DNA from: Oidiodendron maius Zn
Lineage: Eukaryota > Ascomycota > Leotiomycetes > Myxotrichaceae
Length of the DNA stretch: 64,000 nt
Reading direction: 5' to 3'
NCBI GenBank assembly: GCA_000827325.1
Contig: KN832873.1
Location: 313,037 to 377,036, forward strand
Shown piece by piece: positions 1 through 64,000 of the stretch (position 1 is the first letter of the stretch; every line of letters begins with the position of its first letter). The position numbers and the translations under genes were made by a program. Under the pieces are notes generated by a model. It searched no databases. It was given only the letters and a program-made list of their open reading frames with translations, and was not told where the DNA came from.

Positions 1-1527
1 GGTCTGGATATCGACCCTGGTTCTTATTGTTCTGGAGGACCCGGAATCAACAAGACGGTATGTTATTGGAAACAGAATGGCGAAGAGTTCTATACTAATA
101 AGAACAAACAGGCGGTTGATGTCGAACATTATGGTGGACCTGGTCCTCTATCTGGCTTTCCTGGGGATGGCACGACCGGAGATCACGGAGTCATTTCTGA
201 TCATCCCACTGATTGTGAATATGGGGATGATTTGCTCGTCAACAACGGTGGAGAAAAGAACGGGGTCGAGACCCTTACAACTTCCGAGATGGACTCCTTC
301 GTGAATTTGAGAAAGTACGCCACCGAAGTCCAACAACCGAGCAAAGAAGACCTCCAGCCCAGCTATGCACGTTCTCTTACTGGAGAGGGTGACCAGGATA
401 CCCATGGTTGGTATGGGAACATGAGTAAGTCTGATACTTGCACAACTCAAAGTAATTGGCAATTAACCTTGCTCAGTCAACTCTCTCGGGTCATGCATTG
501 GATCAATTGGTGCTATCCCATGCGCTGTTATCTGTCCTAACCCTTACAAACCCATCTTGCATGGCAATGTTGGCCTCATCACGAAATTCGGTCGATTCTA
601 TCGCGCTGTCGATACGGGTCTAGTGAAAGTTGACCCACAAGCTGACATTATCGCCGGTCATCAGATCACAACATCACCCTCCCGTTTCTATAAGAAAGGC
701 CGAGTTTTCAAAGCTCATTGGACAGAGCCAGCTGAGGATGTGCCTGCTACTGAGGATTCGTTCGTGATCCCTTCTCAATTTTGCAAGCGCCTTATACAGG
801 CGGAGATCAAGATTCAGATGGTTGGTACGTAGCCCTTGAAAGCGACTGCTCTCCAAAGTGAAGGCTAACCCAAGCTATAGAGGCTCCCAAACAGCAAGTG
901 CGTGAAAGGTCTGAGGATTGGAGGCACTTTGCGAAAGTGCCACCTTACGGAGGTGAGGAGACATGGGGCGAGTATGAACGGGGAGTCGGGAAAGGGGCGG
1001 AGTCCAGCTCGCCCATCCAAGCATTGCGTGAGAAACTTAAGCAGTACGACCGGATCTCGAACCGTATCAAAGAAGCAAGGAGGATCATTGACGGTGATCA
1101 CCAGAGCGATCTCACTGGGTCCAAACCTTCCTCGTACGACAACATTCTCAAGAAATATGACGAGGGCTGGTGGGATGGCCTGTGCAACAAGTTCAACAAA
1201 GCCACTGGGATGATGAGCAGAAAGGACACATCACCTCCGTTCAACAAAGAAAACACCGGAACTTGGAAATTCCTTCAAAGCCCCTTCGGAAGCAACTTCA
1301 TCGTCGAAGTAGACCGTTGTAAAGAAGATCATCGTTGGAACTCTATCTACGGGCAAAATGCCCAGGAAGACTTATCGTTCCAACCAATTTCGGAGATAAC
1401 TCCGAAGAAGAAGTATGTCTACATTTGGCATTGCTGCGCCTGCCGATATTTCGGAATCAACATCGTGGTAAATACGTGTCCAGACATAGCCCACATGGTG
1501 GAAAAAAGCATGGTGGAAAACCGTTGA
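1..1527 (+). CDS. Stomatin-like mosaic protein, 5' end outside window
   Basis: The frame is open from the first base. Two introns are inferred, 425-476 (GTAAGT...CAG) and 825-880 (GTACGT...TAG with a GCTAAC branch); the spliced frame gives 472 codons to TGA at 1525. Exon 2 carries a clear fungal stomatin (SPFH/band 7) N-terminus: CPNPYKP, then GNVGLITKFGRFYRAVD and GLVKVDP; exon 2 ends and exon 3 begins with LIQAEIKIQMVEAPKQ, the next stomatin block. Between the two blocks lie about 47 unrelated residues (GRVFKAHWTEPAE, weakly like the DUF6590 start), and after APKQQ the sequence is no longer stomatin-like; it ends with a Cys/His cluster (HCCAC...NTCPD..H). Stomatins organise membrane microdomains, but the SPFH core is missing here, so normal function is doubtful. 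It may be a chimera or decayed gene rather than a working protein. Confidence 0.5.
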
Positions 1528-2197
1528 TTTGGTATTCAGATCTATTGCCGGGTTTGGGAGGAGAGTCTAGTACTACGATGTGCATGTTGCCAAACAACAA
1601 AGGTCGCCTGGGTTATGGGGTTTATGGAGGAGTTCCTCAGACTAAGCTCAATCAAATGATTTTTTGCGCTTTAAATATCTATCTCAGGAGAATAAGGAAC
1701 TATTATGCAATATCTTAATCCAAAATCAGGTGCGCTCGCAATCGGTGGCTACCGCAAGGGAAGGTTCCAAAGTGGAAGACGCAAGCAAGGCCTCAACAAA
1801 AGTCGTCCATTAAGTATAAAGTTATTAACTTCATACACATCTAACATAACAAAACAAAGGCTGGCACTCTATTATGCTCGCTAAATCACACCTGCGACGA
1901 GAATCGAACCTCATCTGCCCTCTACTTAAACCCCTCCGCCCGATTTATGTCCAAAGGCAGCCGTACCTTCGCCAAAGGAAAGTCGGATCTAACACTGAAG
2001 ACGTCTTTGCACTACCCAAGCTTATACCCGGGGATTGACAAGAACACTATCCCCCAAAATTAGTTTCGATAATCAAGTAGGAAGGAAAAGAGACGGGAAA
2101 GCACCTCTAGTTAAACAAATTCAGCACCGTATTCGCTGTATCCAAATTCAACTATATGCTTCTAATTTCCCGCAGCATTTCCCTTTATCGGGATATT
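1528..2197. other. Spacer without recognisable gene
   Basis: No supported coding region. A stretch near 1895-1910 has, on the minus strand, a tRNA B-box-like string but cannot be folded into a tRNA (see rejected items). Confidence 0.5.
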
Positions 2198-2417
2198 CTA
2201 CTTCTTGTAGGCAGTCTTGTGGCTTGTAGGGATATACGGCTTTATCTTCTGTAGAACATCTAGCGCCACGATGAAGGTAGTAGTTAACCCGGCGTCGATG
2301 TGCCATTCGATGTGGCAATGGAAGGTGCTGGTACTAGGGCTGTCTGCCTTGAAACAAATTTTGGCGCCTCCCTCCGCGGGGACAATGGTGTCGCGGCGCA
2401 TGGCGATGGGTAGTGTT
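2198..2417 (-). pseudogene. Multicopper oxidase C-terminal fragment
   Basis: The minus-strand reading from about 2417 to the stop at 2198 begins PIAMRRDTIVP and includes FHCHIEWHIDAGL. HCHxxWHxxxGL is the last copper-binding motif of multicopper oxidases (Fet3-type ferroxidases and laccases), where its His and Cys residues bind the type 1 and type 2/3 copper centres; the residues after it (TFIVALDVLQ) also fit the family. Only about the last 70 residues of a roughly 600-residue enzyme remain. The upstream side is cut off by a 19-base poly(G) tract and then by non-homologous sequence, so this is a broken remnant. No copper cluster could form. Confidence 0.75.
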
Positions 2418-2436
2418 GGGGGGGGGGGGGGGGGGG
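2418..2436. repeat. Poly(G) tract, 19 nt
   Basis: Uninterrupted run of 19 G on the plus strand, directly at the truncated upstream edge of the multicopper oxidase fragment. Confidence 0.9.
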
Positions 2437-4161
2437 AACAGACGCAAGCAAATATCCCACATAAAGCAAGGCATAAAGTAAAAACGAAAAGCAAAGAGTA
2501 AGGTGTACGCACGTAGGAAAACAAGACGAGTAATCAAGAAGTAAAGAACAGTATTATTAGGAGTGAAGAAGGTGCCTAGCTAGCTAGGTCGTGAAAGGAG
2601 CCCTTTATGAGAGCACTATGTCACATGATCCGATCCATGGATCTAGTTATGTGATTCCCATACAAAATACTAAAACTGAAGAAAAACAGCTGAGCGTGGC
2701 GCTCCACCTACAATAAGCATCTAATTCGGCTCCGGTAGGGACCCTTAATAAGTCTAATCAGGGAGCGAAAACGGATCCTATTATAATATCTTAATGGGTT
2801 TAAAGAGGTGGCTGCGTTCTAGACTAATAGGCATTAGTAAGATTTATATTTAAATGATATACAAACTATAGCCGATTCGCGAGGGGCTAAAAGAGGCTCC
2901 TCTAAGTACGATCTAGCTGACTTATCCGCTTGCTTAGGACTTAGGGCTTAGCTTAGGTTAGAGCAGCAATTGCTTAGGTCTAAAGATAGAAATGAAAAAC
3001 ATTCATGTCGACATTCTAATATAAGACTACTTGTATTTATAGACTTTACTACACTGACTGCAAATCGTAATATAGAGAGATGTGGTCAATGGGGGTGAAA
3101 TTAATTACTAGTATAGAGATAGTTGGGAATAGCTTCAATTTAGATTTAACCTCGGATTAGGGTAAGGCAGGCGGAAGAGAAATTCACGCACTTTTAAACC
3201 AAGGATGTATAGATCGAGACAAAGAATAGACAAGGCGGCGCGAATGCGGAATAAATAAAAAGCGATCTGACTAGTGCAAACCGAAGCCCCTCAGAAAACA
3301 GAGGTCCGAACCTCGAGTTTCCGAGGCGTTTTGTTCGGTATCAATCGACTTATGTGCAAACTGCATCAACCATCCGAAAGGAACCAGCAGATCCTGTGTG
3401 ACAGACCTGGTCTATCACCTGACCTCAGTTAACACGTGACCGGCAAGAATGGGAATAGCCTCAGGCCTGAGACATTCACTAAGAGTAAGGGAAATTGAAT
3501 CACTCGCACTGAGATGTATTTATACTCAAGTTGAAGGCTTCTCCTTCGTCTCTTCTTCTTTTCTCCTTAGCTTAGTATCTTCGTAGAAATACAGCACTTC
3601 ATCGCAACACCACCTCAGTGGTTCTTCGGTGAGTTGTCACATGCCGCGGCCTTTCGTAATCCGTCACTAGTCACGGCGATTTGGGAAGCCTCACATTTGT
3701 CAAGCATCATGTTCAAGGATTCAAGGTACCATTCGTGAGCTGAGGCGTTAATTCTTCTCTGTTATTTGAAGCCTAGAATCCCACTTATTCGCTTGCAAAG
3801 TTCGTCGGGAACGCATGATGCCTTTAGCGGGAAGCCTCGGTTTTAGTCTGCGGGCAGCCGCACTTCTCGGAACTTATTTAGGTCGAGCCGTTCCTCTTTC
3901 CAAAATCTTCTGTAAGCAGTAGCGAGCAACAACAGAGCTTGAGTGTTCCCGACGAGAGTGGATTTGGGCTAGTAGGGCGGTCAAATATCCTCCCAATCAA
4001 AACCAAATTTGTATTTCTCTTAGATGTCGAGTCGCATTCAGTTTTAGAGCATATCACAAGTCGACGCTGGTTTAGGTCTTTAGCTTTTCGAAGAGCGCAT
4101 TTTCTGGTCCTCTCTTCACTCCCCCGTCCTGGCCCCCAATTCTTCCTTCCCCTCTCTCAGC
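2437..4161. other. Long non-coding spacer
   Basis: No convincing exon. A pyrimidine-rich stretch near 3538-3570 resembles a fungal leader sequence. An open frame at 3939-4184 overlaps the next gene start but shows no recognisable domain. Confidence 0.4.
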
Positions 4162-5311
4162 ATGGCGAGGCCAACAGAAGGTGACGCTAGAAATATTTTA
4201 ATGTTATCAACCAACGATCTTTCAACGTATCAAGCAAGCCCCTCTACTAGCTCAAATCCACTCTGGTCGGAGAATATAGTAAGCTCAAACTTGCCTTTTC
4301 ATACTGATTATCTCTTAACTCTAGCTGAAAACTCACTTGGTCCTCCAGAGCTCCAGTTTCCGGATGCCGTATTCAGCACTCGCGAAACCGCCGTCAACTC
4401 TTCTCCTAATACACTCGAAAGGGGATACGACAGAACTTTTAATAAAAACGTTGAGACTGAGCCTGAGCATGAGCCGTATTGGATCGAAGAATTGATGCTC
4501 TCTGAATTAGGCGTCAGACCACAGACATGGGGTACGTTGTAGTGTAATTCCGAGTGCCAATAATTCTAAGACTAACTGGCGCCGAAGGAGCCTGCACGGT
4601 TTCCGACTTTGACGTGACAACGACAACACCATATCGAAAGGTAATAGAAGGGAAATGGCTGGCCTATTTTGCGACCCCTCCATGGAATTAGAAAGAATTG
4701 ACCTATTCGGATGCTCAAACACTTCTCACGAGACCGGCTACTTAGGCACAGCAGTAAGCCGCGAGCCTGACGGCGCAGACTTTACTACCAGGCCCAATAC
4801 TCATCGCACTATCGAATCTCCTCCATTTTCCATGGCGCAGAAGGTGACTTCCAGTTCCGCTCGAAATTGTATTTTGGCCTCCACTGCAACTTCACCTCCG
4901 TTTCCTTCAGACGGTCGTACTTCATATTACCTCGAGATGCAGCTCCCCGAGAATCGATCATCAACTAGCATTCCCCAATGCTCTTCCAACTCGTCTGGCT
5001 TGGGCTCCCCCGGCTCTGCGGGATCAGAACATGAAAGTGTTCACGACCATGGCGGATTACAAGTAAGTATATAATCACGATTCTCTAAATAAAAGGACTC
5101 GTGCTCACTATTTCTACCCCCAGCCACCATTGAAAAACTCATACTCGTCCATTCCAATGTTCTGTCTGCCTATCCAGGCACGCCACAAAACGCCAAGTCG
5201 ACCGTCATATAAATGACTGTCACGACCACAGGGAGCGATACTTTTGTACTTCATCCGTATGCAAGAGGTCGATGGCAGGTCTCGGGAAGCCTTTCACTCG
5301 AGCGCATGAGT
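4162..5311 (+). pseudogene. C2H2 zinc-finger protein, frame broken
   Basis: An open frame from ATG 4162 (acidic, Ser/Thr-rich, no domain) ends at a likely donor (GTACGT at about 4530). A second frame, 4655-5062, ends at GTAAGT 5063, with an acceptor CAG at 5121-5123. Downstream, at 5134-5311, is a typical C2H2 pair: KTHTRPFQCSVC then H and CH ligands, then YFCTSSVCKRS...GKPFTRAHEF. The finger frame is one base out of register with the exon entering at 5124 and meets TGA at 5131, so at least one frameshift (perhaps in the A5 run at 5133-5137) separates the N-terminal part from the fingers. The finger frame itself stops at 5311. The product would have been a DNA-binding regulator. The join between the first two exons is uncertain. 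Confidence 0.5.
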
Positions 5312-6022
5312 TCTGACTCATGGCTGATGGGATAACGTGGTTACAGTCATGTCGGCGTTGCGAGCGGACAATCACTGTCAGTCGGATTCGGCGAGCAGGA
5401 CCCGCAACAATTCGTTTGTTCTGTGACCGAACCCCTTAACACCCCACGTTACCCACCTAGTTGTAAGTCCGCTATACAGGGTAGCTGTAAAGAGCAACGC
5501 GCTGTCCATTTTTATGTAGAAGATACCGTGCTTTTAGTAAAGATCATCATACTTAGTTATACAGATCTATTGCCGTACAAGGTTTATATCCCGGGTATGT
5601 CGGTAATGACGGATGTGCATTTCAAAGTATTTTCTCGCCGCCTTTAATTCTGCTTAGCAGAATTCCTCATCATGCCCTCTATTACTTATTCCATGGATTA
5701 GCAGGTGGACGTTACAATGAACACTATTCGCTCTAAAGGCGGTGAACACAAATGATTTAAATTGCACTTCCGTTCTTGCCCCCGATTTAGCAGCTAAATA
5801 TGAGCCGGAGATGAGGATGGACGGATCTAACGGCGGAGAGTCTCCTGAAAGCCGAAACAACAATGTCGGTGGTGACGCGGTCGATACTCTGTCCGCAGTA
5901 GTTTGGTAGAAGGGGCCTATGTCCTTACTGAATCTGGAGCTGTAACTCTGCGAGGGATAATCAGAGTTATATTTGTTTAGAAGTACTTCCTACGCGAGGG
6001 AAGTGGTAGTCTAGGACTTTCA
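5312..6022. other. Spacer
   Basis: Small open frames only, with no family resemblance. A short Cys-containing stretch just after 5345 (SCRRCERT) may be the remaining tail of the broken zinc-finger gene. Confidence 0.35.
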
Positions 6023-6755
6023 CTATTTGTCGTCAACTGCGATGGGACTTCTCGTGTCGTCTTCTCTCCATATCCGAAATGTTACGACAGGGCAACCTGT
6101 TGCATGAAGCTTAGAGCGAGGGTAAGCACTAACCACGTCGATTTGGCGTATTTCCAGATCCTCGGCAGCACCTAGGGCTAGTAGTGTCCTTAGTGATTCA
6201 GCCCTAATCCTAGGGGGAAAGGTCTCTAGGCAATCGTCCTCTAAAACTTGACTAAAGCCCTGTGCTACTAGCGTCGCCTGATACCTACCGATCAGCCCTG
6301 TAGGGGTGTATTTGACTGTAAATACCGATTTACAACCTACAGGCTTCATTCTTGGGGGGGGGAGGGAGGGGAGGGATTCGGCATACCCCTAGCTAATGCT
6401 TGAAAACATTCCAGTGCGAGATTGGGCGTTATACAGCCATAAGACGGGCCGCAGGCTCCAATTTAGCCCTGTTTTCCTTAGGGATATGTGCATATGCCAC
6501 GCATCCGTATATCCGTAAGTGGCCTACATTAAGCCTTTTGCCACTACAAGCCTCTTTGGTTGTTAACTCTTTAAGCCCTATAGGGGCCTGTTGCGCAGAT
6601 AATATGCTGACGAGGCAAAGAGGCTCCTGCAGCATACTAAGGGGAAGGAGGAGCTGGACTAGAAGGGATCTCATAAGCAGAAGGCTATCAGTGGGTGCTA
6701 GTAAGCCGAACAGTGATGGTCTTGAATCGCTAGTGCACAGTGAATGGTTGAGCAA
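6023..6755 (-). mobile_element. Ty1/copia retrotransposon remnant
   Basis: Two pol pieces lie in the correct copia order on the minus strand. At 6755-6429 is the end of the integrase region (HLRIYGCVAYAHIPKENRAK). At 6349-6023 is the start of reverse transcriptase: PVGCKSVFTVKYTPTG, RYQATLVAQGFSQ, then IRQIDVVSAY. Normally several hundred bases separate these blocks; here only about 80 bases, including an interrupted poly(G) tract, lie between them, so there is an internal deletion. LTRs, gag, protease and RNase H were not found. Dead element. Confidence 0.8.
6354..6375. repeat. Interrupted poly(G) tract
   Basis: Nine G followed by A-separated runs of three, four and three G, between the integrase and reverse transcriptase pieces of the copia remnant. 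Four G runs of three or more make it a potential G-quadruplex. Confidence 0.85.
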
Positions 6756-6769
6756 ACCCCGATTCTCAA

Positions 6770-8805
6770 TTATATGATAGTTATGGTGTATTGATCAGTG
6801 CCATCGAATTCTTCATATTCTATTCCATCGTTGCTTTTAATTTCCCGCCAGCCTTCCCAATGTCGCCACGGGCCAGTGATATTAGGTAGAGTCTTGAAAA
6901 ATTCCATATAGCATATACCTCGTCAACGAAATTGACCACGTTTCATGCCTGTGGGTTCTAGAATAAGACAAGAAAACTTCCCGTAATTTCCAAGCGGGGC
7001 TTCTACAATAAGACAGCGAGGGTTGGTGATAGAGGCTGGCGACCCAGAATCAAGTTCAACCTGACCTTGAAAATTGGACAGTGAAAAATAATACGATGGT
7101 CTGGAAAATTCCTGGATCCGGTTGTGTGATATCTGTCCGACAAACAGAGGACCGGATACCTTAAGAATGCCGCTTGTAACCTCTCTAGTGTGGTCACTAG
7201 TGGTATATTCAACATCAATGTGTAAAATATCTAGCACGGCTCTATCCATATGGTGTAGCTCGTACTCGTCAAGTGGATGTGGTAGAAATACTTCGTCGTC
7301 CACACTTGCCCACGTCCAAGACGGAGCCCTATATTGGAGTGGAAAAGTTGTAGTGTTGGAGCTGGCAGTAAACCAACAGAGTTGTTGGGCAAGATTGCGA
7401 CGCCACAGGCCACATAAGTAGCTCTCATTGAAAATACCCTCCAGTATCCGAGCAACACCTGACAATGCGACGAATTTGTCGCTTGGTTTAGTGAGTCTAC
7501 GTTGCGAGTAAGAATTTACTGCATCAAGCCATAACCACCTAAGTAATTCCTCGGGAGATCTAAGTTTGGCCTCTCTGCAGACAGACTCAGGGCTGCGACC
7601 GGCAAGCAACGAACTCAATTTCTTTTTGTAGTTGGCAGTTTTTATTCCTTTTGGAAACGTCTCGTTGGCATGGATTTGACTACATTCCCAGAAAATTTGT
7701 CGGGTTGAAAAATTAATAACCCGACGAGCCAAGAGGTCCTCTTGTAGAACCCAGGAGCGTTGACCGAGGGGATCATTATCCAGACACTTCTCCCACCAAT
7801 TTGTTTCCGTCAAATAAAGGTCGACATTCTCATGATTATCCCATAAGGTAGAAATTTGACATGGCCGAACAAGGTCAGGATTCCTTTGGCGAAACATTCC
7901 AGCATGCCCATCTTCAGCCGCGTTTGCTGCTATGTTGCATATAGCCCCGCCATATACGCTAGACATTGCCCCAGATTCTTGCTGCCAATCTGATACGGAA
8001 TCCTGAAAAATGCACAAACAATCAATCCATAGTAGTCGAAGACCCAAATGGCGTAATTATCTGGATTGCGTCCTGAAAGGTCTGAGGTAAATCTGTCACA
8101 TGGATCCCGTTTGTCAGGCGGTCAATGGTAGCTGATGTAAGCTTTAAATATTCTGCATTGCCCCAGCAGTGACTTAAAGTGACATATTGACCTCCTAGTT
8201 GAGTGGCAACATCTTCTGGTTTAAGCAACAACCGAATCTGACTCTCCGGTGCTTCTCCAATATCCAATAGGCGAGTTGGCAGTTTCGATCTAGCTTCTTG
8301 AATCCTTGGCCTATTACACAGATCGTGCGACTTCAACAGATTAGCAACCGCCCATCTGCAATATGTGTGATATTGGGCCACTGACTGTCATATGGTTCCG
8401 GCTGGAAGTAGATATAAATGTCGTCCAAGCAGCCACTACTTTTGAGAGGCTCTTCGTGAGACAGACGAAACCCTTTTGCCATCACTAAGCTTACAGTTAT
8501 CACTCCCATCCGACCTTGGCTTCCGTCTTCAACCTTATACACACAGAAGGCCAGAGTTCCCCTATGGCAAGCCCCTCGTCGGTGAAGGACTCTCTTTCTG
8601 ACATATCATGAGTCTTCTGTTCGGCTTCTCTTCGCTTCAAAAGCAAATTCTGCCAAGCGATATCACATATATAGCACCCTTCTATTGCCGCTATCTCCAT
8701 ATCTTCAGGTACCGTGTGATGGACGTGAAAGTTGTCGTCTAGAGGACCCTGAAATATCTGCAGGCAGGTCTCACACAGCATGGTGGCTTGCTGGATTTTA
8801 TACAA
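6770..8805 (-). pseudogene. HET-domain protein, several frame breaks
   Basis: Reading down from ATG 8805, the order is that of a heterokaryon-incompatibility (HET) protein: LCETCLQIF Cys-rich start, LPTRLLDIG, QYVTLSHCWG, LPQTFQDAIQI, then LLWIDCLCIFQDS, DWQQESGAMSSVY, CNIAANAAEDG, and a C-terminal APSWTWASVDDEV block. Breaks: a frameshift in the GTGTGT run near 8535-8542; another near 8345-8380; a third at 8036-8047, inside the HET core where no intron can fit; and an in-frame TGA at 6923-6925, after which the same frame continues for 50 codons to TAA at 6770 with a HET-like tail (DGTDQYTITII). HET proteins trigger cell death between incompatible strains; this copy cannot make a full protein. 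Confidence 0.8.
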
Positions 8806-9176
8806 AACGTAAAGCTCCGTATTATATACTCAACAAGTAGGATCAAAGGCGAATTGAACTGTCGCCCAAAAAATTGAGATCAGGAGAAGTAGAGAGTGAC
8901 AATTTACAATCGTTGCCTGCAAGCCTCATGGAATATATCTGGTGTATGTTGGGTGCAGCCGGATAAACCTATGTCCTGATGAGCTGCCTCTTTAGGAATA
9001 GCGAACCCAGTTCGGCTACAGCCGCCCGCTAGGGCCGCGTATTTCAGCCGCACCCTGATCGTGACTACTCAAGGCTGTGACATTTGCGACTCCTTATTCT
9101 TCATTTCTCCAAAATCTCTCGGTTTCTATATATTTTCTTTGGATCTGTTCAATCTACTTCATCTATATTACTGCAA
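8806..9176. other. Divergent spacer between HET remnant and CorA-like gene
   Basis: No gene seen. It must contain the promoter of the plus-strand gene that follows. Confidence 0.4.
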
Positions 9177-10893
9177 ATGGATAACTGGGACTACAACCAG
9201 TGCTTAGGCAGGTTGAAATACAGGCCCAAACAGAACAACTGCTTTGAGTTGCGACAATACGAGGTAGTTATCTGATATGCCAATGCTGAGGGCGATCTTG
9301 GATGGACTAATCTGTAATAAAGGATAGAACAGAGATTCGAGATGGTCCTATCGACACTAAAGAATTGGAGCAGTGGCTTTGTCAAGTATATCCTCTAAGA
9401 TTGTCCTGTAAATCGGACCGTTTCTGACACCAATGTAGGCGAACTCAGCGACACTTCCAAGCGGAGAGCGAAACCACCTAATAGGAGGGATGCGAATACT
9501 GTTAGTGGCATTTATAAAGGGTTTCACTAGTTGCTTTCACTTACATCTCACTCTTATCAGATATTCATATACTATCGCCGGGCCTTTCAAAGATGATTAC
9601 GTTCCCTGGTCGCGTGAGGATCTGGAGAAGATCATAAGGACTCTCAGGCTGTCTCCTCGCTATACACAGACTCTCGCTGCGGAACACACAATCTTTGCTA
9701 GCTTTCCTAGTCAAAATACCGGGAGACAGACTTGTGGCCTTTGTGAGAACAACGTCCCCGTCCATACCTGCGATATGGCGAGCACTAATTGATGGCCAGC
9801 TTATATATTTGCTACACGTTTCCATTTTCTACCCTTTTGGTCTATGGCAGCCTCTTATGACCCAACCACCAAGATAACCAACGCACTCCTTCATTGCGAG
9901 TATTCTGCGGGCTTTGATTCCATCGGGCGTCTCAAGCGGTACATCAAATCAATGGCAAGTCAGATGCACCCGATGATGCTACCAGTGATGATCATTGATA
10001 TGGATACATCTCTTGCTCTTGGAACGTTCGCTAATGCTGGCTCAACGTTAAGAAAGATTGAGGCTGAGACGGGCCACAATGCTCTGATCAGTGGTCTAGA
10101 AAATGACCCAGTGTCAGTCAATGATCCCTTAGCACTGGATTTATCATCACTTGTCAATCGACTCAGCAGGTGTAGTTCAGATGTTAGGGTTTCTGAAAAA
10201 GATTCAGAGGTAGTTCTGGAACATTTGCGCCTTATCCAGCGTGATATCGACGAAGTGGCTAGTGGTGCGGCACCTTTTTCGGCTCAGGCATATGAACATT
10301 TACAGTCTTCATCAAGACAATTGAGGCATCATATTGATTACTTAATCAGCTCTCGAAAGATCTTGCTTCTACGTTTTCAAGAAGTCCAGGCTGGGGCTCA
10401 AACGCAGCTCTCTGTGGTTCGTATCTTGAATTCCATATCAAAGTTATGCTATCAAGAATCATTGTGCTAACTGAACGTGGTTTGGTTTAGGTTCATAATT
10501 TTATTTCACAGCGAGATAATAAACTGAACTTATCGATCGCCCGTGCCTCCAGGGCAATTGCGGTGGCGAGCAAGCGAGATAGTTCAGCCATGAAGAGTCT
10601 TGCCCTGCTTACTATGGTTTTCTTACCTGGCACTGCTATTGCAGTAAGGATATTATAATCGTTTAGTAACTGTCACTAATATTGAACAGTCCTTTTTCGC
10701 CATGCCATTCTTCAATTTGACGGTTGATGAGACTGGGATTGAGACAAAGCCGCAATTCTGGATCTACTGGGCACTCACGATACCGATTACATTGCTTGTC
10801 CTCTGTTTATGGATTAGTTGGCTGCACTTTGCTACTAAAAGACATAAAAAAGAAGACGAGGAGGCGCTCGGGCTAGATGAAAAGACAAATTAA
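9177..10893 (+). CDS. CorA-like two-TM membrane protein
   Basis: The secure part is three exons: an open frame to 10416, then 10491-10643 and 10690-10893, with introns GTTCGT...TAG (10417-10490) and GTAAGG...CAG (10644-10689), all phase 0. The C-terminus is the fungal CorA-like transporter domain: NFISQRDNKLNLSIARAS, then two hydrophobic spans (about 10590-10640 plus FFAMPFF, and FWIYWALTIPITLLVLCLW) and a charged tail. CorA proteins move Mg2+ as pentamers; the GMN signature is not visible at the end of TM1, as is common in these fungal relatives, so transport activity is uncertain. The likely start is ATG 9177 (MDNWDYNQCLGRL) with one or more introns (a GTAGTT donor near 9264), and PWSREDLEKIIRTLRL at about 9606 belongs to the N-terminal half. 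Exons between 9260 and 9848 are not resolved. Confidence 0.65.
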
Positions 10894-10987
10894 GTAGCTA
10901 CAAGTAGAGAAAGTGGATATTGTGTGCATTGTTAGCGCATCAAAGCAACCGGTACAGAATACGTTATCAATTTTTCTTTCCCTAGAA

Positions 10988-11983
10988 TTATTTCAATTTT
11001 CGCAGCACCTTTGCCATCCAAGCCATCCGTGTCTTGTTGGCAGATTTTGAGACATCCGCCTCAGGCCGGTATATCTCAAAACAGTGCGGCCCACCAGGCC
11101 AGACATGAAGCTCGGCCTGTGAGCCGGCCTCCCAGAGCTTTGATGCGTAGGCAACAGCATCATCCCTAAATGGCTCGTTTGCCCCAACTTCTATGTAGGC
11201 CTCCGGCAAGCTCACCAAGTCCCTGGCCGTGGCTCGCCCTGCGGCTACATAGTGACTCACATCATCTCTGCCAACTCGATCACCTAGGACACAGCTCCAA
11301 CTTAGCGCATTCAAGCCGCCAGTGAATGTGCCGTGCGACCAAAACTGCTTAGAAGAAACGGTGTCGTTCCTGTCGTCGAGCATGGGGAGCATCAAGAGCT
11401 GCGCACAAAGCCTCGGCCCTCCTCGGTCTCGGGCCATGAGTGCAGTAGACGCCGCCAAACCACCTCCAGCAGAAAATCCAGCTAGTGCAAGGCGGTCGGG
11501 ATCAATCCCAAGCTCATCGAGATTCTCACCAACCCAGGACAGTGCTGCGTAACAGTCTTCTACAAGCACCTTATCTTTAAATTCCGGTGCCAGTCGATAA
11601 TCAACTGCAATCATGACAGCGTCAAGCTCCTTCACCCATTCCGTTTTAGATCCCAGGAATACGTCACCCAAAACCATGCCACCTCCATGGAGGAAAACAA
11701 TCCCTGGACGTGTTGCAATAGTGGAGGATCCCCCTTGCTTCCGTACAACCTCTAGTTGAATATCACCGTGCGGACCCAGAATGATCTTCCTTGTGACAAC
11801 AAGCTCAGGGTCGGCATGTAAATCCTTCGGGTTTGGACCTTGCACCAGCAATTGATCTTTTCGAAGCACATTAATAATATCTTCAGCGGTCATGCCCGGC
11901 GGGATCTCGGGCGGCACTTCCCGTACCAGCTCAACCATTAGCGGATCGTAAGGGGGATGCGGAATGGTATTTGCGGAATCCAT
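10988..11983 (-). CDS. Alpha/beta hydrolase, HSL-type esterase/lipase
   Basis: A single intronless frame of 331 residues, about the usual length. The oxyanion-hole motif HGGG is at residues 99-102, the nucleophile Ser171 lies in GFSAGG, and the acid and base are probably Asp274/275 (EPFRDDAV) and His300 (GGPHCF). This is the hormone-sensitive-lipase branch (alpha/beta hydrolase fold 3), which cleaves carboxylic esters of small or medium substrates. No signal peptide or membrane span is seen, so a cytosolic enzyme is expected. It is convergent with the CorA-like gene (95 bp between stops) and lies in a block with GMC, MFS and SDR genes, which suggests a role in a shared catabolic or biosynthetic route; the substrate is unknown. 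Confidence 0.9.
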   Translation of the reverse strand: MDSANTIPHPPYDPLMVELVREVPPEIPPGMTAEDIINVLRKDQLLVQGPNPKDLHADPELVVTRKIILGPHGDIQLEVVRKQGGSSTIATRPGIVFLHGGGMVLGDVFLGSKTEWVKELDAVMIAVDYRLAPEFKDKVLVEDCYAALSWVGENLDELGIDPDRLALAGFSAGGGLAASTALMARDRGGPRLCAQLLMLPMLDDRNDTVSSKQFWSHGTFTGGLNALSWSCVLGDRVGRDDVSHYVAAGRATARDLVSLPEAYIEVGANEPFRDDAVAYASKLWEAGSQAELHVWPGGPHCFEIYRPEADVSKSANKTRMAWMAKVLRKLK

Positions 11984-13824
11984 CTTATCTGGAGTTGCAA
12001 TATGATTGACGTGAAAGACGTGATGATTGATGATTGACGGAAAACAGAAACTTTCTGGTCTTTATGACAAGTGAAAAGCTAACTACGAGCTTTGTAACGC
12101 TAAAATTTAGCTTATGACTACTAAAATGGTCAAAGGACTTCAAAAACTCATTATGAAGCTAATAATATACATTGTTGCTGAGACTCTAGGAGGTAATTGA
12201 TGATTTCAGTATAAAATGAGAGAAAACCCCTCATCCGTGAGGACCATTCTCTTATAAATTATGTCATATTTTCGATCGAGGCGAGGCTCTATTCGAGGAT
12301 ACTATAAGAGCTCTCAATTTCCTGTCCTTGAAAGAAAACGAGAGCTCTAGATGGAGATGTCCATGTGATACGATGGGGCGGTAGGATAAGCCATAGAGCC
12401 TTACTAGATAAGTTTGCTAACTGCTTATAGGTTGTGGGTCCGTAAGCCTAGCTTAATATATCGAAATGAGATACAGGGACACGGAAGCACTAACATAATC
12501 TACCCGGAGCAAGCAACGGAACCAAATTTATCCCGCTGGTATATAGCACAGTATATTAGTTTTTAGATTGATAATTTTTTATTGATTAGTTACTATCCAT
12601 GCCTATTTTTCCCTATTACTAACGAAATCTGACAGACTGTCATCTCCAAAGTCCAATAAAAGCTTCGGTCTTATTGATTACCACGCTAAAATGGTGTTTT
12701 CGTATTCGAAAGCCAGTCATAATCTACCACCGCTAAGTTAGATTGCGTTTATCTCAACTACGGAGATCGAGGTAAAAAGTTATCGCATGCAGACTAGATT
12801 GTGGGTGTTTAATTCATCTTGCTTACTGTCACCTAACAACCAGAGTCACTGTAAAATTAGTAGATTACAGACTTGCATACCCTAATTTTGCAGTGAGAGC
12901 GGCTTATAACATCTATATAACATCTACTGAATGTCTCTGGCGGTACACTGGATTCAGTTTCTGTGCTAGACCTTGGTCAATCTAGACTCTACGATAACCT
13001 TTTGCCGTGACCTCCGCACTAAGACTTCACTTGGGATGGCGAGATTTCGACCCGGGATGGATATATCCTACCCGGTCTCCGGTTTGTCGTGCTTTGTAAG
13101 ACGAGGTCGCTAATTAAATTACAGAGCGAACAAAATCGACGGATTTAACCCTCCGCCAGCATGCGGGCATATCATTGCAGCCGAAGGGGATATTTGGTTA
13201 GCTCGCCAAGATCCACATTCTGTAAATAGTTAGCGACCTTGCCTAACAAGGATCTGATTCCTAACTCAACAGCTGCTTGTGCGTATAAATTATGTCCGCC
13301 TTCATAAGGTAAGGTCGTATCTGAAGGAACTGTGCTTGCCACAACGCATTAAATCGAATTGCGCAGCTGATTCTATATGACGCCAGTAACTTCTCCGATA
13401 AAATCTATGTCCTGTACATTTCTGAATCTAGGCTGCCATTTATACTTTGTAGATTGTAAAATTGCTTGGACGCAAAGCTAACCTAGATGCCCTGGACTGA
13501 GTTGGCACCTAAGTGTGGAAACGCCTGGTGGTGGAGAATGTAATACTAGATTTTCAATCCTACTGGTAAAATATTGTATTCCACTAGACAGAAATGATGA
13601 CATGGTTCCCTTTCTCAGAGCTGACTTGAGGCAAAACGGTGGGGTGAGACGGGTTTGTCATTCTGGGACAGGCGGAGTCAGCATATTGATAATCATATCA
13701 AGTAGATAAGTTAGAATAAGAATTATCTGTGATCCGTTTGGATAATACTTGGATCCTCTATTGCGTTTGAAGTCATTGTTTTGTCCCTAAGAATACATTA
13801 GAAGCTCGCTACTAGCATTAAATC
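11984..13824. other. 1.8-kb non-coding spacer
   Basis: AT-rich, with only short open frames. It separates the divergent hydrolase and GMC genes and so holds both promoters. Much of 12100-13700 looks like unrecognisable decayed DNA. Confidence 0.4.
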
Positions 13825-16025
13825 ATGGCTAACGAATACGATTTCCTTATAGTTGGAGGTAAGTCTTTCCTCGACCTATATATGATATGATGCCTACATA
13901 TGTTCTTTACAGGTGGAACCGCTGGCTGTCTGCTTGCCTCTCGAATTGCATCTGCAGCCTCTAAGCCCTCTGTGGCAATATTAGAAACAGGAGAAAACAA
14001 CAATGCAGTTTCTCTCCGTCGGACATATGATAGGTTTCTCCTAGCGTTCACTCAACCAACTATGGAATATGGCTATATGTCTACTCCTCAAGCTAGTGCC
14101 GATGACCGAAAAGTCCAGCAGGCGCGTGGTAGGGGCCTTGGGGGATCTAGTCAGATAAACTTTCAGCTATGGTCTCTGGGAGCTAAAGACGAATTTAACC
14201 ATTGGGCGGCAGAGGTTGGTGACAACAACTGGGCATTTGATTCTGTCCTTGAGAAGGTTAAGAAGGTGAGCAGCGATTTGAATCAGTTATAATGTGATGG
14301 CTTGATAATTATGTAACACAGATTGAAAGGCTACATGACTATTCTTCGCAAGACTGGGGTTCGATCGTCAAACCAGACCCGGCGAATCACGGCTACGAAG
14401 GGTACGCAAAATAAAGGCCGAGACTAGCGCGTGCTAACTCATTTGATTTGAAACTAGTGACGTGGATGTTTCCATCGGGCCTTACATAGAGAGAGAGATA
14501 AAAACCCTCTTTGAAGCTAGTAATGAACTTGGCGTAAGGTTGTCCAAAGTTGCGAATGGTTCAATAGTTAATCGGCTATGTAGCACGAAACCAATCCTGA
14601 CATCAACTCGGGCAATCCGATCGGCATTGGTCTGCCTCCTAGTACATCATGGAGGGGTAGTCGTACAACTAGCGCCTCTGCCTTCATTGAAGGAAAAAAA
14701 TTGGATAACCTAAAAGTGTTTACTAATAGTCGCGTCGTCAAGGTCCTTCTGGAGGGAAATCATGCCATTGGGGTGGAGCTTGAGAATGGCAAGCAATGTG
14801 AGCCTCTCGCACCTAAAGATAGCGAAACGTGTACTGTGCCACTGACTTGTTTGAATAGTGATAGCAAAAAAAGACGTTGTCTTAACAGCTGGTGCGATTG
14901 ATGGCCCGCGTCTCCTTCTCTTGTCTGGAATTGGGCCAAAGGCTCATCTTCAGAGCTTGAACATTCTACTAGCGAGAGACCTTCCATCCGTCGGGCAGGG
15001 TTTAACAGACCACCCGGCCGTGCCAATTACTTACCATATGAAGCCCGGTTTCTCGAATCGTCATGTTTTTGCTGCCGACTCTAATCAAGTAACAGCTGCG
15101 ACAGAGCAGTGGCTGCAGGACCGGACCGGTCCTCTTGTCGAACATTTTGGTAGTATTCCGCTGGCATTCTTCAAATCCGAGAAGAGCTATCAGTCAGAGG
15201 AATTTAGAAAGCTTCCTCAACAGACGCGAGAACTTTTACAGAAGCCTACTGTCCCCGGCTATGAACTTGCCATGGTAAGAGATAGATCATCGGATGAAGC
15301 CATTACCTGACGTTCCCTAGGCAGCGCCCCTTATGCCACCCACATATGAGATCGAGCATAACCAAGACGGCTACTGCAGCTACTTTGCTGCTGTTCAGAA
15401 CCCACAGGCACGAGGCGAAGTCAAGCTTAAATCGGCCAATCCGCAAGATTTACCACTCATTAACCCCAACTATCTAAGCCATGAGTACGATGTCGTCGTA
15501 CTAATAGAAGCTGTTCGCAAAGTTTTGGACTATATGGAGACTCCAGCTCTAAAGAAATATATCAAAAACGCCATCGTGGCTCCAATTTCCTCTAGTGAAG
15601 AGCATATCAAAGTATGTTTTGCTTTCTTTACCTCTCTGACGTCAAATTCTTATCCGATTTCTTTCTAGGATTTTTTAAAAACCTCTGTAGAGGGCTTTTG
15701 GCATATCAGCGGAAGCGCCAAGATGGGAAGGCCGAATAACGAGAAGACAAGCGTTGTCGGGCCTGATTTCAAAGTTCACGGGTATAACAATTTGAGAGTA
15801 GCCGATATGAGTATCGCTCCGATTCTTCCCAGGTGAGAAATACCAGGCCTTAGCACCGTAGCAGCCACGTTTACTAACGATAACGTTAAGTGGCCGTACG
15901 TATCTTGAATCCCATCTTGATTCGCCAAATCTTTTGATAAACTAACCTTGCTAGACCCGCAAATTCTTGCCTACGTAATTGGTGAGATGGCAGCAGAAAA
16001 GATAATAAATGAACATAATCTCTAG
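13825..16025 (+). CDS. GMC oxidoreductase (choline dehydrogenase-like), ten exons
   Basis: Exons: 13825-13858, 13913-14265, 14322-14401, 14458-14533, 14584-14797, 14859-15274, 15321-15611, 15669-15832, 15891-15895, 15955-16025; total 1704 nt, 567 residues, a normal GMC length. The FAD-binding loop is DFLIVGGGTAGC at the N-terminus, followed by GRGLGGSSQIN (GMC signature 1) and AGAIDGPRLLLLSGIGP (signature 2). The active-site segment is FWHISGSAKMG with the catalytic His, and SGHPQILAYVIGE gives the second catalytic position. The 5-nt exon 9 is required: joining exon 8 directly to exon 10 causes a stop within a dozen codons, whereas the microexon restores the family motif. No signal peptide, so an intracellular FAD-dependent alcohol oxidase or dehydrogenase; substrate unknown. 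Its neighbours are a hydrolase (divergent) and an MFS transporter (same strand). Confidence 0.92.
15891..15895 (+). other. Inferred 5-nt microexon (GMC exon 9)
   Basis: TGGCC lies between an AAG acceptor (15888-15890, preceded by TAACG) and a GTACGT donor at 15896. It completes AGT-GGC-CAC (Ser-Gly-His) across two introns, placing the conserved His of the GMC active site across the splice junction. Confidence 0.7.
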
Positions 16026-17385
16026 AGGTGCTAATCTAAGATACTTTGAAGCCTATCGGATCCATTTATCTAGATATTTGTTTTTACTTCACATGCGTCC
16101 ATTCAGAACTATCAACTCGAATTATGGTAGTAGATAGCTGAAATTAAGTCTTCTACTCTACATATTCTACTTTTTATAACGTACCTAATCCAATAACGTG
16201 ACAGTCTACTTAGGGAACACATTTCTATAAACAAAAAGGCCACAGAAAATCAATGGGGGAAATATAATTTCAGTCCTTGGTTACAAAAATCGTAAGATGC
16301 GTTATTAAGTGGTCAAGTTAAGGGGCTAAAGGAGCCTTACGAGTAGCTTACTAGAAGCTTAAAGTATTGAAGTATATTTTACTTAAGAAAATTAGAAGAC
16401 TAAACGCTGCTCTTCCTTAAAAGAGGGCTTTAGCCCTTAACGTATATAAGAGCTCACTAATATAGTCCTTGATTCAAGCCACGTGCGATCTGGAGTTTAG
16501 GTGTTGAGTAGCCTACACTACTTAGATTAATATATGCGTTATAAATGTATAGTATATGTAGATCACTAGCATATATTACAGGTACGTACTCTAAGCGTGT
16601 TTAAATAACTTCCTTTATTAGATCGTAGAACAGAATTTATTGACCGTGAGACTCAATGCTAAGCTTGGAAAGGGCGGCCATCGTTTTCCATAGATAGATT
16701 ATATTTTTCAGCATTAGGCTAGCTGGGTCAAATAAATACTCGCCAAGGTTAGACAGCCGTGTAATTAATATATATATCGCTTTCATAGGCTTAATAGCAA
16801 TGAACCAATCAGGTCCTACTTTGCAAAAAGAGATCTGCCACCGTAGAGTCCTGCCCTTACAAGTACTTTTGCAGCTGCAATGAACCCCATCGCAGAGACG
16901 GTCTCGTCAAAGTTGTAGAACTCGCAGTTGAATACCATTCTCTGTTGTCATCCACTCGCGAATCGCCTATGGATCTTCTCATTTTGCATGCTCATAATTA
17001 TACCGTCTGGAAAATCCAGGTCCAAGCGCATCATCGCGTTTGATAAATTTATCGAACAAGTCCTTCCAATGACCTCTCTATAGCGCTTCGCAAGAAGGAT
17101 ATTAGCCATACCTTGTACAATGACTGGTTCGACGGACATATGATGGTGGTGGTGCGAATATAGACTGTTCGGGTGGTGCGAATGTAATGAGTCACCTCTT
17201 TGCACTAGATGGTAAAGTGGGACAAGTACGTAAATGCAATCTACCAACTTCAACTTTAGAATCCAAATATTATTCTCTGCCCTTCTGTTATAAAAGACCA
17301 TTTCTTACCACTGACTGGCTCAACGACGACCTCCAGCTCAAACTCAACATCCAAGTTGCGAAATAAACTACTCCTTCCCGGGATC
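16026..17385. other. Spacer with one unassigned open frame
   Basis: The minus-strand frame 17301-16948 (117 codons, His-rich middle HSHHPNSLYSHHHHH) has no recognised domain and runs toward the MFS promoter. A short minus-strand ATG frame near 16936-16810 (FDETVSAMGFIAAAKV) looks somewhat coding but is not assigned. The rest is AT-rich. Confidence 0.35.
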
Positions 17386-19208
17386 ATGGCAGGATTATTA
17401 CCTGTTATCGACTTTGTGCCTTCTCACGGCCATGACTCAATACCTGTGCGCCCGCCACCGATCTCGTCTTATGGCTCGGGCCGGATATCTACAAGTTCAC
17501 GGGTTGCAGCCGAAGCTCAATTGTTCTCGGACAGTTCAATTCGCCCGTCTCTTGACCTAGAAGAGGGGCGCCTAAAAGATGGGCGCATTTTTGCCATCAT
17601 CGCGGTACTCACAGGCGTTCAGTTCCTGAGCAGCCTGAGCAATGGATTTCTCACCGTCGGTCTTCCACGGATGGCATCGGATCTTTCCCTTCCAGAGCAT
17701 CTTCTACTTTGGCCATCTGGCGTGTATTAGTAGGTTACCTTGATCATGCAGCGTAGTTGAGAAACCTGCGGTATCAGCACTAAATACCAGCAGTTTAACG
17801 AGCAGTTCCTGTCTTCTCCTCGCTGGCTCCATCGCAGATGCAATTGGCACCCGGCGCATCAATCTTGCTGGCTGCTTGCTCACCGGCGGGTTTATCATCG
17901 CATGTGGTCTTGCTCGCACAGGTATTGAGCTTGTCATGTTTCGTGCGATGCAAGGAATTGCCGTGTCACTTTGTCTCCCTACTGCAGTTGCTATTGTTAC
18001 AAGGGCGGCTCCCAGAGGCCGGACACGTAACATAGGTTTCTCATGTCTGGGTTTCGTGCAACCGATCGGGTTCTCTTTGGGAATGGTTCTCGAAGGTGTC
18101 ATCCTCGATTCGATAGGCTGGCGCTTCTCGTATTACATTGGCGGAAGTCTCTCGCTAGCATTCTTCGCAGCCAGCCTATGGGTTTTGCCACCTGATGCTA
18201 TGGTCGAGGGTTCCATTCTCACTAAACTCAAGGACAAGGTAGACTGGGTTGGGGCACTGGCAGCATCAACATGTCTTGCACTTTTCTCTTACGTCCTTGC
18301 GTAAGTCACTCTCTGTACCAAGCATAGATACAAAGCCAGATTGCGCTCACCACTATGCAGGTCACTCACGAGTTCTGTCTCAAACATCAGTCGGCCGGCA
18401 ACTATCGTGACCTTGCTGCTCAGTGTTGCTCTAATTCCCGTTTTCATCTGTTGGGAAGGTCGACGCGAACGTCTGCGACTTCCCGCCCTCATCCCAAATT
18501 CGCTCTGGAAGAATGCAGTCTTTACGAGCGTCTGCCTCACAATCTTGTTTACGAATGCTGTTGTAAATTCCATGGAAGCCTTCTGCTCGCTCTTGTATGA
18601 CCCATTTTCAGTTCTTTCTTCTTTCTGCAATCTTTTGCATAATAACCATACCTAACAGTTTCCAAAACATCCAACACACATCCGCACTTGGAGCATCTCT
18701 CCGCATCTTGCCATCCCTGGTTGTCGGGTTTTCTCTTCAACTAACCACAGGTCTCCTTATCCACCGCACAACTCCATACCTCCTTGTTCTTGTCACTCTT
18801 CTTCTAAGTGCCGGCTCGCCTCTTCTAATGGCAGTCATGTCAGCGCACTGGCCGTACTGGTATGCGGCCTTCCCAGCACAGCTCCTTGCGCCGCTGTCGT
18901 GCGACATCATGTTCACCATTGGTCTGCTTGCCGTCTCGGAAGAGTTTCCCGCACACACACAAGCGCTGGCTGGTGCTGTTTTTAATACAGTTTCACAGTT
19001 CGGATCGAGCCTCGGATTGGCGCTACTCGCAGTTGTTTCTGCTTCGGTGACAAAAAGCGAGGAAGATAATGGAACAGGCATGGAAGAAGGTCTGTTGGCA
19101 GGATATCGAGCGGGCTTCTGGGTGGCATTTGGGTCGATGGGACTCGCATGCTTAATCGGGGGATTTGGGCTAAGGCGAATGGGGAGAGTTGGGGTGAAAA
19201 ATGATTAG
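17386..19208 (+). CDS. MFS drug/metabolite efflux transporter
   Basis: Exons 17386-17723, 17791-18300, 18361-18594 and 18659-19208 total 1632 nt, 543 residues, typical for the 14-TM DHA2/TRI12-like group. ATG 17386 is chosen because the upstream frame has only a TTG. The N-terminus is hydrophilic (about 70 residues), then comes TM1 (IFAIIAVLTGVQFLSSL). GSIADAIGTRR after TM2 is MFS motif A; FSLFFQNIQHTSALG is the conserved loop that leads to a late TM helix; the end is a hydrophobic span and a short basic tail. These proteins export drugs or secondary metabolites by proton antiport at the plasma membrane. It lies on the same strand 1.36 kb after the GMC gene, consistent with export of a product made nearby. 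Confidence 0.9.
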
Positions 19209-19634
19209 TTAATATTAAGACAGGTTTCTGACTTTATCGGCCGATGCAGTAAATCCTTGTATAAGAATACGCTAGGTGGGAATAGAGAGTACGTCTGAGA
19301 AACTCACCGCACTCGTGATTAGGACACCGATATCAAAGATGTCAAACCCAGTGTCTCAAGACTTCGTTGAGGTGAAATCCCCTGAGCTTACATCTAGTAC
19401 TGTACCAAGGCACGCGTACCACACATGGGTGCACGTGAACCTATGGGCCAAGAGCACAATGGTTCGCATGCAGGCACATACGCTGGCACACACTCAGAAG
19501 AGAGTGGCTTACTGCCAAGTTGTATGACGTAGGTAGACGAGTCATCCATCTCATCTATGTGGCGTGACGCCCTTGAACTCTTTGCCCAAGTTGAATTGCA
19601 CCTACAACCGCAGCCTCGTTACCTACCGAAACAA
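19209..19634. other. Convergent 3' spacer
   Basis: Lies between the convergent MFS gene and the minus-strand unknown gene. No gene is seen. Confidence 0.4.
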
Positions 19635-20840
19635 CTATGGATGCTGTCGTTGTGGCTGGCGAATCATCTCCCCGCGCGCACGCCGTCGCTCATACTCCTC
19701 CCATTCATCCCAGACCTCCTGCCTAAGCTTCTCTGACCTGGCCTCATAGGCCGCCCGATCCTGCTCACCCAGCGCTTCGAAACGCCGCAATACCTCCTTT
19801 GGGACGTCATCACTTTTCCACACGTCGCCGAGCGCCTGCCCAGGATGCTTCATCTTCTGATCATCCCAGAACAGCCCTAGGGCCTTGAACCTGCCGGCAT
19901 TCACGTGGATCGGCCACGCCAACTGTCCGTCCCAGCCCCGCATCTCCCTCGTGGGCGGACCCCTTGGTGGCCGTCCTTTACGCTGTAGCCTAGCGCCGTC
20001 CTCGGGCTCCTGCTCTTGTCGCGCCATGAATTCGTCTAGGCCGGGGCGGTCAACCCCAGAAAAGAGAGATGACGGATGAGGTAACATGGACAGGACTGCT
20101 TGCATAGAAGGCTGTATGCCAGACAGAGAAGATGCGGGGACCTCGGATATGTTTCCTGGTCCTTGATTGGGGGCAGGATCGGATGCTAAATATGCAGACA
20201 AGTGCGCAAAGGGAAAGAACAAGATGTCCATACCAGCTCGCTTGTATAGTAGAGCTGCCGCCTGCCAGTTTCCCGGTACGTCGTTCCAGTAGAGCCGAGG
20301 CCAATGCGTCTCGGTGGTCGCGTCAATCCAGAACTTGCCCGCAAGGATGCGCCTGACTTCGGGACTCAAATGTGTAAACTCGGTGCTGCTGCCGTTGTGT
20401 GCCATGGCATACAACTCCTCTGGCATGCTGAGCACCCCATCCGTGGCCTTGCGGATGGCAGCGTGCAGCTCATTTGGCGGCGACCACTGCAGGACTTTGT
20501 ACCTTTCCTCGAGGGTCAGCGAGTCTGGGTGCGCAAGCGCCTTGCCGACGACATCGCCTCGGCTGAGGAGCAAGGTGCGCTCTTCCTCTGTCAGCTGGTC
20601 GTTGGTCTTCTCCGCTTTCTGATAGAGCTCCTTTGATATCTCGTAAGCCTTATCGGGGCCTCGAAACTGTCGTTGACGCTCTCTGGTCTGGCGTGCAAAT
20701 TCTTCGTAAAGGGCATCCTGCGCTCTTTGGTCCGCCTGGGCGCCTGCGGGACTGTTGATATCCACATCATTGTCGGGCCATTCTTCCGAGACGTGTTGGG
20801 TGTGATGAGCGGCCGACGATGACTGGTCGGCGTCGGCCAT
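19635..20840 (-). CDS. Intronless protein of unknown function, 401 aa
   Basis: A clean 401-codon frame, more GC-rich than its surroundings, with no signal peptide or membrane span. The N-terminal third is charged and probably helical (ALYEEFARQTRERQRQF, EEERTLLLSRGDVVGKAL). The middle has WPRLYWNDVPGNWQAAALLY. The C-terminal 80 residues (ALGLFWDDQKMK..., RFEALGEQDRAAYEARSEKL, then EVWDEWEEYERRR) have the spacing of the second and third helices of an HMG box, but the DNA-wedging aromatic positions are not clear, so this is only a resemblance. I do not recognise the family. It lies inside the block with GMC, MFS and SDR genes; a role with them is unproven. Confidence 0.75.
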   Translation of the reverse strand: MADADQSSSAAHHTQHVSEEWPDNDVDINSPAGAQADQRAQDALYEEFARQTRERQRQFRGPDKAYEISKELYQKAEKTNDQLTEEERTLLLSRGDVVGKALAHPDSLTLEERYKVLQWSPPNELHAAIRKATDGVLSMPEELYAMAHNGSSTEFTHLSPEVRRILAGKFWIDATTETHWPRLYWNDVPGNWQAAALLYKRAGMDILFFPFAHLSAYLASDPAPNQGPGNISEVPASSLSGIQPSMQAVLSMLPHPSSLFSGVDRPGLDEFMARQEQEPEDGARLQRKGRPPRGPPTREMRGWDGQLAWPIHVNAGRFKALGLFWDDQKMKHPGQALGDVWKSDDVPKEVLRRFEALGEQDRAAYEARSEKLRQEVWDEWEEYERRRARGEMIRQPQRQHP

Positions 20841-21931
20841 TTCTTCTCTTCCTCAAATGTTGTTGGCGGAAATGGAGGAGCAGGATAGTGCTGACACTTC
20901 CTCTCATCGCATTACCCGGAACGGTACAATATGGTTCCGATTTTATTAGATGCGAGTGTGGCTATAGACAAGCGAGTCAAGCTGGGTCTGAAATTGTGAA
21001 CTCTTGCGACCACGAGTTCTCCCTCATGTAATCCTACGCGCTGTAAAGTGTCTGCCATAAAGAATATTTTCTTACACGAAATTCAAATAGTTATTATACG
21101 TTGTGTTAGATTTTTAAGTTATAAATCTCTAATGAGTCGTAGAAAATAGATAATTTGGATAATTATAGTCGCAAACGGTACTATTTTATCACTAATTAAC
21201 TAGTACAAAAGTTTTGAATAAGAAAAAGCATACAGATATTATAGACTGTATTAGGTACAAGATAGCAAAATAGGATAGATAGAAAAAGATAGTACCTATT
21301 TCTATGAAGAATTTTGCAATTCTAATGGGGTCGGCAGCTCTCCTACGGGATTTTCACTTCGAAGGGATGTCTGTTACCGGGAGGAAATGTGACTGTCTAA
21401 TCTGGATCGATAATTAGGCAAGGCTCAGAACGTGGCACTGGCCATAGTTACGGCTTCTTAGAGATCCTCGGGATGATTAATCCAAAATCAGTGTGTTGAT
21501 TTCATAACTTCGCTCTAGCCCTATTAGATTAGGATAAGGGGACCCACAGCCTGCAAATAGTTAGCATATTTTCCAGAGAAGGCTAGCGCCCGCCACCGCT
21601 AATCCCGGGGTTGGAAAATTAGAGTACGATCTTCCCATCATCATGGCTGTTCTTGGCTGCTTTAGCAGCATGTATACGTGTTAGTAACTCAGAGCATTTG
21701 TAATGAGGCGTTCGTCGATTCTTGAAGAAAATATGATTCGTAATGAATCAATCCATTCTCATTTCTCAGCAGAATATATTACATGTTCCGGTTCAGAGAC
21801 ATATATTAAGTCGACATGTTTTCAGTTCTCGTCCAAACACCATCCTCATCCTATACATTGCACATTCGGGTCAGCCATCGTCTATGCCATATTCTCTCAC
21901 ATCGTCCATTAGAAAAGTTTTCAAACACAAG
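20841..21931. other. Divergent AT-rich spacer
   Basis: Promoter region of two divergent genes. 21050-21320 is strongly AT-rich. No coding signal. Confidence 0.4.
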
Positions 21932-22854
21932 ATGACTGCCAATCCAACTTACCTGATCACTGGTGTCACACGAGGTAAGGAAACGTTGATATGAAATCAG
22001 CTCAGCCGTGCGGAATCTTTTCTAACATCAATATTACCAGGCATTGGGTATGGTCTACTAAAGAGCTATCTATCTAGACCTAACATTACCGTGATCGCCG
22101 GTGTCCGCGACCCGAGCACCTCGGCCAAAACTCTAAAGGGACTTCCTACCGCCGCAGGTACAAAGCTCATCATAGTTAAAATCAACAGTACCTCCGCTAC
22201 CGATGCCAAAGCCGCAATTGAAAAATTGAAGACAGATAACGGTATTCAAAAGCTCGACGTGGTGATTGCTAACGCCGGCCTCGGTCACTCGTGGCAGAAA
22301 GTTCTAAACACGAGCCCCGAGAGTGTGCGAGAGTACACCGAGGTTAATACTATTGGCCCTTTGGTCCTCTTTCAGGCGGCCTATCCGCTTCTGGAAGCAG
22401 CAGCGCAACCCAAATTCATCGTCATGGCCACTGGTGTGTCCAGCTTCGGCCTCATGGAGCATATGCCTATACCCTCTGCTGGCTATGGCGCATCTAAAGC
22501 AGGAGTCAACTATATCACACGAAAAATTCATTTTGAGCATCCGAATGTGACTTCTGTTTGCCTTTACCCAGGGTACGTAACTCCACACGGGTGACTTTCT
22601 TGTCTAAGTCATTTTAGCTGGGTCAAGACAGAATTAGGAGATGCGATTGCGAAGTCAATTGGTATGCAAGAGGCTTCGATAACAACCGAAGAGAGTGTCA
22701 AAGGCGTTGTGACTCAGGTATGTTCATCCGCATGTGCATTCGCCTTTTGTCCCGATGGAAGCTGATCTATCTGTTTAATTAGGTTGATGCAGCCACCAGA
22801 GAAGGAACCTCTGGTAAATTCATTGATTACGAGGGAAAAGATGTTCCATGGTAA
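21932..22854 (+). CDS. Short-chain dehydrogenase/reductase, nor-1-like
   Basis: Exons 21932-21974, 22041-22572, 22618-22717 and 22783-22854 total 747 nt, 248 residues, the usual classical SDR length. The nucleotide-binding TGVTRGIG spans intron 1. VIANAG follows, then the catalytic Ser region ATGVSSFG and the active-site Tyr/Lys in YGASKAG; CLYPGWVKTELG spans intron 2. RPNITVIAGVRDPS after the cofactor loop resembles the norsolorinic-acid-ketoreductase group of fungal SDRs, which use NADPH. The reaction is a ketone/alcohol interconversion on an unknown substrate, in the cytosol. It belongs by position to the group with the hydrolase, GMC and MFS genes. Confidence 0.9.
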
Positions 22855-23920
22855 ATTAGCGGAATAAAGTGGTAGTTATTCTAAACTATTGGCCGACTAG
22901 TATGAATTGAAGGACGAGCTGTTTATATAGGGCGGGGGGCATTCCTCTAGTTCAGAATAATAACGTACCATCCTCAGTCCTAAATAGATTTGAAATTTTC
23001 CATTCTCGCTCCTATTTATTCTCAGGTTTTGACGTCGCAATGGGAACCTAGTCAAGCAGCAACGGAGCAGATTAGCCTAGTCATTTACTTTTCCGAAATT
23101 CATCAACTCCATTGACTGGTGTCCAATTTTCCGGTTTGCTATTCTCCACTGATTTCGAGGTCTGAGTAAAGGAATTCACTAGTAAGCTGATTGGAAAATC
23201 TAAAGGATAGGACAATTTGGTTGGCTACTCCAGAAGGTAAACATCGGTAGTAAATTGAGATTAATACTCCGCTAGATATGAACCACTACTGTTTTGGTTA
23301 AGTATGCTCCATAACTAATGCGCTAAAAGATTTAGCATATAGTGGCTTAAATATATCAAATAAAGTCTCCAATCTAACATATTTTCTAGGGGAATCTGGC
23401 CAAAAAAGGGCAATGCTGCTGCAATTGACAGGGCACAACGAAGATCAAGTAATCCATAGCCAACCCGCTAATCATAAGAGGTTTTACCTTGCCACAATGG
23501 TCTAAATTATTGAAGTAGATCATAACGGATATATGCATATAATAGAACATTTGCCATAGCAACCAATTTCATAGACATATGCGAGCGTATCTCTGAATAA
23601 ACTTCTTGCTCTAGAATACTAAATTGAATATGAATTTCAGAGTCCAGAGATAAAACACGTACAACAGTTGAGAGGCATTGTTGGTCAAAGGACGATATCG
23701 TCTCTGATCTATTTCTCTGATTTGATGTCGAAGACAACTGGTTCATCCAGTAGCAGCATACTATATATAAGCGTGATATGAGCCTTAATGTATCGGTTAT
23801 TGCAACCATATTATCACGTGGCGGCAAGTTTTTCCAAGTCATTTGCTCTCTCTTCTCCCAGAATAAAATCCAGGCGATGAATCTGAATAGTTACCTAGGC
23901 ATCACAAAATAATCTGCTCT
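22855..23920. other. Convergent spacer with one unassigned frame
   Basis: A minus-strand frame 23842-23507 (111 codons, including VVRVLSLDSEIHIQFSILEQ) has coding-like composition but no family match and no support for its start. Nothing else is seen. Confidence 0.3.
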
Positions 23921-25609
23921 TCAGTCTCCCATCCACTTGATAACATTTCTCGCCATCGTTACTTCCTTCCATATCTTCAAGAAAGGCTCTTTGTGTAATT
24001 TTTCAAGCCAGAAGAACTTCATCAAAACCGATTCCACATCGTCCCAATCGTTGACGTGCAATAGTGTAGCTGTCTCACACAAGTTGGCGACAAACCAGGA
24101 TCTATTTAGATCATCACGGGCAATAGCTCCGCCAAGGAAAAGTAACCAGAAAGCAAATTCAGCGACCTCGTATCTCGTCATGTCTGGATTTGTCTTAATA
24201 CTCTCGAGGCAGGTCTTAAGATTTTCAAGTAGACCTTTGTAGGTAGTCTGGCAAGAGAGAGCAGGTGTCAAATATATCAAGGCAGCAAGTCGGCAGGCTT
24301 CGTTAAGGATATTTGACGCAGCAGTGGTACATAAAAGTAACCGATGGCGAAGAGCAGTCGTGGTGTAGGTGATGTCTTCCGAAGCATGAAGGGTGCTTAA
24401 ATTTGCCACGGTGATGCGTAACCTTTGCAGATCGTTAAGGATCGCAGTGATTTCCGAATCTAAGGAGAAAGATTTTTTGATGGCTTCTAAGCCTCTTGGA
24501 AGTTTAAGTACTCGGGGTCCGCTTGTGATGCGATATTTATAGAGGAGGTCCACAGATAAAGGGAAACGGAGGCCACAATTAGATTCTATACAACCTAAGA
24601 AGTCGAATCTAGACAATCGTTAATGAAGCTCTAGACAGCCGACGAGAGACTTTTACCTATAGATTGCATGTTGTAAGGACTTGTCTAGCATTGTCATACC
24701 GCCCTTCATCTCTATTATCTCCCTCAACCCATTCATGTGGAGATCCCAAGCCTTATAATCTCCTGCTGCGCACTTTTCAATAGTATAGCGTTAGAGAAAT
24801 CGCAACTCTGTGTATGAACATACACTCACCTCTGCAAGAGCGAGGAATGCAATCGTCATAATTGTGGAATTAGATATTTTATCAGCAGCATTTTGCAGTC
24901 TCGAATTAACCAATTGAATGGCTTTGAACTTGTGAAAGATGATTTCTGACGACACAATATCAACCCTTAGAGCATTGGCATGTAATGCTGATCTCAAAAG
25001 AAACATGTGGAAAAACGCGGCATCCGTCATTGCAAGTGGAAATGGGTCTTTCCAGCCCGGTTCTATTATTGTCGGCACAATGACGGCGAAATCTATACAT
25101 CTTAGGATTAGCAGGGCGGGGTTTTCCCTTGCTAAGTATGTAAGAACGAGAGTATTAGTGAGCTTACAGTGCTGAATAAGTTTGTACATGTTCTGATGCA
25201 TTTGGACAGGATATTTGGCAAAGGGGTCCAAACCTCCACCTGGTTGGGGCGGAGGATTTGATATCCTAAAATTATAATCGTTCTCTTCTTGAGGGCGATC
25301 TTGGACCGCGTGCCTAAGCATTTCAGCCTTCTGCTTCATGCGTACTCTCGCCTTCTGCAGCATTCGTCTCCGTTTGTAATCCGCCATAACATGAGTTCGA
25401 ATCAAGGTGCGTGCTGCATCGTCCTCTATAGCTGGTCCTGATGCATTAATGAATTCCAGAGGCTGAGTATGTCCTTCTGTATCGTCATCTTCGAGCTCGT
25501 GGCGTTTAGAGCACGTTGGATTGCTGTTGAAAACCACAATGACGGGACGATCGTACAAGTCACGAATGACGCCATCTCGGCCTTTCATCATCGCAAGTGG
25601 AGGATCCAT
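23921..25609 (-). CDS. Fungal transcription-factor-like protein (DUF3468/Tachykinin type)
   Basis: Exons 25609-24830, 24772-24657 and 24608-23921 total 1584 nt, 527 residues. Features: FINASGPAIEDDAARTLIR and VMADYKRRR, a conserved start in these proteins; a basic stretch (about residues 88-105) that may be nuclear-localising; then a long helical domain with DPFAKYPV and HC. GDYKAWDLHMNGLREI, in exon 2, is the hallmark of the fungal-specific regulatory domain. No Zn2Cys6 cluster is present at the N-terminus, as is usual for this subgroup. The first intron ends in AAG (24775-24773); no in-frame CAG/TAG alternative exists. It is the nearest regulator to the GMC-MFS-SDR block. A pogo element is inserted 132 bp upstream of its ATG. 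Confidence 0.85.
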
Positions 25610-25741
25610 GGCGCTTTCATTTAGAAAGTAACAACCTGAAGAGAAGTCGACTTAATATGACGGAAAGTGGTTCTCCTGCTGACAGACCAGTTAGTTTAGC
25701 GCGATGTGGGAGGCTGCCGTAAGCAAGGTTTCTGACCAATA

Positions 25742-25790
25742 ACGTAGTTGTATAGTAAGCGATCCAGGACAGTACGCGATCCAGGATCCA
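25742..25790. repeat. Terminal inverted repeat of pogo copy 1, left
   Basis: Pairs with 27561-27609. GCGATCCAGGA starts at 25759 and again at 25776, exactly 17 bp apart. Confidence 0.9.
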
Positions 25791-27560
25791 TAAAACTATA
25801 CCCAAATCTCCACTTTTGACTAATATTACTCCACAACCAACGCTCCAAATGTCTCAAACCGAGGGCCGAATCATACTTGCGCTTCAAGCCTATCAGCAGG
25901 GCCGATTTTCAAGTTTACGGGCTGCTGCATGCTTATATAATGTATCACATACAACCTTACTCCGGCGCAATCATGGGACTACCTCTCGATCCGATTTTAC
26001 CTCCCCTAACCGAAAACTCACTCAAACTAAGGAAGCTACACTTGTTAAATGGATATTATCTCTTGATATATGTGGTATACCTCCTACACAAGTCTTAATA
26101 CATCAAATGGCCGAATTACTCCTCAAAGAACGCGTCCAGAACGCGTCGATTAAACAGACTACACTGAGTAACCGCTGGGTCTACCGCTTTATAACTTAAC
26201 AACCTGAAATCAAATCCCGATACAGTCGAAAGTATGATTATAAGCGTACAAAATACAAGGATCCTAAAGTTATTCAGGCTTGGTTTCGGCTTGTATAAAA
26301 TACAGTAGCAAAATATAGGATTCTTGATAAGGATATTTATAATTTTGATAAGACAGGATTCTAAATGGGTATGATTTCTACAGCAAAGGTGGTTACTTCT
26401 GCTAAGAGGGATCGTATAGTGTTACTACAGCCTGGAAATCGTGAATAGGTTACAGCAATTAAGTCAATCAACTTGATAGGCTGGGTCTTACCTCCTATAA
26501 TTATCCTTAAAGGTATCATATACCAGAACAGCTAGTATAAGGCTATACCTTGGCGAATTGGAGTCAGTGATAATAGCTAGACGACTGATGAATTAGGCAT
26601 TACTTGGCTCAAGAAGGTCTTTAACCTATATACTTAGGGTTATATAATTGGAAAATATCGGCTTCTACTTATAGACGGATATGGAAGTCATATTATAGCT
26701 GAATTCAACTAATATACCAAACAAAACTTAATTATCGTGCTCTGTATGCCTCCCCACTCTTTATATATTCTATAGCCTCTAGATATAGGCTGTTTTGCAG
26801 TCTTAAAACGACTTTACGGACGGGCTATAGAAGCACAAATGCGGGTCGGAATCAACCATATTAACAAGGACGACTTTCTAGCCCTATATCAAGAGATCCG
26901 TCCAGCTGTATTTCAATCAGGTACAATTCAGAGTGGTTTTAGAGCTACTAGAATAGTTCCCTTTGACCCAGATCGAGTTTTGTCAGAATTATATGTCTAA
27001 ATGTAGACACTATCACCTCCTCGAGTACTGACTCAAACCCTATGTCCCTAGAACCCTGAAACACTATATAATATTATTGAATTATAGCTTCAGACTAAGG
27101 CTGTTTAACAATTGATTCGGTATCGTATGCAGAGTCCTCCTACTCCAGCTATTCAGGCAGTCAATCAGCTAATTAAGGGCTGCCAAATAGCTATATATAA
27201 TGCAACAATCCTTACAGCCGAGAACAGGCAATTACGGGCTGTAAATACAAGGGTACAGAAGAAGAGGGCTAAGAAAACAATGTTTGTCAGTAAAGGAGGG
27301 ACTTTAACTGCCCAAGAGGTCCAAGAGGGTCGGAATCAGGGTCAGAATCAGTCTGTAACTCATGATAAGGTTAGAATTCAGATGGTTGAGCCACCTAGCT
27401 GTATGGTATCTATATGTGCGCCACGGACATGTAGTCTATATAGATCACTAGAACATACTGCTTGAACGTGTCTAGAGCGTTAATGATTCAATTAGTTTAA
27501 TTAGCTAGTTAGTATTTAAAGTGGTTGATTTTTAATTAATTAATATATTTAGGAGTGGTA

Positions 27561-27609
27561 GGGATGCTGGATCGTATACTGTCCTGGATCGCTTACTATA
27601 CAACTACGT
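27561..27609. repeat. Terminal inverted repeat of pogo copy 1, right
   Basis: Inverted copy of the left repeat; the inner of the two 17-bp-spaced motifs carries substitutions. Confidence 0.9.
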
Positions 27610-27794
27610 TAGTTGAATTCACAACAGAACCAATCTTAGTAAGATTTGGGATCAAATCCGGCTTGAATTATATACCCACACCAGGATGCTGTTACTCAAG
27701 CACCTAGCACCATTTTAATCTCACAAATTCCAAAGTTACATCTACCACCTGAACATGACTAACAAGTGGCAGAAGTCACGTGCTTTCTAATATA

Positions 27795-27892
27795 GTCGTT
27801 CGGTTACGTAACCCACCCACTTTACACAGTAAAGTGGGTGAGGGAAGGCAATACGCCAAGAACAGCAATACGCCAATATTTTGCCCTGAAAC
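27795..27892. repeat. 98-bp terminal inverted repeat of pogo copy 2, left
   Basis: Matches 29656-29753 inverted with one mismatch. It contains the palindrome GGTTACGTAACC, the hairpin CCCACTTTAC/GTAAAGTGGG, and CAATACGCCAA at 27849 and 27866 (17 bp apart). Confidence 0.95.
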
Positions 27893-27939
27893 TAGCTAAA
27901 TAACCTAATACACCACCACCACCTTATATTATACCCTTA

Positions 27940-29628
27940 TTATATTATCTCAATGAAGCTCTCTTTCAGCTCTTTCAGTACCTTTAGATAATTTTTGCGC
28001 CAAATCTTCTCCTTCTTCTTAAGACGCATATTGACTACCTCCTTCTTATCCTCCTCCTCACCCTGAATCTGTATACATGCATGGTAAACCCTTATTTCAC
28101 CATACTTTTGGACTACTTTACCACTATCATCCTTCCTCTTCTTACGTGCAGCCTCTGCACTAGCCATATCCTGTAAACGATGCTTTGAAAAGGCCCCGGC
28201 TAACATTGATGTCTCTGAAGCCTTCTCAATCTTTGCAGCCACATGTATTACAGAGGGTGTAATCGGTGTTCCCTGTTCTAGGGAATCATTATGCCGCTGT
28301 CTAATATACTCAACCCCTAGCTTCCGAGTCCTTATAGTTAAAGGGGTCTGAAATTAAGTCCAGTCTGGTGGTGGTGGTGTTGTAAATCCAGGTGAAGAAG
28401 AGGGTAGTAGGGGTGAAGACCTCTGAATAAGTGGTGGTGTTTTAGGACGTTGAAGAGCCCGATACTCCTTTAATTTTAAGAGGACTAGCTGTGGATCCAG
28501 TGGAATTAAGCCTGTCTTCCGGAAAGCACTCCTATGAATCCGTGGATTTTTAAAGGTTTTATCATGGAAATGCTGAAAAAAGGCAAAGAAATCAGTGCGT
28601 GATATTTCCTTAGCACCTAAGAAGACCTGCTTCCGAACCTCCTTCTTAAAGTTATGTTTTAAGCTCTGAAATACACCAACATCTAGAGGCTGTAAGAGGT
28701 GCGTAGTGTGAGCAGGGAGCTGAAAAGGCCGAATATGGTGCTGCTAGCAGAAGTCTAGGAACTCTTGAGTAAGGTGACTCCTATAGCCATCAAATATTAA
28801 CATCCGGTATTTACCAACACTCTTTGATTGAGTATAGTAATTAAAGTGTTCAAGGTATTTAAGCCCTAGCGTATCGTTTGAGTAGCCAGAGCTTGATCGT
28901 GCGAACGTAATACCACCATCTAGGTCATTATTAAAATATCGACGCAGGTGATAAGCTCCAGCAAATATAATCATAGGAGGCACCTTTCGACCCCCATAAT
29001 TAATAGTCTCAACTGAGGTAATTAGCTCCTTATTTTCAGGGTCTGCTGTATATACAGCCTGTGTATCCTTTGGAACTAGGACCTTTTCACCAGAAGAGAC
29101 ACCGATTTGGAAGCCAGTCTCGTCAAAATTATATATATCCTTATCCTGGATCCCCCAGTAGTCCTTACACCTCTTAAAGGCCTTAAAATAGCCCTCAATA
29201 TCCTCTATTATATATGAGGCTAGACGCTTTGCAGATAGTGGCTTAGATTTCAGGGTATCGATATAACTAGATTGGCGCTTAATCCAGGCCTTAGTCCAGC
29301 GTACCGAGACTGACTTTTCAGGGTCACCAGTTGAGTAATAAAGCAGCCGATTAGCAGCTAAGAGGACTGCTTCAGTATTAGCTGGAGTCCCGCAGCTGTA
29401 AAGCATGAATATATAGTCTCGTAAAGCCGTATCTTGCACTGAATTCAGCTTCTTATTATATCCCCCTCGACTATTACTAGCCGGAACGCCAGCGCGGCGC
29501 CGACGTAATGCATAATATGATACTGAAAACTGACGGGCAGCTTCAGAGGCTTTCAGACGTGGATTAGCATCCATTGCAGCGCTAGCAGCAGCAATATTAG
29601 CCTCGATTTCAGTGGCGTTGGATGGCAT
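27940..29628 (-). pseudogene. pogo transposase with two nonsense codons
   Basis: One frame of 563 codons including the final stop. Order: N-terminal Psq/CENP-B-like helix-turn-helix (ASEAARQFSVSYYALRRR), CENP-B-type second DNA-binding part (VRWTKAWIKRQ), then DDE catalytic motifs YNFDETGF, LIFDGYRSH and, after the first stop, LLQPLDVGVF. The C-terminal part is basic and lysine-rich. It is interrupted by TAG at 28746-28744 (FC-stop-QHH) and TAA near 28354 (DWT-stop-FQ), both explained by CA to TA changes from Gln codons on the coding strand. Otherwise intact; the least damaged of the three pogo copies. Confidence 0.92.
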
Positions 29629-31967
29629 TGTGCGCGTTGAGTTATGGAAGGTGGGGTTTCAGGGTAAAATATTGGCGTATTGCTGTTCTTGGCGTATTGC
29701 CTTCCCTCACCCACTTTACTGTGTAAAGTGGGTGGGTTACGTAACCGAACGACTATTAGGTTAGGCCCGCTATCCCAGTCATCCATTGTTTTGCCATCTC
29801 GAAAGTGCCTTGCAATATGCGTCGCTCTTGAATCCCACGTTATAAACAGCATACCACAAAATCCACACTTCCAGATTTGATCGTTTCCTTTGGACTCCCA
29901 TGCTTCGATGACGCTTTCATCCAACATGGTACCGTGAAATTGACTCACATGTTGGACGAACTTGTCTCTGCGTTGGAACATTCGCTCTTCTTTCGGTCGA
30001 GCTAGGCACTCATGAATACGGTGGCAGCTGTGGATCCCAGTAACATGATCCGGGGCAGATCTACCGCAGAAAACACACGACCCAAAGGTGGGGTGGGACC
30101 ATATAACGGAGGAGTTGTTAGGCATACACATCCACTCACGGATGTTGTAGTGCTGGCTTTCTTCGTGGCGTTTCCAAGACTTCTCTCCGATTTCTATCTT
30201 GCAGAATGTGCATTGGAACAAGGATTTAGGGCTTTTCAAAGACCCGGCCCCGTGCGGGCTGGCCATTTTTCCGAAGTGATGGTCGACAGAATGAGCAGAT
30301 TCCAGGGATACCATGGAGCCTGCGCTGCTTGCACTCCTTGCGCAACTGTTCGCATACGGGCGATGCCTCACATGTTTCTTCCTGCCGCGTTTTGCAGGCC
30401 ATGCCCACCTTGCTTCCGGGCACTGGTCGAATGCGGGTCCAGCACTTGAGCCGGAAGCAGAGGCTGCCTTGCCTTTCCTCTGCTGGTTGAAACTCGAGAA
30501 ATCCGGGAAGGAACTTGGCATGGATTCGGCTGCTCTTCGAATGTCTTCGACGCTAGCAACCTCGTCGTCAGAAGAACTAGTTATATAGGTTTCCATCGGA
30601 GTGTGCTGGAGCTTCCTCGCGCGGGCATTGTTCAGCCATGTTTTGACTTGCTTGCGTGTTAGGCCAGTTTGATCTACAAGGTGATCGAATTCCGCCGGGG
30701 TTGGGTACGGATCATTCTTGTGGGCTGTGATCCAGTCATCAAGAATAGTGACTGCTGCAAGCGGTAATTTACTCGGTCTTTTACTCCAGGGAAGCGTACT
30801 TCCGTATTTCGCCTTCCTTTTCCGACTAGATTGCGTCTGAGGCTTCGCCATGAATATGTCGATTGCTTGGGCATTTGACACGTTTTCCAGATCTAGCTCA
30901 AATTTTGAATTACTAGCAGACCCTGAGGAGCCATCATTCTGTGCCGTATTTGAGGCGTTATTGAAATCCGCAGGAGCATCTAGCAGCTCCCAGCATTCTG
31001 GCCTTGGCCTGCAGTGTACAACCCGCACGTTGTCACCGGATTCTGGCGCCTTGCAAAGAGTGATCAGCTCAGCCGGATCGACGGTTGCTTCTGCCTGCCC
31101 GGCTTGGAGATTGATGCTGTTCCTGCTATAAAGGTCTAAATCAGGTTGGGTTGGATCCATCTCTTCACGATTAATTCCAACGTATGGAGACTTAGGTAGT
31201 GGCTGCCCTGGGAAGAGAATATCCCACATATGGTACCATTGCTCTGCGACTTCCTTCCCTTCACAAGGTTTCCTTAGCTCTTCCCTTTGACCATCGGTTG
31301 TGCCTTCAAATTCGTGGTCACCACGAATACTGCATGACCCTTCCCTTATATGAGTATCGCGAGATACCGCATCGGCCAAGATTTTATAGCAACGAGCGCA
31401 GTAAAACTCAGGTCCGGCATGCTCACGGAAGATATGCTGCCTGACATCCTCTATCCGTTTTAGGTCGTATCTCCAGCACGTACGATATTTCCCAGGCTTG
31501 AACTGATAGAAGGGGCAGGCTAATGATTGCTTCTTGACCCTTGGGCTGCCTTGGCTTATCGAAAGAGGCAATGGCTTGGTCCAATTCGTGGGGTAGTGGG
31601 GGGAAAAGGTTGAATTATTCCCGCTCCGGAGTGCCTGTGAATCACAAGGAGACAAAGTAATTGGATCCTGTGCAAAAGCAGTATCATCTAGCAAAAATTC
31701 TGTAGAGATAAGGGGCTCGGTAGAAGCGTTCTCGATACGACCATAATAAGTTACGCCTTCGAGTGAGACACTATTCCACAAAAAGTAGTCATCGAAGTAG
31801 TCGAAGTTGAAATCTTCTACATCAACGGTCATGGATCCGGATGTATTGACGACAGGGGGCATGCAATCAAATGCCTCTAGTGCGGCTAGTGGGGCAGACA
31901 TATCAAGAATGTCAAGAAGCGTAGGGGTCAGAAGAGGAGCCGGGCCTGAAGTTGAAAACAATGTCAA
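29553..31967 (-). CDS. Homeobox-KN plus C2H2 transcription factor, 3' end altered by transposon
   Basis: A single-exon frame of 804 codons. Residues 150-212 hold a fungal Cys/His region (ACPFYQFKPGKYRTC, HIFREHAGPEFYCARC), followed by MWDILFPGQPLPKSPY. Residues about 397-452 are a TALE/KN homeodomain: ILDDWITAHKNDPYPT, TGLTRKQVKTWLNNARARK. Three C2H2-like fingers follow at about 585-606 (CTFC), 631-679 (CVFC) and 700-721 (KCGFCGMLF...H...H). The native protein very probably ended about residue 742: joining the flanks of pogo copy 2 after removing one TA gives PNLILEST-stop. With the transposon present, the frame instead runs 65 codons into the terminal repeat. A nuclear DNA-binding regulator, target unknown. 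It is in tandem with the regulator at 23921-25609. Confidence 0.9.
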   Translation of the reverse strand: MTLFSTSGPAPLLTPTLLDILDMSAPLAALEAFDCMPPVVNTSGSMTVDVEDFNFDYFDDYFLWNSVSLEGVTYYGRIENASTEPLISTEFLLDDTAFAQDPITLSPCDSQALRSGNNSTFSPHYPTNWTKPLPLSISQGSPRVKKQSLACPFYQFKPGKYRTCWRYDLKRIEDVRQHIFREHAGPEFYCARCYKILADAVSRDTHIREGSCSIRGDHEFEGTTDGQREELRKPCEGKEVAEQWYHMWDILFPGQPLPKSPYVGINREEMDPTQPDLDLYSRNSINLQAGQAEATVDPAELITLCKAPESGDNVRVVHCRPRPECWELLDAPADFNNASNTAQNDGSSGSASNSKFELDLENVSNAQAIDIFMAKPQTQSSRKRKAKYGSTLPWSKRPSKLPLAAVTILDDWITAHKNDPYPTPAEFDHLVDQTGLTRKQVKTWLNNARARKLQHTPMETYITSSSDDEVASVEDIRRAAESMPSSFPDFSSFNQQRKGKAASASGSSAGPAFDQCPEARWAWPAKRGRKKHVRHRPYANSCARSASSAGSMVSLESAHSVDHHFGKMASPHGAGSLKSPKSLFQCTFCKIEIGEKSWKRHEESQHYNIREWMCMPNNSSVIWSHPTFGSCVFCGRSAPDHVTGIHSCHRIHECLARPKEERMFQRRDKFVQHVSQFHGTMLDESVIEAWESKGNDQIWKCGFCGMLFITWDSRATHIARHFRDGKTMDDWDSGPNLIVVRLRNPPTLHSKVGEGRQYAKNSNTPIFYPETPPSITQRAQCHPTPLKSRLILLLLALQWMLIHV
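29656..29753. repeat. 98-bp terminal inverted repeat of pogo copy 2, right
   Basis: Inverted copy of 27795-27892. It is read through by the homeobox-factor reading frame. Confidence 0.95.
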
Positions 31968-33228
31968 GGGGAGAGATGGCGGGGCAAGGTCGGGCAGTCA
32001 ATAAAAACATCCGGGATGAGAAACAAGACATCTATCGAAGACAGTGCCGTATGCCTGGGGAGGGGAGGGGAGACGAATGATATAGAATGGCCATAGTTAC
32101 GCGTGATGATGAGGGCGCGCGGGTTAACGATAATGAGGGTGGAGTTCTGGTGAAAAAGCACGGTGGCCTGCCGAAGGGGGATTGCGGCCTCAGGTTCTAA
32201 CATTAGCGGTCAATGGTGTCAGGTTTACGAGCAATGCAGCGCTAAACTTAATACGGCTACAACTACAACGTATCGGTAATATCCTCTACAGGTTATACTG
32301 GCAGAACAATGAACCGTAAAAGGGCACGTAAATAGGGCTGTAAAGGGTGTGTAAGTGCTTCAATTAATTAAGGATATAACCCTCTGGCTTAGGGGTTTAT
32401 ATGCTTCTAGGGTTGGGCTTCAATCCACCGGATTGGGTATCAATTATATAAGCAAACTCTGACAAATGGGCAGGATGTGCTGGGCCTGCATGTGCCGAAG
32501 GCGTTGGGGAGATTATAGACGTGTTTTAGCGTACATAATAGAGTATGTAGCGTATTCTTCTAAATCAGAACATACTTGTCTTTCAATAGGGCCTGTGGAG
32601 GACCATGAAGTACAGTGTGTTGGTAAAACGATCAAGGCGTGCTGCTATTAGACAATGGTTAATGTCCATCCCTGCGTGCCGGAAAAAAATAATAGGTACT
32701 GTAGGGGTTAAACCCGGCTTCAGTTTCTACTGTATAAGTTTTTACAAATCCGCGTAAATATTCTCGCTAAATGCCTTCGAAGAGAGAGAGAGAGTGCAGA
32801 TGGCTCGGACTTTAGTTTCTCCTCTTTTCTAGATTTTAGCGTCCTTTTTCCGTCACCTGCCCTCACGTGTATTCACAGTTTCTTGTAGGGCGTGCAGTGT
32901 ATCATATCCAGTATGCTTAAATCTTGGAACTTCCCTTCAGGTACTCGCAATTTGTCTGGAATCCGGTCACGTGTAGCCGAACCTCGAAATACTTGTCGTA
33001 TCGCGAGTGACAACACTACACGTCTAATGCCTTAGACAACCGTAATTCACTGAAACCTCAATAGGAGATGGCCATTCAGAGCTAGAGTCAGCGCCAAAAG
33101 CGGCGGATACTGTGGGAGAGGCCTTAAAGGCCAGAGGAAAACGTGGTCAGTTCGGACGGGTCTCTTGAGGCCTTCTTGCGTGATTAGGTATTGTGCCTTG
33201 CCTTTAGGGCTTTGCATAGCTGCTCTAA
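31968..33228. other. Spacer
   Basis: Upstream of the homeobox gene and downstream of the exchanger gene. A (GA)n run lies near 32780-32794. No gene is seen. Confidence 0.4.
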
Positions 33229-34354
33229 TCATCTTTTATATATAGTGAACTCCAGGGCGATGAAGACAGCATATAATACCAGTAAGATCCCACCAACCCA
33301 CCGTCCTGAACCCAGGAATACGGCCAAGAGAAGTAGCGCAGATGACGCCCAGGTAGTGAGCAGTTCAAACGGTATAACAGAGTCTGCAAGGTCTTTCCGA
33401 TTCCCTGCCACGAGCGTAATTCCAAGGCACAATGTGAGAAGGAATATATTGCTTCCCGCTGTACTTGCAATAACGATACCGCCATGCCCCCGAGCACCAC
33501 TGATACCAGCAACGAATTTTTCAGGTAATGTTGTAGCAAATGACAAGACCGTAACACCAAGGACCGTGTCCGAGAGGCCGACCGCATCAGCGATTGAAGC
33601 TGCACTATGTGAAAGGACGTAACCTGATAACGACAGGGCTAGGAAGCCCAGAACGAGTTGGGCAACGTGATATAAAAGAGTATGTTTCTGGGCACGGGTA
33701 GCGTGCCCTCCAGATGTATTGTTAGGGAGAAGAGGCGATATATCAGTTGGATGATGACCGTTCAGTGCCTCTGTGTCATGGCTCTCACTGCTCATATCAT
33801 CGTCACTGTCGTCTGAGTCTTCCGGCCTATCTAACACGCCTCTGTAAATCGCGTATGTAACTGAGACCAGGTATGAAGCAAATACTCCGATAAAGATGGA
33901 TCCCGCGAGCCAGCCCATGCTTTTCGTTAGGCCGACAACCATGAAACTTGTTGTTATGAGAAAGAGCAAGGCACTGTATATTTTCGCACTTCGATCGAAT
34001 GCCACGCAGCCCGGGTGGAAGAGGAGGCCGAGGGAAAACGCTCCCAGAATATTTGAGATAGAGGAGCCCATAACGTTGCCTAATGCGAGAGAAGAACGGC
34101 CTTGGAGGATGCATGCCACGACGACAGCAAGCTATGTTAATCAGCCAAACTCAGCACCTCCGTTACCACACGAGTAGTACCTCTTCCCATTCTGCACCTG
34201 CTGTAAGCAAGGCAACTAGTGTCTGTGAAACTCCCAGTCGACGAGCGATAATTGCGGTATGGTCGATGAAACGATCAGCTCCATACTCGAGGAGACATAG
34301 GCCGGCGATAAATGCACCAGCATCGTAGCAAACGCTGTCCCAATTCATGGCCAT
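33229..34354 (-). CDS. CaCA-family sodium/calcium (cation/proton) exchanger
   Basis: Two exons, 34354-34181 and 34131-33229 (intron GTACTA...TAG, 49 bp), 358 residues. The first alpha repeat spans the intron: LLTAGAEWEE/LAVVVACI and GNVMGSSISNILG. The second alpha repeat has TTLPEKFVAGISGARGHGG and STAGSNIFLL. Both carry the acidic and GS-N residues that coordinate Ca2+. A strongly acidic loop (EDSDDSDDD) lies between the two halves. About ten membrane spans. It should move Ca2+ against Na+ or H+ in a vacuolar or other internal membrane. ATG 34354 (MAMNWDS) is preferred because family members start there; the frame is open to an upstream ATG at 34480, adding 42 residues. Confidence 0.88.
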
Positions 34355-34827
34355 AGTGTTCTCCGTCGTTGTTCTAGCGGCAGTATGGAGGATGGGCAAC
34401 GAGACAGGACTAGCGGCTTGTCTAAAGGGGCTTAGCATCTTGGCAACGAGCTGCATGGAACTGCGCCACGCCGCGTTCAAGAGAGCGTTTACAGCCTCGT
34501 CAATTTCTCCTTCTCGTGATCAATCAGATCGATCATCTTCCTCAGTGAATGCAGAGCAAAGGGCCTTTTCCAGCGCGAAAGGTGCATCGTCCCTCCATGG
34601 TGAGCATTCCCAGTCTCAGCGTCCCTATGCGGGTTCTCCCTCCCCATTAGTATCGTCCTGCAAGGCGACTATCTAGTCGGAATTGCTTACGTTCGTGGAT
34701 TGTTATGCGATCAGAGGATAGAGAGTCCCGATAGCGCAATCGATACAATACTGCTGATTTAAAGAGAGCTTAGAGCCAAAATCTAATGAAAACCTGATTG
34801 TCAAAGAGTTGTTTCTGTTGATAAGAT
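34355..34827. other. Spacer between tandem minus-strand genes
   Basis: Includes the possible 42-codon N-terminal extension of the exchanger (34480-34355). Nothing else is seen. Confidence 0.4.
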
Positions 34828-35647
34828 CTACGATTCTTCCAACCACCTCTTAAGCATTTCCAATGCCTTGAAAGTATGTGAGATCTTATTCTTTTCTATC
34901 TTATCCATCTCGGCATACCTGTTGCAAGTCAGTTATTGTGCTTGTGATAGCAGGGTAATTTTCATAACAGACGTTTGCCCCTCGTACTCAAAAATCGGAT
35001 CCCAGCCTATGAAAAATGAGCATCTGATAAGTTATAACTAAAATCTCGCTTCTTACCAAAATTTGTCGGGCCTCTAGCTGGTACTATCTTGCCCTAGTTT
35101 TACTCAGTCAGGATGAAGAGAAGCGGCAGTGGCTGTGAGGAATTACATCTGTGCGACCTTGGAAGATGATTGGTTTATGGCCAGGGCCTTCACAATAAGC
35201 AAATGTGCACACTGCCTGGGCAGACTTGTCAGGGTACCCGGCGAGTAGATTGTTAAGCCCTTCGAGCCCAAGTTTTTCCAAGAACCACTTGCTATTGAAA
35301 ACGAATTGGTAAATTCAAGCAGTACTCAATGGTGTGTGTCCCACGTACATATACGGGCCTGGAAGCTCTTTCAACGCATTGAAACACAAGCTTGTATCTT
35401 CAACCAGTACGGGACCTTCAAGCTACAAAACATTAGCGACAGTTTTGAAGGGTAATTATCAGGTCAGGAGGCAGACAGCATCTGCAGCTCGTCGGCATTT
35501 GTCCGCCGAAATCTCCTCAATTGTTCCTTGGATCTCCACCAAATTCAACGACTGGCTCTGCAGGTCAACCGTACTACCCAGGATGGCCTTCACTACCGAG
35601 AGCTTGTTCTTGTTTCCTGTGATAAAATTGAGCTGTTTGGGCGCCAT
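34828..35647 (-). CDS. HAM1: Inosine triphosphate pyrophosphatase (HAM1 family)
   Basis: Six exons: 35647-35477, 35422-35349, 35291-35147, 35093-35057, 35006-34973 and 34918-34828; 552 nt, 183 residues, the normal length. Motifs: FITGNKNK (substrate/phosphate loop), VEDTSLCF (catalytic Asp), [24 protein letters not shown] and the C-terminal [10 protein letters not shown]. The enzyme hydrolyses ITP, dITP and XTP to monophosphates and pyrophosphate in the cytosol, keeping deaminated purines out of DNA and RNA. Introns 1 and 5 have unusual donors (GTCTGC at 35476, GTCTGT at 34972), but every exon joins in frame and restores the family sequence. Housekeeping gene, intact. Confidence 0.95.
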
Positions 35648-36607
35648 GGTATTAATCGCTAAAGTTTGACGTGTTGAGACTGGGTTGAAATTGTGCCGCC
35701 TTTTGTGTCCGATGCTGGTCCGATGCTGGACGCTAGCGGTGGGTTGCGTTGCAGACTTCGACGAATAGCCATTCTGAGGCAAATTTTATCTGCCACGGGT
35801 GTGGCTATAGGTTGAGACAATTTTGATAGCCGTCGTTGCACGTGACTATTCAGATGGCCCTCTGGGCGTAGTCGGACGATAAACGTATTATACCAATGTA
35901 GCCTCAAAGTAGATAGTAGTTTGTTATCCCTAAGCCTAATTCATCCGTCTGGGAATTTATCTACGCCCCTTTATCCACACAATGGCTTCCGGCGCAGGAA
36001 CTTCTTACGGCTCTCAGCGTCAGGGCGACGAAATCAGCGAAGTGCTTAGCCTTATCTAAGAAGAGCCTAGGTCTACAATATTGATGTTGATAGCGGTGGT
36101 GACAACTCAGAGTATCAAGCTTCTAGAAGAGGTGTCATCAACTTTTGCCAGGTACGGTAAGAGGATACCGTCGTTTGCAAACGAGGCTTCCCCATTGCCT
36201 CCAACTTTTTGACTACGGCGACCCGGGTATTCTGCTTTGTAGCCGAATACGGTTAAGCTCAATATACAATACAAAAACTACCATAATCGCGCCACTCAGC
36301 CAGGCCTTCTCAACCAGCCAGTTGCTTCTTTAACTGCATGTTGATCCTATCCGTATCTGTCGGCTCACACGTATCCCCACAGGTTTCCGAATAGCCTCCG
36401 TTCACCTACCTTACGATCAAAGGGATCAAGTAAAGTAATTGATGAAGGCTGTCCTCTTCATTACTATGGGTTACGTATGCATATATATATCCTGCGTTTG
36501 AAGGGCCAGCCCCCTAAATGCCCGTCGTTACAGAGTTTACGCTTTATTGCCTAAGGCACATAAAACTAGTGGTTGAAGTGACCCGAACAGTACCCATGTT
36601 CCAAACC
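35648..36607. other. Spacer
   Basis: A short ATG frame near 35983-36060 (MASGAGTSYGSQRQGDE) has no match. Nothing else is seen. Confidence 0.35.
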
Positions 36608-36830
36608 ATGGCTCCGAATCTCGCTCCCTCCTAGTATGATCTTACGCGTATTCGTGATGGGATAATTAACCAGGATTTCACTACTCGTGGCATGGCTAGC
36701 GCTGCTAGGTGTAGTGGGCGTTCGATCAAAGCAAATCTTCGTTACTTTGGGTCCACCAAGACTCCCTCAAATAGTAGGTCAAGGATTACTCGCATTTGTC
36801 TAAGCATATCAGGTCAAGTGCACAATCTGG
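36608..36830 (+). mobile_element. Tc1/mariner transposase N-terminal fragment
   Basis: From ATG 36608 the frame reads MAPNLAPS-stop-YDL, then IINQDFTTRGMASAARCS and SIKANLRYFGSTKTPSN. These match the N-terminal helix-turn-helix of fungal Tc1/mariner transposases (typically beginning MAPxLxPSQ). The TAG at codon 9 stands for a Gln codon (CAG to TAG, RIP-like). The rest of the transposase is absent, so it is a dead fragment; terminal repeats were not identified. Confidence 0.7.
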
Positions 36831-37143
36831 GTGAGTGTACAGTACGAACTACACCAATGCTAAAGCTCTTTTACTCTATGCCGAAAGGTTGCTCTCGCGA
36901 AACATTTCAGAAAATTTAATTCCTGTGGAAGATTAGGCTCCTTTGAGGGAGTAATAACTGCAAGCCTCAACATGGAAATGTCAATTGTGTCCTTAGCTGT
37001 GTAAGAGTAAAATATAGCGTCGTCCGCTGTAATTACTATTCCAGAAAATACTAGGAAACTGGTGGTAATCCTCGAGTACTATAAAGACACATGTTTTCTT
37101 CAATCCTTATGAGATGGAGATATAAATAAATTAGTAATATATA

Positions 37144-39004
37144 ACGTGCATGTATAGTGAGTCGACCAAACAAGCGAGTCGACCACTTTTCCTAATTTTA
37201 CCCTCTCTTACACTTTACAATACTTTTTCTCCACTATACAGCATGGAATCAAGTTCTCAAGAAAGCAGGGTTATCCTTGCCCTCCAAGCCCTTAAAAATG
37301 ACCCCTATCTCACTACTAGATATATAGCCAAAATCTATAATATCCTATATATAACACTTATTGATCGATACAGTGGCCGATAATCGCGATACAATATTCA
37401 GCCTAAATCTCGAAAGCTCACTAATTTAGAAGAATCAGTGATTGTTTAATATATTCTTGACCTTGATTCTAAAGGGTTTCCATCTAGGCTTTATGGTGTT
37501 GAAGATATAGCTAATCGTCTGCTTGCTGAGCGAAATACAGGACGTATCGGAATGCGCTGGCTATCAAACTTTATAAAACGACAACTATAGCTTGTTATAT
37601 GTTTTAATCAAAGATACGACTATCAGAGAGCTAAATACAAAGATCCGATACTAATTCAAGGCTGGTTTTCACTCCTAAAGAATACAATTATAAAATATAG
37701 GATTATAGACACGGATATCTACAATTTTGATAAGACTGGGTTTATAATAGGCGTTATCTCTATAGCAATAGTGGTTACAAGCTTAGAGAGGTCTGGCAGA
37801 GCAAAGTCAAAGCAGCCTGGTAATCGTGAATAGGTTACAGTAATCCAGGCTATAGATGCGCTTAGCTGGTCGCTACCACCATTTATGGTTGTAAAGGGCG
37901 TATATATCCTACTCTCCTGGTATAATAAGTTTAAATTACTAAAGGGTTAGAGGCTCTCTGTTAGTGATAATAGGTGGACTACAAATGAGATTGGCCTAGA
38001 TTGGATCAAGCATTTTGAATTATATATATAGCCTCGAAAAGTAGGTGGATATCGACTCCTAATACTTGATGGCCATAAATCCCACCACTTGACTGAATTT
38101 GAGCTTTTCTGCTAGGACCATAATATTATTACACTCTGCATGCCTGCTTATTCCTCTTATATACTCCAGCCACTCGATGTAGGCTGTTTTAGTCTATTGA
38201 AAAAGGCATATAGCAAGCAAATCAAGGGGTTAATGCATGGTGGTCAGACCTATATCATAAAGGAGGATTTCTTTCCAGTATTCTAGGTGGTATTCCAAGA
38301 GTCAATGACTATACAAAACATCCAGGGAGGCTTTAGAGGGACTGGAATTACACCTTTTGACCCTTAGCGAGTACTGGATACCCTCCCTCCTTATGCAAAA
38401 ACACCAACTCCTTCAAACTTATACCCTAGTACAGCTCAAACCTGGAATCCTATAACCCTAAAGAATGCAACCGATGCTTCACGACAGTCTGCCTTTATTA
38501 AAACCCAAATCAATTACTATTAGGGTAGCTCTCTAATACAGACTATTAATGCTATAGACCAATTTACTAAGGGTTCAGTGGCAATTATACATAAGGTAGC
38601 TCTATTGCAATCGCGGATTACTGAGCTAGAAGAGGCAAATAAGAGGCTTAGCAAGCGCTATAAAGCTAAAAAAACTAGGCTACAAAAAGGAGGATCACTC
38701 TCTGTACAGGAGGTAGAGGATCTAGTGGCTCAAACTAATATAGATAGTCGATAAAGTGATGAAATAGGCAGTGGTGGTGGTCAGGTCCAAGGGGTGCAAT
38801 CGCATATTCGGCACTGTGGTACCTGTGGCGAGACTGGGCATAATACATATACCTGTCAAAAAATAGTAGAGACCTCTAAGGAAGAGGACTTATATAGTAG
38901 CAATTAATTTTAAGGTGTTGTGGTTAAATAATAATTAGTTTTGTAATAGGTCTTAGGAAAAGTGGTCGACTCGCTTGTTTGGTCGACTCACTATACATGC
39001 ACGT
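37144..39004 (+). mobile_element. pogo/Fot1-like DNA transposon, copy 3
   Basis: 1861 bp flanked by TA at 37142-37143 and 39005-39006. The terminal inverted repeats of 52 bp (37144-37195 and 38953-39004) are identical. GAGTCGACCA starts at 37159 and 37176, 17 bp apart. The transposase remnant is on the plus strand. Confidence 0.95.
37243..38907 (+). pseudogene. pogo transposase with multiple nonsense codons and CCHC knuckle
   Basis: A single frame from ATG 37243 to TAA 38907 without frameshift. Order: helix-turn-helix (SRVILALQALKNDPYLTTRY), IYNFDKTGF near 37714, LLILDGHKSH near 38060, LQPLDVGCF near 38165, then a C-terminal zinc knuckle CGTCGETGHNTYTC near 38812. Several in-frame TAG/TAA codons replace Trp or Gln (for example RE-stop-VT for REWVT, FC-stop-DH). 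The damage is RIP-like, although the terminal repeats are still identical. Confidence 0.9.
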
Positions 39005-39432
39005 TACATAGAAGGTGTAGTCATGTAAACAAGGTTCTAGCTTAATGTTCGCCTTAGCGAGGCTTTATCTGAAGTCGTCATCCTTTGCCATATCCAACCA
39101 ACCCAAGCTAGAGAGCAGTGGGGTTCGGAAATCAGGCTAGACTTTCGGCTTCGCTGTAGTGCCGAGGTCAATCCTGGCGCGGCCCACGACATAAATTCTC
39201 CCCCTGGTGGTTGGCGACTGCACGACGTAATCATGTACTGGTTCATTCTCTTATGCATTTCTCGGTAGACGAAATGGCCTGCCGAAATCTGAATGAGTCA
39301 TTAGACTTGATGACTACTTCCCTATATACGAAGTAGTAAAGTGCATACCTACCTAGACCTCATATCTTTGTTTGTATATACCTCCATTCCTTCGCCCGGT
39401 TAAATTGTCATATAAGGCTTGAGCAACGCCAT
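39005..39432. other. Spacer
   Basis: No gene recognised. A minus-strand frame 39258-39037 has no domain. Confidence 0.35.
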
Positions 39433-39859
39433 TTATTCGCGGCGAAAGGCATTGTCGAAATCACAGCATAATTGGCGCATGTGGTGCTTGTGGGCCTGGA
39501 TACTCTCTGCTGTGGTGTCGTATTTGTACTCTGGGGTGCAGTTGGTTAGATCGGAGATGTACCTATTAATGGAGTAGGTATAGTTGGTAGAGAAAGAGGA
39601 GATATGCGATGAACCGGATAGGGTGGGTGACGGCAAGGGAGCCTTTCCATGACCCGAGGCGGAAGACCTATGAGGAGGAGGATGTTCAGTGGGATAGATC
39701 TCTTTTCGGTAGAGACGGGGAGGTGGGAATGGGAACGACGATGACGGTATGGTATCTTGAGACTAAACAAAGCAAAAGAACATTGAGAGTAGGATGTACT
39801 GTACCGTACCTCACAACTGAGCCATTTGTCGCAGCGGTAGAAGATGGGGAGGAAGCCAT
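39433..39859 (-). CDS. Small two-exon protein of unknown function
   Basis: Exon 1 39859-39815 (MASSPSSTAATNGSV) and exon 2 39762-39433, joined by a 52-bp phase-0 intron (GTGAGG...TAG), give 124 residues. The first half is Ser/Pro-rich (SQDTIPSSSFPFPPPRLYRK); the second half looks globular with conserved-type spacing of aromatic and Cys residues: YSINRYISDLTNCTPEYKY and MRQLCCDFDNAFRRE. No signal peptide or membrane span. The clean intron and proper start support a real gene; I do not recognise the family. Confidence 0.55.
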
Positions 39860-40714
39860 TTGCTGTTGTGTGAACATAAGACGGAGTTTATGGTCAAGAG
39901 AGTGGGGTCAGGTGATGAACAATTATATATCTGGCGGGGTTAAAATATAGGTAAGGGTTTGACGTAAGGTAAGTGCATGCGACGGTCGAAGGGATTTTGG
40001 ACGACATGTTCGCTGGAGGGCGCGGTTAGCTTTATATCTCAAAGAGTGTTCGTACCGTACTGGTGCAAGAATATCGTACTTTTGTAGACAGACAGGGGAT
40101 AAGCGAGAGATGTCCTGCATCCCGGAGAAAAATCAAGAAGGCAACCAAGCACACTAGCATGGTGGTGCCGCTGCGTCTCGCCCAGGGCACATTTACTTGG
40201 GGTTTTCACGCTGTCTGGCGTCGAGCCAATTCGGACAGGGCGGACATGCTGGGCACGCTTAGGAGGTATCGTAGCCGGCCGTCTTGATTAGCCTTCATGC
40301 CTGCAGGTACTTTTGTAGCGTGCTGGCATCTTGCCGTTTTAGTACCAGTGGGGAAGCGTAACTGCTGCACACCCAACTTGTCCCTTTTTCGCCACCGACA
40401 AACTTTGGTTGGCCATGTCCGGCACATTTACGCAGTAGGCAGCCACGTCGCCCCTGGCCGGAATGCGTGAGGTACTCGTACTTTTGTAGCGCCACATGCG
40501 TGACTAAGCTTGGCATCTGCAAGGCTCGCCCATGCAGCGTAATGGACTTCGATCTTCTTCTTCCACTACCCCCCTCTGTCAAGTCTTAATACACATAACT
40601 GTCTACGCAGACTTGGGTATATTACACATTGTGGGCATGGAGTTCTTGCAGACCCTAGAGTATGGGATTGGCCATGCCCCCATCGCTGTCGGCGGAACCG
40701 TAAACAGTTAACGA
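39860..40714. other. Spacer with short dispersed repeat
   Basis: TACTTTTGTAG occurs at 40077, 40308 and 40479. No gene is seen. Confidence 0.4.
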
Positions 40715-41256
40715 ATGCGACCACAACTGAGACTGGAGCAGCAACGACAATCCCAACAGCAGTCACACGCTGTGTTTAGGGAAGGGAACGAGCAAATGGA
40801 TGCACGAAAGTACACTGCCCAGGACTGGGAGCAGTGGCAACCGGAAATCACGAGGCTGTACCAAGACAACACCTTGGACCATGTCATCCGGGTGATGAGA
40901 GAACAACATGGCCTTCATGCAGCGTAAGAGGTGTCGTATAAGTGTAGTTTTGCAACTGACCTGGTCTTAGTCCAAAATAGTATAAAGATCGAATTAAGAA
41001 ATCGGGCGTTAACAAGAATGTCCAGCCGGACGAGATGAAAGCAATTATTAGGAAACAGCAGCAACGACTTGTCGAAGACAACAAACAAACTGCCTTTCGG
41101 GTCCGAAAGCGCCCAGTCACGCAAGGGAAGATTAATCGATATATCGCTGAGCACAGAACAGATCTTACTACGGCCAATTATAATAGTAATATTAGCGGAG
41201 ATGGCGGCCCCGGTTGTATGTGTCCTTTATTAACGAATCCTCAAGTAGAGATCTAA
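40715..41256 (+). pseudogene. Clr5-domain protein with nonsense codon
   Basis: Exon 1 (from ATG 40715, or ATG 40796) contains WEQWQPEITRLYQDN and VIRVMREQHGLHAA, the first half of a Clr5 domain. An intron (GTAAGA 40924 to TAG 40970) joins to YKDRIKKSGVNKNVQPDEM and AIIRKQQQR, the second half. Between them, at 40978-40980, is an in-frame TAG where Clr5 domains have a residue before Tyr-Lys; CAG to TAG would be RIP-like. The frame then runs on to 41256. Clr5 proteins are probable fungal DNA-binding factors linked to heterochromatin silencing (fission yeast Clr5). An alternative start or stop readthrough could give partial products, but the domain is split. Confidence 0.75.
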
Positions 41257-42947
41257 TGTTGTTTATCCAGAATAATCACCTCGTTCTGCGTGCTCACCAA
41301 ACCATGACGCACGTGACCCCTCGCCACTTTCCTCATCCTCGCGCTCACCCCTCCTCACCCTCGCCTCACACACCCTTCACACGCAGTCTCCACCACCTCG
41401 CCTCTGCTCACAACCCCCTAGTAACTTGAACTTGTAGTCACCCTCTGTGTGCCTTTGAGATGGGTCCTATCCTGGTAGTACTATTGAGAATGTTAACTCC
41501 TGGCGAGCAGGATAGGAGGGAGCCAGAACAGGTCCCTAGTAATCAGAATAGGCTCCCTATTACCAGAATAGCCTAACACTCCACCTCCTCTATGTTTAAC
41601 TAACACTGAAATTTGGTCTTTTAATGCATGATTTATTTGTGACGGGCCTCTACGAAGGGGAAGTCTCACGCAAGAAGATACTCGTAGAATGGGGCCGCAA
41701 ATGGTAGAATTCTAAGGCGGAGAGAGAAGAAGAGCTATAAATAACAGCGCCTTTCCTATACCCCTGGCCCCCCTGCCCCTCGCTAAGCTCAGATCAGGCG
41801 GAGAACTGTCATAGAGAGCCCAGGGCGGTTTGCTTTGTAATGTCCTAGATCTCCGCACAGAAGGCACAGCTTAGGGCTGCTGTCTCTTGGATTTTGTACT
41901 AGTTCAAGTGCTTATAGCCGATGCTATTAAGGAGCGCACAAATCTTTTTGGTGTTCTGATTATAGCTTTGCACTCGAGGCAGCATTAGAGGCTGCTGCTA
42001 CGGAATATTGGCTGCGTTGGCCGTGTCTATGTGTTGGAACGGAGGGTATGTAGGGACTGAATAGTGAAGGAACAACAAAGATTGATACAATACCTGACAA
42101 AGGAACCTAATAACTCGTATTGACTAGTACCACCTGATTACAGTACTTGTTCTAACACTATGCACTACTATTACTATCGTTTCTCTCTAGGTTTTTTTGT
42201 TTGAAAGCACAGCTTAGCTTTGTTTGGGTCCGAGTAGCCTTTAAATAGCTAATTGACTAAGTTTAGGCAACTTTTAAATGCTTAGATAGCTCGTTGTTGT
42301 CATGGCTATTAGCACTGCTATTTCTATTATTACTATCGCTAGGGTTATTGCTTTATGAGATTTTGCGTTTAATGGCCTTACTGCTTGCGGGTAGTCCTTG
42401 ATTGCCCATCTGTGTCGAAAATGCTGCTGGCGCTAAGATTAGAATAATGGTAAGATAAAAATGGTCGCATTAGTTCGAAAGTTGATGAATTCTTTTTTTA
42501 ATATTTTTTTATTGAGGCGCAGCCTTGTGGTAACTTTCCCGCCGCGGCGGATTCAGGGCATGGCAGGTGAGGATTCCACATGCGATTTGGTAACAAATAG
42601 CTAATTATAGATAGCTACGGGAACAATCTATTGTTTAAACCACGTGCATTGCGGTTAGTGAAAGGCACTACTCACTATCATATCAGTGGACTGCAAGAGA
42701 TACGGGTTGGATGAAAGTATACAGTAGTTTTTAGCGGGTCCTGCAATAAATTACAGCGGAGATCTTCCTTGTACTTAGTGGACCCCTGAGTTGGACAATC
42801 GTTGCATAGAACAGCGACCAAATCCGCTGCATCCGGCGACCATGGCCGCCAAACATAGCATTGAGCTGGAAATGATCCACCCTGTGCCGTACATAGTGAG
42901 GTTGAAGTAACTGAGATCTAGACGGCTTGCCAGCTTCTTATGTTCTG
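41257..42947. other. 1.7-kb spacer
   Basis: Pyrimidine-rich from 41300 to 41420. A TATAAATAA box is near 41736 and TGTTAACTCC is near 41489; an LTR is possible but no partner LTR or boundaries were found. No coding region. Confidence 0.35.
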
Positions 42948-43959
42948 TCAGTATTTGACCAACTTGAAAGGTACTTCCCTCTCTTTATCATCACAATTGA
43001 AGCTTATCTCCCTAGACGATGAAGGCATTTCGACCTCGAAGACTTTTAGTGGTCGCCTAACCTTATACAGTGGCTCTAATGTTTCCTTCTCGGTCCATCC
43101 CATCCATCCATCGATGAGCAACTGAAATCTGACTCTAATTTCTTCAAGACCCTGCATAGTAGAAATTAAATTCCACATTTGAAGCCACTGGTCTGAATGC
43201 AAGGACGTGCAAAGGCTGAAATTATTGGAACCGTAGACGTAAAAGTGTCTTTGTAGATCGATAGATATGGATCGAATACTTTGCAGCGATGATGGAGATA
43301 TTTCGCTGCTGAGAGTAATAAGAGACAGGGGGTGGTCAAATTCCAGCGTGTTCTGATTGTAGAGGACTTGACTCGCCTCTTTGTATCTACAAGGAACCAT
43401 CAGCAGCCGATATTTAGAAACAGTAAATAACCTACATGTCTTGACAAGTCAGAAATAAGCCGCCAACATGATCGAAGTTGCCATAGTAACTTCCTTTCAC
43501 AAAATCGTGAAATTCTCTGCAGTTTTTCAGAACACAATATTCAACATTCCCTCCAGCACCGCACCGTCGATAAGCTACTTTCCATCGAGAAGGCGCAGAT
43601 CTATATCTAAGCAAGATATGCAATAGTTCACTCTGCCCAACTACATGTCCATAGATTTTTTCTCGCACAGCAAGGGGAAGGCGGAAGAACCGGGATTGTT
43701 TGGCAGGCGTTGGACTCATAGATTTGGCAGTGTTAACTGCAAGAGGTGAGGGCCGACCACCAGACCCGCCAAAGGGTTTGCGGGCTTTGCGCTTCAGTTT
43801 GTCCAGCAAAGTTGGCGTCCTTTTGGATTTAGATGATGGCAAGGAGTAAGCTGTGCTTCGAGTCCTGTGAGCCTTATCATACGCACTAGATGAGTGGGAT
43901 ATAGGAGAATCAAAAGTGAAGTTCATGGTTTTTGAAACTAAGTAGTAGACAAGACTCAT
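42948..43959 (-). CDS. DUF7730-domain protein
   Basis: Exon 1 43959-43436 and exon 2 43386-42948 (49-bp phase-2 intron GTAGGT...TAG), 320 residues. The N-terminus is basic and Ser-rich (LLDKLKRKARKPFGGSGG). The domain then starts with FFRLPLAVREKIYGHVVG and continues across the intron: LTCQDIYKEASQVLYNQNTLEFDHP, here split between exons. This F-box-like LP-x-x-R-x-x-IY layout followed by an Ile/Tyr-rich Cys repeat is typical of the large fungal DUF7730 family. Molecular function is not known. A second, broken member lies 1.9 kb downstream on the same strand orientation. Confidence 0.8.
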
Positions 43960-44282
43960 GGGCTTTGGATGAGAGAAGAGTGATAAATAATTTCAGGAGG
44001 TGTTGTCGGAAAGCGGGTAATCGTCGGGTGGTAAGATAAGAGGCGAACGAGTACATGTTACGCCGACTGAAGCCCGACATAGCCAATCAATGCGGGGTAC
44101 TTGTACTTGGTGTTTTGGGTAAACAAATGTCTGCAGGGTATAATCCCGCGCCGCAGAATTTCTTTGAAGCATATAATGTAATTGGCTGCAAACCCTCGCT
44201 AAGATAGAATTTACTAAAACTACACCCTAAATAGGGTGACATTTGTTTATCCATTATACCAAGTATTATTTCGCATAATTTT
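43960..44282. other. Spacer
   Basis: Between the DUF7730 gene start and the inverted-repeat element. No gene is seen. Confidence 0.4.
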
Positions 44283-44861
44283 AGGGACCAGCTAAATCGC
44301 TGTAGGACTTAGCTAAATTGCTGCAACCTTTCCTCTTCGAGGCAAATGACTCAGCGTCATCACGTGTAAGTTACTTACGCCACAGTACTTTTTCTGAGTG
44401 ATTGCATGTACCATTTATGCTCAATATATTAAAACTACCTAAATACCAGTGTCTACCTCAATACAGTCAAAAACCTCGCCCTCAATATGTGATATAGCTA
44501 CAGTTGCAGCATCCACTAGGCTTTCTAGCTAATATATTGATAATATACCACGCATATATCCTCTCTCTGCTTGAGTTCCGGCAATATACATATCCTGGTG
44601 GCCGTTTTGAAGCCGAACTAGCCCTGAATTGATAATATAAAGAGGCTCTTGTAATTGCACTAGTAAGAGTAATAGGGTGTAGTCGAATGTTGTGGTGGTG
44701 GCAGAAGGCGGTGAAAAAACGGTATTGAGCATGAGGGGTACATGCGATCACACAGAAAAAAGTACTGTGGCGCAGGTATTTTAGGTGTGCTGAGTCATTT
44801 GCCCCGAAGAGGAAAGGTTGCAGCGATTTAGCTAAGTCCTGCAGCGATTTAGCTGGTCCCT
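44283..44861. mobile_element. Non-autonomous inverted-repeat element (MITE-like)
   Basis: 579 bp bounded by AGGGACC...GGTCCCT. The outer about 125-130 bp at each end (44283-44411 and 44733-44861) are inverted copies with scattered differences, including GCTAAATCGCTGCA twice per end and CCTTTCCTCTTCG. The middle has no transposase. No clear target-site duplication is seen. Part of the same sequence recurs at 56772-56798. Confidence 0.85.
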
Positions 44862-45810
44862 TGTTATAGTTTGCCTATATAAAGACTTTGATTGCATCGA
44901 GGACTTCCAAACCCGATCCAGGTAATTTCTACATTTGCAGAGATTGATGTACAGCCATAGCAAGGACTAGTTTACTGCCCTGAATGAATTCCATCATATG
45001 CCGTAATATTTCGCATACTCGCCTTTCTCTTTCTCCCTGCCACTTTCCTTTCTTCTTTCTTGGCCAAGCTAACTTAACGCAGATCCCATTTCCCCTAACA
45101 CCCTCGATCACCAACCCCCTTCTTAGCATTAACACAAGATCCACAACCCACTGCGTCCAAGAAGAAGCTTGGACGGATTTAGAGTCTCCAGCCACTCCAC
45201 CATAAACAAACCACACTACTTCAGAGCACTCAACGAATGAGAAACTTCATCAAGACCTGAACTCGTAACTCAGCAACAAGTTCTCGATCCATGTGCTCCC
45301 CTTCCGAAACTGCACCCACGTATGCCGCCGCTGCCATGTGGGAGGCACGATCGATAACACCGATTTCGAACAGCCAATAATGCGGAGCCGCTGGTGGCTA
45401 CTCAGGAGGACAGATGGGTGTCAAAGTCATCAGAAGTCGTAGTGGTAGAGTCTCTTGAAGAGGCTGTTGAATGGGGTTTCACAGCCCCCGCGAAGAAGCT
45501 GACGAAGCATAAAAGTTCTCCTGTAGGCTTTTGAGAATGAAGATTCACCACCATTGAATTTACAGGCAACATCGAGAAGGCTTAACTCACAGGTGTTAAT
45601 GCTGACAGGATAATCAATAAAGCGTAGAAGATTAGATCTTATCTATATGACGGTGAGCATTTATTGAAGGGCTGCTTTATCTGATTTTCATATTTGGTTG
45701 TTCATTAATACAACACAGATTTTCCAAAGCTCTGTCGAGTTCTTCGTACATGGCGACTGATCCCAACGGTCCACGCCCTGCAAACTCTTGTCTGCAGGCC
45801 AAGAATTGAC
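44862..45810. other. Spacer
   Basis: Overlapping short frames at 44929-45216 on both strands have no recognised domain. No gene is called. Confidence 0.35.
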
Positions 45811-46616
45811 CTAGGCAGGGCTTGTAGCATCTGGGGGAAAAGGAAGATCAAGTATATATGTTTTAGGTGTTGTGGCCTTCCTAATAGGCTCCAGAGAGCC
45901 AGGATCCCACCCTAAGTCTCTTAATGTCAAGTTTAATGTGAAGGTTTTGCAAATTTTGCATATAAGCAATGAGACGCCATATGGATGTCCAACTAGCCTC
46001 TCGTCTATCCTGATCCTTCTTAGAGGATACTTCGGGACGTACATCTCTTGTCATCGAGGAATACCTCTGAAAGCGCCAAGTGAAAACCAATGAACGAATA
46101 TCGTTCATTCGTTGTGGGAGGAGGAATCGAGGAAGTAACTCCAGAACATTGGCATCGTGAGTCTCGAATATATTCGATGAATATAGAAAATACATAGCTT
46201 CCGAGTACCCGGATCTTCAATATCATGTGTATATAAGGCTTGTCAAATGACCCTTGGAATCGCAACTCACATTTTTCGGGATGTCAAAAGGAGGGTAGCT
46301 GGAACTTCTTGCTTGGTTTCACCGCACTTTCCCTAGGGCTCCCGAGGCGGTGACAACTACCATTGCAAGTCCCTGGATTTGGCGAGAGGTACTCGGGCGC
46401 TCTCAGCCGCCTCTCAAGTTGCACCTCAACCATGACCGGATGGAATGTACGCCCTCCGCCTACAACTTCCTCCCAAATTTGCTGTCGAATCTCCAGGGGC
46501 AGCGTATCTAGAAGAGATGGTGAACCGACGTTATTTCCGGGGACTAGAACTGGTCTAGGGGACGAGGGTCTCATCAGCGGTACTCGCCCCGCAAAGTCTA
46601 TCTGGGTGATAGGCAA
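45811..46616 (-). pseudogene. DUF7730-domain protein, frame broken
   Basis: Order on the minus strand: SLLDTLPLEIRQQIWEEVVG (46616-46284 frame), then TLLLTSRK in a different frame near 46275, an intron (GTGAGT to AAG near 46210), YSEAMYFLYSSNIF and LPQRMNDIRSLVFTW (46195-45881 frame), and finally LEPIRKATTPKTYILDLPFP in a third frame (45811 end). Two frameshifts, one near 46280-46320 and one near 45900-45960, break an otherwise complete DUF7730 protein. It resembles the intact gene at 42948-43959 in layout. Confidence 0.75.
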
Positions 46617-47165
46617 AGGCCCTCGGTCATCTGGATTGGTCCTACAACTGCGTCTCGAGTTGGGTTTGCCACCATCGAAATATTAAAGGGGCGATTAGGT
46701 AGAATCAAAGACATCAATCTAGACATGGCCATGAGAAAAGGGATTTGGCAGAGGAAGACAAATCCGAGGTTGGATCGAAGGGATTCCTACTTTGTCGCAT
46801 AAGGCCCGCGCGGAGCTCGAAATATGAAGGTACGAGTGCCGCTCTACAACTAGGTCCACTAACTATAATCTGTGCACTGCTTTGAGCAGAATCAACGTCC
46901 TGCTCTTCAAGCACTCAAGGGATAATCTAATCGCACAGACAAGCTAAAGGTACACGGATTAAATTATTCGCATAGGTTACAGTACCTCCTAAGACCCCGA
47001 AATTTAATCTACGAAGCACAATCAACACAACCCTAGAAGCGCTAGTGTAGTTGAATCGGGCGTTAAGGCAGAAATTGGGGTGCCCGTTAAAAGGCGAGGC
47101 TGTGTGGCTGGCTTACATTTGCAAAGACTCAGGTCGGCCGCCCACACCACAAAACCGTCTTCCCC
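46617..47165. other. Spacer
   Basis: No gene seen; a minus-strand frame 46914-46714 is not recognised. Confidence 0.35.
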
Positions 47166-47689
47166 CGCTCACCTTCAATCAGGAGGTCCGTTCAATTCTC
47201 ATCATTATACCTCATCACGCGAAAACCACGTCCGCTACGTCAGAACCGTCGTCTAGCATCCGCAGACGAGTCGTCTAAGCTAGAGGTGAAGACAGGTTGC
47301 AATAGTTTGTCTCTTATCTCCCTATTGTCACTCAGGATGGCAATCTGACGCATTACCTACTAGATTGCAAGATCCGCCGTGTTAAATGTGACGAAACCAG
47401 CCCCGCATGCCTTAAATGTCTAAGAGCGGGGAGAATATGTGACGGCTACCCTCCCAAAAGAGACACACCTCCGTCGCTCAGATCATCCGTCCAAAGTCAT
47501 TCACTACACTCGACGATCAGAACTCAATTGGAACAGACACATCGCGCCTTTTCAAGGGACAGTGGGAGCCCTCCAGATGGCAACCCCTATTTGTTGGTGT
47601 CGGTAGCGTCAGGGCCATGTTCAGTGTGCAAAGTTGGCCAGCAACGATCGGCTCTGATCTTCCTCTTGTTCTTACACCAACAACACTAG
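47166..47689 (+). CDS. Zn2Cys6 transcription factor, N-terminal domain only
   Basis: A 59-bp intron (GTTTGT 47305 to TAG 47363) joins VKTGCN to NCKIRRVKCDETSPAC and LKCLRAGRICDGYPP. The six Cys have the exact fungal binuclear-cluster spacing: C-x2-C-x6-C-x6-C-x2-C-x6-C. Downstream the frame stays open to TAG 47689 but carries no fungal regulatory middle domain; it overlaps the next frame (from 47617). The frame is open upstream to at least 47166 without a clear ATG, so the start is not fixed. Probably a truncated regulator, or the first exons of a gene whose later exons I could not join. Confidence 0.55.
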
Positions 47690-48093
47690 GCCGCTGGGAA
47701 GAAACGATCGCCCACGATCGTTATGCACGACCGACCTTGGAACAAGAGAATGCTACATTAAATAATCGACTACTAGAGTATATTGTCGAACCAGAGAATT
47801 CTCCCACGCAGAGACTTTCTAGGCTTGAAGTACAGGAACCTAGCCAAGGGTTCCGGTTGCGTCTTTGTCATGTTATCATAGCTATTGGTCTTCTAACTTT
47901 ACTTGTAAGCTTAACAATTGCGCTGTGGTGGTCCCTGACTAAGAACGACGTCTCTGGGGGTTTTACCATGGCCGCTTATATAGTTGCCATTGTAGGATTG
48001 CCTCTTGGGTCGATTCAAATTCGGCATAATCGGCGATGTAAGTGCTGGAGGAACAGGAGAGAAAGGAGAACAAGTGAGTCGGATAGTGATTGA
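47617..48093 (+). CDS. Predicted two-TM membrane protein
   Basis: A 158-codon frame from ATG 47617, open upstream in frame (KGQWEPSRWQPLFVGVG), so the true start may be earlier. Residues about 1-85 are soluble (LGRWEETIAHDRYARPTLEQ). Then come LCHVIIAIGLLTLLVSLTIA and FTMAAYIVAIVGLPLGSI, two membrane spans joined by a short loop (LWWSLTKNDVSGG), and a basic Cys-containing tail (RRCKCWRNRRERR). The layout fits a group of fungus-specific membrane proteins of unknown role. Its relation to the overlapping Zn2Cys6 frame is unclear. Confidence 0.5.
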   Translation: MFSVQSWPATIGSDLPLVLTPTTLGRWEETIAHDRYARPTLEQENATLNNRLLEYIVEPENSPTQRLSRLEVQEPSQGFRLRLCHVIIAIGLLTLLVSLTIALWWSLTKNDVSGGFTMAAYIVAIVGLPLGSIQIRHNRRCKCWRNRRERRTSESDSD

Positions 48094-49077
48094 ACTAGAG
48101 TATTGACTATTAAATCCGGCTTATGCTTTTATTATAGCATTTATTATGTTACTGTAGTCTTAATTCTGCATGTATTTTATGCCATGTCAGACGCAAGGCT
48201 AGTAATAAGACTTTGAACTGCATCATAGATTCCCTCGACAAATTCATTCCCATAGGTGTCACGAGAATGTCGCGTTGCCAAGTTAGTGTCATAACTATGT
48301 CGTTGCTCTTTCTATTTACAAATTGAAGCAAAGAAATGTGCGAGCAGGATTTGCCGGCTGTCAGAAGAAGATCCTCTCGACGTCTCGGGATGTTTTTCAA
48401 GTTAAGGGGAGCCAATTTTGTAAGCGACTGTAATTAACACCAAAAACAAGAGCCTAATGTAGGCATCTTGTTTTGTATGGACCTAAGGAGCAGTACATAA
48501 ACTTTTTTTATTTCGATGATGCAGTCTGCAGGTGCCTGACATGACGGTTCCGTCGTTCGAAAGGCTTTTCAAGACACCGAAGATGGGCTGCAAGATAGAA
48601 GCTCTGTGCTGGAAAGTTCATGCAGTCACATGGAATGGTAGGCAGAGGTACCTCAGGAACTAGCTTAAGAGACTGCCCCGACTTTGAGCGGAATAGAATG
48701 GCGTCAACAAGTTCCACAAGGCTGAGCCCTATATGATGTCTGTTCTCTTCTGGGATATGCGAAGTTACGGAGCAAAGATGTCCACTAAGAAGGTGGGGAC
48801 GTGATCTCACGAGTCATGTTAGCTGCGTAAAGTATGTATTGCGAGATTTAGGCACGAAGTTATATTAATGAATGAGATGTATTGATTTAAACAAGTCGAA
48901 TATTCCAAAACCCGGAAGCATAAATTGGAGAACATATTTTTTCCCCATAGCATCGACGCTAGATAAACAGAACAGAAAGATTTTGCCCTCTAACCCCGAG
49001 ATATCACCAGAACCTCAGTCAGTCCAAAGCCCGCAGGACTATACAAAATATCAACATTTGGAGCAGTAATACAGCAG
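48094..49077. other. Spacer with unassigned minus-strand frames
   Basis: Frames 48810-48508 and 48415-48149 have coding-like composition but no recognisable domain or splice link. No call is made. Confidence 0.3.
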
Positions 49078-50249
49078 TTATGCTCTTTTCAAACATTCTT
49101 CCGGATCGTTGAATGCTGTTTCATTAGAGTTGCGTGATTTCCCGGAAAGTAAAGCTCCAGGAGTGAGGCCAAGACGTATCATACGCGCCCATAAAGCGGC
49201 TCCCGCCACACAGACGAGAAGCAGCGAGCCCATGCCGTAAACCCATCGGAGGCCTTTGATTTTGCCAAGCGAGACGATCAGACTTGCGTCGAAGGAGTGC
49301 CACGAGGAGCTCCCCAGGTGGTGGAAGAGGGGTGTTATGACGTTCCCATTCAGACGGTGCAGGTTAGGGAGTTCCTTTGGGCCTGCAAGGATCCGGAGGT
49401 CTGATCTAGTCTTCTGAAGTGTGTGGACAACGCTGGATCTATGTCAGTCTGTGCGAAAAGCATAGGGAGATTGACATACGAGGCATAGTGGCAGCCGGTG
49501 CTAAACATTACAGTAGGGTATGGAAGACCAAACCAATTTAGATTGAACCGCGGAAGGTTGTTAACTAGTTCCCCAACAAAAGGATGCCATCTACTGGCCA
49601 TCATCATGCCATTTGAGAAGCCACTGGGATGAGCAGCGGGAGCGACGAATCCAAATCTTCGGAGTGGCCCAAGAGAGTGCCGACAGTCCAAGTCCATATC
49701 CAAGACGACGCCTTCTTGATATAAGATACATAATCAATTGAAGCCATGGAGAGTTTACTTACCGCCATACTCGTAGAGTACCATATAACGCAAGGCATCC
49801 ACCTTTTGAATCGGGTACCGATATCCCTCCCACATCTCTTTCAGGTGCGGAAACTTCTCTGCCACGAACGCAGCCGCATTCTCATCGGTCCAGAGGTGAA
49901 ATTGCCACCCAGCATGATATTGCATGCAGTGATTCCTTGCATTCAACCACTCTTCCTTTGGGCCAGCGCTGCCCAGCACAATCTGATGTAGAACTGGGGG
50001 AATCAGATCGGGGTACTCGGGCAATGAAGACTGCTGATCGGCCGAGTAGTTGGAAAAGGTGACATCGAAGTTGTCCCGCTCTTGTGAGATGATGAAATTA
50101 GACGTAGGTGATAGCCACGCAACGGGAAGAGCAAATGTAACCAACGCGGTGTCAATAATGGATTGAAAATATACTATAGTGAGGACGCAGAATCCGACAA
50201 GTAACAAGAGCATGCTCTGGGGCCGAAGCGGTAGAGATTGAGATGCCAT
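49078..50249 (-). CDS. GT32 (OCH1-like) glycosyltransferase
   Basis: Exons 50249-49763, 49711-49480 and 49438-49078 total 1080 nt, 359 residues. An N-terminal signal-anchor (LLLLVGFCVLTIVYF, about residues 14-30) makes it a type II membrane protein of the Golgi. The Gly_transf_sug core has PPVLHQIVLGSAGPKEEW, FHLWTDENA, KVDALRYMVLYEYGG, then the metal-binding DXD in GVVLDMDLDC, APAAHPSGFSNGMMMAS and FSTGCHYAS; the end has SSSWHSFDA, a second hydrophobic stretch and a short tail. Family members add sugars (often mannose) to glycolipids or glycoproteins. Intron 1 ends in AAG (49714-49712), with no in-frame CAG/TAG nearby. Confidence 0.9.
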
Positions 50250-52054
50250 TGCCTCGAGGTTGAACAGCTGAAAGAGAGTTATTTACAAAGGCCTTTGACC
50301 ATGAGATGGTACCAGTCTTGGCCGAAAAAAAAAAAATTTTATTTAGGTCGACAAATTGATTAGTTCCGTGTGTATGAAGAAAAAAAGAATGCCGAATTAT
50401 GACAAGTCTGGTTGAGCCCAAGGAGAAATGAATCTTTTTGCAGAACATCGCAGGGTACTAATCTCGAAGCACTACGCCGAGTGACGATGTGTCCTGCTAA
50501 CCCCATTCCGGGATGGTGAGGTGAGAACTAGGCTTCTGGGTTAATTTGTGTGGCTTGGTCATCTTATTGAGGATAGGGGCAGAGGATGATAGAGTTTGAG
50601 TCCGAAACAAGACACTATCCCTAATCGTTCGAATTATCTGACATTATAGTCTCTCACAATTTCCTGGGTTTCGAGGAAGGTATCTAGATAAGTCATTATT
50701 CCCGTCGTATGGCAGACGTTGGTCACGCTAGTAGGGATCACGCAAAAACTCAACTCTGATTTGCTTTTTACATGAGCTGTTCAAAATTAGCATAGCTTGG
50801 CGTTATTCCGTCAGCCACAGAGTAGGCGAACTATCAGCTATGTAAGATAATTCATTGGATAGTTTACCCTTGCTAGTGTGGACAGTGGCTGACAGACGGG
50901 ATAAATACTACCTCCCCCCTTCCTCCAGCCCCAATTCCCTCGCCACACAGACTTATCGCCCTTTCCTAAATTTGCCAGGGTCCCAGTTGAAGGAGCAATC
51001 GTGGCTTCGTTACCAGGGTCTTCCTGCTGTAGGCATACATACCGCTAGGACACACACAACTTCACACCATCCTATTTTTGAAACAGAGTCATGTGTTGCT
51101 TACTGTACATCCCCATCAGCCCTCCGTATCTGACTTACGCTTAACTCCACTAATAATTTCATTTAAAAGGCTTCCTGCGCATGGACTCCGAGCTCCGAGC
51201 TTGCACCAGGGCATTCCGAGTCTGAGGGCTTAGTTTACGACCACTCCCTACCAGTCAGCCGCAACCTTTGTGCCGCCCCTCCTGGACACGTCTATTGTGA
51301 TCGCCCAATATGAGTAAGCTCCTTGTAAGATCTGGGCCTCGGAATATAGTCCGCTACATCCGTCTACTGGTACCTCTAAAGTAGAAGCTCGTACATTTAG
51401 CTAATAGCGATGGGGGAAGATGACTCTTTCATAGTTTTATGAGGAGCAAGCTTTCCGAACTCTTTTAATCTGTTTGAATTTACGCGCCGCACTACTCACA
51501 TTACCACCTGTTACCATCCCCCTGCGAGTGGCGCTATTTAAGTGTTACCAGACGGCGGGCGTTACCTATCTCAAGCTAATTGTACTCGGAGAGTTATTGG
51601 ATGCGGCCAATTTTTCGTCCCATTTGCGCCGCTGGATCTGCACTCCAGAGTAGCAGACTCCACTGTGACAGCCTGTTGATACTCTGGTAGGGTGTTAACG
51701 TATACATGGGATAGCCTGTAACGAAGAGACGGGGTGTATTGCTCCAGAACGCATGGCGCGTCGCATGTGTTTAACCATTTTAAGTTTGTCGTCGTCAGCT
51801 CTCAGCAAAAACAGGCTAGTGTAGAAGGAACTGGGACCAGTTATCGCTAATTGCTGATGATGTGTCTTCTCAGGGGCGGTTGAGATATGGCCAGTGCTTC
51901 TAATACTCGGCCCATCGACACTAATTTTCTCGACATGCGGGTTTCTTGTCTTTATACTTACATTTGTACATTCTTTTACTAGGCGTTTCGCAGTGGACTT
52001 GGAAACCTTCGATATTGACAGTCAGTTATTGTAAAGGACGGAGATTTGGTTAAA
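50250..52054. other. 1.8-kb divergent spacer
   Basis: Promoters of the GT32 and PAP2 genes. A poly(A) run is near 50325-50336. No gene is seen. Confidence 0.4.
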
Positions 52055-53380
52055 ATGGCTTCCGGAAGGTCAATTCATCAACATCTGGAATGGAACAGTG
52101 AACCAGCATGGGTACTGCCTGACTGGGGCGAACCAGTTGTAAGAATGCTCCTGTGGCCTTTTTGGAAGCACTGCTAAGTAGTTGAAGATGGTTGCGGGTA
52201 TTCTAGTTGCCACTATGATCCTCACACGAAGACGCGGATATAGAATATTTGACAAAAACAGAAAGAAGAGATACGGTCTTTTGACCACAGAACCATGGCT
52301 CCAACCCAGCGAAGATATAAGCTTTTCGGATACCGACAGCTGTGATGGAGAGGACATTTCGACCACCAGGCACCTCCTTAAAAAGAGAAGATGCTGTTTT
52401 GCGACATTTCACGTACCGGATACTTCACGATTTGCGGAAAACTATCATAGCCGGATCCTGCAGAGATTCCCGTTCTTGATCGAGATGTTTTACTGGATTA
52501 TCACTTACACTTTCTACCGGTGCACAAGCCTTCTATCGGAGTCTATATTTTCGAAGACGGGGATCTGGAACGTGGCCCAAGATCATGGCTTAGCGATATT
52601 GGAGTTTGAGCAATTCTCGAGCTTAAGCTTTCTCTGGCCAATATCGGAACTCGAGGTGCAGCAGTGGTTTATGAATAAGCATCAAATGTTTCTGACTGTT
52701 TTAAATCGGTCCTATGCCTTAGTCCATATTCCTGGGTCGGTCGGGTATGTTCTACCCTCCAATGTTATTCTACCAGTAAGAAGAATGTTCGGAGTTGCTA
52801 ACTTTTAAGATTTATCGCCTGGTGGTACTGTGTCGCTCCGTCTCACGACACATTCGCAGCCTTTCGAAGAACTTTAACTCTCACGAATTTTATTGCTTTC
52901 CTTATATTTATATGCTATCCAAGCATGCCTCCTCGTTTACTCCCTCAAGAATATGGGTTCCTCGACACCGTCCGCCATGATAACGCCCAGAGCGTATGGA
53001 TGGAAGGGAAATATGTGAATGCACTTGCCGCAATGCCTTCAATGCACTTCGGTTACTCTTTCTGCATTGGCTGCACGATAATGTATTATTCAGGAATTGG
53101 TCGTAAAATGCTTGAGTCTGGTGAAACTAGAAAGTGGAAATCTTGGGCTTTGTTATACGCCATTGGCGCCATAGCATACCCGTCGTGGACTCTATTGACT
53201 ATTATCGCAACAGCGAATCACTATTATCTTGACGCCATTGCGGGGGCGTTGGTAGTCGTTGTCAGTTTCTTTTGTAACTGCATGTTGATAGGGCTATTGC
53301 CACTGGAGGATTTGCTTTTCTGGTGCCTGAGACTGGACAAGCCGGTGCCAACGACAGGAGCCAAGTTTCTTCGGCGGTAG
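52055..53380 (+). CDS. PAP2-superfamily membrane phosphatase/phosphotransferase
   Basis: Exons 52055-52138, 52182-52744 and 52810-53380 total 1218 nt, 405 residues. Exon 1 (WVLPDWGEP) joins to exon 2 by a 43-bp intron GTAAGA...TAG. The catalytic part is in exon 3: LAAMPSMHFGYSF (motif C2, His), then IIATANHYYLDAIAG (motif C3, His and Asp), in a multi-span membrane domain (FIAWWYCVAPSHD, LYAIGAIAYPSWTLL). This layout is the Aur1/Ipt1-like PAP2 group, which transfers or removes phosphate head groups of membrane lipids. Intron 2 ends in AAG (52807-52809) directly after a CTAAC branch; an upstream CAG would leave a 32-nt intron and a stop. Confidence 0.87.
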
Positions 53381-54780
53381 TTCTAGGATCGTCAATGCAA
53401 ATAGATGTCGAGCTAGTTGCAAGCTCAGGAATAGAGGAATCAAACCTGCTTTTAATACCCATTAATTGGCTCGTTGCCACCATTTCAATTTCTCCGGTTA
53501 TGACTTTGCTAAGTCTCTACGGTCGGGTACCGAGATAGAGGGAAAACAAAAGGGATACCGATAATATCAAGGCTATATTGAGAACATGGCCACCACAGTA
53601 GACAATTTGATCTAGCTTACCCCTCCACTTATAATCATTGCTTGCTCCAAATTATCTTAAATTATCTCCGCATTGGCACGTGAACTGTCTAGTAAAGAAT
53701 GCAGATAGATATCATAAACAACGCATTTTAAGATCAACGCCTTCAAGGAACCAATTTACAGACCCCTTCGTTTGATCGTTGTTGTTGTTAGGGTAAGCAT
53801 AAAGATCCTTGTTAGATCCTCTAACTTAATTATGAATGTGGATCTCGTCCAGCCTAGCCTAATATGCATAATGACTAACTCAAACAATGGGTTCGCCGTC
53901 GTGCTAATCTTACAGTGTGACTTTCCTCTACAGTATCGGCTGGCAGGGGTTGCAGAGAGGAGGTGGCGTGGCTTAACTTTATGTGGAGTCGTCGCGTTAT
54001 GCTATTTGTCGGCTCGCGTTGGATCTCCTACTTTGCATTCGCTCCAACGAGCGAACGTAGGAGGCAGCTACTGTACATAGAGGAACATGCAACATAGAGG
54101 CGCACCAATGAGAAGGATGATAGCAGTAGAGTAGAAGCAGGCCGACGATGACTAAAATGTGGCTGCTGATGCGAGGTTTCAAGGGGCCGTCGAGCTGCGG
54201 TTTCTAAAAGTGGCTGCTTATGCAAGGGTCCCTTGAGCTACGATTACTAAAAGTGGCTGAAATTTCAAGGGGCTGAATTCCTTTCCTCTCATGTTACTAT
54301 GACCCACATATTATAATAAGAATTTTCTTTCTTCGGAGACACATCGTAGCCTCGGCTCTCGAGGTTGAGGTTATCTAAGCCGAGAAGTTTTCACGTAGAT
54401 CCTTTCACAGTCTCAGTGACAAATCCCCACAAATTCAGTGCTTGTTACTTCTAATAACATGTCCAAGAGGGAATGTGTGCGGTAAGCATTCGAATTTTCT
54501 TCCCTGCACGGGGAAAAATAGGGCCACATTATAATAGAGTTTCTGTAGAGTTTGAAGACCCTGATAGTCTTTTGCTCTCTTGCATGTGTGTCTCAGAAAT
54601 GTCGAGCATAGCTTTAATTGTATAACTAAGCACCCAGGCTGAGATCTTCCGTCTATACAGTCTTCCGTTAATAAATTTACCGGTTCGCCAGCCATGCTAT
54701 TTCCTATACCCATTCAAAATTACAGTTATATATACCGTGAATCTCTATTTCAAACACGTGCCATGCTGCCAAAGCTATGC
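53381..54780. other. Spacer
   Basis: Contains a degenerate tandem repeat at 54150-54275. The minus-strand frame 54713-54435 is not recognised. Confidence 0.4.
54150..54275. repeat. Degenerate three-unit tandem repeat
   Basis: CTAAAAGTGGCTG-type cores start near 54151, 54204 and 54247, followed by related G/C-rich text (TTTCAAGGGGC in the first and third units). Confidence 0.6.
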
Positions 54781-55908
54781 TCACGAACACACCGCTAACC
54801 TTGTCTGCGAGTTATCTCGCGACGCCTGTCCCAACAACTCTCTACATCCCTCTCTTGATGGCTCCCTCGATATAGTGTAGAGTGAATCTTGGTTGACTGC
54901 GAGCAAGTGGTTAGAGGCGTCTTTGACGCCCGTTAACTTTACTTGTCCCCGCTGCTGCTCAACATCATCTTTGTTGTTTTCGTTCATAGAAATAAGGTGC
55001 TCCTGCCTCTTGTACATTCTGTAGAAGTTGTAGCTACCCCATAGCTGGCACGACATGAAGAGGATGTGAAGCATGGGTGTCGTAATCTTGAACGCTAGTG
55101 TCCATCGATTCCAGAGACTGCCGAACAGGTACATAACAAGAATGGTTTCGGCCGTCGTCCCTGTCAAGGTCGTAATCATTGCCGTCTGAAAGAGGCTCTT
55201 GAGGAAGCGGTGGGACTCAGGGTAGATGCGGTAGAGGATGATGGAGATGTGAGGGAAGGATTCGGAGATAATATCAAACGCTCCTAGAAATTGCATTGTT
55301 AGCAAAATAATCTTACTTCTGCGAAAAGAGAAAGACCTACCCCACACAGTACATAGCACAAACTCGATTGTTGCGTCTTTCTCCGCCGCGAGAGACAAGC
55401 TGATTGCAATCGCTGACTCCCCAATAAGGATCGTTCCAATGTGGTGCCCCACGCTGACGGGCGAGATCGTTGTCCGATAGAAGAGCTCAAAGATGTACAT
55501 GGCGATAAGCATTTGGGCGACGACGATGAGCACATCACCTTGGGTGACAATCTTAGAGCCAGCAAATGGAGAGTGGAACGTGGCGTTCACGAACGCCACA
55601 TCGATAAAAGGATAAGCAGCAATGATCAAGATCAAGATTTTGATAGTCCCGGCAATGTGGTGATTGACGAAACCCCTTCTAGTTTTATCACTCATGTCGG
55701 TATAGATTTTTCCATACACCATCTTGAGAAGGAAACCCTCAAGAATGTAGAAGCGGACCAAGAAATAAATGACACAAATGATACTCAATATAAGACAGCT
55801 AAAGGGAGCTAGACGCGAAATGGATTCAAGAGGAATATCAACAACATGTGGGCCTCTCCTCCTAGGAAGAATGGTGAAATTTGTGTTGGAGATGACGCTG
55901 GTGTCCAT
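54781..55908 (-). CDS. TLC-domain membrane protein
   Basis: Two exons, 55908-55341 and 55283-54781, with a 57-bp intron (GTAGGT...TAG, TGCTAAC branch); 356 residues when spliced. About eight hydrophobic spans. Recognisable TLC (TRAM-LAG1-CLN8-like) blocks: YFLVRFYILEGFLLK, RRGFVNHHIAG, MLIAMYIFELFYR, SVGHHIGTILIGESAIAI (the conserved HH), CTVWGAFDIISE across the intron, and WGSYNFYRMYKRQ before a charged tail. Function is presumably lipid-related in the endoplasmic reticulum. The intron length is a multiple of three and has no stop, so unspliced RNA would encode a 375-residue variant. Confidence 0.85.
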   Translation of the reverse strand: MDTSVISNTNFTILPRRRGPHVVDIPLESISRLAPFSCLILSIICVIYFLVRFYILEGFLLKMVYGKIYTDMSDKTRRGFVNHHIAGTIKILILIIAAYPFIDVAFVNATFHSPFAGSKIVTQGDVLIVVAQMLIAMYIFELFYRTTISPVSVGHHIGTILIGESAIAISLSLAAEKDATIEFVLCTVWGRSFSFRRSKIILLTMQFLGAFDIISESFPHISIILYRIYPESHRFLKSLFQTAMITTLTGTTAETILVMYLFGSLWNRWTLAFKITTPMLHILFMSCQLWGSYNFYRMYKRQEHLISMNENNKDDVEQQRGQVKLTGVKDASNHLLAVNQDSLYTISREPSREGCRELLGQASRDNSQTRLAVCS

Positions 55909-56631
55909 AGTAGGCGATTAAATATAGTCGTGATGAAATTATATAAAACGCCAGTAGGTAATAAAAGAGACGCAAGAAAAGCAGGAAATAGAGACGTGAA
56001 GAATGAGAAAGGGAGAGATTTGAGTGAGGAAAAAGATGATGAGCAAGACTAGACATATCTTATGCACTGAGATATTACTCCGTAGTGTGCAATTGTGAAC
56101 GTACAGCCCACCAACCCTGGTCGGTTACAGTTGCTGCATTGGTAAGCTGACTGCCTAAGTGACTTTTCCGAGCTGAAAGTGGAGTTTTAGCCAAGAGTGG
56201 TCGCACCTCACAAATATCTCTCACATCTCTGCATAATGATCTGCCCCTGCGCCCACGCGAGAGTTGATGGTTACTCTACTGATACAAACTTGCACTGTGG
56301 TGCTTCTGCGGCTATGCAAGTAAGTTATTTGTATTAAGGATCTGTGTTGAGGTTTCGTAATGCTATTCATTACTAACCCTGCCCATTTAATGGTGATCGG
56401 CAAGATAAGATGATAGTAACGGCACGCGATCACAGTTAAGATCATTTAGGATTAATACCTTACACTAGGGGGGCCGGGGGGTGGGAGGATCTGCTCTGGA
56501 GCAGGGATGCAACTGCCTGAATCCGCGTAACCGCCTAACTTCACCAAAAAGCCACTTAGTTTTTAAAAGATATACTAATATGGGGGGTCAGACACCCCCT
56601 AAGCCCCTCGAAACTAATCCTAACCAACTCT

Positions 56632-56678
56632 AATCTCTAACCTCTAACCTCTAACCTCTAACCTCTAACCTCCTAACC
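56632..56678. repeat. Tandem heptamer CTCTAAC, about six copies
   Basis: CTCTAAC is repeated in register, ending in the variant CTCCTAAC before CGCGG. It differs from the common fungal telomere unit CCCTAA. Confidence 0.85.
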
Positions 56679-56771
56679 GCGGTGTTTTTATAGTTATAAT
56701 TGTCTTCAAAAAGGCTTCAAAATACTTGATTCTTTATGTAACATTATGTATTTCCTCGCGTAACTATCCGA

Positions 56772-56798
56772 AAGAGGAAAGGTTGCAGCGATTTAGCT
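56772..56798. repeat. Relic of the 44.3-kb inverted-repeat element
   Basis: GAGGAAAGGTTGCAGCGATT plus TAGCTGG matches the terminal region of the element at 44283-44861 with its inner and outer motifs fused. Confidence 0.75.
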
Positions 56799-57519
56799 GG
56801 AAGACTTAACAAGATTACCACTTGGTGTGTCTAACATTTCATTAGTCTTATTGGACGCAACTGAGTGAGACAGAACCCTAGGTCCCGTTTCAAGAGTAGA
56901 GCTGTGTTAACCTCTGATTATGCTTCGAGCAATTGCAGGATCAGCTAAATGGCCATCCGGTAAGAACAGCTCTCAGTGGGCGAACTAAACAATCATTTCC
57001 ACACTGAAAATCATTTTTCTTGTAGGTTCTATAGGCCCTGTGATACTGCAATCATGATATCATATCTAAACCTCTATACACAACTAACAGAATCGACCCT
57101 TCATAATGCCTAAATTTGACTATGCCCAAGAAGACAAGAAATCGGACTTGTCGATATTATTACGACTTATTACAAAGCCAATTCAATAGCCAAACGGGCC
57201 CGCATTGCCCTCAAGCTGGATGTGCAATTCGCGAACGGATCGAGAGGGATAAAAACTTGTGGTGGAAGTCCTAGAAGGACGACCTTGACCCAGTCAAATC
57301 GATGATTCTTTGGGCTGGAAAAGAAGAAGCGATCTCTATTGGGCATCCTGGAACTACTTTGGAGCTCATAGAAATACTTTCGGACGAGGATCACACACTA
57401 TTGATATCTCATATCACGTATAATGCGGGAGGTATTTAAATGCTCGTCGTTGAGACATTTCCTCTTTATACTCGTGTATTAACAAGGCTGCCTTTGCGAG
57501 GAGTGTACAGACTCAGCTG

Positions 57520-58737
57520 TAGAGGGTCTCACCAGGAACCCGGTTTCCAAGTATACAGACTATGCCAGATGTTACAAATTGGCAAAGGAGTGGATCAAAG
57601 AATGCTTACAGGAGAATGCTTTGTCATGTCCATGGAGGGAAGATGCACTCCTCTCCACAAGAATGATTGACATTGGACCAGAAAATGGCTCTTGTGAGAG
57701 AGTTATCAAGCGGCAGAGAAGAACATGGCTTGCCTTGAGCCATTGCTGGTGAACTGCCATTCAATACACTATCACAACCTCAAATCTGGGGCTCACACAC
57801 GAGTTATACACTTTGGCCGTTCACCCCGAACCTTCCAAGATACCATCACCGTAATAAGAAGACTAGGCTATCGATATTTGTGGATCAATTCATTGTGCAT
57901 CCTTCAAGACAATCATGTTGACTGGGTTACAGAGTCAGCCCAAATGCAAGATTACTACAAGAATACCATCTCGACAATCGCTGCGGATGCAGCAGCCGGA
58001 GACGACAAAAGGTTCCTGGGATTTCACCCGCAACTAGGCACATTCAATCCGGATGCAAATCATCCCCAAGAATACCATCATCACCTCCATATTCAGAAAC
58101 CAATTAGGTGTCCTCTCTTTAGAGATGATACGTGCCTGTCAGAACAATGCTGGACTCTGCAGGAGGACATTTTGTCGTCGCGGATATACACAAAGGAACA
58201 GCTAGTGTGGTAATGCCAAGCTAGCAAATATATTGAGGGTGACACTGCAGACCAAGAGGATTCGACAAACTACATAGGGCTAAAACGACTCTCCCTCGCA
58301 TCCCAACTTAGTCTGGCGCACCAGCATGCAATAAATTATTTTAATACAATGTTCGCTGGCACATGCCTGTCCGATCTTCATGTCTCGAAAGATAACCTTT
58401 GAGAACGATGCTTTTCCAGCTATATCGGTGATTGCGCAGAAGACCCAAAAGCTCTCAGGCAACGCTTACGTTGCTGGCATTTGGATTGAAGACTTCCGGA
58501 GAGGGCTTTTATGGGAAAGAGAGGGGAGCGGAAGAAAAAAAAGGCACCTCGCACTATCATAGAGCTGAGCATTTATGAAGAATATTGGGTCGAACCCGAT
58601 TTTCAAGTTCAACTTATTCCAAATGAAGATATTATTGAAGACTGGAGCGTCAGTCTTATTGATTATCATGTAGAAACTGCGGACGGAGATTTCTTTGGTT
58701 GGCTCAAGCTGAGCCTCTGCAAACTGTATAGGTAGTG
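57520..58737 (+). pseudogene. HET-domain protein, second broken copy
   Basis: HET blocks in order: LAKEWIKECLQENALSC, MIDIG, TWLALSHCW, TFQDTITVIRRLGYRY then LWINSLCILQDN, DWVTESAQMQDYY, TISTIAADAAAGD, CWTLQEDILSSRIYTKEQ, ITFENDAFPAISVIAQKTQ and YVAGIWIEDFRRGLLW. Breaks: TGA straight after SHCW near 57750 with a frame change before TFQD; in-frame TAA at 58211-58213 (LVW-stop-CQ); and further frame changes near 58370 and 58515. Not closely similar to the HET remnant at 6770-8805. Non-functional. Confidence 0.8.
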
Positions 58738-59519
58738 GGCTGCCACTGCCATAGGCTAGCCGAAGGAGATTGCCGCCGAGTCCGTAGTCCCGAAGCTTTG
58801 TCTACCCATCGATGCGTTTCATCAGTAATCTTTCCAGATGCCAACCTCCATAGCTCCGACCTGCCATCCATATAATACCACCTCCTACCACTTCCAGTCA
58901 ATATGGCCCCGTGTCGAGCAATGCGAGTCGGCCAAAAAGCTGGGCGGCAACCTTCAATGCTGAGACAAGACGGTACACCATTTTCCTCTTGCTGCTTACA
59001 TGAACTAAACGTTAGTAGGAAGCAGTTTTATGGTATCAAGAAAGAACAACAGCAGCTACCACCTCGCAAGAGCACGCGACAATAAGAGATACGAACGCCA
59101 AGAACATACTGTCCTGAAATATCTACCACCTTCCTCTGCAGCCGGCATAACTTCCGACAAGGAGGCACGTTAACCTTGTCCTCTTGCCTTAAATGCTAAC
59201 TTTACCAACCTTCCGCAGAATCTATTCGCCTCTCACCGAGATCAGGATCCAACCCCAAAACGAATAGAGCTCAAGAACGAAACGAACTACGAAGGACCGA
59301 ATCCCGCGCCAACCCGCCAACCACCCGCCTCCGAAGCGACAACACACATCCGGCGCAAGCCCTGGGATTGGGAATGCAATCTGGCAACCAACATCCGAAG
59401 GCGTGGCTGTGGATATGACTGGTCCAGTTATGTACCGTATTGAGAAGGAAAGTCCGCCAGCGAATTCTTCGAGCAAGACGATTAGATAAGACACCGCGCT
59501 GATATCCGCCTCAAAAAGA
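58738..59519. other. Spacer
   Basis: No recognised gene; a likely 3' splice acceptor lies at 59527-59529 in front of the RING-like fragment. Confidence 0.35.
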
Positions 59520-59800
59520 GTGAGTTGCAGTAATAAAGTCGATGACAGCATGTTGCCGGGAAAGTGCTTTATCTGTGGGCAAGGTTGGGTGATTGAGGGG
59601 GAGAAGGTGACACTGCAATGCAAATGCAATCATGGGAACAGGAGACCTGCACGGCAAATACGTCTTCGCGATGGGCAGTTGCCCTACTTGCAGAAAATCG
59701 ATTTTTCTGATCGACGTCTTGTTCACCTTAGCGGAGGTTGCAAAGAAGGGAGATGGAGAAGACGTCGAGCTGCAATTGGAGAAAGGGATCCCACACTTGC
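59520..59800 (+). pseudogene. RING-finger-like fragment
   Basis: MLPGKCFICGQGW, then LQCKCNH at 59611-59631, followed in a different frame by SCPTCRKSIF (near 59676-59705). C-x2-C, C-x-C-x-H and C-x2-C in this order suit a RING zinc-binding domain of a ubiquitin ligase. The two halves are in different frames, so either a frameshift broke it or my exon assignment is wrong. No upstream exon is certain. Confidence 0.35.
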
Positions 59801-59837
59801 CATGAGACCTTTTCGACCGCCTGCAGCCTACGCGTGA

Positions 59838-60265
59838 GACCTCGTCGACGAAGTTCGTTGCTCAATCGAGTTCACTACAAATAACCTGATTTTTCGCGTT
59901 CGCGCAAACTTATTCGCTATTACTGTAAGTCCAAGCACTGCCAGCCCGTTTTCGGACACCGGGATCCTTGCCGCGTGCTCTGTAGCCAATGGTACTTGGA
60001 AAGGCTCCCTCCAGTGAAGTCGCGTGAGGCTGCGAGGCTTCCGTGGGGAATGGGGGCTCGCTATATATTGCGCGCGTCCTCAAAGCCGCAAAGCTGAGAC
60101 TGGAACATGATCAGGTATACTGTGTCTCTTTCTTAAGCCCCCCATTCCAATTCTTTTAGTGTCGTCTCCGACTGTTTATGAGTGAGTCAAATGCTATTAT
60201 TTCAGGATCCTCCAAAGGCTCAGAGAGTCTAGTTGCACCTCTTTATCACTACTGACTTCTGCAGA
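59838..60265. other. Spacer
   Basis: Immediate upstream region of the secreted nuclease-like gene; no gene is seen. Confidence 0.4.
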
Positions 60266-62300
60266 ATGTACCTCTTACTCATTGCTTGCTTTGTTACGGA
60301 GATTCTTGCTAGCTTCCTAGAGAACACAATTTCCGATGGGAGGGTTCATGCTTTCAGAGGCGGGTCGCTCCGGGCCGCGTTCCTCTCAAATTTTTCTGGG
60401 ATCCTTGAGCAAAGCGTGCACGCCTTCCTCGCGGCGAGACAGCAGGAAACGTGTACATTACCGAGCCGTGGGTTCTATGCCCCAATGGAGAAAACTGTTG
60501 TCAAGCGGAGGACCCAGTCTGCGTAAGATCTCTTATCATTATTCGTTTTAGCCTAGGATCCTTACCCGCAGAATTAGTGTGCCGGGACGTGTTGTCCTAC
60601 AACTACATATTGTTTCAGTTCCGGTCTCTGCTGTCCTGAGACGGCTCCGACATGCAATAAAGGCTTCTGTCTCGGTGAAGGACAGAGCTGCTGTGGTGAT
60701 GGCGCCTGCGACTCTGGCTATGAGTGCATGCAGTCTGCTGGTGGCGCCGAGGTCTGCTGTCAAGCTGATGAGATAGCGTGCGACGGAGACTACTGTAAGA
60801 CCGACACCATCGCCTATTTCTCTCTGGATTAAGTTGTACTAAAATGAAGCTTTAAGGCTGTCCAGAGGGTGAACAATGCTACGGAAATGGACTTTGCCAA
60901 AAAATCTCTCAATCATTCTCAGCCTCAATTTCATCTTCAACTTCTACCTTGACCCAAAGCCAAAGTTCTGCAGAGGCCTCGGTATCAGAAAGCATCTCGC
61001 TATCGGAGAGCATGTCGACGAGCTTTTCAGCGACAGGGACAGCGACAGCCACAAGAGCGTACACAACAGGTCCTTGCAGCACGAGCTCCCCAACACCTCG
61101 AGATCTGGAAGAACGGCGGTACCCGTGGCCGACAAGTTGCACCCAAGTATGCTACACACCAACCGGGGAGACGCTTGCCCTACTGGAAATCCAGAACATC
61201 GCCGGGGAGACAGACCAGCTGATAGACAGCACATGTCGAGGCAAGGCTTGATTTCCAGCACAGTATACGAGTAACTAATGGCGAGTCTAGGCATGCGCCT
61301 AAGGCAAGCCAAGAACCAGATCCCCGCGGGACTCGATGACGATGAGGATATCCTCAAATACAACGGTTGGGGCCCCAAGAACCGAGTCACAACCGGTGAT
61401 TGCACTTCAACATTCTGTTCAGGCAAGTGGCCCTCTTCTACAAGCTGTTCGACGATGATTGCCGGCAATTGACAGCTCGAACTCTAGCGGCAAACAAAGC
61501 GACGTCCCCGAGGACATACCAATGCGACGAATACCCGCCAGGTAAGATCCAGATTAAAGCTAACATACGATATGTGAATGTTCTAACGAGAGTATCATGA
61601 AGCTCAATTCAATCAATTGGGCAACGTCCAGAGCGCATTGTGCATCGAGTGGTATCAAAACTCTGGAACGCAGGCGCCCCTTCTCAGCAATTTGGTTAAT
61701 ATTTGTAAGCTCCAGAAAGGACAGAAGGTGCTCTACCGTGTCGCTGGGGGATGTCCCTCGATACAAGTCAAGAGGGAAGAGGATGATAATGTGAAGCAAT
61801 CTCCACCACTGCGCCCACGAGCAGACAGTTCAACTATCACCCTTTCTGGCACCAACGCCACGTTGCGTAATCCCAACGGGGACGGATCCCTCACTTACAT
61901 CGCGGTCGATCTCGGGGCGCTCCAAGATGGACACTATAATCTGGGCGTCAGTCTGGGTGGGAGCGTGGATAATGTGACAGTGCTGGACTCAGATGGGAAC
62001 ACATATGCTAAGTGCGAGATCACTTTGCCTTCCCCAAGATCAAATGCGTACCTAGACTAATCCCGCGGACGAAACAGCGTTGATGCCCCCAGTGGAACTA
62101 CCGTTCAGTTTACTTTCGACGTTAGCAACAACGGGTCGTATGTCCCGTTTGTGCTGATTGCATATACAGAGAACGCAGTCAATGTTTCATACGCAGGGAA
62201 TGCGACAGTAGTAGCCTCGCCCACTGCTACTAACTCTGGCGTTAGGATAGCCTCCGGCGTGTCTCTGATCATAGGATTGATTATAGCTATAGTTTTATAA
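60266..62300 (+). pseudogene. Secreted, GPI-type NucA/NucB-like protein, broken
   Basis: Starts with a signal peptide (MYLLLIACFVTEILA). Then come Cys-rich modules: PNGENCCQAEDPVC, CAGTCCPTTTYCFSSGLCC, GEGQSCCGDGACDSGYEC and CPEGEQCYGNGLC; a Ser-rich spacer (about 60920-61060); PAGLDDDEDILKYNGWGPKN; TYQCDEYPP (the signature of fungal NucA/NucB-type deoxyribonucleases); a beta-rich domain; and a hydrophobic C-terminal tail (GVRIASGVSLIIGLIIAIVL) fit for a GPI anchor. Introns include a GC-AG intron at 61241-61290. Breaks: a one-base frame change near 60435-60440, another near 61445 (TSC/DDDC) and an in-frame TAA at 62058-62060. Family assignment rests mainly on the CDEYP region. No working enzyme is expected. 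Confidence 0.6.
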
Positions 62301-62925
62301 TTCTTTAAGGCGGATGGGCGGTTTCAGTTAGTCTCACTAGAATAATCGATGGTAAGAGCTAATAAGTTCTTAGTATGTATTTTACAATAGCTTCTAAATA
62401 GTGGATAGTTGTAAACTTGAACTGTAAGGCGTAGAATGGGCAAGAATTGGCTCCGCCCCCCAGGATCCCTCGCTTTGGTGTTCGCCTGAATTCTTGCGAC
62501 TGCGATCGGCTAGTCAGGATGCTGTGTCCTTGTGAAGATCAATGCGAACATCGTCGGTCTTGATAATGTTTCTTTTGTGGTGACGGATGGGGACAATCTG
62601 CTCAATCACTGCCTCGAGAAGTCACCATGGCTCAAGTAGTCTGCATGATAGCCAACTAATGGCATGCTACAGAAGCTGATACACAAATCAAACACTCGTG
62701 CATGAGTTTATTTCTTACTACAGATAAATAGGCATAATGATACACTTGTCCGATAACGAAAACATAGAAGACGAATTAGCCAGAAATCTTGCTATACATA
62801 CTAAGACATTAGGTGATTATAGTTCTCGATGCGCGTTGTCGGAGTTTGCACCAGCCATTTCATCGAAAGTCTCAATCTTCTGCACCTTGAGGTTAGAGAA
62901 ATTTTTTTAGTCGGTAGACTTGCAT
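62301..62925. other. Convergent spacer
   Basis: Lies between the 3' ends of two convergent genes. No gene is seen. Confidence 0.45.
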
Positions 62926-64000
62926 CTAACTATCGACTTTGATAGGTGATGGGAAGGCTGCATTATTGTACCACTCGCAATCCTGGAGGAAAGCTGGTTG
63001 GTATGGTAGCTGCGATAGGTGATTAGGTAACGGCACAGAGGGCTGCTGCTCAGCAGAAGGCCGGGTTTCAAGAGCGTACATCGAAATTTGTGCCCTCTGC
63101 TGTAAATAATGGAGTTCCCTGGGTGTACTGTTGATATTAGAGATGGGGGAGTAGCTGTTGGAGCTGTCCTGGAGCGTATCCTGCGAAGGCTGGTGGCAGG
63201 GGATATGGTATGTCTGGGGTGGTGACGGACTTGTGTTAAACGTTGCTACTCGTGGGTTATTTTGCTCTGAAACATAGCATATAGAATAGTTGGATCGACT
63301 TGGAACTGCGGCCATCGATGGGCCATATTGCTCAAGAGGGGCGTTGAAGTCCGGAACGTCGCTAGAAAGGCTGCGGCTGTGACTGTGGCTGTAAGTTTGT
63401 GAGAGAAGAGACCCTTCTAGCTGTTGTTGTAGAAAATATGATGATGAATGTATTCCATGCATTTGGTTTTCGAGAGGCACGACAGAGCGTGGCGGCGCCA
63501 CGGCTTTCGACGGCCAGTGCAGGTCAGGGTGCTGCGGCACTGGAAGGGATTCCCCGGAGTCTGAAGTATCTCCATTATACAACTCTGACGAAAGGATGCA
63601 ATGTCTGTGAGAACTGCGCTGATGTTTAACCAGAGTTGTCTTGCGGAAGAAACTACTTCATGTTAGAGATGGTAAAACTAATATGATCAGTATTTCCTAC
63701 CTTCTTGGGCATCCTGGATAGGTACACTTGTATGGGCGCTTCTTAGCGTGGGTGCGTTTATGACGCGCAAGACTCGATGACTATAGGAATGTCAGTTGAA
63801 ATGGCATTATGCATCCATATGGGCCGTTACATCGGAAAATCGCTTCTCACAAGACATATACTGGCATTGGTGTGGTTTCTCGCCAGTATGGGTCCGAATG
63901 TGAACAGTAAGGGCGCTCCTTTGAATGAAGCTCTTGCTGCATCCCGGGACCTCACAGGAATATGGTCGCTCGTTGATGTGGATGCGATAATGTCTTTGCA
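62926..64000 (-). CDS. C2H2 zinc-finger transcription factor, 5' part outside window
   Basis: Exons 64000-63831 (partial), 63780-63701 and 63652-62926, introns GTAACG...TAG and GTAGGA...TAG. At least four C2H2 fingers in a row: the tail of one ([14 protein letters not shown]), [10 protein letters not shown]...[15 protein letters not shown]...RHKRTH and [20 protein letters not shown] with the HxxxxH end; linkers include TGEKPHQC. A long Ser/Pro/Gln-rich tail without domain (about 220 residues) follows and ends at TAG/TGA 62926. A nuclear DNA-binding regulator; target unknown. The third intron acceptor is TAG at 63655-63653, in preference to AAG three bases before it, because it gives the better finger. 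Confidence 0.88.

Follow-up and report, generated by a model that had tools for sequence, protein, structure and literature searches.

The window analyzed here is a 64,000-nucleotide stretch of the Oidiodendron maius Zn genome (contig KN832873.1, positions 313,037 to 377,036), and three different pogo-type elements lie between its positions 25742 and 39004. The elements, their terminal inverted repeats (TIRs), the direct repeats within these (DR1 and DR2), and the helix-turn-helix (HTH) regions of the transposases are located as follows.

25742..27609, plus strand: element 1, Fot-type (ACGT-ended) pogo element, TIRs of about 50 bp, transposase broken
25751..25784, plus strand: element 1, left DR1 (25751-25767) and DR2 (25768-25784), 17-bp period, core AGTAMGCGATCCAGGA
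25849..26196, plus strand: element 1, transposase DNA-binding domain, HTH_psq and then HTH_Tnp_Tc5, by domain matches and alignment
27567..27600, minus strand: element 1, right DR1 (27584-27600, intact) and DR2 (27567-27583, degenerate)
27795..29753, minus strand: element 2, pogo element, TIRs of about 101 bp, two in-frame stops in the transposase
27814..27840, plus strand: element 2, palindrome in the end-to-DR interval, 12-bp arms CACCCACTTTAC/GTAAAGTGGGTG, 3-base loop
27848..27876, plus strand: element 2, DR pair at the window-left end, GCAATACGCCAA at 27848 and 27865
29239..29628, minus strand: element 2, transposase N-terminal double-HTH region
29672..29700, minus strand: element 2, DR pair at the window-right end, mirrored, period 17
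37144..39004, plus strand: element 3, Fot-type (ACGT-ended) pogo element, transposase broken
37153..37186, plus strand: element 3, left DR1 (37153-37169) and DR2 (37170-37186), core GAGTCGACCA
38962..38995, minus strand: element 3, right DR1 (38979-38995) and DR2 (38962-38978)

The frame read across 26188-27000 in the element 1 transposase contains nine stop codons, and the DDE_1 catalytic-domain match of this element lies at C4:339506. The DDE_1 match of element 3 (C4:350864-351298) contains four TAG codons, and the DDE_1 domain of element 2, whose transposase is on the minus strand, was found by hmmscan; DD35D spacing was counted by eye in a single relative of element 2, the L060 protein. 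Together with an N-terminal HTH and TIR lengths that fit either the 40 to 60 bp of Fot/pogo or the approximately 100 bp of FotC, these catalytic domains place elements 1 to 3 among the Fot/pogo (IS630-Tc1-mariner) transposons. TA flanks all three elements as read (ends at 25742 and 27609, 27795 and 29753, and 37144 and 39004), and no TAA duplication was seen at elements 1 and 3; a TAA target site is given for most Fot elements (341/385) in the excerpted text of PMC7386202. According to the same excerpt, the FotC clade of the pogo superfamily combines a TIR of about 100 bp with a TA target site, and by these two features element 2 is a candidate FotC-like element.

As claimed by the sequence-only reading, a double-HTH N terminus similar to that of CENP-B could be recognized at the level of sequence profiles. 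A profile of the DNA-binding domain searched against the PDB had CENP-B as its best match (1HLV_A, E = 0.0034; next match, E = 0.18), and the alignment spans both HTHs (profile positions 12-113 to chain positions 17-130); a phmmer search of the PDB with one DNA-binding domain sequence gave no match. The two HTHs belong to different Pfam families, HTH_psq and HTH_Tnp_Tc5, both of which score in L002, an intact relative of element 1. The N-terminal HTH match of element 2 is weak, since HTH_Tnp_Tc5 reaches 21.4 bits, just under the Pfam cutoff of 22.2, and HTH_psq is absent from its hmmscan matches. For element 3, the N-terminal HTH region was recognized by alignment only.

In each TIR of the three elements, a motif specific to that element occurs twice at a distance of 17 bp, with one exception: the right TIR of element 1, whose second copy is degenerate. 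The spacing reported earlier was confirmed at exact positions, i.e., GCGATCCAGGA at 25759 and 25776 in element 1, CAATACGCCAA at 27849 and 27866 in element 2, and GAGTCGACCA at 37159 and 37176 in element 3. The motif had also been described as mirrored in the opposite repeat. This holds in full for two elements, with TTGGCGTATTG at 29672 and 29689 in element 2 and TGGTCGACTC at 38963 and 38980 in element 3, but only by half for element 1, where a single exact mirrored copy is found at 27582. In a 12-bp self-match of these elements, lag 17 gave the highest score at five of the six ends and tied with lag 35 at the remaining one, the right-hand end of element 1; under a second scoring it again led at five of the six and took second place at that same end.

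The layout extends well beyond the window. At least 130 DDE_1 matches are present in the genome, some being the two parts of a single element, and ends could be defined in 46 of the 60 places analyzed. The 14 others were L009, L015, L027, L028, L033, and L035 plus 8 of 20 end pairs, for which the short stretch used may have missed the true end. Among 42 elements of this genome, lag 17 was the top of lags 4 to 45 at 77 of 84 ends. Four further elements, scanned apart from this count (L017 and the short-TIR elements L010/L040, L020/L050, and L032), added 1 of 8 ends, bringing the combined figure to 78 of 92 ends of 46 pogo-type elements. L017 has only one unit at its left end, and the three elements with short CAG-type ends lack the 17-bp step, lag 17 being top at 0 of 6 ends and only tying in two of them at a noise-level score of 5. 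DR1 and DR2 match each other poorly in L024, L038, and C8:1911772. Among controls, lag 17 came first in 96 of the 4,200 sequences obtained by dinucleotide shuffling, in 4 of 269 segments taken from inside the same elements, and in 9 of 644 segments from elsewhere in the window. These overall rates of 1.4 to 2.3% reject a chance origin, and the internal segments, being drawn from the same elements, reject an artifact of base composition or RIP. When exact motif pairs were searched genome-wide with gaps of 0 to 30 permitted, all 50 pairs found for five motifs (3, 8, 23, 4, and 12 pairs) had a period of 17. The 17-bp repeat layout is thus general in the Oidiodendron maius Zn genome, and the step is kept while the sequence changes; both the proposed autocorrelation peak, surveyed within this one genome, and the proposed constancy of spacing stood.

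We then considered how the motifs relate to each other. The frame analysis covered left ends only, from 14 cluster representatives plus element 3, with L021 and C8:1477514 (CAACGT start) outside it. In these 15 ACGT-type left ends, DR1 (positions 11-27, 0-based from TA) and DR2 (positions 28-44) stand in one gap-free frame, with A at DR1 position 18 in 93% and at position 26 in 87%. The earlier statement that the motifs differ completely was therefore too strong, as most have a common frame, often with an AAGCG-like outer half. Within an element, DR1 equals DR2 at 0.80 of positions 11-27, compared to 0.47 when DR2 is taken from another element, a likeness reached by none of 20,000 permutations. 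The two are near-identical over about 13 bp, and in all 20 elements compared the left and right ends agree at 12 or 13 of the 13 positions of the DR1 core. Both motif copies thus change in concert. The distance from the end to the repeat is variable: the matching core starts at offset 14 in ACGT-type ends and at offset 55, 59, or 60 in the family of element 2, and in L062, L063, and L064 it is unequal between the two ends, with the step still 17.

If each motif is the recognition site of its own transposase, as had been proposed, motif and recognition helix may be expected to covary, and comparisons of predicted proteins support this. In the family of element 1, the difference in the recognition-helix region was 0.172 for the 8 pairs sharing a motif and 0.592 for the 37 pairs with unlike motifs, the corresponding values for the catalytic domain being 0.143 and 0.213. 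Only 1 of 5,000 label shuffles was as extreme for the HTH_psq helix against the motif, the helix region having been picked after viewing an earlier comparison. In the family of element 2, the motif in all four copies is CAATACGCCAA for element 2 and CAATATGATAA for L062 to L064, and the helix of HTH1 has the sequence VSYYALRRRRAG or APYQSLLRRRAG; here comparison with shuffles gave no significance for the densest 20-residue window (p = 0.10), and change also affected 5 of the 7 residues at 119-125, which lie beyond HTH1. L034 has a motif like that of element 1 (GCGATCCA) but a different helix. Overall, the predicted recognition helix and the motif change together.

Partial Mantel tests on 20 elements (leaving out L003 and L017, which are members of the family of element 1, L011, the family of element 2, and 12 end pairs) suggested which HTH may read which half of the motif. 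Given HTH2, HTH1 tracked the inner half (r = 0.30, p = 0.0005) and not the outer half (r = 0.00, p = 0.42); given HTH1, HTH2 tracked the outer half (r = 0.62, p = 0.0005) and, more weakly, the inner half (r = 0.14, p = 0.055). Because the elements are related, the p values of the Mantel and label-shuffle tests are optimistic, and the residue ranges of both were chosen after inspecting alignments. The predicted assignment of HTH1 to the inner and HTH2 to the outer half-site is not clean, as residues 105-122, which form the recognition part of HTH2, follow both half-sites. The correlation with the outer half is also as strong for the inter-HTH linker as for HTH2 (r = 0.69 and 0.65), and common descent may therefore explain part of the half-site signal.

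We consider it likely, taking the proposal as a whole, that one two-HTH subunit occupies each unit, with two units per end at a fixed 17-bp step. Since the units of an end follow each other head to tail, two transposase subunits could adjoin there, bound side by side. The second HTH, which adjoins the catalytic domain, would read the outer, more conserved, AAGCG-like half, and the first HTH the inner, variable half. The 17-bp step would be kept because it sets the placement of the two subunits relative to each other, and the motif would drift or switch with the HTH1 recognition helix, both copies at both ends following. By analogy with the bacterial IS21 transposase IstA, labor might be divided between a catalytic subunit on the outer unit and a structural subunit on the inner one. 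An extension of this proposal, which we offer tentatively and at somewhat less than even odds, is a modular code of two half-sites, HTH2 with a slow outer and HTH1 with a fast inner half. New families would then be founded when the recognition helix of HTH1 switches and the four units of the two ends convert together. The CENP-B box, which is 17 bp long, would be a lone unit of this kind that persisted after a pogo transposase had been domesticated.

The period could instead be merely inherited, from an ancestral tandem duplication homogenized by gene conversion, with binding function not needed for both copies. The ACGT-type ends, with their one gap-free frame, are clearly of common ancestry and copies within families are close, yet cores have diverged between families while remaining alike within an element, the type of element 2 combines another end-to-repeat distance with the same step, and helix and motif covary. 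Unselected repeats should moreover slip register by indels, whereas the 46 elements show only the loss in L017, of one whole unit; we therefore regard simple inheritance as unlikely.

Two HTHs and two copies per end would also suit a single subunit that spans both units by placing its HTH1 and HTH2 on different copies, and an earlier suggestion of recognition by HTH and CENPB domains, cited in the excerpt of PMC2836289, can be so read. This arrangement appears quite improbable, since HTHs of different Pfam families would face copies that are near-identical and the covariation points to two halves inside each copy. CENP-B, moreover, sets both HTHs on one site, as does IstA. For the latter, the placement on one repeat is described in PMC10122671. 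Sites for a host factor, promoter sites, or hairpins rather than transposase sites are very improbable. As single strands, the end of element 2 (z = -3.4 against shuffles) and the left end of element 3 (z = -3.0) do fold strongly, but the end of element 1 folds not clearly better than shuffles (z = -1.1), and the palindrome of element 2, which recurs mirrored at its opposite end, lies outside the repeats. A host factor would not need a family-specific motif that tracks the transposase helix, and the repeats are found at both ends, not at the promoter end alone.

The layout of the repeats is already known. Fungal Fot-type elements whose TIRs hold two 17-bp direct repeats were published in 2010 (PMC2836289) and 2012 (PMC3441728), along with the idea that these repeats serve as HTH/CENPB binding sites, as the excerpts of both articles indicate. 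In the former, Trem of Paracoccidioides, Aft1, and Tan1 are likewise Tc1/mariner-type elements with HTH_psq and CENPB domains and 42- to 49-bp TIRs of two 17-bp direct repeats, presented in that excerpt without tests of lag, concerted change, or helix-motif covariation. In the latter, the close counterparts are DAHLIAE1 and DAHLIAE2 of Verticillium dahliae; per its excerpt, DAHLIAE2 differs in carrying the 17-bp unit three times at one end, and DAHLIAE3 (CCCG ends) in having no recognizable DR. IstA similarly has two HTHs per subunit and two DRs per end, each DR being read by both HTHs and different subunits occupying R1 and R2, and it requires both repeats; being bacterial, with DRs 23 bp apart, it is an analog and not a family member (PMC10122671). 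Taking its CS1 and R1 as outer is our own reading of that text. The IS21-like feature observed here is the two DRs per end, the two-HTH reading being suggested by covariation. A literature search covering titles and abstract openings of the papers listed, with subscription papers mostly outside it, found no report of helix-motif covariation in Fot/pogo, and what the present analysis adds is evidence for coevolution of predicted recognition helix and motif at fixed spacing. This genome supplies many natural pairs of close transposons that differ in motif and helix. With them, how a transposase changes specificity without losing its own ends becomes directly testable, and it can be asked in concrete terms whether the CENP-B box is what remains of a unit of this kind.

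Each of the three pogo-type transposons in the window, of which elements 1 and 3 are Fot-type and element 2 is FotC-like, carries a motif of its own twice per terminal inverted repeat, 17 bp apart:

25742-27609: element 1, pogo-type DNA transposon with TA on both sides
27795-29753: element 2, pogo-type DNA transposon with the transposase on the minus strand and TA on both sides
37144-39004: element 3, pogo-type DNA transposon with TA on both sides

The motif positions in the sequence-only reading were exact for all three elements. The pair is also mirrored at the opposite end in each, as had been claimed, save that the second right-hand copy in element 1, and only that copy, is degenerate. All three elements are broken: the frame followed across 26188-27000 in element 1 contains 9 stops, element 2 has two in-frame stops and element 3 has 4 TAG codons within its match to the catalytic domain (DDE_1). 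Their TA/AT ratio is 1.17-1.19, compared to 0.85 in the remaining window, which would fit RIP-like decay.

The survey of pogo ends covered the 46-Mb genome (58 contigs; 130 DDE_1 matches), in which 60 of the 130 places were analyzed, window included, and ends could be defined in 46. In 42 elements, the terminal 90 bp at either end were scanned for the best self-match among lags of 4 to 45. Lag 17 ranked top at 77 of 84 ends, the exceptions being the left ends of L022, L024, and L038, both ends of the element at C8:1911772, and the right ends of element 1 and L042. For four elements kept out of the main scan, it ranked top at 1 of 8 ends, giving 78 of 92 ends overall (46 elements). Clustering the elements at 85% similarity of their ends over 50 bp yielded 21 clusters, a count that overstates independence since some are related to each other; all 21 representatives had at least one end with lag 17 on top (39 of 42 ends). 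In contrast, lag 17 came first in only 96 of 4,200 dinucleotide shuffles, 4 of 269 internal segments of the scanned elements, and 9 of 644 segments from the remaining window. The 17-bp layout is therefore real and general within the O. maius genome.

Exact pairs of five motifs were also sought genome-wide with any gap of 0 to 30 allowed. There were 3 pairs for the element 2 motif, 8 for its sister CAATATGATAA, 23 for GCGATCCA, 4 for GAGTCGACCA, and 12 for AAGCYGGACA, and the period was 17 in all 50, many of which are ends already in the lag-scan count; reversed-pattern controls gave zero pairs in the same search. The distance of the repeat from the element end varies: its matching core has an offset of 14 in ACGT-type elements and of 55, 59, or 60 in the element 2 family, in which L062, L063, and L064 each have unequal offsets at their two ends. 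Opposite-orientation motif pairs about 200-400 bp apart were found at C4:239239-239638, C18:482329-482728, C18:497737-498136, C38:936-1340, and C5:1611038-1611277 (about 200-380 bp between pair positions, as in C4:239239/239614 and C38:936/1314); these are probably MITEs that share their ends with the element 1 and element 2 families.

A gap-free alignment of 15 ACGT-type left ends places the unit nearer the end (DR1) at offsets 11-27 from TA and the next (DR2) at 28-44, and about 13 bp (offsets 14-26) are alike between the two. DR1 equals DR2 at 0.80 of the 17 positions within an element versus 0.47 with the DR2 of another element, the within-element value being reached in 0 of 20,000 permutations, and the core is identical between left and right at 12 or 13 of 13 positions in all 20 elements compared. 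The claim that the motifs differ completely is overstated: they are not unrelated strings, most sharing a frame, with an outer half that is often AAGC- or AGCGAG-like and an inner half that varies.

Some ends depart from this layout. L017 (= L047) has one unit at its left end (near 1827) and two at its right, the ends differing by precisely 17 bp. The copies are poorly matched in L024, L038, and C8:1911772, and the core mismatches in the first two are transitions. Three elements with short CAG-type ends (L040, L050, L032) lacked the 17-bp step in the lag scan; on one side of each, repeats containing CCGGA recur at 11 and 15 bp, and the opposite end has no outstanding lag, with 17 tying at score 5 in two of them. 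L042 and L055, of similar appearance, have lag 17 deeper inside at 3 of 4 ends. The Fot-like element L011 (C1:777546) has the 17-bp pair, yet its ends begin with TAAGTTCCCCCCCC rather than TAACGT, and the C count differs by one between ends. Element 2-type ends, including those of L060 to L064, bear a palindrome between the end and the repeats (27814-27840, mirrored at 29708-29734, in element 2), with arms of 10-14 bp and a 3-base loop in most; a mismatch leaves 6-bp arms at the right end of L060, and in L062 to L064 the arms differ between ends (CACTTTAC or CACTTAGC), each being self-complementary. L015 and L028, whose transposase frames stay open for 597 and 585 aa from one stop to the next and in which inverted repeats were not detected, are possibly domesticated genes or solo copies.

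The best PDB match of a 13-sequence profile of the double helix-turn-helix (HTH) region was CENP-B (1HLV_A, E 0.0034), spanning both HTHs; a PDB search with one such region as a single sequence gave zero matches. In element 1, the first HTH (HTH1) is an HTH_psq and the second (HTH2) an HTH_Tnp_Tc5 domain. Within the element 1 family, helix VSHTTLLRRN or VSHTTLLRRD pairs with GCGATCCA, including in L004, at just 87% DNA identity, ISYTSLYRRN with GCGGATCA, ALYST.. with GCTGGACA, TPPSTLHDRY and TPPLTLYDRY with GCCGGACA, and TPHTTLAERY with GCCGGTCA. The mean helix-region difference was 0.172 in 8 same-motif pairs versus 0.592 in 37 different-motif pairs, while the catalytic-domain difference was 0.143 versus 0.213, and the helix-motif covariation was matched in 1 of 5,000 label shuffles. 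In the other family, element 2 has CAATACGCCAA in both copies at both ends, as L062, L063, and L064 have CAATATGATAA; L060 and L061 carry the CAATACGCCAA form, some copies with single-base or two-base changes. Between these groups, 5 of 13 residues in the recognition segment of HTH1 are fixed differently (Fisher P = 0.003), compared to 4 of 62 in HTH2 (P = 0.82). However, the densest 20-residue window was not significant by shuffling (P = 0.10), and residues 119-125 are likewise a hot spot (5 of 7 changed), which counts against an HTH1-specific change. Since L034 has the element 1 motif GCGATCCA with another helix, the helix-to-motif map is not one-to-one. Overall, the covariation supports coevolution of the motif with its own transposase, which had previously only been inferred; this support is what the present analysis adds.

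Across 20 elements, with HTH2 controlled for, the HTH1 recognition segment tracked the inner half of the unit (r = 0.30, P = 0.0005) but showed no relation to the outer half (r = 0.00, P = 0.42). HTH2 (residues 58-97), given HTH1, tracked the outer half (r = 0.62, P = 0.0005) and had a weak relation to the inner one (r = 0.14, P = 0.055). All these P values are optimistic, given that the elements are related to one another. The pattern suggests that HTH1 may read the inner half and HTH2 the outer. Because of the relatedness, and because the linker follows the outer half no less closely than HTH2 does (uncorrected, 0.69 versus 0.65 for HTH2) and the HTH2 recognition part alone, given HTH1, tracks both halves (0.33 and 0.26), this assignment is a lead and not a demonstration.

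Drosophila pogo has 12-bp sites, and Pot2 (1994) reportedly has 16-bp direct repeats. The main idea, 17-bp repeats as transposase sites, is already published: excerpts of PMC3441728 name direct repeats as transposase binding sites and describe them as 15-17 bp in DAHLIAE1, as 17 bp in triplicate in DAHLIAE2, and as absent from DAHLIAE3. Contrary to the 17-bp layout, Sclerotinia families are described in part of PMC4188875 as having terminal inverted repeats without direct repeats. Elements 1 to 3, as read here, have a TA target site, whereas that of most Fot elements is TAA according to an excerpt of PMC7386202. Among the papers listed by literature word searches, judged by titles and opening lines of abstracts, no report of helix-motif covariation in the Fot/pogo family was found. 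The IstA transpososome, as excerpted from PMC10122671, needs two complete repeats, R1 being held by catalytic subunits and R2 by structural ones, and in each repeat the CS1 part is read by HTH-2 and CS2 by HTH-1; we read CS1 and R1 as lying on the outer side.
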